A stretch of 25,655 nt of DNA from a virus: positions 1 through 25,655 of IMG/VR virus record IMGVR_UViG_3300034072_001074; one strand, 5' to 3'. The notes beneath the pieces are model-generated. The model had not been told where the DNA came from. It ran no database searches and worked only from the letters and a program-made list of their open reading frames with translations. Made by a program: the position numbers and the translations under genes. Positions 1-25,655 of the stretch are shown one piece after another (position 1 is the stretch's first letter; each line of letters starts with the position of its first letter).

Positions 1-90
1 GGGGCACGGGCAGGGGAAGGCCGCTAGGGCAGGCAGGGGCACGGGCAGGGAAGGCCGCTAGGGCAGGCAGGGGCACGGGCAGGGAAGGCC
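1..90. repeat. 34-bp GC-rich tandem repeat, about 2.6 copies
   Basis: Units start at 1, 36 and 70, each beginning GGGGCACGGGCAGGG. The first unit carries one extra G (35 bp), the second is 34 bp, and the third breaks off at about 90. The unit length is not a multiple of three and no gene covers it. The array may extend beyond the window edge. The CCGCTAGGG core of the unit recurs near 541, 567 and 633. Confidence 0.85.
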
Positions 91-97
91 GGAATCG

Positions 98-123
98 AAA
101 GGGCCGCCCTAGGGCGGCCCTTT
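98..123 (-). terminator. Palindromic terminator of the 138-416 gene
   Basis: A 26-bp perfect palindrome centred between 110 and 111 (arms AAAGGGCCGCCCT / AGGGCGGCCCTTT) lies just past the stop of the leftward gene. The U-tract is short, so it may act in both directions. Confidence 0.6.
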
Positions 124-137
124 TGGGGTGGCGGCCC

Positions 138-416
138 TTATGCTTGGGCCGCTTTCCACTTGGCAATTTCAGCCTGCCGACGGGCCTCAAAATCGCCCGT
201 TGCGTAGGGGCTGCGGCCATGGGTGAAGCTGGAGTCGGCCCGTTCGATCCGCGACTTTTTCGGCAGATTGCGGTCGCTGTTATCGCTCAGCATGACTTCA
301 CAACGGCCATACTTGTAAAGCGCCGTTTCGTGGGCCTGACGCTCAGAAACAGCCGAAATGAAAGCCACGAAAACCTTGTTCTTGTAGATTGCGAAGGTGG
401 GGATGTTCTTGGCCAT
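138..416 (-). CDS. Hypothetical small protein (92 aa)
   Basis: Function not recognised. The ATG at 416 follows the standard leader directly. An upstream in-frame start near 533 would lie before the promoter and is rejected. The N-terminal half (residues 1-45) reads as a compact alpha/beta domain (IPTFAIYKNKVFVAFISA, then a helix around ERQAHETALYKYG). The C-terminal half is basic and polar with RRQAEIAKWKAAQA at the end. It is the last gene of the leftward array in this window and has its own promoter and terminator. Confidence 0.8.
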   Translation of the reverse strand: MAKNIPTFAIYKNKVFVAFISAVSERQAHETALYKYGRCEVMLSDNSDRNLPKKSRIERADSSFTHGRSPYATGDFEARRQAEIAKWKAAQA

Positions 417-447
417 TGTCTGTCTCCGTTTGCGTCTCGATGACTTA

Positions 448-476
448 CTTCTAGGGCCGATTTTTGATTCGGTCAA
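448..476 (-). promoter_or_regulatory. Array promoter P1
   Basis: -35 TTGACC (471-476), 17-bp spacer opening with GAATC, -10 TAGAAG (448-453). There is no second GANTC and no TTAAC element upstream. It drives the 138-416 gene. Confidence 0.7.
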
Positions 477-540
477 ACACTTTCTGCAATTATTTTGGCG
501 CGTCACTTCCTCCACCAAAACAGGCGGATTCATGATCTAG

Positions 541-641
541 GCCGCTAGGGCGGGCGCGTCATGGCCCGCTAGGGGCGGCGCTGGGCGTCGATAGGCCGCG
601 CCGGGCAGTCTGGCCGCGCTTTGCCGCTAGGCGCGCTCCTT
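541..641. repeat. Dispersed CGCTAGG motifs in an intergenic gap
   Basis: CCGCTAGGG-like words occur near 541, 567 and 633 in a GC-rich gap (477-666) without a gene. The same word is part of the 34-bp tandem repeat at 1-90, suggesting debris of that repeat. No terminator is visible for the gene ending at 697. Confidence 0.5.
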
Positions 642-666
642 GGGCGTCTGGGCGGCTCCTACGGGC

Positions 667-690
667 GCAAAATGACCGCGATCCATAATT
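667..690. repeat. Copy 1 of the 'CAAAATGACC..ATCCATAA' repeat
   Basis: An isolated copy of the repeat family clustered at 14483-14667 and 15682-15735, here with GACCGCGATCC in the middle. It sits where the terminator of the 697-837 gene would be expected. Confidence 0.7.
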
Positions 691-696
691 AGGCCC

Positions 697-837
697 TCAG
701 AAACCGGCTTGCAGCTTGCTGAAAACCTCATTGACGAAATCCGCCACTTCCATCGCCACGAACACGGCACCGACCGCGACCGCAATCTTTACAGAAAATC
801 CGCCGATCAGCAGGCCAACAATTCGGTTCATGTCCAT
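697..837 (-). CDS. Small single-span membrane protein (46 aa)
   Basis: Function not recognised. The ATG at 837 follows the standard leader. Residues 5-28 (IVGLLIGGFSVKIAVAVGAV and on) form one transmembrane helix, with a short acidic then amphipathic C-terminus ending FSKLQAGF. No obvious terminator follows; the transcript probably reads on towards the 138-416 gene. Small phage membrane proteins of this size often act at the inner membrane, in lysis or exclusion for example, but nothing here decides between roles. Confidence 0.7.
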   Translation of the reverse strand: MDMNRIVGLLIGGFSVKIAVAVGAVFVAMEVADFVNEVFSKLQAGF

Positions 838-859
838 GGTCTGTCTCCTTTCCAGACAT

Positions 860-888
860 AGGATGGACGCGGCGACCGATTCGGTCAA
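860..888 (-). promoter_or_regulatory. Array promoter P2
   Basis: -35 TTGACC (883-888) followed by GAATC. The hexamer at 17-bp spacing (CATCCT) is poor; TATGTC lies 22 bp away. A half-site at 922 and an ATTAACCTTAAC element at 943-954 lie upstream, 21 bp apart, with the half-site about 10 bp farther from the -35 than usual. Confidence 0.6.
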
Positions 889-969
889 GCACTTTCTCCA
901 CTTATTTTTCGACTCGTTATGGTTAACGCGGCTGGGCAATTTATTAACCTTAACAGATTGTTGGGGCGC

Positions 970-994
970 AAAAAAAGGGAGGCTTTCGCCTCCC
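970..994 (-). terminator. Terminator of the 1003-1347 gene
   Basis: Stem GGGAGGC / GCCTCCC with a GAAA loop on the transcript, followed by a run of seven U. Confidence 0.9.
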
Positions 995-1002
995 TCCTTG
1001 GC

Positions 1003-1347
1003 TTAATGGCCGTAGTTGCAGCCGATATAGTAGAGCCGCCCGGCGACCAGATAAGCGATGTCCGCCGATCCGCAGCAGCCCGCATTAGCGGCTTCCTCAT
1101 AGGCCGCCCATTCGGTGGCGCGGTCGGCGAAGGCGGCGCGATAGTTGTCGCGATAATCCTCGTCCGCAACCGCGTCATGGAAAAGCGCGTGTGCCTCTTC
1201 CACCGTGGCAACCGCTGCCAGCGCGCGGACCATGGTGCGCTCGCCCTCGAACGCGAGGAGGGCCGCAGCCGCCTCCGCAGCGGCGAGGTCCGCAGCCTCG
1301 ATCACCGAAGCGGGGCAGTTGGAGCGGAGGAAGAGGAAGTAGTTCAT
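1003..1347 (-). CDS. Alanine-rich hypothetical protein (114 aa)
   Basis: Function not recognised. The ATG at 1347 follows a leader with one change (GGAGACAAGCC). Residues 15-50 are Ala/Glu-rich helix (IEAADLAAAEAAAALLAFEG); residues 51-90 hold acidic and aromatic residues (EEAHALFHDAVADEDYRDNY). The C-terminus has a CC pair and ends LYYIGCNYGH. The overall look is an acidic helical protein. It is a single-gene unit with its own promoter and strong terminator. Confidence 0.8.
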   Translation of the reverse strand: MNYFLFLRSNCPASVIEAADLAAAEAAAALLAFEGERTMVRALAAVATVEEAHALFHDAVADEDYRDNYRAAFADRATEWAAYEEAANAGCCGSADIAYLVAGRLYYIGCNYGH

Positions 1348-1377
1348 GGCTTGTCTCCTAGCCGGGTTGATGAAGCA

Positions 1378-1406
1378 TGATTCTCATACTCCACCGATTC
1401 GGTCAA
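1378..1406 (-). promoter_or_regulatory. Array promoter P3
   Basis: -35 TTGACC (1401-1406), GAATC abutting. The hexamer at the 17-bp position is GAATCA (1378-1383), itself a GANTC site. No TTAAC element is present because the preceding gene ends at 1420. Confidence 0.65.
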
Positions 1407-1419
1407 GCACTTTGTTAGT

Positions 1420-1620
1420 CTAGCTATACTGTCTTTTTGATGCGGACATAAGGACGACGTGCCCGGCCATTTTTGCAATCATGCCTAGTGCCAGTAAGCT
1501 GGCGGCGTTCATCTCTAGGGGCGTTTCCGGCCATGTCATATCAGGGGCGATTGTCGTGGCCGCCCAGACGCAAAGCAGGGCGAAAGCATAAAGAGCGGCG
1601 ATCAGGATGGCTTTGTGCAT
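1420..1620 (-). CDS. Two-span membrane protein (66 aa)
   Basis: Function not recognised. The ATG at 1620 follows a leader variant, GGAGACACACA. Residues 3-20 (KAILIAALYAFALLCVWA) and about 38-58 (MNAASLLALGMIAKMAGHVV) are two hydrophobic helices, separated by a short loop with DMTWPETP. It is the second cistron of the unit started by the 1652-1879 gene, 31 bp downstream, with a leader but no promoter of its own. There is no terminator before promoter P3. Confidence 0.75.
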   Translation of the reverse strand: MHKAILIAALYAFALLCVWAATTIAPDMTWPETPLEMNAASLLALGMIAKMAGHVVLMSASKRQYS

Positions 1621-1651
1621 TGTGTGTCTCCAGACGGGCAGGGAAGGGCGA

Positions 1652-1879
1652 TCAGGCCGCCAAGGGCATATCATGGGCGGCAAAGACGCTTTCGGCCTGT
1701 GCGAGCGTCAAGCCCTTCGCGACGCATTCCCATTCGTAGACCATTGCGCCCGAAACGGACTCGGCGCGGTAGATCGGCGCGGCTTGATGCCACTTGCCTG
1801 ACCGGACGGAAACCGCGAAGCCCGCCGCGCGCTGCACGATCATGACGTTTTCGTTAGCTGACTTGCGAATGACTTTCAT
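1652..1879 (-). CDS. Hypothetical small protein (75 aa)
   Basis: Function not recognised. The ATG at 1879 follows the standard leader. The sequence alternates short strands and polar turns (NVMIVQRAAGFAVSVRSGKW, APIYRAESVSGAMVYEWECV) and ends in a helix LTLAQAESVFAAH. This suggests a small beta-rich fold with a C-terminal helix. It is the first cistron of a two-gene unit with a membrane protein. Confidence 0.75.
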   Translation of the reverse strand: MKVIRKSANENVMIVQRAAGFAVSVRSGKWHQAAPIYRAESVSGAMVYEWECVAKGLTLAQAESVFAAHDMPLAA

Positions 1880-1913
1880 CGTCTGTCTCCATCGGCGGTG
1901 CGCCGTTGGATGG

Positions 1914-1942
1914 TTAGTCACATACTCCAACGATTCGGTCAA
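1914..1942 (-). promoter_or_regulatory. Array promoter P4
   Basis: -35 TTGACC (1937-1942), GAATC abutting, -10 GACTAA (1914-1919). A GTTAACCTTAAC element lies at 1984-1995 but there is no half-site between. It drives the 1879 and 1620 starts. Confidence 0.65.
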
Positions 1943-2009
1943 GCACTTTCGCAAGAAAAAGAGACGCCGCACGACTGGCTGGCGTTAACCTTAACAGATT
2001 GTTACCGGC

Positions 2010-2035
2010 AAAAGAAAAGGGCCTTTCGGCCCTTT
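2010..2035 (-). terminator. Terminator of the 2038-2424 gene
   Basis: Stem AAAGGGCC / GGCCCTTT around a four-base loop, then UUUUCUUUU on the transcript. Confidence 0.9.
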
Positions 2036-2037
2036 CC

Positions 2038-2424
2038 TCAATAAGGGGCGCAACCATAGGTCGCCCATGCCTTGACGGCGATTCCGCGCTTCCATAGCGC
2101 GTGTTCGCGATCCTGTGCGTCCTCGCACCCCTCCGCCTCAAACCACCAGCGCAGGGCGTCCTCGCGGCTGATTCCGTGGTCGTGCTGGAGGTCGGTCAAT
2201 TCCTCTTCCAGCTTGGCGATTGCCTTGGCGGAAATGGCGGCCTCCTCGTCCTCGCGCGCCGCGATGATGCCGCCAAGCTCCTCAAACGCGGCGGCGTAGT
2301 CCTCCGGCGTGACGGGGCAATGGACGCCGCCATTGCGCGGGCGGAAGCCATAGGCGTCCTTGTGCATGTCCGAATAGATGACGGCGGCCTGTTCGAGGGC
2401 AGTGAGGGCGTTCCAGTCGGTCAT
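2038..2424 (-). CDS. Hypothetical acidic protein (128 aa)
   Basis: Function unknown. The ATG at 2424 follows the standard leader. The opening LEQAAVIYSDMHKDAYGFRPR (about residues 10-30) resembles a stretch I recognise from many unnamed phage and plasmid proteins. Residues 40-90 are acidic and helical (EELGGIIAAREDEEAAI, KLEEELTDLQHDHGIS), and the C-terminus has WWFEAEGCEDAQD. The protein is probably cytoplasmic. It is a single-gene unit. Confidence 0.85.
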   Translation of the reverse strand: MTDWNALTALEQAAVIYSDMHKDAYGFRPRNGGVHCPVTPEDYAAAFEELGGIIAAREDEEAAISAKAIAKLEEELTDLQHDHGISREDALRWWFEAEGCEDAQDREHALWKRGIAVKAWATYGCAPY

Positions 2425-2458
2425 TGTCTGTCTCCTCCGGCACCGCGCCGGTGACTTC

Positions 2459-2488
2459 TTCCTACCGTTGGTTATCTGATTCGGTCAA
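2459..2488 (-). promoter_or_regulatory. Array promoter P5
   Basis: -35 TTGACC (2483-2488), GAATC abutting, 18-bp spacer, -10 TAGGAA (2459-2464). The GTTAAGGTTAAC element (2510-2521) takes the position used by the half-site elsewhere, 27 bp from the -35. Confidence 0.7.
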
Positions 2489-2535
2489 GCACTTTTTCAA
2501 TCACCGTTTGTTAAGGTTAACGCCGGGCCGGGCGC

Positions 2536-2560
2536 AAAAGAAAAGGGCCTTTCGGCCCTT
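2536..2560 (-). terminator. Terminator of the 2564-3193 gene
   Basis: Stem AAGGGCC / GGCCCTT with a GAAA loop on the transcript, then a U-rich tail. Confidence 0.85.
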
Positions 2561-2563
2561 CCC

Positions 2564-3193
2564 TTAATCCTCCCTCCTTCCATCTTCCCGGAAGGTGTAT
2601 CCGTTCGCCTCCATGGCGTCCGCAATCTGTTCGTCGCTTCGCAGATATTCATCTTGCTGCACAAGCTGGCGGTAGAGCCATTGGGCAAGGTCGCGCATGA
2701 TCTCCTTGACTTCGCTTTCCACGGCGGCCGAAACGTCGCCATATTCGTGCCGTTCGTTGCGCGTCTCCACTTGGAGTCCGTAATAGTGGTGATATTTGAT
2801 CGTTGCGGTCAGGGCGTAAAGGTGACGGGACTGCACCGCTTGCAGCCGGTCGGCAATGGCGTGCAATGCCTTGTCCTGCGGCGCGTAGTCCTTCACGCTG
2901 GCCGCCGCGCCCTTCACATAGGCATAGCGGCCATCAAACGCGGCATAGTCGCTTTGACAGTAGCCGACGCTCCACCAGATAGCCGGATCGTTCCGCGTGC
3001 CGCCGCCCATAAGCGTGACAGGGTTCGTCGCCAGTTCAATGCCCAGCTTGGCGGCGATCGTCGCAAAGTCGTCAACGACGCATTCGTAATCGGTTTCATC
3101 GCGGCAATCCAGCCACCAATGCTTGGCGGTTTCCTTGGCCGCGTCGCTCAGTTCGTCATAGGTATAGAGCGTGATCGTCTTATCGGTCGGCAT
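2564..3193 (-). CDS. Phage protein of a 'YTYDELSDAAKE' family (209 aa)
   Basis: The longest product of the array. The ATG at 3193 follows the standard leader. The order LYTYDELSDAAKETAKHWW (residues 9-27), YECVVDDFATIAAKLGIEL (36-54), AAFDGRYAYVKGAA, a mid helix, then DLAQWLYRQLVQQDEYLRSDE and a C-terminal YTFREDGRRED matches a family found in many phages. In my recollection it is sometimes annotated as an antitoxin-like N-terminal region. The family match is by eye and no activity is established. It is a single-gene unit with the standard promoter. Confidence 0.85.
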   Translation of the reverse strand: MPTDKTITLYTYDELSDAAKETAKHWWLDCRDETDYECVVDDFATIAAKLGIELATNPVTLMGGGTRNDPAIWWSVGYCQSDYAAFDGRYAYVKGAAASVKDYAPQDKALHAIADRLQAVQSRHLYALTATIKYHHYYGLQVETRNERHEYGDVSAAVESEVKEIMRDLAQWLYRQLVQQDEYLRSDEQIADAMEANGYTFREDGRRED

Positions 3194-3226
3194 TGTCTGT
3201 CTCCTCCGCTTTCATGCGGTAGGGCT

Positions 3227-3255
3227 GGAGTAGGCGGATAAAGTGATTCGGTCAA
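3227..3255 (-). promoter_or_regulatory. Array promoter P6
   Basis: -35 TTGACC (3250-3255), GAATC abutting, 17-bp spacer, -10 TACTCC. Half-site at 3279 and GTTAAGGTTAAC at 3300-3311. Confidence 0.7.
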
Positions 3256-3328
3256 GCACTTATTCCAGAAAAGATATGGTTAACAGGCTGGGCACGGGCG
3301 TTAAGGTTAACGGGTGACGGGCGGCGTG

Positions 3329-3352
3329 AAAAGGGAGGCTTGCGCCTCCCTT
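3329..3352 (-). terminator. Terminator of the 3356-3700 gene
   Basis: Stem AAGGGAGGC / GCCTCCCTT with a four-base loop; short U-tract. Confidence 0.85.
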
Positions 3353-3355
3353 CGG

Positions 3356-3700
3356 TCATTCCGCAGGGGAGTAAATTACCCTCCCTTCGTCGCGCAGCTT
3401 CTCCAGATCGCATTCGATAGCGTAATTGTTGAAATACCAGCAGCGGCCGATGATTTCGTTTGTGCCGTCGTCGTGCGTCGTCATTTCCTCCGCAACGCAC
3501 GGGGCGGAAGTCAGCCCGACGAAAGGATTTGCCTGCCCCGCGTCAAAGTGGGTGAAAGAGCCATTGCAGGCGTAGGACTCGAACAAGTCCGCCATGACAA
3601 GCCAGTAATTGCGGTCGGCGTGGTCGGCGATATATTCCCGCGCTTCTTCGTCGGCGGTGATCTCCAGATCGCCATTTTCGAGGATCGTGCATTCAATCAT
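3356..3700 (-). CDS. Widespread phage/plasmid hypothetical protein with 'GLTSAP' core (114 aa)
   Basis: The ATG at 3700 follows the standard leader. The C-terminal two thirds carry landmarks that recur in unnamed proteins of phages and conjugative elements: GLTSAP (about residue 72), then CWYFNNYAIECDLEKLRDEGRV near the end. The N-terminal part has DEEAREYIADHADRNYWLV. Function is unknown. It is a single-gene unit behind the most degenerate promoter of the array, so expression may be lower. Confidence 0.85.
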   Translation of the reverse strand: MIECTILENGDLEITADEEAREYIADHADRNYWLVMADLFESYACNGSFTHFDAGQANPFVGLTSAPCVAEEMTTHDDGTNEIIGRCWYFNNYAIECDLEKLRDEGRVIYSPAE

Positions 3701-3724
3701 GGTCTGTCTCCGTTGTGATGATTC

Positions 3725-3753
3725 GTTTTGGCATAATCCATCGATTCGGGCAA
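3725..3753 (-). promoter_or_regulatory. Degenerate array promoter P7
   Basis: -35 TTGCCC (3748-3753), spacer opening with GAATC, -10 CAAAAC, a second GANTC at 3720-3724. No TTAAC element upstream. Both GANTC sites are kept although the -35 has drifted. Confidence 0.55.
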
Positions 3754-3766
3754 CCACTTTATCCAT

Positions 3767-3800
3767 AAAAAGAAAGCCCCGGCGCGCTAGGCTCCGGGGC
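3767..3800 (-). terminator. Terminator of the three-gene unit ending at 3806
   Basis: Stem GCCCCGG (3776-3782) / CCGGGGC (3794-3800), then UUUCUUUUU on the transcript. Confidence 0.85.
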
Positions 3801-3805
3801 GATGA

Positions 3806-3871
3806 TTAGAAGCTGGCCGCAACGGTAATCAGCAGCAGGCCGGTAAAGAGGCGGGAAAGGGCTATCAGCAT
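3806..3871 (-). CDS. Tiny membrane peptide A (21 aa), translationally coupled
   Basis: The ATG at 3871 shares one base with the TGA of the upstream gene (TGATG), so translation is probably coupled. The peptide opens MLIALSRLF and continues TGLLLITVAASF: one hydrophobic helix with a single early Arg, stopping 5 bp before the terminator stem. Similar peptides occur at 5182-5256 and 13691-13756 in the same relative place. Function is unknown; the repeated gene position argues against chance. Confidence 0.6.
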   Translation of the reverse strand: MLIALSRLFTGLLLITVAASF

Positions 3872-4176
3872 CAGGCCGCCGCGTCCTCCTCTTCGTCAAA
3901 CTCCTCGGCAAGATAGACGCCGTGGCCGCTATGTTCCACCTGCCCGGCGGGCTGGATCGTCATGGCCGGGCTAAGGCTCATTTCGGGCATGTCAGGGCCG
4001 AACGCTTCGCCGGTGATGTAAAGGCCGTCCCCGACCTCCTGCCGCCTGTTGCTGAACTCGATAGCCGCCCCGTCAGCGGTGAGGGCGTCGGCCTTGGCCT
4101 GCGCCTCCTCCAGCGTGTCGGCCAAAATATAGAGGCTGGCGCAAATCATGATTTCGGTCTGGAACAATTTCTGCAT
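3871..4176 (-). CDS. Hypothetical acidic protein (101 aa)
   Basis: Function not recognised. The ATG at 4176 follows a standard leader, although this gene has no promoter of its own. It is the second cistron, 27 bp after the 4204-4503 gene. Residues 8-35 give a strand then a helix (EIMICASLYILADTLEEAQAKADAL), and the C-terminus is strongly acidic (EEFDEEEDAAA). The last base of its stop begins the tiny membrane peptide. Confidence 0.85.
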   Translation of the reverse strand: MQKLFQTEIMICASLYILADTLEEAQAKADALTADGAAIEFSNRRQEVGDGLYITGEAFGPDMPEMSLSPAMTIQPAGQVEHSGHGVYLAEEFDEEEDAAA

Positions 4177-4203
4177 GGTCTGTCTCCTTGCGCGGTGTGC
4201 TGA

Positions 4204-4503
4204 TTAGTGGTGGCGGCGGTAGGCGGCGTTCAGGTCGCCATAGGGATCGTAGCGCACGGCGCGAGCCACTGCCCGGCGCTTCGCCTCCTCCAACGTCTCG
4301 CAATATTCCCCGCCGTGATAGCCGCCCAACTGTGTGTTGGCAAAGTGGACGGCGTAGGGGTGCATCTCATTGTGCGGAAGGTGGCGGATAACCACCGCGC
4401 CCGGCGCGGTCGCGCCTCGTCCGGCCATACCATAGAACTGGACGGATTCCTCTTTGGCCTTGGCAATCAGGGCAGGGCTTCCGTGGGTGAAAGGTGCGGT
4501 CAT
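4204..4503 (-). CDS. Hypothetical protein (99 aa)
   Basis: Function not recognised. The ATG at 4503 follows the standard leader. Residues 8-45 hold SPALIAKAKEESVQFYGMAG then a short strand APGAVVIRHLP. The C-terminus is basic and helical (LEEAKRRAVARAVRYDPYGD), ending in RRHH. It is the first gene of a three-cistron unit with the 3871-4176 gene and membrane peptide A. Confidence 0.85.
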   Translation of the reverse strand: MTAPFTHGSPALIAKAKEESVQFYGMAGRGATAPGAVVIRHLPHNEMHPYAVHFANTQLGGYHGGEYCETLEEAKRRAVARAVRYDPYGDLNAAYRRHH

Positions 4504-4538
4504 TGTCTGTCTCCCTCCGGCTGGGTGCCGGTGATTCG

Positions 4539-4567
4539 TAACTAGGGGAGGGGACCGATTCGGTCAA
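4539..4567 (-). promoter_or_regulatory. Array promoter P8
   Basis: -35 TTGACC (4562-4567), GAATC abutting, -10 TAGTTA followed by CGAATCACC. Half-site 4591, GTTAAGGTTAAC at 4612-4623. Confidence 0.8.
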
Positions 4568-4637
4568 TCACTTATTCCAGAAAAGAAATGGTTAACGGGC
4601 TGGGGCTGGGCGTTAAGGTTAACAGGAAGGGCAAGCG

Positions 4638-4665
4638 AAAGAAAAAGGGAGGCTTTCGCCTCCCT
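4638..4665 (-). terminator. Terminator of the 4669-5031 gene
   Basis: Stem AGGGAGGC / GCCTCCCT with a GAAA loop on the transcript, followed by UUUUUC. Confidence 0.9.
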
Positions 4666-4668
4666 CCC

Positions 4669-5031
4669 TTAGCGTGCCCAATAGGTTACGCCGTTGAACT
4701 CGCCGCTTGTGTAATCCATCTGGAGGGCGCGGGCGGCGGCCTCCCAATCGATATGACAGGCAGGCCATGCGGACTCCTTCGGGATCGCGCCGATCTCCTC
4801 CGCCAACTCCTCGGCATAGTCCTTGAAATAGGAGTCACGAATGAAGGTGACAGGGAACCACGAATTTTCCCATTCATGATCGCCGCCGTATCCCCGGAAC
4901 TGCTCGATAAAGGCGCGCATGGCGGCGGCCTCTTCCTTTTCGTCGCTTTCCGGGTCCGCCTCGATCTCCTCGATCAGGTCGATGATGTCGCGGATGTCCA
5001 TAACGTCTTGATATTCGTCGATGGTGGTCAT
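4669..5031 (-). CDS. Acidic phage protein with 'DYAEELAEEIG...DWEAAARAL' signature (120 aa)
   Basis: The ATG at 5031 follows the standard leader with three extra bases. Residues 1-45 are highly acidic (DIIDLIEEIEADPESDEKEE). The C-terminal half reads SYFKDYAEELAEEIG, CHIDWEAAARALQMDYTS and EFNGVTYWAR. I know this pattern from many phage and mobile-element proteins; it is loosely reminiscent of ArdA-type antirestriction proteins, but the link is weak. A DNA-mimic role is possible from the charge alone and is inference. It is a single-gene unit. Confidence 0.85.
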   Translation of the reverse strand: MTTIDEYQDVMDIRDIIDLIEEIEADPESDEKEEAAAMRAFIEQFRGYGGDHEWENSWFPVTFIRDSYFKDYAEELAEEIGAIPKESAWPACHIDWEAAARALQMDYTSGEFNGVTYWAR

Positions 5032-5067
5032 TCGGTCTGTCTCCGCCGGCTCTGTGCCGGTGATTCG

Positions 5068-5096
5068 GAGATAGGGGAGGGGACCGATTCGGTCAA
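5068..5096 (-). promoter_or_regulatory. Array promoter P9
   Basis: -35 TTGACC (5091-5096), GAATC abutting, -10 TATCTC (5068-5073) followed by CGAATCACC. Half-site 5120, GTTAACCTTAAC at 5141-5152. Confidence 0.8.
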
Positions 5097-5167
5097 GCAC
5101 TTATTCCAGAAAAGAAATGGTTAACGGGCTGGGCCGGGGCGTTAACCTTAACGAATGATTACCAGCG

Positions 5168-5197
5168 AAAGAAACGCCGCCCTATTTGAGGGCGGCG
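5168..5197 (-). terminator. Terminator overlapping tiny membrane peptide B
   Basis: Stem CGCCGCCCT (5175-5183) / AGGGCGGCG (5189-5197), then UUUCUUUCG on the transcript. The stop codon of the 24-residue peptide lies in this hairpin. Confidence 0.8.
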
Positions 5198-5256
5198 GCT
5201 ATGAGGATAAGGAAAAAGCCGGTTATCGCCCCGGCTATGGCGCGTAGCAGCGTCAT
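5182..5256 (-). CDS. Tiny membrane peptide B (24 aa), translationally coupled
   Basis: The ATG at 5256 overlaps the TGA of the upstream gene as ATGA. It opens MTLLRAIAGAITG and continues FFLILIAAALK: an Arg near the N-terminus, then an unbroken hydrophobic helix and one terminal Lys. It has the same layout as the peptides at 3806-3871 and 13691-13756. Its last codons form part of the terminator hairpin. Confidence 0.65.
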   Translation of the reverse strand: MTLLRAIAGAITGFFLILIAAALK

Positions 5257-5663
5257 CGGCTTGCCAGATCATCAAAGCGGCGTTGCATCAGGTCAGATAC
5301 GTTGCCGTCGTCGGTCATGTCCGCAAAAGTGATGTCGGCAAAGTCATCCCACACCCAATCATAGCCTTGCTTCCACTCGCCCAGCACGGCGGGATTGCCC
5401 CGGCCCGTCTCGACAAATTCGCGGAAGGCGTCGCGGACATAGGTTTCCCCGTCGCCGGTCAGGGGATTGTCAAGGAAGGTCCGACAATGGCCGCAATGCT
5501 GCGGGCAATCCGCTTCCCCGCCGCCTTCCGAATAGGGGCCTTGCGGGAAGGAGTTGGAGTCCGGCTCATGCCCATCGGCCGCGCCTGAACGGATCAGGTC
5601 AGCCTTGATGTCGGTCGCGCAATTGTCGCAATAGATGTCGGATTGAAAGATGTAGGCGTCCAC
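5253..5663 (-). CDS. Zinc-finger-like phage protein (136 aa)
   Basis: The start is a GTG at 5663, placed directly after the standard leader. Two cysteine pairs, YCDNC (residues 11-15) and CPQHCGHC (about 53-60), suggest one zinc site, as does the conserved-looking stretch GPYSEGGGEADCPQHCGHC followed by FLDNPLTGDGETYVRDA. I recognise this arrangement from unnamed phage and plasmid proteins; function is unknown. It heads a two-gene unit with membrane peptide B. Confidence 0.85.
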   Translation of the reverse strand: MDAYIFQSDIYCDNCATDIKADLIRSGAADGHEPDSNSFPQGPYSEGGGEADCPQHCGHCRTFLDNPLTGDGETYVRDAFREFVETGRGNPAVLGEWKQGYDWVWDDFADITFADMTDDGNVSDLMQRRFDDLASR

Positions 5664-5687
5664 GGTCTGTCTCCTAGTTGCCTAGCC

Positions 5688-5716
5688 TGATTCGCATAGT
5701 CCACTGATTCGGTCAA
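5688..5716 (-). promoter_or_regulatory. Array promoter P10
   Basis: -35 TTGACC (5711-5716), GAATC abutting; the hexamer at 17 bp is GAATCA (5688-5693), a GANTC at the -10 position as in P3. Half-site 5736, GTTAAGGTTAAC at 5757-5768. Confidence 0.7.
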
Positions 5717-5786
5717 GCACTTTGTTCGGCGACAAGTTAACAAAGGGTGCGATTTTGTTAAGGTTAACGGAAGCGTCCGGGTAAGG

Positions 5787-5810
5787 AAAAGGGGAGGCGT
5801 TTACCTCCCC
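5787..5810 (-). terminator. Terminator of the 5819-6325 gene
   Basis: Stem GGGGAGG / CCTCCCC with a six-base loop, then UUUUCC. Confidence 0.85.
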
Positions 5811-5818
5811 TCTTTGGT

Positions 5819-6325
5819 TCATCCCCACATCCACACCTTGCCAGACTCATGGTCAAAGCCAAATTCAAGCCGGTTTGCCCGCGTCGCGTCGTTCAACCGT
5901 TCCAGACAATCGGCGTTGCCGTCGTCGGTGAAGGATACGCCATGCCCTACGGAAAGCATGTAGAGGGTGGAGCCGATGCGCTCATATGACAGGCCGTTGC
6001 TGGTATAGCGCAGGCCTTCGCTTCCGGGTTCCAGATCAAGCGCCGATTCGATGTCGGCGGCGTTGGCGGTCATGAACGCTTCGCAATAGGCCTTGCAGCG
6101 CTGATAGGTTTCGTCGTCCAGCGTGTAGATTGTGCCGGTGTCGCCTTCCTCGCGCTCTTCCTCGCAAGCTTCATCCATCTCGCTATATTGCAAATCCTGC
6201 AACATGGTCGCGACGAAGTCGGCAAGGATCGGGCAGGCCTTAAAGTCAGCCTTGCGGGCGGCTTCCCGTTCGCGGGTGGCGTCGTCGATTTCGTGGAAGC
6301 CGGTATAGTCGCGGGCGTCAGGCAT
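5819..6325 (-). CDS. Hypothetical phage protein with 'SVGHGVSFTDDG' motif (168 aa)
   Basis: The ATG at 6325 follows the standard leader. Residues 1-60 are charged helix (DDATREREAARKADFKACPI, EMDEACEEEREEGD). The C-terminal part has SYERIGSTLYMLSVGHGVSF then FGFDHESGKVWMWG. The GHGVxF stretch resembles the GHGxGFWD words seen in some unnamed phage proteins; this is a visual match only. It is a single-gene unit. Confidence 0.85.
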   Translation of the reverse strand: MPDARDYTGFHEIDDATREREAARKADFKACPILADFVATMLQDLQYSEMDEACEEEREEGDTGTIYTLDDETYQRCKAYCEAFMTANAADIESALDLEPGSEGLRYTSNGLSYERIGSTLYMLSVGHGVSFTDDGNADCLERLNDATRANRLEFGFDHESGKVWMWG

Positions 6326-6360
6326 TGTCTGTCTCCTCCGGCTTGCTTGCCGGTGATTCG

Positions 6361-6389
6361 TTTCTGAAACATTCCGCTGATTCGGTCAA
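6361..6389 (-). promoter_or_regulatory. Array promoter P11
   Basis: -35 TTGACC (6384-6389), GAATC abutting, -10 CAGAAA (6361-6366), then CGAATCACC. Half-site 6412, GTTAAGGTTAAC at 6433-6444. Confidence 0.8.
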
Positions 6390-6458
6390 GCACATATTCC
6401 AGATTTAGATGGTTAACGGATCGCTCGATTTCGTTAAGGTTAACAAATGGTAGTGGTC

Positions 6459-6496
6459 AAAAAATTTGGTTAACGGGGAGGGCTTCCCCGTTAACC
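6459..6496 (-). terminator. Terminator built on the GTTAAC motif
   Basis: Perfect 12-bp inverted repeat GGTTAACGGGGA (6468-6479) / TCCCCGTTAACC (6485-6496) with a 5-base loop. On the transcript it is followed by AAA and then six U. The GTTAAC word found upstream of promoters is here part of both arms. Confidence 0.7.
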
Positions 6497-6503
6497 TTTG
6501 GTG

Positions 6504-6896
6504 TCAGGCCATTTCCTCCTCGGCCTTGTCGATGACGGGCCGGAGTTCTTCCCAGATCGCTTCCGCGAAGTCATTGGCGCTGTAGTCGCTGATTACGTCA
6601 TAGCCGTCGTTCCCGTAGACCAGATACCACGATCCCAGCAGGGTTCCTTCCGCGTCGCGGGCGACGATCCGGTCCTCATCGGTCGAGAAAAGCGCGTTGA
6701 TGATCGCGCCCTTGTCGGTCGAGCGCTTCACGACCCATTCTTCCCCGTCGTTCACGCTGATGGTCGCGCCCTTGGCGAGGATGGCGTCGGTCAGGGCGGC
6801 GCAGATGCGGCCTTCGATGCGGATGCGCTTGGCGAGGCGCTTTTCGCCCTTGGCTTCGGCGTTCTGGGCGGTGGTGGTGAAGCTTCCGTAGTGCAT
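6504..6896 (-). CDS. Hypothetical protein (130 aa)
   Basis: Function not recognised. The ATG at 6896 follows the standard leader. A basic segment at residues 15-28 (AKGEKRLAKRIRIEGR) is followed by a helix (CAALTDAILAKG), strands ISVNDGEEWVVKRS and GSWYLVYGNDGYDVISDY, and an acidic helical tail (EELRPVIDKAEEEMA). This suggests an alpha/beta nucleic-acid or protein-binding fold, which is inference. It is a single-gene unit. Confidence 0.85.
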   Translation of the reverse strand: MHYGSFTTTAQNAEAKGEKRLAKRIRIEGRICAALTDAILAKGATISVNDGEEWVVKRSTDKGAIINALFSTDEDRIVARDAEGTLLGSWYLVYGNDGYDVISDYSANDFAEAIWEELRPVIDKAEEEMA

Positions 6897-6922
6897 GGTC
6901 TGTCTCCGTTTGCGGTGATTCG

Positions 6923-6952
6923 TTCTTAGGGCGGATCAGGTGATTCGGTCAA
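6923..6952 (-). promoter_or_regulatory. Array promoter P12
   Basis: -35 TTGACC (6947-6952), GAATC abutting, 18-bp spacer, -10 TAAGAA, then CGAATCACC. Imperfect half-site GTTAAT at 6976, GTTAAGGTTAAC at 6997-7008. Confidence 0.75.
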
Positions 6953-7026
6953 GCACTTATTCCATTTTTCTTTTGGTTAATTTCCCGGACCCGTTTGTTA
7001 AGGTTAACGGATGCGCCGCGCCAAGG

Positions 7027-7050
7027 AAAAAGGGAGGCTTGCGCCTCCCT
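7027..7050 (-). terminator. Terminator of the two-gene unit ending at 7054
   Basis: Stem AGGGAGGC / GCCTCCCT with a four-base loop, then UUUUUCC. Confidence 0.9.
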
Positions 7051-7053
7051 CTC

Positions 7054-7446
7054 TCACTCCCCGAACCAGTAGCATCGGATATAGGTTTCGAGCGCCTTAT
7101 CCTCTTCCGTGGTGGTTTCGTGGTCCGTCCACGGCGTGCCCCAATCCTGCCATTGCAAGCGCCCGTGGCTGGGCTGACAATAGGCGTCCAGATCGCCGAC
7201 GATGCGAAGGGCAGGGCCGCCGGTCGAAAGGAGGATTTCAAATTCCTCCGGCGTGGCGTCTTCCTTCGCGCCGGGGGAATACCAGCCCGATCGGACGGAA
7301 ACCGAAAGGGCTTCTTGCTGGCACTCCTCGCGGAAAGTGTCCGCCGCGTCGTGGTCGTCTTCCTGTTCCGCTGCGGCGATGGCTTGCGCCTTCGCCACGA
7401 TGTCGGAAAGCCATGCTTTGGCGTTGCTGATTGCGTGGTCAGACAT
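7054..7446 (-). CDS. Hypothetical acidic protein (130 aa)
   Basis: Function not recognised. The ATG at 7446 has its own Shine-Dalgarno (AAGGAATAACAC) unlike the standard leader, since it is the second cistron, 12 bp after the basic 43-residue gene. Residues 1-45 are helical (AISNAKAWLSDIVAKAQAIA, then EQEDDHDAADTFREE). The C-terminal half is aromatic (WQDWGTPWTDHETTTEED) and ends YIRCYWFGE. An acidic protein encoded with a strongly basic peptide is a common arrangement for partners, but no partner function is shown. Confidence 0.85.
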   Translation of the reverse strand: MSDHAISNAKAWLSDIVAKAQAIAAAEQEDDHDAADTFREECQQEALSVSVRSGWYSPGAKEDATPEEFEILLSTGGPALRIVGDLDAYCQPSHGRLQWQDWGTPWTDHETTTEEDKALETYIRCYWFGE

Positions 7447-7458
7447 GTGTTATTCCTT

Positions 7459-7590
7459 TCAGGCGAAAGTGAAGAGGTTGCGGCGGGCGTTCTTCGCCTT
7501 GCGCTGCGCCTTGCGGTCGCGCTTGTCGGCGCGCTCAACGCGCTTGAGTTCGCGGCCATAGCCCTTCTTGTCTTCCAGAATGATCTTCAT
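7459..7590 (-). CDS. Small basic protein (43 aa)
   Basis: The ATG at 7590 follows the standard leader and is the first start after promoter P13. The sequence is rich in Lys and Arg (KRVERADKRDRKAQRKAKNA) and ends RRNLFTFA. It is predicted helical and nucleic-acid binding. It is the first cistron of a two-gene unit. Its position directly behind a full promoter and leader supports it as a real gene despite its size. Confidence 0.75.
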   Translation of the reverse strand: MKIILEDKKGYGRELKRVERADKRDRKAQRKAKNARRNLFTFA

Positions 7591-7625
7591 GGTGTCTGTC
7601 TCCTCCGCTTGATTGCGGTGATTCG

Positions 7626-7654
7626 TTTCTGGACCATTTAGATGATTCGGTCAA
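7626..7654 (-). promoter_or_regulatory. Array promoter P13
   Basis: -35 TTGACC (7649-7654), GAATC abutting, -10 CAGAAA (7626-7631), then CGAATCACC. Half-site 7678, GTTAAGGTTAAC at 7699-7710. Confidence 0.8.
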
Positions 7655-7725
7655 GCACTTATTCCAGAAAAAGAATGGTTAACTGGCTGGGCGGTTTCGT
7701 TAAGGTTAACGCAGGTGGCAGGGCG

Positions 7726-7754
7726 AAAGAAAAGGGAGGCGCTGGGCCTCCCTT
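7726..7754 (-). terminator. Terminator of the lipoprotein unit
   Basis: Stem AAGGGAGGC (7732-7740) / GCCTCCCTT (7746-7754), then UUCUUUC. Confidence 0.8.
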
Positions 7755-7756
7755 GT

Positions 7757-8014
7757 TCAAACGCCGCGCCCGTGCGGACCAGCCTGCTCGCAGAACACGG
7801 CCCGGCCTTGCTCCGCGTTGGCCTTGGTCAGCCATGCGCAATCTTCGCCGGTCAGGCTATGGTCGATGACATATTCGTCCGCGCCCCGCGTTTCGATCAG
7901 CAGCCACAAGTCGGGCGCTTGTGCGATCTCCTGCGGGGTAGCGGGATGGGCCTCCCCACAGGCCGCCAGAGGCAGCAGGGAGACCATGGCGAGCGCGATG
8001 ACAAGGCGGCTCAT
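7757..8014 (-). CDS. Small phage lipoprotein (85 aa)
   Basis: Residues 1-19 are a lipoprotein signal (MSRLVIALAMVSLLPLAAC) with lipobox LAAC at 16-19, so the mature protein would be about 67 residues anchored by lipid. The mature part has two further cysteines (EDCAWL and VFCEQ), perhaps a disulphide in the periplasm. The ATG at 8014 overlaps the TGA of the upstream gene as ATGA. Phage lipoproteins of this size can act in superinfection exclusion or as outer-membrane spanins; neither is shown here. Confidence 0.8.
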   Translation of the reverse strand: MSRLVIALAMVSLLPLAACGEAHPATPQEIAQAPDLWLLIETRGADEYVIDHSLTGEDCAWLTKANAEQGRAVFCEQAGPHGRGV

Positions 8015-8253
8015 GCGTTCGCCTCAGCGGCGGCGTTCAGCGCCTCCTTGGCGTCGTCCGGGAAGCGATCCCAGAAGTCGGCGACGCAATCCATGCCGTA
8101 GCAGGGTTCTTCCGACACCTCCGGCGAAGGGGCCTTGTAATCGGCCACGCAACCCCAAAGCATCTGATACAGGTCGGCGTTGATGCCGTCCCAGCATTCA
8201 GCCACTTCGTCCGGGCGGACGACTTCAAGAGCGGGGTGAGGTGCGATGGTCAT
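8011..8253 (-). CDS. Hypothetical acidic protein (80 aa)
   Basis: Function not recognised. The ATG at 8253 follows the standard leader. The sequence is acidic with several Cys and Trp (ECWDGINADLYQMLWGCVAD, EEPCYGMDCVADFWDRFPDD) and a helical end. It is the first gene of a two-gene unit with the lipoprotein. Confidence 0.8.
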   Translation of the reverse strand: MTIAPHPALEVVRPDEVAECWDGINADLYQMLWGCVADYKAPSPEVSEEPCYGMDCVADFWDRFPDDAKEALNAAAEANA

Positions 8254-8291
8254 TTCGTCTGTCTCCGTGCGGCTTGCTTGCCGCTGATTCG

Positions 8292-8320
8292 GGGATAGAC
8301 AAGGGGACCGATTCGGTCAA
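8292..8320 (-). promoter_or_regulatory. Array promoter P14
   Basis: -35 TTGACC (8315-8320), GAATC abutting, -10 TATCCC (8292-8297), then CGAATCAGC. Half-site 8345, GTTAAGGTTAAC at 8366-8377. Confidence 0.8.
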
Positions 8321-8395
8321 GCACTTATTCCAGAAAAAGAAATGGTTAACGGGCTGGGCTTGGGCGTTAAGGTTAACAGGCGGCGGGCGGCGCGG

Positions 8396-8418
8396 AAAAG
8401 GGAGGCTTGCGCCTCCCT
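8396..8418 (-). terminator. Terminator of the unit ending at 8423
   Basis: Stem GGGAGGC (8400-8406) / GCCTCCC (8411-8417) with a four-base loop, then UUUUCC. Confidence 0.85.
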
Positions 8419-8422
8419 CCAG

Positions 8423-8629
8423 CTAGGCCGCCTTTACCGTCACCTTGACCGGGCCGCCGAGGTCGCACCGGCCATCGGTCAAGCCTTCGCTGATTTCGAT
8501 AAGCCCGGCGCGTAGGGTGTCGCGGCCGATCATGTCATCGGCGAAATAGTCGAATAGTTCGGTCGCGTATCGCCGGGCGGCGGCGACGCATGGTTCGGCG
8601 CGGAAAGCGGCTTGGCGTTCGTCAAGCAT
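8423..8629 (-). CDS. Hypothetical protein (68 aa)
   Basis: Function not recognised. The ATG at 8629 lies 8 bp inside the end of the upstream gene, behind GGAGGTGCCCGCCC, which makes it a better choice than the in-frame start at 8659. A helix with paired Arg and acidic residues (AAARRYATELFDYFADDMIG) is followed by RDTLRAGLIEISEGL and a short strand at the end (PVKVTVKAA). It is the second cistron of a two-gene unit. Confidence 0.8.
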   Translation of the reverse strand: MLDERQAAFRAEPCVAAARRYATELFDYFADDMIGRDTLRAGLIEISEGLTDGRCDLGGPVKVTVKAA

Positions 8630-8843
8630 GGGCGGGCACCTCCGTGATGACAAGGGCACCCTTACGGGCGGCGTTGTGTCCTACGGCCTTCGCCACGGCC
8701 GACGAATAGAAAAGGCTCTGCCCGATGAAGTCGCCGCAGAAGCGGGCGACGAAACGCGCGTCGGGGTATCCGCAAAATTCCTTGGTAATGGTGTAACGCC
8801 GATCCGGCTGGCCGTCGTTCGTTACGGGGTGGTTAGCGGGCAT
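8622..8843 (-). CDS. Hypothetical protein with 'RFCGDFIGQS' core (73 aa)
   Basis: The ATG at 8843 follows the standard leader. The order RYTITKEFCGYPDARFVARF, CGDFIGQSLF and AVGHNAARKGALVITEV resembles a small protein I know from alphaproteobacterial genomes and their mobile elements. Function is unknown. It is the first cistron, overlapping the next gene by 8 bp. Confidence 0.85.
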   Translation of the reverse strand: MPANHPVTNDGQPDRRYTITKEFCGYPDARFVARFCGDFIGQSLFYSSAVAKAVGHNAARKGALVITEVPAHA

Positions 8844-8867
8844 GGTCTGTCTCCTTGTTGTGATTCT

Positions 8868-8896
8868 TGGATACGCAAGGGGACCGATTCGGTCAA
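8868..8896 (-). promoter_or_regulatory. Array promoter P15
   Basis: -35 TTGACC (8891-8896), GAATC abutting, -10 TATCCA (8868-8873), then AGAATCAC. Half-site 8920, GTTAAGGTTAAC at 8941-8952. Confidence 0.8.
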
Positions 8897-8966
8897 GCAC
8901 TTATTCCAGAAAAGAAATGGTTAACAGGCTGGGGCTGGGCGTTAAGGTTAACAGGCGGAGCCGGGT

Positions 8967-8992
8967 AAAGAAAAGGAGGCATAAGCCTCCCT
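8967..8992 (-). terminator. Terminator of the 9000-9422 gene
   Basis: Stem GGAGGC (8975-8980) / GCCTCC (8985-8990), then UUUUCUUU. Confidence 0.85.
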
Positions 8993-8999
8993 ATCTCCC

Positions 9000-9422
9000 T
9001 CATTCGTTGATAAAGAACGGCTTATACGCGCCCCGGTCATGGAACCCGCCACGATAGGGAACCACGCGGGGCCAGTAATGCCCGCGATTTTGGACTCGCC
9101 CGTCGTCGGCATAGTCCACCGGATCGATTCCATGCTTCCCATAGTAATCCTCGCGATTGCTATGGGTGGAATAAAACACGCCATCGAAGAATCCGCCGAA
9201 AATTAAATGGTCGCGGTAAAACTCGTCATGCCGGGCGGCCATATAACCATCCAGATAGGCCCATACCCAGCCGGGCGTCCCCTTGGGCGTGTCGGCGCGC
9301 ATTGCCGACAGGGACGCTTGAATCTCAGCGTTAGGCAAGCCGCAAGTGATGGCCATGCTGCACAGGTCAGCCATCCGAGTCTTGAAAGAGTCACGAAGGG
9401 CGAGGGCGCGTTCAAGGCGCAT
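9000..9422 (-). CDS. Hypothetical protein, aromatic C-terminus (140 aa)
   Basis: Function not recognised. The ATG at 9422 follows the standard leader. The N-terminal half is helical (RLERALALRDSFKTRMADLC, then GLPNAEIQASLSAMRAD), followed by GWVWAYLDGYMAARHDEFYR. The C-terminal 60 residues are rich in Tyr, Phe, Gly and His (DGVFYSTHSNREDYYGKHG) and end YKPFFINE. It is a single-gene unit. Confidence 0.85.
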   Translation of the reverse strand: MRLERALALRDSFKTRMADLCSMAITCGLPNAEIQASLSAMRADTPKGTPGWVWAYLDGYMAARHDEFYRDHLIFGGFFDGVFYSTHSNREDYYGKHGIDPVDYADDGRVQNRGHYWPRVVPYRGGFHDRGAYKPFFINE

Positions 9423-9456
9423 AGTCTGTCTCCAGCCGCTTGATTGCGGTGATTCT

Positions 9457-9485
9457 TTTCTGGACTGTTCGCCCGATTCGGTCAA
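9457..9485 (-). promoter_or_regulatory. Array promoter P16
   Basis: -35 TTGACC (9480-9485), GAATC abutting, -10 CAGAAA (9457-9462), then AGAATCACC. Imperfect half-site GTTACT at 9508, GTTAAGGTTAAC at 9529-9540. Confidence 0.75.
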
Positions 9486-9553
9486 GCACTTTTTCCAGAA
9501 AAGAATGGTTACTAAATAGCCGCGCCACGTTAAGGTTAACAGGCCCGATAAGG

Positions 9554-9578
9554 CAAAGAGAAGGCGGCCTAAGCCGCC
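9554..9578 (-). terminator. Terminator overlapping the 9569 stop codon
   Basis: Stem GGCGGC (9563-9568) / GCCGCC (9573-9578), followed on the transcript by UUCUCUUUGCC. The last codons and stop of the gene lie in the hairpin. Confidence 0.65.
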
Positions 9579-9721
9579 ATCTCCTCCAGAACCTTGTTAA
9601 TCGCCGCTTCCCGGCTCATGCCGCCCTTAATCAGGGGCTGGGCTTTCGTTTCGATTTCGTCGGCCAGTTGGAAGGCCATGGCGCGAAGTTCGCGGGGCGA
9701 TCGGCGGGTCGGCTTGGTCAT
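9569..9721 (-). CDS. Small helical protein, paralog of the 12672-12818 product (50 aa)
   Basis: The ATG at 9721 follows the standard leader with one base changed; the earlier in-frame ATG at 9757 lies before the leader. The core SPRELRAMAFQLADEIETKA is followed by QPLIKGGMSREAAINKVLEE, and the C-terminal half looks like a short helix-turn-helix. The same order of residues, about two thirds identical, is encoded at 12672-12818. Function is unknown; a DNA-binding or adaptor role is possible. Confidence 0.85.
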   Translation of the reverse strand: MTKPTRRSPRELRAMAFQLADEIETKAQPLIKGGMSREAAINKVLEEMAA

Positions 9722-9747
9722 TGGTCTGTCTCCGGTTGCGGTGATTC

Positions 9748-9776
9748 TTCCTCGCATGACCTACCGATTCGGTCAA
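9748..9776 (-). promoter_or_regulatory. Array promoter P17
   Basis: -35 TTGACC (9771-9776), GAATC abutting, -10 GAGGAA with GAATCACC directly after. The neighbouring terminator begins 13 bp upstream, leaving no room for TTAAC elements. Confidence 0.7.
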
Positions 9777-9789
9777 GCACTTATTCCAC

Positions 9790-9817
9790 AAAAAGAAAGG
9801 GAGGCTTTCGCCTCCCT
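9790..9817 (-). terminator. Terminator of the unit ending at 9823
   Basis: Stem AGGGAGGC (9798-9805) / GCCTCCCT (9810-9817), GAAA loop on the transcript, then UUUCUUUUU. Confidence 0.9.
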
Positions 9818-9822
9818 CCTTT

Positions 9823-10083
9823 TCAGGCCAGCCGCCCGACGTAACAATATTTGTCATATTGTTCGGGGTGGATTTCGCCATCCTTGCAAAGCATGTCGGT
9901 CCAGTTGTTGAACGCTTCGGAAATGGCCGGTTCGTCGTCCTCGCCATAGGCCTCGATAACATCGGGCAGGACTTCGGAGTCGAAGCGTTCGCTAAGCTCC
10001 TCCTCGCTGGCGATCCCGCCGTTATCCTCGGCGTAAAGCTCGACCATTTCGAGCAGGTCCACGCGGTTCCAGTTAACGGCCAT
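9823..10083 (-). CDS. Hypothetical acidic protein (86 aa)
   Basis: Function not recognised. The ATG at 10083 sits behind GGGGAGGTCTCGCC and overlaps the end of the upstream basic peptide by 11 bp; an earlier ATG at 10104 lacks such a site. The protein is strongly acidic (VELYAEDNGGIASEEELSER, EAYGEDDEPAISEAFNNW) and ends in a tyrosine-rich tail (YDKYCYVGRLA). An acidic protein coupled to a basic peptide repeats the arrangement at 7054-7590. Confidence 0.8.
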   Translation of the reverse strand: MAVNWNRVDLLEMVELYAEDNGGIASEEELSERFDSEVLPDVIEAYGEDDEPAISEAFNNWTDMLCKDGEIHPEQYDKYCYVGRLA

Positions 10084-10171
10084 GGCGAGACCTCCCCATT
10101 GCAATGCGCTTGGCGAGGGCGGCGATGCGCTTAGCGCGCTCCTCGCGGGCTTTCTTTTGGCGGGCGGTCAT
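10073..10171 (-). CDS. Tiny basic protein (32 aa)
   Basis: The ATG at 10171 follows the standard leader of promoter P18 directly. The sequence opens MTARQKKAREERAKRIAALA, continues KRIAMGRSRHGR and is almost entirely basic helix. It is the first cistron of the unit. The full promoter and leader in front of it are the main support; codon statistics are not possible at this size. Nucleic-acid binding is likely from charge. Confidence 0.65.
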   Translation of the reverse strand: MTARQKKAREERAKRIAALAKRIAMGRSRHGR

Positions 10172-10207
10172 GTCTGTCTCCTTGGCGGCTTGATTGCCGT
10201 TGATTCG

Positions 10208-10236
10208 TTTCTAGGAGGCTCCGCCGATTCGGTCAA
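10208..10236 (-). promoter_or_regulatory. Array promoter P18
   Basis: -35 TTGACC (10231-10236), GAATC abutting, -10 TAGAAA (10208-10213), then CGAATCAAC. Half-site 10259, GTTAAGGTTAAC at 10280-10291. Confidence 0.8.
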
Positions 10237-10305
10237 GCACTTATTCCAGAAAAGAACGGTTAACAGGCTGGGCGTTTTCGTTAAGGTTAACACGGGGCGA
10301 CGGTC

Positions 10306-10333
10306 AAAGAAAAAGGGAGGCGAAAGCCTCCCT
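10306..10333 (-). terminator. Terminator of the 10337-10693 gene
   Basis: Stem GGGAGGC (10315-10321) / GCCTCCC (10326-10332), loop UUUC on the transcript, then UUUUUCUUU. Confidence 0.9.
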
Positions 10334-10336
10334 CCC

Positions 10337-10693
10337 TTATCCTATCAGCCGTGTGATGATTCGGACGTTGGAAGGTGGTAAGGTCCGCCCGTCCAGAAGT
10401 TCGCCGCCCTTGTCCAGCATGAGCGCGGCGGCTTTCTTGACCGCCTGCCAGCCTTCCGGGCCGAACGGCACGCGGCCCGCACGGTCGCGGTTCAAGCCCT
10501 GCCAAGGCGCGGAGCGTTCAGAGAACACATGCGCGTGTCGGAAAGCCGGACGCGGCGCGAAGTAAGCCTTGCGGACATCGCGGATCGTCGTGAGTCCGGC
10601 GGCGGGCAGGGTTGCGACGCGGCGGCCTTTGTGAAAGATGAACGCCTTGTTGAGTTCCGGGGCGTAGGCGTGGCGTTCAAGAGCGATTTTCAT
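10337..10693 (-). CDS. Hypothetical basic protein (118 aa)
   Basis: Function not recognised. The ATG at 10693 follows the standard leader. N-terminal strands (KIALERHAYAPELNKAFIFH, RRVATLPAAGLTTIRDVRKA) lead into a basic, aromatic middle (YFAPRPAFRHAHVFSERSAP), a helix AVKKAAALMLDKGGELLDG and a final strand VRIITRLIG. The net charge is positive, unlike most neighbours. It is a single-gene unit and the only array promoter with a perfect TTGACA. Confidence 0.85.
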   Translation of the reverse strand: MKIALERHAYAPELNKAFIFHKGRRVATLPAAGLTTIRDVRKAYFAPRPAFRHAHVFSERSAPWQGLNRDRAGRVPFGPEGWQAVKKAAALMLDKGGELLDGRTLPPSNVRIITRLIG

Positions 10694-10728
10694 GGTCTGT
10701 CTCCTCCGGCTTACCTGCCGGTGATTCG

Positions 10729-10757
10729 CTTCTGCCAATGTCTGCCGATTCTGTCAA
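10729..10757 (-). promoter_or_regulatory. Array promoter P19
   Basis: -35 TTGACA (10752-10757, consensus), GAATC abutting, -10 CAGAAG, then CGAATCACC. Half-site 10779, GTTAACCTTAAC at 10801-10812 (22 bp apart, one more than usual). Confidence 0.8.
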
Positions 10758-10828
10758 GCACTTATTCCATATAAGATGGTTAACAGGCTGGGGCTTTTTC
10801 GTTAACCTTAACGAATGATAACCGGCAA

Positions 10829-10855
10829 GAAAAAGGAGGGGCTACGAAAGCCCCT
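10829..10855 (-). terminator. Terminator overlapping the 10842 stop
   Basis: Stem AGGGGCT (10837-10843) / AGCCCCT (10849-10855), then CCUUUUUCUUG on the transcript. Confidence 0.8.
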
Positions 10856-11240
10856 TGATCCGTTTTCCGTTCTCATAGATGACGGTCCCGAATCCGGGGT
10901 CTTTCCCGTCCGTCACGTTGTCCGATATGGCGATTAGCGCGTCCCATAGGCCGGGCGCGGGGATAGGGACATTCTCCGGCCAATCGTGATAGGTGCTACG
11001 CCCCGCGTGCGGTCCCCATGTCCATTCGTCGATTTCGTCAACCGGCGAGCGCTTGGATATGGACAGGGAAGTCGATCCCATGCCGCTATCAAGGCGCAGG
11101 ACGCGCTTAGGGAAGCGCAAGGCCAGTTGCGCCATCTCCGCCTCGACAACGTCGTCCAGTGCCTCCAGCGCGGCTTGCTGCGCCTCCTCAAAGGCTTTGA
11201 GGGCGCGATCCATCTGGAAGCGCTTTAGGCGGGCGCTCAT
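10842..11240 (-). CDS. Hypothetical protein (132 aa)
   Basis: Function not recognised. The ATG at 11240 overlaps the TGA of the upstream gene as ATGA. The first 45 residues form a charged helix, possibly coiled coil (RALKAFEEAQQAALEALDDV, then VEAEMAQLALRFPKR). The rest has short strands and loops with WTWGPHAGRSTYHDWPEN, then ALIAISDNVTDGKDPGFGTV. It is the second cistron of a two-gene unit. Confidence 0.85.
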   Translation of the reverse strand: MSARLKRFQMDRALKAFEEAQQAALEALDDVVEAEMAQLALRFPKRVLRLDSGMGSTSLSISKRSPVDEIDEWTWGPHAGRSTYHDWPENVPIPAPGLWDALIAISDNVTDGKDPGFGTVIYENGKRIKGLS

Positions 11241-11473
11241 GCGCCCGTCCCGACGTTGCGGTTATCGAAGTCCTCGCGGGCCTTTTCCGGGGAGGCGTGC
11301 CACTGGCCATGGCGCGAGCCTTCAAATTCCCAGATGACGCCCCAACGCTCTTCCCAAGGGATTGCGCGCGATCCGGCGGGATACTCGCCCGCCGGGCGGT
11401 GGATCAGGAAGATTTCGCGGTTGAGGCGGTTGAAGCCCTTGTCGAGAATGGTTTCGGCCTTGAGGGTGTGCAT
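11237..11473 (-). CDS. Hypothetical protein (78 aa)
   Basis: Function not recognised. The ATG at 11473 follows the standard leader. The sequence has strands with several Trp (IFLIHRPAGEYPAGSRAIPW, EERWGVIWEFEGSRHGQWHA) and a short helix SPEKAREDFDNRN. It is the first cistron, coupled by ATGA to the next. Confidence 0.85.
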   Translation of the reverse strand: MHTLKAETILDKGFNRLNREIFLIHRPAGEYPAGSRAIPWEERWGVIWEFEGSRHGQWHASPEKAREDFDNRNVGTGA

Positions 11474-11498
11474 TGTCTGTCTCCGCTTTCGATGATTC

Positions 11499-11527
11499 GG
11501 TTTCCCACATCCCACCGATTCGGTCAA
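11499..11527 (-). promoter_or_regulatory. Array promoter P20
   Basis: -35 TTGACC (11522-11527), GAATC abutting, weak -10 GAAACC overlapping a second GAATC. No TTAAC element upstream; the previous terminator is adjacent. Confidence 0.65.
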
Positions 11528-11540
11528 GCACTTATTCCAC

Positions 11541-11568
11541 AAAAAGAAAGAGGGGCCGAAGCCCCTCT
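11541..11568 (-). terminator. Terminator of the unit ending at 11571
   Basis: Stem AGAGGGGC (11549-11556) / GCCCCTCT (11561-11568), then UUCUUUUU. Confidence 0.9.
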
Positions 11569-11570
11569 AA

Positions 11571-11876
11571 CTATGCCGGTTCCCGAAAGGATTTGGCCGT
11601 TTCAGCTTCGCCTAGCCATTCCAGCGCGGCGGCGATCTCCCTATTCGAGTCCTGTAATTCCTCGTCCGAATAGTCGCCATATTTGGCATCTTGAAAGACG
11701 GCTTCCCCGTGGCGTTCCAAGGCGTTTACGATGGTTTCGCGGATCGCGTCCGGCATGGCCGTCAGGCCAGCCACAAACGCGGCGGCCATATTGTCGGCAT
11801 GATAGTCATGCGCTTCCGCGCCGACGAAATGACTATCAAGCCAGCGCCACGCAAGGGCCTTTTGTTCGTCGGTCAT
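11571..11876 (-). CDS. Hypothetical protein (101 aa)
   Basis: Function not recognised. The ATG at 11876 overlaps the TGA of the upstream gene as ATGA. It reads as a mainly helical protein: LAWRWLDSHFVGAEAHDYHA, AIRETIVNALERHGEAVFQD, YSDEELQDSNREIAAALEWL. It is the second cistron of a two-gene unit. Confidence 0.85.
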   Translation of the reverse strand: MTDEQKALAWRWLDSHFVGAEAHDYHADNMAAAFVAGLTAMPDAIRETIVNALERHGEAVFQDAKYGDYSDEELQDSNREIAAALEWLGEAETAKSFREPA

Positions 11877-12076
11877 GCGTCCGATCCCTCCGCCATCGTG
11901 CCGGTGATCTCGACATAATCGATCTCGTATTTCATCGAGTCGATCTGCCACGATTCGGACAGGTCCACCTCATATTCATACATGAGTTCGAGGGCCTGTT
12001 CCGCCGTCTCCGCTTCCACGACGACGCGCTGGTGCGTGTATTCCGTCACCGTATAATCAACGAAAAATTTCGGCAT
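11873..12076 (-). CDS. Hypothetical acidic alpha/beta protein (67 aa)
   Basis: The ATG at 12076 follows the standard leader. The pattern FFVDYTVTEYTHQRVVVEAE, then TAEQALELMYEYEVD and a final YEIDYVEITG, is that of a strand-helix-strand protein. The 'vVEAETAEQALEL' word is common in small mobile-element proteins of the DpnD/PcfM kind; assignment to that family is uncertain. It is the first cistron of its unit. Confidence 0.85.
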   Translation of the reverse strand: MPKFFVDYTVTEYTHQRVVVEAETAEQALELMYEYEVDLSESWQIDSMKYEIDYVEITGTMAEGSDA

Positions 12077-12100
12077 GTCTGTCTCCTTGTTGGTGATTCG

Positions 12101-12129
12101 TTTCTAGGAGGATTCGCCGATTCGGTCAA
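12101..12129 (-). promoter_or_regulatory. Array promoter P21
   Basis: -35 TTGACC (12124-12129), GAATC abutting, a further GAATC in the spacer, -10 TAGAAA, then CGAATCACC. Half-site 12153, GTTAACCTTAAC at 12174-12185. Confidence 0.8.
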
Positions 12130-12199
12130 GCACTTATTCCAGAAAATAAATGGTTAACAGGCTGGGCTGGGGCGTTAACCTTAACGAATGATTACCGGC

Positions 12200-12227
12200 A
12201 AAAATAAGGAGGCTTTCGCCTCCTTAT
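12200..12227 (-). terminator. Terminator of the three-gene unit ending at 12224
   Basis: Stem ATAAGGAGGC (12204-12213) / GCCTCCTTAT (12218-12227) with a GAAA loop on the transcript, then UUUUGCC; it overlaps the stop codon. Confidence 0.85.
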
Positions 12228-12394
12228 CTCAGATTGCTTTCGATCCATGCCGCCACCTCGTTCGCCGTTCGCTTGCTGGAACAACGCGGGCCGGGCCAGA
12301 TGGTCGCGCCGCCGCTGTCATTGCGCCGCGTGACGCTTAGAAGATAGCCCGGTTCATTGCTGGCCTTGCGGACTTCTACGGAAACCTTACTCAT
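12224..12394 (-). CDS. Hypothetical small protein (56 aa)
   Basis: Function not recognised. The ATG at 12394 overlaps the TGA of the upstream gene as ATGA; the longer in-frame start at 12493 would lie deep inside that gene. Strands SKVSVEVRKASNEPGYLLSV and a C-terminal helix NEVAAWIESNLR suggest a small alpha/beta fold. It is the third cistron of its unit. Confidence 0.8.
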   Translation of the reverse strand: MSKVSVEVRKASNEPGYLLSVTRRNDSGGATIWPGPRCSSKRTANEVAAWIESNLR

Positions 12395-12675
12395 TCGGAT
12401 TCCTCCGGCTCGTCGGGATCGCCATAGGCGGACTTGATCTGCGCGCCGGTTTGGGCGCAAGTCATGGGCGGTCCTTCCCAATAGATTTCGCAAGCGCTGA
12501 CTTTCCAGTCATCCCATCCCGTGACGGCGCAAGCCGCCAGCACAAGGTCGCGATTGGCTTCCACCGCTTGGGAGGATAGCGCTTCGCCGTCCGGCGTGAT
12601 GAAATAGCGGGGATAGCCGCCGGGCCATGCGTAGGGACCGCTTTCCAGCGCTTCCAATACCTCCGCCCGGTTCAT
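12391..12675 (-). CDS. Widespread phage hypothetical protein (94 aa)
   Basis: The ATG at 12675 overlaps the TGA of the upstream gene. The words PRYFITPDGEALSSQAVEAN, then CEIYWEGPPMTCAQTGAQI and SAYGDPDE near the acidic C-terminus recall a family of short phage proteins with a C..C pair. Function is unknown; a single metal site is possible but only two cysteines are close (CEIYWEGPPMTC). It is the second cistron. Confidence 0.85.
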   Translation of the reverse strand: MNRAEVLEALESGPYAWPGGYPRYFITPDGEALSSQAVEANRDLVLAACAVTGWDDWKVSACEIYWEGPPMTCAQTGAQIKSAYGDPDEPEESE

Positions 12676-12818
12676 GCCGCCATCTCCGCCAGAACCTGAT
12701 TGATCGCCGCCGTGCGATCCATGCCGCGCTTGATAAGGGGCTGGGCGCGGGTTTCGATCTCGTCGGCGAGGGCATAGGCGATCGCCTTCAATTCACGGGG
12801 AGTGCGCTTCGTGGTCAT
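12672..12818 (-). CDS. Small helical protein, paralog of the 9569-9721 product (48 aa)
   Basis: The ATG at 12818 follows the standard leader. RTPRELKAIAYALADEIETR and then AQPLIKRGMDRTAAINQVLA match the 9569-9721 product closely, about two thirds identical over the whole length. It is too short for common gene finders but has a full promoter, leader and a coupled second gene (ATGA at 12672-12675). The two copies lie in separate units, which points to duplication followed by divergence. Confidence 0.85.
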   Translation of the reverse strand: MTTKRTPRELKAIAYALADEIETRAQPLIKRGMDRTAAINQVLAEMAA

Positions 12819-12853
12819 GGTCTGTCTCCGCCGGCTTGCTTGCCGGTGATTCG

Positions 12854-12882
12854 TTTCTAGGCGAGGGGAGTGATTCGGTCAA
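12854..12882 (-). promoter_or_regulatory. Array promoter P22
   Basis: -35 TTGACC (12877-12882), GAATC abutting, -10 TAGAAA, then CGAATCACCGGC of the leader hairpin. Half-site 12910, pushed to 33 bp by extra A residues, GTTAACCTTAAC at 12931-12942. Confidence 0.8.
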
Positions 12883-12956
12883 GCACTTATTCCAGAAAAA
12901 AAAAGAATGGTTAACGGGCTGGGCTGGAGCGTTAACCTTAACGAATGGTAACGGGC

Positions 12957-12987
12957 AAAAAGAGAAGAGAGGGCCGGGCAGGCCCTC
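12957..12987 (-). terminator. Terminator of the 12992-13249 gene
   Basis: Stem GAGGGCC (12969-12975) / GGCCCTC (12981-12987), followed by UCUUCUCUUUUUG. Confidence 0.75.
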
Positions 12988-12991
12988 CCCC

Positions 12992-13249
12992 TCATCCCTC
13001 CTTTTGAATCGCCAAGGCCTCTTCCAGAATCTCATTATAGAGTTCATCCAGTTTGGCGAAGCGGGCGCGATAGATGCCCCGATCGTGATCGTAACGGGCA
13101 GGGTCTCCGATGTAGTCGCGCCCGTGTGGGAGCGAGGTCTCTAACGCCTTCATGGCGGCTAGGATAGCGTCCAAAGCTTCGCGCCGTTGGTTAACAAGTT
13201 CGGCGCGTGTGGTGCCGTTGATATTCACAAAGGGACGCATAGTCGGCAT
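12992..13249 (-). CDS. Phage hypothetical protein with 'GRDYIGDPARY' motif (85 aa)
   Basis: The ATG at 13249 follows the standard leader. An N-terminal VNINGTTRAELVNQRREALD leads into a helix (AILAAMKALETSLP), then HGRDYIGDPARYDHDRGIYR and a C-terminal helix ending ALAIQKEG. I recognise the combination from many phage and plasmid proteins without a known role. It is probably a helical hairpin. It is a single-gene unit. Confidence 0.85.
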   Translation of the reverse strand: MPTMRPFVNINGTTRAELVNQRREALDAILAAMKALETSLPHGRDYIGDPARYDHDRGIYRARFAKLDELYNEILEEALAIQKEG

Positions 13250-13284
13250 GGTCTGTCTCCGCCGGCTTGCTTGCCGGTGATTCG

Positions 13285-13313
13285 TTTCTAGGCGAGGGGA
13301 GCGATTCGGTCAA
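13285..13313 (-). promoter_or_regulatory. Array promoter P23
   Basis: -35 TTGACC (13308-13313), GAATC abutting, -10 TAGAAA, then CGAATCACCGGC. It directly abuts the stop of the preceding gene (13326); no TTAAC element and no terminator lie between. Confidence 0.75.
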
Positions 13314-13325
13314 GCACTTATTCCA

Positions 13326-13538
13326 CTATTCAGGCTTGACCTTGCACACGTTGTAGAGCCATGAGGGACCGAACTGGTTGCGGACCTGACGCAGCAGGTG
13401 GCTATTGGGCTGGCGCTCATCCTGCCCATTCATCCACATATCCGAAAGGGTTCCCTTCCATTTGCGCCCATGCTTGTTTGCGAAGCCTTGGAGCGCGGCG
13501 GTCTGCTCAGCGGTAATCTCAGGATAATTCCTTGGCAT
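13326..13538 (-). CDS. Phage/plasmid hypothetical protein with 'FGPSWL' motif (70 aa)
   Basis: The ATG at 13538 follows the standard leader. The pattern ALQGFANKHGRKWKGTLSDM, then HLLRQVRNQFGPSWLYNVCK, is one I associate with short unnamed proteins on alphaproteobacterial plasmids and phages. The protein is basic and helical. No terminator follows, so transcripts probably continue into the 12992-13249 unit. Confidence 0.85.
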   Translation of the reverse strand: MPRNYPEITAEQTAALQGFANKHGRKWKGTLSDMWMNGQDERQPNSHLLRQVRNQFGPSWLYNVCKVKPE

Positions 13539-13573
13539 GGTCTGTCTCCTCCGGCTTGCTTGCCGGTGATTCG

Positions 13574-13602
13574 TTTCTGCCATTGTCCGCTGATTCGGTC
13601 AA
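13574..13602 (-). promoter_or_regulatory. Array promoter P24
   Basis: -35 TTGACC (13597-13602), GAATC abutting, -10 CAGAAA, then CGAATCACCGGC. Half-site 13625, GTTAACCTTAAC at 13646-13657. Confidence 0.8.
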
Positions 13603-13680
13603 GCACTTTTTCCACCGATGAATGGTTAACAGGCTGCGCCGCCGCGTTAACCTTAACGAATGGTAACAGGTGGAAAGCCA

Positions 13681-13707
13681 AGCGGCCGGACTAAGAGAGT
13701 CCAGCCG
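13681..13707 (-). terminator. Weak stem-loop after the 13752-14153 unit
   Basis: Nine paired bases with one mismatch (CGGC.GGACT / AGTCC.GCCG) and a five-base loop; the U-tract is poor. Confidence 0.4.
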
Positions 13708-13756
13708 CCAAGATGATAAGGATGATGCCGCCTATTAGGCGCGTTATGGCTTCAAT
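13691..13756 (-). CDS. Possible tiny membrane peptide C (21 aa), non-ATG start
   Basis: An open frame of 22 codons including the stop begins at an ATT (13756) that overlaps the TGA of the upstream gene (ATTGA). After the start it reads EAITRLIGGIILIILAAGLS: an early Arg then an unbroken hydrophobic helix, as in the peptides at 3806-3871 and 5182-5256. It has the same length as peptide A and the same gene position. ATT is a rare start, so this may be a decaying copy. Confidence 0.4.
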   Translation of the reverse strand: MEAITRLIGGIILIILAAGLS

Positions 13757-14153
13757 TATCGGCGATCTCCCATGTAAGGACGAACCACGCTTGGCAGCTT
13801 TCCGCGCCGTCGTCGTCCGCATCCTCGTCCGGCACCTCTAGCGAAGCATCGAAAAGCCGGGCAGGATCGACGCCATCGAATGTCGCGGCGATAGCGGCGG
13901 CGATTGCCTCGTCTGTCACCTCGTCCGGCACTCGGTCGCCCGTCTGGCGCACCTCGTCGATGAGTCCTTTCCGAACGTCGTCAACGGTCGAATTGCCATC
14001 GACATAGACGCCGAAAAGGCATTCGCCATCGCGATTGTGATGATCCTGCAAATAGCAGCCGATGCAGGTGTCGATATGGACCATGGCAACGCCAGAGTCC
14101 GCGTCTTCGCGGAATGTGGCCAGTTGCTCTTGGGTCGAGAGAGGGAAGGGCAT
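13752..14153 (-). CDS. Hypothetical acidic protein (133 aa)
   Basis: Function not recognised. The ATG at 14153 follows a leader variant (GGAGACAGACGCA). The middle has two cysteines in DTCIGCYLQDHHNRDGEC with nearby His, a possible metal site. The second half is very acidic (DEVTDEAIAAAIAATFDGVD, then EVPDEDADDDGAES). It is the first gene of the array behind the largest TTAAC cluster, so it may be the most strongly controlled. Confidence 0.85.
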   Translation of the reverse strand: MPFPLSTQEQLATFREDADSGVAMVHIDTCIGCYLQDHHNRDGECLFGVYVDGNSTVDDVRKGLIDEVRQTGDRVPDEVTDEAIAAAIAATFDGVDPARLFDASLEVPDEDADDDGAESCQAWFVLTWEIADN

Positions 14154-14187
14154 TGCGTCTGTCTCCTGTGCGACATTGCACGCCATC

Positions 14188-14216
14188 TTGCTAGGGGAGG
14201 AGAGTGATTCGGTCAA
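14188..14216 (-). promoter_or_regulatory. Array promoter P25
   Basis: -35 TTGACC (14211-14216), GAATC abutting, -10 TAGCAA. Half-site 14240 and GTTAACCTTAAC at 14261 begin the cluster that runs to 14435. Confidence 0.75.
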
Positions 14217-14239
14217 GCACTAATTCCACCGCGCAAATG

Positions 14240-14435
14240 GTTAACGGGCTGGGGCTGGGCGTTAACCTTAACAGATGGAGGAAGTCGTTAACCTTAACGC
14301 CGCGTTAACCTTAACGAAGTGGCGGACTTTGTTAACCTTAACGAACCGTTAACACTAACGAAGTCGTTAACCTTAACGGATCGGCCGATTTCGTTAACCT
14401 TACCCGGCCGGCGCGGTTTCGCGCGCGTTAACCAT
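14240..14435. repeat. TTAAC cluster, GTTAACCTTAAC orientation
   Basis: GTTAACCTTAAC starts at 14261, 14287, 14304, 14331 and 14365, with variants at 14348 and 14393, a half-site at 14240 and GTTAACCATT at 14427. The 17-bp steps (14287 to 14304, 14331 to 14348) place two TTAA words in the form TTAA-N7-TTAAC, which is the published CtrA box. The other steps are 26-28 bp. No gene lies here. Confidence 0.85.
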
Positions 14436-14482
14436 TGGCTGGGCGCGCGGCGGCGATCGCGGGCGCGATTTTCAAAATCAGA

Positions 14483-14667
14483 TGCAAAATGACCCTCATC
14501 CATAACTCCCGGCGCAAAATGACCTCGATCCATAGAATCGCAAAATGACCTCGATCCATAATAGCAGATGCAAAATGGCCTTGGTCCATAATTTTGCAAA
14601 ATGACTTCGTTCCATGACTTCGGAGCGGGTGCGGGTGGTCACCCAGCAAAATGACCTCGATCCATGA
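14483..14667. repeat. Cluster of six copies of the CAAAATGACCTCGATCCATA repeat
   Basis: Copies start at 14483, 14513, 14540, 14570, 14596 and 14646, each running from GCAAAATG to CCATAA or CCATGA with one to four changes. Steps are 30, 27, 30, 26 and 50 bp. The lines between copies are not conserved. Frames open through the cluster only because of the repeats. Confidence 0.85.
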
Positions 14668-14961
14668 CATGGGAAGGGCCGTGGGGAGGCTCAGGGAGCG
14701 CCACAGGGCGTCAGGAGGCTCCAGAGGGCACCGGGAGGACCTGTTGAGGCTCCACGGCGCTTAGAACGGCTCTGAGGGGCCTCCAGACGGGCACTGTAAA
14801 GCCAGAATGGCGGTCGAAGCACCAGAAAACGGGTCAAATCCGCCATTTTACCCTCTGAGGGGTCAATTTCCCGGCCTTATGTCGCCAAATGTCCGTTTTT
14901 CGACATAACACCGACAGTTTCACTTGACACTGGAGGTGGAAAAGGCCCGGCCGATCCTAGC
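14668..14961. other. Gene-free GC-rich segment with dyads
   Basis: Four GAGGCTC-like words lie in 14675-14775. A dyad TTATGTCG (14877-14884) / CGACATAA (14901-14908) with a 16-base gap follows, then TTGACA at 14924-14929 without a matching -10. No coding region is convincing on either strand. Confidence 0.5.
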
Positions 14962-14989
14962 TTGACCGGTCCAGATTTTGCAACATAAT
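14962..14989 (+). promoter_or_regulatory. Plus-strand promoter candidate in the gene-free region
   Basis: -35 TTGACC (14962-14967), 16-bp spacer, -10 CATAAT (14984-14989), with GATTC (a GANTC site) two bases on. The best -10 match in the region, pointing right, away from the array. A small dyad CTCG..CGAG follows at 15002-15015. Confidence 0.6.
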
Positions 14990-15481
14990 GGATTCAGCTT
15001 TCTCGACATTACGAGGCCAAGTCACTGATTTATCACGCGATTTTTTCTAATATTCCACTCTCCATGTTCTGTGACTTTACTCGGTAGCGGATCGGCCGGC
15101 CGGCGAGGGGTCAAGGGGACGATCTGGGGCGCTGGGCGTGATGCCGGCATGGGTCGTCGATCGCTTCCTGATGGGTCTCAGGGCGATTTGTGGAGGAGGC
15201 TGGAGGATGTGATGGAGGGTAGAGTGGGGCGTGATGCCCGGAAATCGTGGAGAAATGGGTGGAGGGAGTGATGGAAAATCGAAATCCAACACCCCGGCCT
15301 ATGTCCTGACGGGGAGGGTCCCAGAGGTCTGGAGAAAAGGGTCCCCGGCCCTTGCTCTGAGGGGGAGGGTCCCCTAGTCTGTGTCGTGGGGACCGTCGGC
15401 CGGATGTCGTTCGTCGGGGTCCCCCTGATCGGCGGGACGGTGCGGATGCAGGCGGACGAACGAGCGCATGGCAGACCTTTC

Positions 15482-15601
15482 GTTAAGGTTAACGCGGGGA
15501 GGGGATTTGTTAAGGTTAACGGATCGGAAGATTTCGTTAAGGTTAACGCGGTCGGCATTTCTGTTAAGGTTAACGCCGGGAGCGATTTCGTTAAGGTTAA
15601 C
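15482..15601. repeat. TTAAC cluster, GTTAAGGTTAAC orientation, exact 27-bp period
   Basis: Five perfect GTTAAGGTTAAC copies start at 15482, 15509, 15536, 15563 and 15590, each 27 bp apart, with 15-bp spacers of unrelated sequence. The orientation is opposite to the cluster at 14240-14435, so the two face each other across about 1 kb. Confidence 0.9.
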
Positions 15602-15602
15602 G

Positions 15603-15655
15603 ACCGCCCGAATGTTCCCGAACGGGGTCATTTCGGTCAGATTCGGGCGGTTTTT
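15603..15655 (+). terminator. Plus-strand intrinsic terminator
   Basis: CCGCCCGAAT (15604-15613) pairs with ATTCGGGCGG (15641-15650), followed by TTTTT. The 27-base loop contains an inner CCCG-AA-CGGG hairpin. Confidence 0.65.
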
Positions 15656-15681
15656 ACGCTATTGTTCCCGAACGGGATCAT
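15613..15681. repeat. Two copies of TGTTCCCGAACGGGRTCAT
   Basis: Copies at 15613-15631 and 15663-15681, 50 bp apart, each with a CCCG-AA-CGGG dyad. The second runs straight into a copy of the CAAAATG repeat. It is operator-like in size. Confidence 0.65.
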
Positions 15682-15735
15682 CAAAATGGCCTCGATCCAT
15701 AATATCCGCAAGACAAAATGGCCTCGATCCATAAT
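15682..15735. repeat. Two further copies of the CAAAATGGCCTCGATCCATA repeat
   Basis: Copies at 15682-15702 and 15714-15735 in the same orientation as the cluster at 14483-14667, both with GGCC in place of GACC. They lie just downstream of the terminase large subunit gene. Confidence 0.85.
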
Positions 15736-15744
15736 TTTTGATTG

Positions 15745-15779
15745 GATGACCGGCTCAGCGGTGGCCAGCGCCGGTCATC
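15745..15779 (-). terminator. Stem-loop at the end of the terminase operon
   Basis: Ten-bp perfect stem GATGACCGGC (15745-15754) / GCCGGTCATC (15770-15779), overlapping the last codons of terL. It lacks a good U-tract, so termination may be partial. Confidence 0.45.
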
Positions 15780-17518
15780 TTCTTCGTTCCGCGCCGGCCC
15801 TTCTGCCGCGCCCATTTCAGATATTGCGAGGTGGCGTCCACTTGGTCGTCATTCTTGCCGTTGGGGAAGGCCACGAGTTCCTTCTCATAATCAGCAAGCC
15901 ACTTGGCGCTTTCCGGCAGGTAGACCTGACCGGCCTCGAACATCGGAGTCACTTCGTCGAAACGGAACGACTTGCTCGCGGTGCCGACTTCGATCGGGAT
16001 CAGCGACGTGGGAGCGCCACCGTTCGCCTTCAACTGGCAATAGGCCAGACCGTTGCCCTTGGCTTCGACCAGCAGGGCGTCGGCGTCGTAGCGCTTCACC
16101 ACGCGGGCGATCTCGGACGACAGTTCGACCAGTTCCATACGCTTGCGGATCACGTCCACCAGATAATGGTTCCGGTTGAGGTCTTCGATCCAGACCGTGA
16201 TGACGGTGAAGTCGCTGCGCTCCTTGTCCGTGTTCGCGGCGTCAACCGAAACCACGGTGCGCCGAATCTGGTTCGGCGTCCCCTTCTCAGGATCGGCCTT
16301 CGTCGGTGGGTGGGTGTAGCGCTGGAACCACTCAGCATCGACCGCGCCGCCGCTCACGTCCATAGGCGTGCCCTGATACAGCGAGTTCCATGACGCCGAG
16401 GTCATATCGCTTCTGAGGTTTTCCAATGCGTCGAGGTCGTAAACCTCTGGCCACAGTGCTTCGCCCGACGCCCGGCCTAGAATATCATTGTCTTCTTCGG
16501 CGATGGCCGGAAGATTAATAATTTCAAACCGGAATTTTTTGCGTTTTCCCTCTTTTTCCTCAAGAGAATCAATGAGTTGGTCCGCAAAATCTTTTTCTAT
16601 TTTTTCTTGCTCTTCCCTTTTTTCCCGTTCTTCGCGATCGGAGATGCGTCCGCAGAGGTCATCAGAGTGCCAGCGGGTCATAATGATGCCCAGCGGAGAA
16701 CCCGGAAGAAGGCGCGTGGAGAAGTCGTCTGAATACCATTTGAACGCGGTGTCGCGGATCGTCGGGCTTTCAGCGTCCTTGCGGCTCTTGTAAGGATCGT
16801 CCACCATACCATAGTGACCACGGAAGCCGGAGATGCCCTGACCGACGCCTTTGCCGACATATTTGCCCTTGCCGTTGGTCAAGGCCCAATAGTCCATGGC
16901 GCGCATGTCGTGCTTGATCTTCACATCGGGGAAGACGCGCTGGTAATCCTCGGACGCGATGATCTGGCGGACGGTCGCGCCGATTTCCTTGGCGACGAAG
17001 TCCTGAGAGTGACCGGCTTGGAGGAACTTCTGCTTCGAGCCTACCTTGCCGAACCACCACGCCGGGAAGTGGTGCGACGAGTGCGTGGATTTGCAATGCC
17101 CCGGCGGCATCGACAGCATGAAGCGCATGGTCTCCTTGGAAGCGGAGGACATGAGCAAGTCGCCGATGAGTTTCTGATGCGGCGACATGGTGTAACCATT
17201 CTCGCGCTGCATGAACTCGTAGAAATCGTGGTAGCTCTCGCGCGCCAGTTCGATCCAAACATCTTCCAGTTCGGCCTCGGCGAAGTCGATCGTCGTATCG
17301 AGCGTGGTTAGCTGCGTGTCGAGATCGTCGGACTGACTAAGCGTCCGAAGTGCTTGGTAGTCGTGGGGCGAGAGGGTTGTCTGCTTGCGGACTGCTTCCT
17401 CCACTCGCGTCTGCAAGGACTTGAGTGACTTGACCGATGAGTGCAAGCGTGTTTTGCGGTCCCGCTTGCTTTCCGCTAGTTGCATCTGCTTGTGCTTTCT
17501 CGAACATTTTGAGGGCAT
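15755..17518 (-). CDS. terL: Phage terminase large subunit (587 aa)
   Basis: The DNA-packaging motor: the N-terminal ATPase drives translocation and the C-terminal nuclease cuts the concatemer. A Walker A variant SMPPGHCKST lies at residues 136-145, Walker B YGMVDDP at 236-242 and a coupling-type TRWHSDDL at 281-288. The RNase H-like nuclease has SVDAANT (Asp426), VEAKGNG (Glu485) and NDDQVDA (Asp557/558/561). Residues 294-330 are a Lys/Glu-rich insert encoded by AT-rich DNA. The start is uncertain: ATG 17518 or 17485, both inside terS. It is the last gene of the minus-strand operon. Confidence 0.95.
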   Translation of the reverse strand: MPSKCSRKHKQMQLAESKRDRKTRLHSSVKSLKSLQTRVEEAVRKQTTLSPHDYQALRTLSQSDDLDTQLTTLDTTIDFAEAELEDVWIELARESYHDFYEFMQRENGYTMSPHQKLIGDLLMSSASKETMRFMLSMPPGHCKSTHSSHHFPAWWFGKVGSKQKFLQAGHSQDFVAKEIGATVRQIIASEDYQRVFPDVKIKHDMRAMDYWALTNGKGKYVGKGVGQGISGFRGHYGMVDDPYKSRKDAESPTIRDTAFKWYSDDFSTRLLPGSPLGIIMTRWHSDDLCGRISDREEREKREEQEKIEKDFADQLIDSLEEKEGKRKKFRFEIINLPAIAEEDNDILGRASGEALWPEVYDLDALENLRSDMTSASWNSLYQGTPMDVSGGAVDAEWFQRYTHPPTKADPEKGTPNQIRRTVVSVDAANTDKERSDFTVITVWIEDLNRNHYLVDVIRKRMELVELSSEIARVVKRYDADALLVEAKGNGLAYCQLKANGGAPTSLIPIEVGTASKSFRFDEVTPMFEAGQVYLPESAKWLADYEKELVAFPNGKNDDQVDATSQYLKWARQKGRRGTKKMTGAGHR

Positions 17519-17876
17519 CGCCCATCATCTTGAGGCATTCATTGGCGGCCTTGTATTCGCCGGCCGCCTGAGCGAACTTCACATTGGAAGCCATCATGTC
17601 CATGACACGTTGGAAGGTCCAAGCAGCCACTTCGACAGCGCTTTCGGGACTGCCTGCGGCTTGCTTTCGGAGGATGTCGAACTCCACGTTTTTGCGCTCG
17701 ATCTCCGCACGCAATTCTTCCACCCGTTGTTTCACGAGGGGCTGGCTGGCGAGGGTGCTGGCGTTGGAGCTAGACGGTTCGTAGCCAGCGTTGGTGTAGG
17801 CATCTAGCTGCGTGCAGCCTTCGGCGAGGAACTTGGCGAAAAGCTCCTGCTTCTTGTTCAGGTAGGATTGGGCCAT
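17337..17876 (-). CDS. terS: Phage terminase small subunit (179 aa)
   Basis: Expected to recognise the packaging site and regulate TerL. The ATG at 17876 shares a base with the stop of the resolvase gene (TAATG); longer frames run into that gene. Residues 5-45 (KKQELFAKFLAEGCTQLDAY, then TNAGYEPSSSNASTLASQP) have the look of the helix-turn-helix of small terminases, followed by a long helix VKQRVEELRAEIERKNVEF. The C-terminus is Ala/Gln/Ser-rich. The location directly before terL supports the call; the family match is by eye. Confidence 0.85.
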   Translation of the reverse strand: MAQSYLNKKQELFAKFLAEGCTQLDAYTNAGYEPSSSNASTLASQPLVKQRVEELRAEIERKNVEFDILRKQAAGSPESAVEVAAWTFQRVMDMMASNVKFAQAAGEYKAANECLKMMGDALKMFEKAQADATSGKQAGPQNTLALIGQVTQVLADASGGSSPQADNPLAPRLPSTSDA

Positions 17877-18424
17877 TACTTGGGTGCCCCTTTTCTCTTG
17901 GGAAGGGTCCCGTTGATGAGACCGAGGTGGAAGGGTTGGGTGGGCTGGTGGCCCAGCAGTATCGCGGAATAGAGGGCGATCAGAGCGGACTCGGCCCGGC
18001 CATGATCCATCTTGCGGGACCAGCCGGCGGAGCAATTCGGGAAGAGGAGCGAAGCACGGTGCTTGGTCTGCTCCTTGTCGGCCGGGCACTGCATGTGCAT
18101 CTTCCACTTGGCCGGGGCGACCGAAGCCATGGGGATGTCGAGACCGGCGGCGATGCCGAGGGCGATGCCAGTAACCTTACCGAAGGTGAACGCGCCGACA
18201 TGGCCGTCGTTCGGCGTCGATTGCACGTTTTCGATCGTGCAGTAGTCGAGCGGAAAATGCGAAAACGCCGCGACGTAGCCATCCACGTCGCAGCGCTTGC
18301 GTTCTTTGTCCCCGACCTTGACGATCAGGGTGGGGGTGTCCCAGAGGTGAAGCTGGAAATCTTGGAGATCGAGGACCGCGAGTGCCCCGGTCAGGCCGGG
18401 GTCGATCCCACCGATGAAGCGCAT
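17876..18424 (-). CDS. RuvC-like Holliday junction resolvase (182 aa)
   Basis: An RNase H-fold endonuclease expected to cut branched DNA before or during packaging. The opening GGIDPGLTGALAVLDL carries the first catalytic Asp (Asp8). TIENVQS gives Glu65, and KMDHGRAESALIALY near residues 138-152 gives the last acidic pair (Asp140, Glu145). The length fits the family. The ATG at 18424 lies 34 bp inside the upstream gene. Its place before terS and terL is common for phage resolvases. Confidence 0.9.
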   Translation of the reverse strand: MRFIGGIDPGLTGALAVLDLQDFQLHLWDTPTLIVKVGDKERKRCDVDGYVAAFSHFPLDYCTIENVQSTPNDGHVGAFTFGKVTGIALGIAAGLDIPMASVAPAKWKMHMQCPADKEQTKHRASLLFPNCSAGWSRKMDHGRAESALIALYSAILLGHQPTQPFHLGLINGTLPKRKGAPK

Positions 18425-18750
18425 GGGGAGTCTTTGAACAGAGGGATGACATTCCCCTCTCTGGTCTCCAGCACCGGCGGGCCGCCGGTGAAGAAGAGAT
18501 CAAGTTCTCGGTAGGCGTCGAGGTAGCGGAGGATTTCTTCCACCGGTTCGACCACCGGGAGCTTCCTGCCATCGTCCAGAAGGATTTCGGTTGCAGGTAG
18601 AAGGGAGCAGAAGTCGGACTCTACACCACTTTCCTCCACTTTGTCAAGCAATGACTTGACAACAGCGATTTTGTCAATGTCAATCGAGACTGTCAGTTCT
18701 TCGATTGAGTCGGACCGGCGGACCGGGACGGTGACCGGGAAGCTAAACAC
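18391..18750 (-). CDS. Hypothetical protein (119 aa)
   Basis: Function not recognised. The GTG at 18750 has a good ribosome-binding site (GGAGGAGTGTCGCC) and overlaps the upstream gene by 8 bp. Longer frames to 18819 lack such a site. Strands SFPVTVPVRRSDSIEELTVS lead to a helix KIAVVKSLLDKVEESG, and the rest is acidic with PVVEPVEEILRYLDAYREL. The codons around residues 25-45 are AT-richer than the rest and contain an inverted repeat noted separately. Confidence 0.75.
   Translation of the reverse strand: MFSFPVTVPVRRSDSIEELTVSIDIDKIAVVKSLLDKVEESGVESDFCSLLPATEILLDDGRKLPVVEPVEEILRYLDAYRELDLFFTGGPPVLETREGNVIPLFKDSPCASSVGSTPA
18641..18662. repeat. Inverted repeat TTGTCAAG / CTTGACAA inside a gene
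   Basis: Perfect 8-bp arms at 18641-18648 and 18655-18662 with a 6-bp centre. Both strands present TTGACA, and on the minus strand TAGAGT lies 18 bp downstream, so an internal promoter for ruvC-terS-terL is possible. Confidence 0.5.
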
Positions 18751-19078
18751 GGCGACACTCCTCCGGGCGGGTCGGCCACGGCTCGCCCTCCTCCGGGTAG
18801 AGGAACGGGGCGACGACAAGCATTCCGTTCGAGCCGACGGCGACCCACTCTTCGTTGCCGTAGGTGAAGACCTCGACCGTGAAGCGGATTTCGTGGTGCG
18901 GGATCAGCGCGTGAAGGTCGTCATATTCGGCCGGCGGCGGGACCAGCTTCATAGGCGGCACCCATGACATCAGCATCGTCGGACCGAAGCCGCGATGGTA
19001 ACGGCTGAACCCCAGATGCTTCCAGAAGATCGCCGCCAGCCCCTCGCGGCTGGTCGGCGGTAGCTCAGCGGTAAACAA
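18743..19078 (-). CDS. Hypothetical protein (111 aa)
   Basis: Function not recognised. The start is a TTG at 19078 with a clear ribosome-binding site (GGAGGACTATC), overlapping the upstream gene by 14 bp. The N-terminal LPPTSREGLAAIFWKHLGFS is followed by a Pro-rich stretch (WVPPMKLVPPPAEYDDLHAL) and strands IRFTVEVFTYGNEEWVAVGS. It is part of the overlapping operon that ends in terL. Confidence 0.75.
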   Translation of the reverse strand: MFTAELPPTSREGLAAIFWKHLGFSRYHRGFGPTMLMSWVPPMKLVPPPAEYDDLHALIPHHEIRFTVEVFTYGNEEWVAVGSNGMLVVAPFLYPEEGEPWPTRPEECRRV

Positions 19079-19403
19079 GATAGTCCTCCAGCTTGATGTC
19101 CGCCAGTTGGTGGAAACCTTCCCATGGGAAGGGGTGGAGGATGACGCGGTGGCCGCAGACGAGTGATGCGAAGACCACGCCGCCGAGCATGGCGTCCTCC
19201 AGCGTGAAGGTCAGCGTGACCGGCCAGATGGGGAAGGGGTCGATACCATCCTCGTCGCCGGGTTCGCGGGGATAGGAGATCGCGCTGCGGGCGGGGAAAT
19301 AATCGACCACCACCTTACGCCGCTTGGTCGCCGCCATGATCTGGGGAACACCGGCCAGCGCCGCCGCCTCCACCAGTTCGGCGAAAGGCAGTTCCCGGCT
19401 CAT
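19065..19403 (-). CDS. Hypothetical protein (112 aa)
   Basis: Function not recognised. The ATG at 19403 overlaps the TGA of the upstream gene (ATGA). A helix SRELPFAELVEAAALAGVPQ is followed by basic ATKRRKVVVDYFPARSA and strands around WPVTLTFTLEDAMLGGVVFA. It ends LEDYLVYR. It is the second gene of the operon. Confidence 0.8.
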   Translation of the reverse strand: MSRELPFAELVEAAALAGVPQIMAATKRRKVVVDYFPARSAISYPREPGDEDGIDPFPIWPVTLTFTLEDAMLGGVVFASLVCGHRVILHPFPWEGFHQLADIKLEDYLVYR

Positions 19404-19741
19404 GCGCCGGAACCCAGCGAGCGGATCATTGCGACGGTTACCGGATCGCACGCTTCGTCGTCGAGCAGCACCACCAGTTCCGAATAGGGGACATAGTAGC
19501 TCAGCGGCCCGGCCTTGATACCGACGATCATGTCGCGGGTCTTCGAGGGCGTGCTGTCATAGCTGACCCAGCGCGACTGACTGATCGAGGTGATCGTGTG
19601 CGGGGGAAGCTCGACGCTCTCGAAATAGAGGTCCTTGGCGTTCGGACCGAGTTGGTGTTCGTCGATCGCGATGAGGGAAGGGATGTAGTCGGTCGGGGCT
19701 GTCTTCGCGTTGTAGACCAGCCGATACCCGTGGGTGAGCAT
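19400..19741 (-). CDS. Hypothetical protein (113 aa)
   Basis: Function not recognised. The ATG at 19741 lies behind GGAGTTCCCTATCA. It is mainly strands and loops: HGYRLVYNAKTAPTDYIPSL, LGPNAKDLYFESVELPPHTI, VGIKAGPLSYYVPYSELVVL, with an acidic LLDDEACD near the end. It is the first gene of the minus-strand operon, 30 bp after its promoter. Confidence 0.8.
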   Translation of the reverse strand: MLTHGYRLVYNAKTAPTDYIPSLIAIDEHQLGPNAKDLYFESVELPPHTITSISQSRWVSYDSTPSKTRDMIVGIKAGPLSYYVPYSELVVLLDDEACDPVTVAMIRSLGSGA

Positions 19742-19770
19742 TGATAGGGAACTCCGTGGCTTGTGGGGTT

Positions 19771-19799
19771 ATGTTCAGCCAGAAGCTACCCATTGTCAA
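19771..19799 (-). promoter_or_regulatory. Promoter of the terminase operon
   Basis: -35 TTGACA (19794-19799), 17-bp spacer, -10 GAACAT (19771-19776). It shares CTTGAC with the array promoters but lacks both GANTC sites and the TTAAC elements, so it is probably expressed on a different schedule. Confidence 0.65.
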
Positions 19800-19870
19800 G
19801 TGAGAATGTCGGTCGGTAGGGTTTGAAAAAGTTTCGGAAAAATTTAATAAAACGTGTTCGGCTGCTAACC

Positions 19871-20030
19871 CCCGGTGAGCCGGGCGTTCTTCCGGGAGGT
19901 TCCCTACTATATTATATATTTATATATTTTTAATAATAAAGTATATAACCAAGAACCTTCGCATAGGGCCTCCCACCGGTCTGGATGGGGCGACTAGGGC
20001 CTACCTAATTCATGGCTGGATCAGGAGAAT
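19871..20030. other. AT-only tract in the divergent intergenic region
   Basis: After a small hairpin CCCGG-TGAG-CCGGG (19871-19884), about 40 bp (roughly 19910-19951) are almost purely A and T in an otherwise GC-rich genome. Such a tract could serve for DNA unwinding or as a binding site for an AT-hook protein. No gene is seen from 19800 to 20402. Confidence 0.6.
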
Positions 20031-20112
20031 GTTTCCGCGTTTTTCTGGGAGGTCTAATTAGATACTCCTGTGTAGGTCTGAAACCCGCAGAAATCAGCCG
20101 TTTCTTGTTCTC

Positions 20113-20277
20113 CATCACGCATTCACGCGCTTTTAATTAAGCCCGGCATCACGCCCAAATCAACAAAACCCACCCCGGCATCACGCCCATCACGCCATAC
20201 CGACACCTCATCATCACGCCTCCTCGGCATCATGCTCATCACGCCATCACGAGCATCACGTCATCACGGCCATCACG
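20113..20277. repeat. Array of ten CATCACG repeats
   Basis: CATCACG starts at 20113, 20147, 20179, 20188, 20212, 20237, 20245, 20254, 20262 and 20271. The last five are 8-9 bp apart, less than one helical turn. Related words (CATTCACG, CATCATG) fill gaps. All copies point the same way. Together with the AT-only tract this resembles an iteron-type origin. Confidence 0.8.
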
Positions 20278-20402
20278 TCATAATGACACCAAATATCCCG
20301 ACAAAATGTCCAATAAAAAATAAAAAGACATCCTCCCGACGCCGAAACCCTTGGAAATCCGTCGCTTTCACCCTCCACCACTTTTTCAAACATTTTGCGT
20401 CG

Positions 20403-20431
20403 TTGACAATTCTCCCATGACAGTGCATATC
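20403..20431 (+). promoter_or_regulatory. Promoter of the AT-hook gene
   Basis: -35 TTGACA (20403-20408), 17-bp spacer, -10 CATATC (20426-20431). Six bases later is the ATG at 20438, so a transcript would start at or next to the start codon. Confidence 0.6.
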
Positions 20432-20437
20432 GTGAGA

Positions 20438-21796
20438 ATGACCAGTGATGCTACCCACAATGACCGTCAGCCCGATTCGGCGCGTGATGGTGCCCCCGAC
20501 ATCCCATTCACCAGCCGCTCCGGCGCGCTGCCCAACGAGCGCGTGATGATCACCACGGGCATCTTCTATGTGATGGAGCACGACGGCCCCATCCGCTATT
20601 GGATTCACGCTCGCACCTATAACAAGCGCCCGGTCGCTGGCGGCCCCAAGCGCGTTCGCGGCTTCAACGAGTATGAGAAGGCCGTCCGCTTCATGCGCCG
20701 GGCGACCAAGGACGCGATCACCGCCGATCCCACGATCCGTAAATGGCTGGTCAGCTACGACGGGGTCGAGGCCAACAATGCCGCCGGCATCCAGAACTTA
20801 GACCCTGTCACCCCTCGCAAGCGCGGCCGGCCGCCGGGCAGCAAGAATGCACCCAAGCCGCAAAAGCCGGGACCGAAGCCCAAGCCCCTTGAACCGAAGA
20901 AGCGCGGACCCAAGCCGAAGCCCAAGCCGGAAGAGGCCCCACCACTGCCCGAACGCCCGCCGGTGCCGCTGGCCGCGCTGGCTGACCGCTTCCGCATCGA
21001 GCCGGACCTCTCCAACCCGATCGCACAGGTATGGCGCTGCATCTCGAACACGGCATCCATGCGAGGCCGCCGGGCGCGCTCCGGTAACAACCAGAAGGGC
21101 GATCTCCCGCACCTGATGGGGAGCTACCTCATCACGCACTACGACCGGGGCGTCTATGTGGCGGCCTGCGACGAGGAAGGTATGCCCTATATCTACCCGA
21201 CGTGGATCGACGCGGAACGGGAGGCCGAGTTCTATTACGAGCAAGCGCCAGCACCCAAGCTGCCGAAGGAAGGCGTCGCCCACTACCGGGTCGAGCATGT
21301 GGAAGTCCACCTGACGCCAGCCGTTCACGACGGCCGGCCCTATTCTCTGTTCGACACGAAGGTGAACGCATATGTGCGCGACGGGCAGGGATTCAAGACC
21401 TTCACCCGCCTCGACAATGCGAAAACAGCCGCAGACGCCTATGCCGATCTCGAACCCTTCTCGGTGCGGCTGGCCCGCGCGCTGATCGAAACGCCGCAGG
21501 AGAAGGAGCATCGCGAGCGCCGCGAGGAACTGGAAGCGATCGAAGCGGCCCGCATCCAAGAGGAACGCGATCGCCTCTATGAAGAGGAAATGGCCGACCT
21601 CGCACGCCGCCGGGCCAACGCGCCAGAGCGCCGGTTCCTGACGCCGGAAGAGATCGCGATCGAGAAGGCCAAGCGCGTGCAGATCATCAACCCGACGCCG
21701 GAGCAGAAGCTCGCCGCCCGCCGGGCCAAATATGTGCGCCGGTCCTATTCGGATCGGGAAGCGCGCGTCCACCGGCAGGCGGCGTCTGATTCGTAG
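20438..21796 (+). CDS. AT-hook DNA-binding protein (452 aa)
   Basis: Two AT-hook-like segments, PRKRGRPPGSKN (about 126-137) and PKKRGPKPKPKP (about 153-164), sit in a long Pro/Lys linker (about 125-175). An N-terminal domain (GIFYVMEHDGPIRYWIHART) precedes them. A middle domain with MGSYLITHYDRGVYVAACDE and a charged coiled coil (about 352-395) follow. It may bind the minor groove of AT-rich DNA, such as the nearby tract. Start choice: no ribosome-binding site fits ATG 20417 or 20438; 20438 fits a leaderless transcript. The product is not a family I can name. Confidence 0.8.
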   Translation: MTSDATHNDRQPDSARDGAPDIPFTSRSGALPNERVMITTGIFYVMEHDGPIRYWIHARTYNKRPVAGGPKRVRGFNEYEKAVRFMRRATKDAITADPTIRKWLVSYDGVEANNAAGIQNLDPVTPRKRGRPPGSKNAPKPQKPGPKPKPLEPKKRGPKPKPKPEEAPPLPERPPVPLAALADRFRIEPDLSNPIAQVWRCISNTASMRGRRARSGNNQKGDLPHLMGSYLITHYDRGVYVAACDEEGMPYIYPTWIDAEREAEFYYEQAPAPKLPKEGVAHYRVEHVEVHLTPAVHDGRPYSLFDTKVNAYVRDGQGFKTFTRLDNAKTAADAYADLEPFSVRLARALIETPQEKEHRERREELEAIEAARIQEERDRLYEEEMADLARRRANAPERRFLTPEEIAIEKAKRVQIINPTPEQKLAARRAKYVRRSYSDREARVHRQAASDS

Positions 21797-21805
21797 AATA
21801 AGTGG

Positions 21806-21834
21806 TTGACCGAATCGCATCACGCGGTTATGTC
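21806..21834 (+). promoter_or_regulatory. Plus-strand copy of the array promoter
   Basis: AATAAGTGGTTGACCGAATC repeats the array core on the other strand: -35 TTGACC (21806-21811), GAATC abutting, 17-bp spacer containing CATCACG, -10 TATGTC (21829-21834). TTAAC elements are absent. Confidence 0.8.
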
Positions 21835-21861
21835 CGTCTCAACGAAACAACAGGAGGACAC

Positions 21862-22233
21862 ATGAAATCCGAAGACATGGATCGCGACCAGTTGCTCGAA
21901 TTGGTCGCCCGCCTGCGCGATCGCGTCGGCCTGCTGACGGCAGAGAAGGCCGGCCAGACTAAGGAATATGAGACCCGGATGGCCAACCTCCGGTCGGCCA
22001 AGCGTCTCGCCAACAAGCGCGCCGACGCGGCCGAGGAAGCCATGCGCGGCATGGTCGCCCAGATGCAGAACCTCGTCGCATACAAGACGCCGGCCGGTGC
22101 CGAGGTATGGGCGCTGCTGAAACGCTGGGTGGAACGCTACAAGGCGGTGCCCGCGTGGTCGGCCGAGCGCGACATGCAGATTCTCCTCGACACCCGCGCC
22201 GTCCTCGACGAGCACGAGAAGGTGGCGGCCTGA
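21862..22233 (+). CDS. Coiled-coil hypothetical protein (123 aa)
   Basis: The ATG at 21862 lies behind AGGAGGACAC; an earlier frame to 21802 crosses the promoter. Residues 5-60 form a long charged helix (DRDQLLELVARLRDRVGLLT, then KRLANKRADAAEEAMRGMVA), followed by AEVWALLKRWVERYKAVPAW and a final helix. It is probably an oligomeric helical protein; function is unknown. It is the first gene of a three-gene overlapping operon. Confidence 0.85.
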   Translation: MKSEDMDRDQLLELVARLRDRVGLLTAEKAGQTKEYETRMANLRSAKRLANKRADAAEEAMRGMVAQMQNLVAYKTPAGAEVWALLKRWVERYKAVPAWSAERDMQILLDTRAVLDEHEKVAA

Positions 22234-22529
22234 TGTTCGGCTTTTTCAAGCGCCCGGCCGCGCCCGCGCCGGTGGTCCAGATCATCGACGGCTTGACGCC
22301 GGAGCATTCGGCCATTGCGATCGCCGCCCTCGAACACCGGGTCAAGGCGATCGACGACGAGATCAACGAACAAGCGCGCCTCCTGCGCCATGCGCTCGAA
22401 CGAGAAAACCGTCACCGCGCCGCCGCTCGCAGCGCCTTCGACGAGCGCAAAGACGCGGAGGAGAAGATCGCTGATCTGCAACTCCAGCGCGTAGCGATCG
22501 AGGAATCAATCAAGGGGACGAAACGCTGA
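22233..22529 (+). CDS. Coiled-coil hypothetical protein (98 aa)
   Basis: The ATG at 22233 shares a base with the stop of the upstream gene (TGATG). An N-terminal FGFFKRPAAPAPVVQIIDGL leads to a long helix from about residue 25 to 95 (AIAALEHRVKAIDDEINEQA, then HALERENRHRAAARSAFDER). Like its neighbour, it is probably a helical oligomer. Function is unknown. Confidence 0.85.
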   Translation: MFGFFKRPAAPAPVVQIIDGLTPEHSAIAIAALEHRVKAIDDEINEQARLLRHALERENRHRAAARSAFDERKDAEEKIADLQLQRVAIEESIKGTKR

Positions 22530-22888
22530 TGCAGCTTCATCACAAGACACCCTGCAACGAGTGCCCTTGGCGCAAAGACTCCCCGCCCGGCTGGCTCGGC
22601 GGTTTCACGCCCGAGTTTTACGCCGACGCCGTGCAGATGAACGAAGCGCCGGCCTGCCATCTCCGCGACCACGGACCGGACGATGACGACACGGCATTCT
22701 GCGTCGGCGCGCTTAGCGTCATGGCCAACCAGTGCATCCTGCCGGATCGCTCGCCGGGCGCACCGGAAGCGCGGAACATCATCGGCCGCCGGGACGACAC
22801 CTTCGGCCACGTCATGCTCTTCTATAAGCACCACGCGGGCAAGGACTATGTCCACCCGTTCGCCCGGCGCGGAATGGGGATCGCATAA
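22529..22888 (+). CDS. DUF6283-like cysteine protein (119 aa)
   Basis: The ATG at 22529 shares a base with the upstream stop. The opening CNECPWRKDSPPGW (Cys9, Cys12), then ACHLRDHGPD (Cys43) and AFCVGALSVMANQ (Cys58), is the layout I associate with DUF6283, a family of unknown function common in phages; four cysteines suggest a metal site. The C-terminus is basic (KHHAGKDYVHPFARRGMGIA). It is the last gene of its operon. No terminator is visible before the next promoter. Confidence 0.8.
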   Translation: MQLHHKTPCNECPWRKDSPPGWLGGFTPEFYADAVQMNEAPACHLRDHGPDDDDTAFCVGALSVMANQCILPDRSPGAPEARNIIGRRDDTFGHVMLFYKHHAGKDYVHPFARRGMGIA

Positions 22889-22913
22889 ATCACCGCCATT
22901 TGCACAAACCCTA

Positions 22914-22942
22914 TAGACAGTCTCGCATTACATAGGTATCAG
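22914..22942 (+). promoter_or_regulatory. Promoter of the 22949 operon
   Basis: -35 TAGACA (22914-22919), 17-bp spacer, -10 TATCAG (22937-22942), with GAATCAC overlapping its end as in the array promoters. The ATG at 22949 is six bases beyond the -10. Confidence 0.5.
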
Positions 22943-22948
22943 AATCAC

Positions 22949-23587
22949 ATGACGAACGAATCGCAATCCACCCGGTCCTTCTTCGCGGAGATCGACCAGA
23001 TGTTCACCGAAGGAAAAGGAGCCTCCATGCAGAACACCGCTTTCTCCGACCGCACCGATCGTAGCCCCAGCGCCGACTTCGGCGCGCTGCTCGACCAGAT
23101 TTTCGGCGGCAACCCGCCCAAGATGGACGCCGCGCCTTCCAACGACATGGCTGACGCCGAGGACATCCAGAACGCGGTGGCCTTCATCGACCTGATGTCC
23201 GCGCTGCTGGGCGTGCCGCCCGTCGCGCCGGCCGCCGCGCCGTTCGCGATGGTGCCCTTCGCCAAGCTGTTCAACACCCGCTACGGCCAGTTGCTGGTCA
23301 CGCTGAACAACCCGACGCCGGAACATGAAGGTCCGCATATCGTCATCCGTGGTGCCGGCCCGCGCGAATACACGCCCGAGTTCGTCATGGCATACAGCAA
23401 CACCGACGACGGCTGGCTGTCGGCGGCCCGCGCGTTCGATGCCTTCTCGCAGGAAGTCGCCGAAGGCGCGGCGGCCGATCTGTCGGCGCGCGGTCAGGAG
23501 GCGTTCTCCGAGCAGTTGATGGCCGCCATGGCAGCGTCCGCCGAAGCGGGCATGACCGACGCCACCAAGCACCGCGACGCGGCCTGA
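22949..23587 (+). CDS. Hypothetical protein, C-terminal domain duplicated in the next gene (212 aa)
   Basis: Two starts are possible: ATG 22949 (leaderless, fits the promoter) or ATG 23027, which has an excellent ribosome-binding site (AAAGGAGCCTCC). The N-terminal part has FFAEIDQMFTEG and FGALLDQIFGG, similar short helices. The C-terminal part from FAKLFNTRYGQLLVTLNNPT to DLSARGQEA matches the next gene's product in order (FAKLF..GQLL..GP.I..RG). Function is unknown; the protein is acidic and Ala-rich. Confidence 0.8.
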   Translation: MTNESQSTRSFFAEIDQMFTEGKGASMQNTAFSDRTDRSPSADFGALLDQIFGGNPPKMDAAPSNDMADAEDIQNAVAFIDLMSALLGVPPVAPAAAPFAMVPFAKLFNTRYGQLLVTLNNPTPEHEGPHIVIRGAGPREYTPEFVMAYSNTDDGWLSAARAFDAFSQEVAEGAAADLSARGQEAFSEQLMAAMAASAEAGMTDATKHRDAA

Positions 23588-23599
23588 TCGGAGGGACCG

Positions 23600-23899
23600 A
23601 TGGCAAAGTTCGCAAAGCTGTTCGAGACGGAGCACGGCCAGTTGCTCGCGACGATCGAAGGGGTCGATGATGACTTCGACGGCCCGACGATCTGCCTGCG
23701 TGGTGAAAGCGATGAAGGTGTTGAGCCGGCGTTCCGCGCCGGCCCCTTCACCGACACCGAGGCGGGCTGGGCGGAGGCCGAAGCCTTCCTCGCCCGGATC
23801 GATCAGGAAGACGCCGAGAACATCGCCCGCAATCTGGCCTCGACCCTGAGCAACTTCATGCGCTCGGTCGAAGACGAGGCGGGCGGGCAGGTTGGCTGA
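23600..23899 (+). CDS. Hypothetical protein, paralog of the preceding C-terminal domain (99 aa)
   Basis: The ATG at 23600 lies behind GGAGGGACCG. FAKLFETEHGQLLATIEGVD, then GPTICLRGES and TEAGWAEAEAFLARIDQEDA, repeat the pattern of residues about 105-190 of the upstream product. The fold is probably alpha/beta with a C-terminal helix. The tandem copy suggests local duplication with later loss of the N-terminal part. Function is unknown. Confidence 0.85.
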   Translation: MAKFAKLFETEHGQLLATIEGVDDDFDGPTICLRGESDEGVEPAFRAGPFTDTEAGWAEAEAFLARIDQEDAENIARNLASTLSNFMRSVEDEAGGQVG

Positions 23900-24146
23900 C
23901 GCCTTCTGCAACAAGTGCGGCTACTTCGGCCCTGAAACGACGGGCGGCGTTCATCGTCGCCCGTCGGACGGGGAGGTGTGCAACTATATGTGCGCCCCAG
24001 CCGCGCCGGTCTCCCCGGAGATCACCGCCGAACGCGCCCGCATCCTCGCCGCTCTGGATGGGGAGGCGGAGAAATACCCCGGAACCGATTGGGAGCTTCA
24101 CCTCCGGGCGGTTCAGTTCTTCCTCGAAACGGAGGTCTTCCCGTGA
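23892..24146 (+). CDS. Small zinc-ribbon-like protein (84 aa)
   Basis: The start is a TTG at 23892, overlapping the upstream gene by 8 bp. FCNKCGYFGPE (Cys6, Cys9) and VCNYMCAP (Cys29, Cys33) give C-X2-C and C-X3-C pairs, a probable single zinc site. The rest is an acidic helix (ITAERARILAALDGEAEKYP) and FFLETEVFP. Function is unknown. It is coupled to the next gene by GTGA. Confidence 0.75.
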   Translation: MADAFCNKCGYFGPETTGGVHRRPSDGEVCNYMCAPAAPVSPEITAERARILAALDGEAEKYPGTDWELHLRAVQFFLETEVFP

Positions 24147-24496
24147 GCTACCACAACCCGCGCACCGAGATCGCGGCCACCATCGCATCAGGCATGATTG
24201 CCAGCGGCCGGGCATGGGACGCCGAAAAGGCGTGGAAGTTCGCCGACGATCTTCTGGCGGCTGACCCGGAGGCGGCCCCAGCCGCGCCGATCGAGCCTTC
24301 CTTGTATGAGAAGGCGCTGGAGGAGCAGAACGCCCGGCTGACCGAAGCGCTCACCCTCATCATGGAAAACGCCCGCGCCCGGCTGGCTTCCGATGTGGAG
24401 GTCATGACCACCGTTATCGAGGATAGCTTCCGCCGCATCGGCTATGTGGCCCATCAGGTGCTGGCTCATCAAGCGGTGCGCGGGGTGAAGCGGTGA
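24143..24496 (+). CDS. Hypothetical helical protein (117 aa)
   Basis: The GTG at 24143 overlaps the upstream TGA (GTGA) and has GGAGGTCTTCCC in front; longer frames back to 23978 run through the upstream gene. Residues 8-45 read TEIAATIASGMIASGRAWDA then EKAWKFADDLLAADPE. The second half is a long helix (YEKALEEQNARLTEALTLIM, then VMTTVIEDSFRRIGYVAHQV). It is probably a coiled coil. Function is unknown. Confidence 0.85.
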   Translation: MSYHNPRTEIAATIASGMIASGRAWDAEKAWKFADDLLAADPEAAPAAPIEPSLYEKALEEQNARLTEALTLIMENARARLASDVEVMTTVIEDSFRRIGYVAHQVLAHQAVRGVKR

Positions 24497-24822
24497 GCGT
24501 ATTCGAGATCATCGGTTATGTCGTCGTGATCCTCGCCGGGATCGCAGCGGGTCTGTTCATCCTCGTATGCCTCTATGCGAACCTGATCCACGGCCGGTTC
24601 GAGATGATCCCGTTCCGCAAGACGCAGCGCCGTCTTTCGCTGGCGGCGTGGCATCACACGGCCCTTAGCCAGACGCCGAAAGACGAATGGCCGGCGAGCG
24701 ACTGGCCGATCAACGAGCGCCCTTTCTACCTGTCCTATCAGGCGTTCGGGCGACGCTTCTTCATCATGGCCGGCTCGCTGGGCGACCACCGGTTCAACGC
24801 CATCAAAGGGGAGCACCCATGA
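24493..24822 (+). CDS. Membrane-anchored hypothetical protein (109 aa)
   Basis: The GTG at 24493 overlaps the upstream TGA (GTGA). Residues 4-30 (FEIIGYVVVILAGIAAGLFI, then LVCLYANL) form one N-terminal transmembrane helix. The remainder is soluble, with basic FRKTQRRLSLAAWHH and aromatic PFYLSYQAFGRRFFIMAGSL. The positive residues after the helix favour a cytoplasmic C-terminus. Function is unknown. Confidence 0.85.
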   Translation: MSVFEIIGYVVVILAGIAAGLFILVCLYANLIHGRFEMIPFRKTQRRLSLAAWHHTALSQTPKDEWPASDWPINERPFYLSYQAFGRRFFIMAGSLGDHRFNAIKGEHP

Positions 24823-25097
24823 AGTTCACGGTTGAGGTGACGCAGATCGTCACCGTCACGCTCGACGAGACCAAGTTCACGTCGGAGTTCATGGATGAAT
24901 TCCGCCAGTCGTTCTTCCAATTCGATACGCTCGAAGAGCACGCGGAACACCTCGCCCAGCTTGCGGCGCGCGGTATCACGGAACCGTCGAAACACTGCGG
25001 CGAGTTCATCGAAGGCTATGGCCCGTCGGTGGATATGGGCATCACGACCAACGTGGACCTCCTCGAAACCTTCGTCATCGACAAGGCATCGGCATGA
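24819..25097 (+). CDS. Phage/plasmid hypothetical protein 'VEVTQIVTVTLDETKF' (92 aa)
   Basis: The ATG at 24819 overlaps the upstream TGA (ATGA). An N-terminal strand VEVTQIVTVTLDETKF leads to a helix FMDEFRQSFFQFDTLEEHAE, then HLAQLAARGI and EFIEGYG. I know this order of motifs from small alphaproteobacterial phage and plasmid proteins of unknown role. It is cytoplasmic and acidic. Confidence 0.85.
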   Translation: MKFTVEVTQIVTVTLDETKFTSEFMDEFRQSFFQFDTLEEHAEHLAQLAARGITEPSKHCGEFIEGYGPSVDMGITTNVDLLETFVIDKASA

Positions 25098-25318
25098 GTT
25101 GGTTCCAGAAACAGCGGCAGGACTTCATCCGCGCCACGCTGATGACTTACGGCATGATCCGCCGCAAGCAGATCGTCGAGAAGTTCGACGTGACGCTGGC
25201 GATCGCATCGTCGGACATCCAGACGTTCATGGACGCCCACCCGGACCTGATCGATTACGACCGCTACGCCAAGTGCTATGCGTTCGACGGCACCGACCTG
25301 CTGGAGGAGAAGCCATGA
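25094..25318 (+). CDS. Small winged-helix-like protein (74 aa)
   Basis: The ATG at 25094 overlaps the upstream TGA (ATGA). FIRATLMTYGMIRRKQIVEK, then FDVTLAIASSDIQTFMDAHP and a strand RYAKCYAF have the helix-turn-helix-wing layout of small DeoR-like domains common in alphaproteobacteria. It is probably DNA binding, perhaps a regulator or a replication helper. There is no effector domain. Confidence 0.8.
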   Translation: MSWFQKQRQDFIRATLMTYGMIRRKQIVEKFDVTLAIASSDIQTFMDAHPDLIDYDRYAKCYAFDGTDLLEEKP

Positions 25319-25655
25319 CCATCCCCAACACGAAGGAATCGCAGCGCGTCCTCGCCGAGGAGATCGCGAAGCAGGTGGCGGATAACTCCGGCTGGAAGTC
25401 CATCACGTCCAACTACGCCCGTATCTATCAGGCCGCCTTCCTTGGCGTCGTGAAGACCTGCGAGCGGCTGGCCGCGTCGGCGGCGTCGGATGCCGAGTTC
25501 CAGATCGATTACACGGCGGAGGATCGTCACCCTTTTACCGACCAGCCGTGCGGCATCACGAACCTCTGCCGAGAGGTCGAGTTCGAGGCGCGCTATGCCA
25601 ATCCGCCGGGGAGCAATCCCTGCAACGAGATCATCGGCGCATCACAGGACGACGT
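25315..25655 (+). CDS. Hypothetical protein, cut by the window edge
   Basis: The ATG at 25315 overlaps the upstream TGA (ATGA). At least 113 residues: a helical N-terminus (ESQRVLAEEIAKQVADNSGW, IYQAAFLGVVKTCERLAASA), then two cysteines in PCGITNLCREVEFEARYANP. It is still open at 25655. Function is not recognised. Confidence 0.8.
   Translation, partial: MTIPNTKESQRVLAEEIAKQVADNSGWKSITSNYARIYQAAFLGVVKTCERLAASAASDAEFQIDYTAEDRHPFTDQPCGITNLCREVEFEARYANPPGSNPCNEIIGASQDD

Follow-up and report, generated by a model that had tools for sequence, protein, structure and literature searches.

Between two divergent operons of a viral contig lies a noncoding gap, 19742-20416, in which ten same-facing CATCACG words stand about 165 bp to the right of a tract composed almost wholly of A and T. 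This is the anatomy of an iteron-plus-unwinding-element control locus, and as such it is real and conserved. Of the explanations considered, a protein-initiated replication origin, or its core, accounts best for the gap, and we regard the chances that it is correct as evenly balanced; the function of the locus is one that we infer throughout. Directly established are the anatomy, its conservation, its extremity within the genome and its pairing with a neighbouring gene at 12 of 13 loci. In the mechanism we propose, a phage protein would bind the same-facing array, the AT tract to the left of the array would be melted, and replication would start at the opened tract once the phage primase-helicase and Pol I replisome had loaded on it. 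Candidate binders of the array are the product of the neighbouring gene (the neighbour protein) and a PrimPol-SF3 helicase. A further, probable role of the array is an influence on the rightward promoter next to it; many phages and plasmids combine the functions of origin and operator.

The window, that is, the whole stretch of DNA analysed, is a viral contig of 25,655 nt (IMGVR_UViG_3300034072_001074, positions 1-25,655) whose ends are not known. Its terminase large subunit (terL) shares 76% identity with the subunit from Erythrobacter phage XM05, 72% with the one from Sphingobium phage Lacusarx, 66% with Erythrobacter phage EliS-L02 (L02) and 54% with Citromicrobium phage RXM. By sequence comparison the window is a phage contig related to XM05 and Lacusarx, and these four phages are phiCbK-like siphophages; the family is one of long-headed phages from marine habitats and wastewater. 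The closest relative is a 151-kb contig (G001, carrying locus L004), with 80% identity in the neighbour protein and 98% in the terminase. Lacusarx and RXM have terminal repeats of ~10.5-11 kb that adjoin terL (PMC5648845, PMC8953757). The relevant features of the window are:

15138-15273, minus strand: second CATCAC group, looser and four words strong, downstream of terL where genes are sparse
15755-17518, minus strand: terL, which fixes the phage family
19400-19741, minus strand: opening gene of the terminase operon, which runs leftward; no assigned function
19742-20416, no strand: divergent noncoding gap holding the whole locus (ORF map and translations; same gap at 12 related loci)
19794-19799, minus strand: TTGACA, a candidate -35 element for leftward transcription of the terminase operon (read directly; TGTCAA block conserved in alignment)
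19821-19832, plus strand: left arm of a 12-bp perfect inverted repeat (arms 547 bp apart)
19908-19947, no strand: AT tract, candidate DNA unwinding element, 39 of 40 positions A or T
20113-20277, plus strand: ten-word CATCACG array (counts, shuffles and an ~8-bp lattice across phages)
20380-20391, plus strand: right arm of the 12-bp inverted repeat
20403-20408, plus strand: TTGACA, possible -35 of a rightward promoter (read directly; counterpart in XM05 and L022)
20417-21796, plus strand: gene of the neighbour protein, which may bind the array or the tract (12 of the 13 arrays have a homologue next to them)

The initial annotation had described a nearly all-A/T tract of ~40 bp and ten same-facing CATCACG words, five of them 8-9 bp apart, located between divergent operons, and this description is accurate. 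Operons leave the gap on both sides, the terminase operon running leftward from 19741 and a rightward operon beginning with the ORF at 20417-21796. The words start at 20113, 20147, 20179, 20188, 20212, 20237, 20245, 20254, 20262 and 20271, all on the plus strand, with five of the nine spacings equal to 8 or 9 bp, and the row is extended by degenerate words that were read directly (CATCATG at 20229, CATAATG at 20279). Shuffles of the gap gave a mean of 0.09 CATCACG words and a maximum of 2 (2000 shuffles) against the ten observed, and the window as a whole contains 22 matches where shuffling predicts 4.2. A coding repeat was considered and rejected, since the 8- and 9-bp spacings disrupt every reading frame. 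Within the AT tract, 33 consecutive bases (19908-19940) are exclusively A or T, compared with a longest A/T run of 23 in 500 shuffles of the gap. Positions 19900-19959 are 100% identical to L004, whereas much of the flanking gap is only 30-80% identical in places. The 12-bp inverted repeat could be a chance occurrence. An Rfam scan of 14.5-21 kb of the window returned no match, and the promoter scan called no promoter at the leftward TTGACA.

The tract-plus-array plan was present at 13 of 13 loci examined in this phage group (window, L004, XM05, L012, L017, L013, L022, L044, L050, Lacusarx, L02, L020 and RXM); the loci are related, and so do not amount to 13 independent events. At every one of them the AT tract (34-39 of 40 positions) lies on the terminase side, and 5-10 CATCAC words occupy one strand and point away from terL. 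The final base of the word is variable, being mostly G, with CATCACT in RXM. In XM05 the locus falls at 102.1-102.5 kb and in Lacusarx at 115.2-115.6 kb. Both parts expected of an iteron origin are thus found, tandem same-facing short words in a noncoding gap and an easily melted AT-rich element beside them, the distance from tract to first word being 110-231 bp at 12 loci and 399 bp in RXM. The distance of 110-231 bp seems longer than in well-known iteron origins. Pooled over the phages, neighbouring words are 7-9, 13-17, 22-27 or 30-34 bp apart. Spacings beyond the tandem class fit a lattice of ~8 bp (period 8.3-8.5 bp, p 0.0002; p 0.002 without close relatives), the p values being approximate because the null was uniform spacing and the phages are related. 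This period differs from the 10.5-bp helical turn, and would fit either growth of the array by duplication of a unit or a reader for which the words need not share a helix face.

The locus is also extreme within individual genomes. In the four complete genomes (XM05, Lacusarx, L02 and RXM) and in the 151-kb contig G001, the AT tract is the lowest-GC 40-mer, with 3, 3, 4, 5 and 1 G+C, respectively, where the next lowest 40-mers have 10, 9, 9, 12 and 9; the lowest-GC 400-mer of each lies at the locus as well. By nearest-neighbour energies the tract is the least stable 50-mer of the four complete genomes and of the window (z 5.4-6.3, runners-up 3.9-4.7). The densest cluster of CATCACG falls at the locus in XM05 and G001, as does that of CATCAC in Lacusarx, L02 and RXM, with a small lead over the second CATCAC group in Lacusarx (7 vs 6) and L02 (5 vs 3). 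The proposal of an iteron-plus-AT origin in the initial annotation is thus strengthened by conservation at every locus, by the lowest-GC tract in every genome tested and by the densest word cluster; the support is partial: the skew test as worded adds none, and the word is not private to the array.

That skew test had placed the minimum of cumulative GC skew at the origin, which is an accessory sign of iteron origins and not a requirement. The minimum lies elsewhere, and the locus coincides with the maximum, both in the four complete genomes and when G001 is mapped as a circle. Whichever way the genes face, four-fold sites of the sense strands are C-rich (negative skew), and no consistent replichore term emerges (differences of +0.01, +0.03, +0.09 and +0.02, of which only that of L02 is significant, from a mechanical ORF set that may include false genes; -0.06, p 0.10, for hand-listed XM05 genes). 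The skew extreme therefore marks a switch of coding strand and neither supports nor refutes an origin, and GC skew was dropped as an origin test.

Homologues of the neighbour protein adjoin 12 of the 13 arrays, and none was found away from arrays in the collections scanned. The exception is RXM, whose gene at the equivalent position has no similarity to it. The protein had no match above cut-off in Pfam, PHROG or NCBIfam, and a scan of bacterial genomes with one homologue as query returned no relative. In the window it contains an AT-hook-like stretch, KRGRPPGSK, and several relatives have KRGRPP-like stretches, all below the Pfam cut-off. An AlphaFold model of a homologue (mean pLDDT 69) predicts three beta-rich modules, each closed by a helix; the prediction for the window protein itself was poor (pLDDT 48). 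Foldseek with the homologue model gave no PDB match below E 0.2. The best realigned structures, at Z 5.2 and below, included PARP WGR DNA-binding domains over the middle module, a likeness too weak to use. The start codon of the gene usually falls within CGTGATG, the reverse complement of the array word, the first ATG in the window being an exception, and an autoregulated initiator might show this pattern.

As to the initiator gene that the initial annotation suggested looking for, Pfam, PHROG and NCBIfam placed no recognised initiator family beside the array above cut-off, and the structural matches of the neighbour protein were weak. Also counting against an origin are the remoteness of most replication genes from the locus, the lack of the neighbour protein in RXM and the occurrence of CATCAC groups at the heads of structural operons. 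Nor is a DnaA-type origin indicated, as the gap contains no DnaA box (TTATNCACA) within one mismatch.

Among the closest known systems are two phage or satellite origins. In Bacillus phage SPP1, oriL and oriR carry direct repeats that are bound by the phage origin-binding protein gp38 and lie beside an AT-rich unwinding element, and oriR occupies one of the longest intergenic regions (PMC6316719). The present locus shares the direct repeats and the AT-rich element, but has 7-nt words on an 8-bp lattice and a tract 110-231 bp away; no relative of gp38 was detected among the scanned neighbours of the array. The origin of PLE, a Vibrio cholerae satellite, has three semi-palindromic iterons of ~30 bp and the RepA_N protein RepA (PMC7145576, PMC8263062). 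It too is a noncoding iteron region, and the DNA-binding domain of its initiator covaries with the iterons, much as the repeats at the equivalent locus here change between phage lineages; unlike the PLE iterons, the present words are short, same-facing and non-palindromic. In RXM, the one phage without the neighbour protein, a 25-bp repeat, GATTTCTCTCCTGCGGGCAATCGAT, occurs five times in the interval that separates the AT tract from the CATCACT words (L036 13959-14093). The equivalent gap is also repeat-rich, with other words, in more distant phages, as in the case of these 25-mers and of CTTGGACTC in Microcystis phage Mwe-JY26, and in phiCbK and DSS3P8 the gaps upstream of the terminase are AT-rich or repetitive and contain no CATCACG array.

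Transcription control alone is the main rival to an origin, and we hold it to be a serious, if lesser, possibility. CATCACG would then be recognised by a regulator, of phage or host origin, that switches operons (in this case the rightward one), and the role of the AT tract would be that of an upstream promoter element or of a nucleoid-protein site. The gap does separate divergent operons, and the neighbour gene has a start codon that overlaps with CGTGATG. Directly past the array, XM05 and L022 have a good sigma70-like promoter, TTGACA-N17-TATACG/TATACC, at the position equivalent to window 20403-20408; the window copy is weaker, with a weak -10, and was missed by the promoter scan. The word is mildly over-represented genome-wide (95 vs 79 under a maximal-order Markov model, XM05). 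Smaller, sense-oriented CATCAC groups, mixed with GGGACCC repeats, lie upstream of the PhoH/structural operon in XM05 (76961-77054, minus), Lacusarx (17-178, plus), L02 (508-550, plus) and RXM (103.95-104.15 kb, minus), and another occurs at 15.1-15.3 kb in the window, so that the word recurs at several operon heads in a fixed orientation, as in an operator array. Together with the promoter past the array, these groups suggest that CATCACG may be a general phage control site, and because the word is not private to the array, transcription control remains a serious rival. Against this, the other groups are smaller (3-6 words) and have neither a tight lattice nor an extreme AT tract, a single promoter needs no genome-wide least stable DNA, and the conserved tract sits towards the other operon, at a distance of 160-230 bp from the array. 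The suggestion in the initial annotation that one factor may link several sites is upheld in part: single words do exist at 15137 and 15230 (minus strand) and at 21818 (plus strand), and the groups at structural-operon heads in four genomes and at 15.1-15.3 kb favour it, but the lone word at 21818 does not rise above background (~4-7 chance matches per window).

Terminal repeats of phiCbK-like phages carry clusters of CtrA sites (PMC9437464). These resemble the array in coming from the same phage group and in being repeated sites for a host or phage factor in large gaps, but the array words lack TTAA-N7-TTAA, lie outside the terminal repeat and do not make a CtrA array. Two facing clusters of GTTAACC / TTAACCTTAAC were seen in the window (14261-14433, plus; 15482-15601, minus), one on each side of the gene-poor region that lies downstream of terL, close to where the long terminal repeat probably has its edge, and similar clusters occur in XM05, L02, Lacusarx and G001. 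By comparison with the published clusters (PMC9437464), they may be CtrA-related sites.

An origin might also work without a separate double-strand-binding initiator, the array serving as a strand-specific battery of start sites for the PrimPol-SF3 helicase; we think this unlikely. All four complete array-bearing genomes encode this protein of ~1000 residues (53-70% identical), as does the contig of the nearest relative (77%). It has the PrimPol-type motifs GVDLDSG and TTHSH (read by eye) and an SF3-type helicase domain (DUF5906), and a PDB search matched it to the primase of phage NrS-1, over the C-terminal region of the NrS-1 enzyme. In Mwe-JY26 a PrimPol relative (38%) directly adjoins the gap upstream of the terminase operon, in which the repeat of that phage is short and occurs in both orientations. 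This adjacency, with the presence of the protein in all four complete genomes, makes it the second candidate partner of the locus. The AT tract would open, the enzyme would recognise the single-stranded CGTGATG repeats of the bottom strand, with one GTG per unit, and DNA synthesis would begin at the recognised words. Such a mechanism, if true, would explain why the words all face one way, why their spacings are independent of the 10.5-bp helical turn and why words are present in RXM, where the neighbour protein is absent. The NrS-1 polymerase needs an 8-nt recognition word, and ORF904 of plasmid pRN1 starts primers at GTG (PMC7102993, PMC4234260); the relatives likewise encode a PrimPol-SF3 fusion, and the bottom strand of each array word is CGTGATG. 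However, the word of NrS-1 is present in just two copies and pRN1 uses a stem-loop, and the pairing of PrimPol with CATCACG is putative.

That the locus is a packaging start, whether a terminase recognition site or the end of a terminal repeat, is very improbable. In favour of this reading, the terminase operon is always the next one downstream of the locus on that side, and direct repeats are frequent binding sites of terminase small subunits. The published boundaries fall elsewhere: in RXM the terminal repeat comprises the first 10,992 bp, with its end inside terL (PMC8953757), ~3.1 kb from the RXM array, so that array and genome end do not coincide; the left boundary of phiCbK is likewise inside terL (PMC3556154), and the double-coverage region of Lacusarx was placed downstream of terL (PMC5648845). 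Least probable of all, partition (centromere-like) repeats of a carrier-state phage would be in keeping with same-facing short repeats next to a possible DNA-binding protein gene and with an XM05 gene annotated as ParB-like at 114.6 kb, but no ParA, ParM or TubZ match, and hence no adjacent ATPase or GTPase gene, was found among the window proteins scanned beside the array, and the AT tract would be left unexplained.

The genome papers of Lacusarx, EliS-L02, RXM and phiCbK do not describe the locus as an origin, and in the literature found no origin is described for the Lacusarx/phiCbK-like long-headed phages, of which phiCbK is a classical model; subscription journals were mostly outside this search, and an earlier description is possible. 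A conserved and precisely bounded candidate, with a word, a tract, a partner gene and a PrimPol, makes both origin and initiator directly testable. Should the locus prove regulatory, CATCACG would still be identified as a phage-wide control word in these genomes.

Two further observations concern the neighbourhood of the locus in relatives. In phiCbK, a long and exceptionally AT-rich noncoding stretch (L038 19680-19920) lies directly upstream of the terminase operon in a region of 67% GC; it adjoins gp311, a gene without a Pfam match, and is a candidate equivalent locus. In EliS-L02, GGACAATTTGTCC-like dyads (GGAC-N5-GTCC; L026 8140-8260) adjoin the array and are possibly operators of another regulator.
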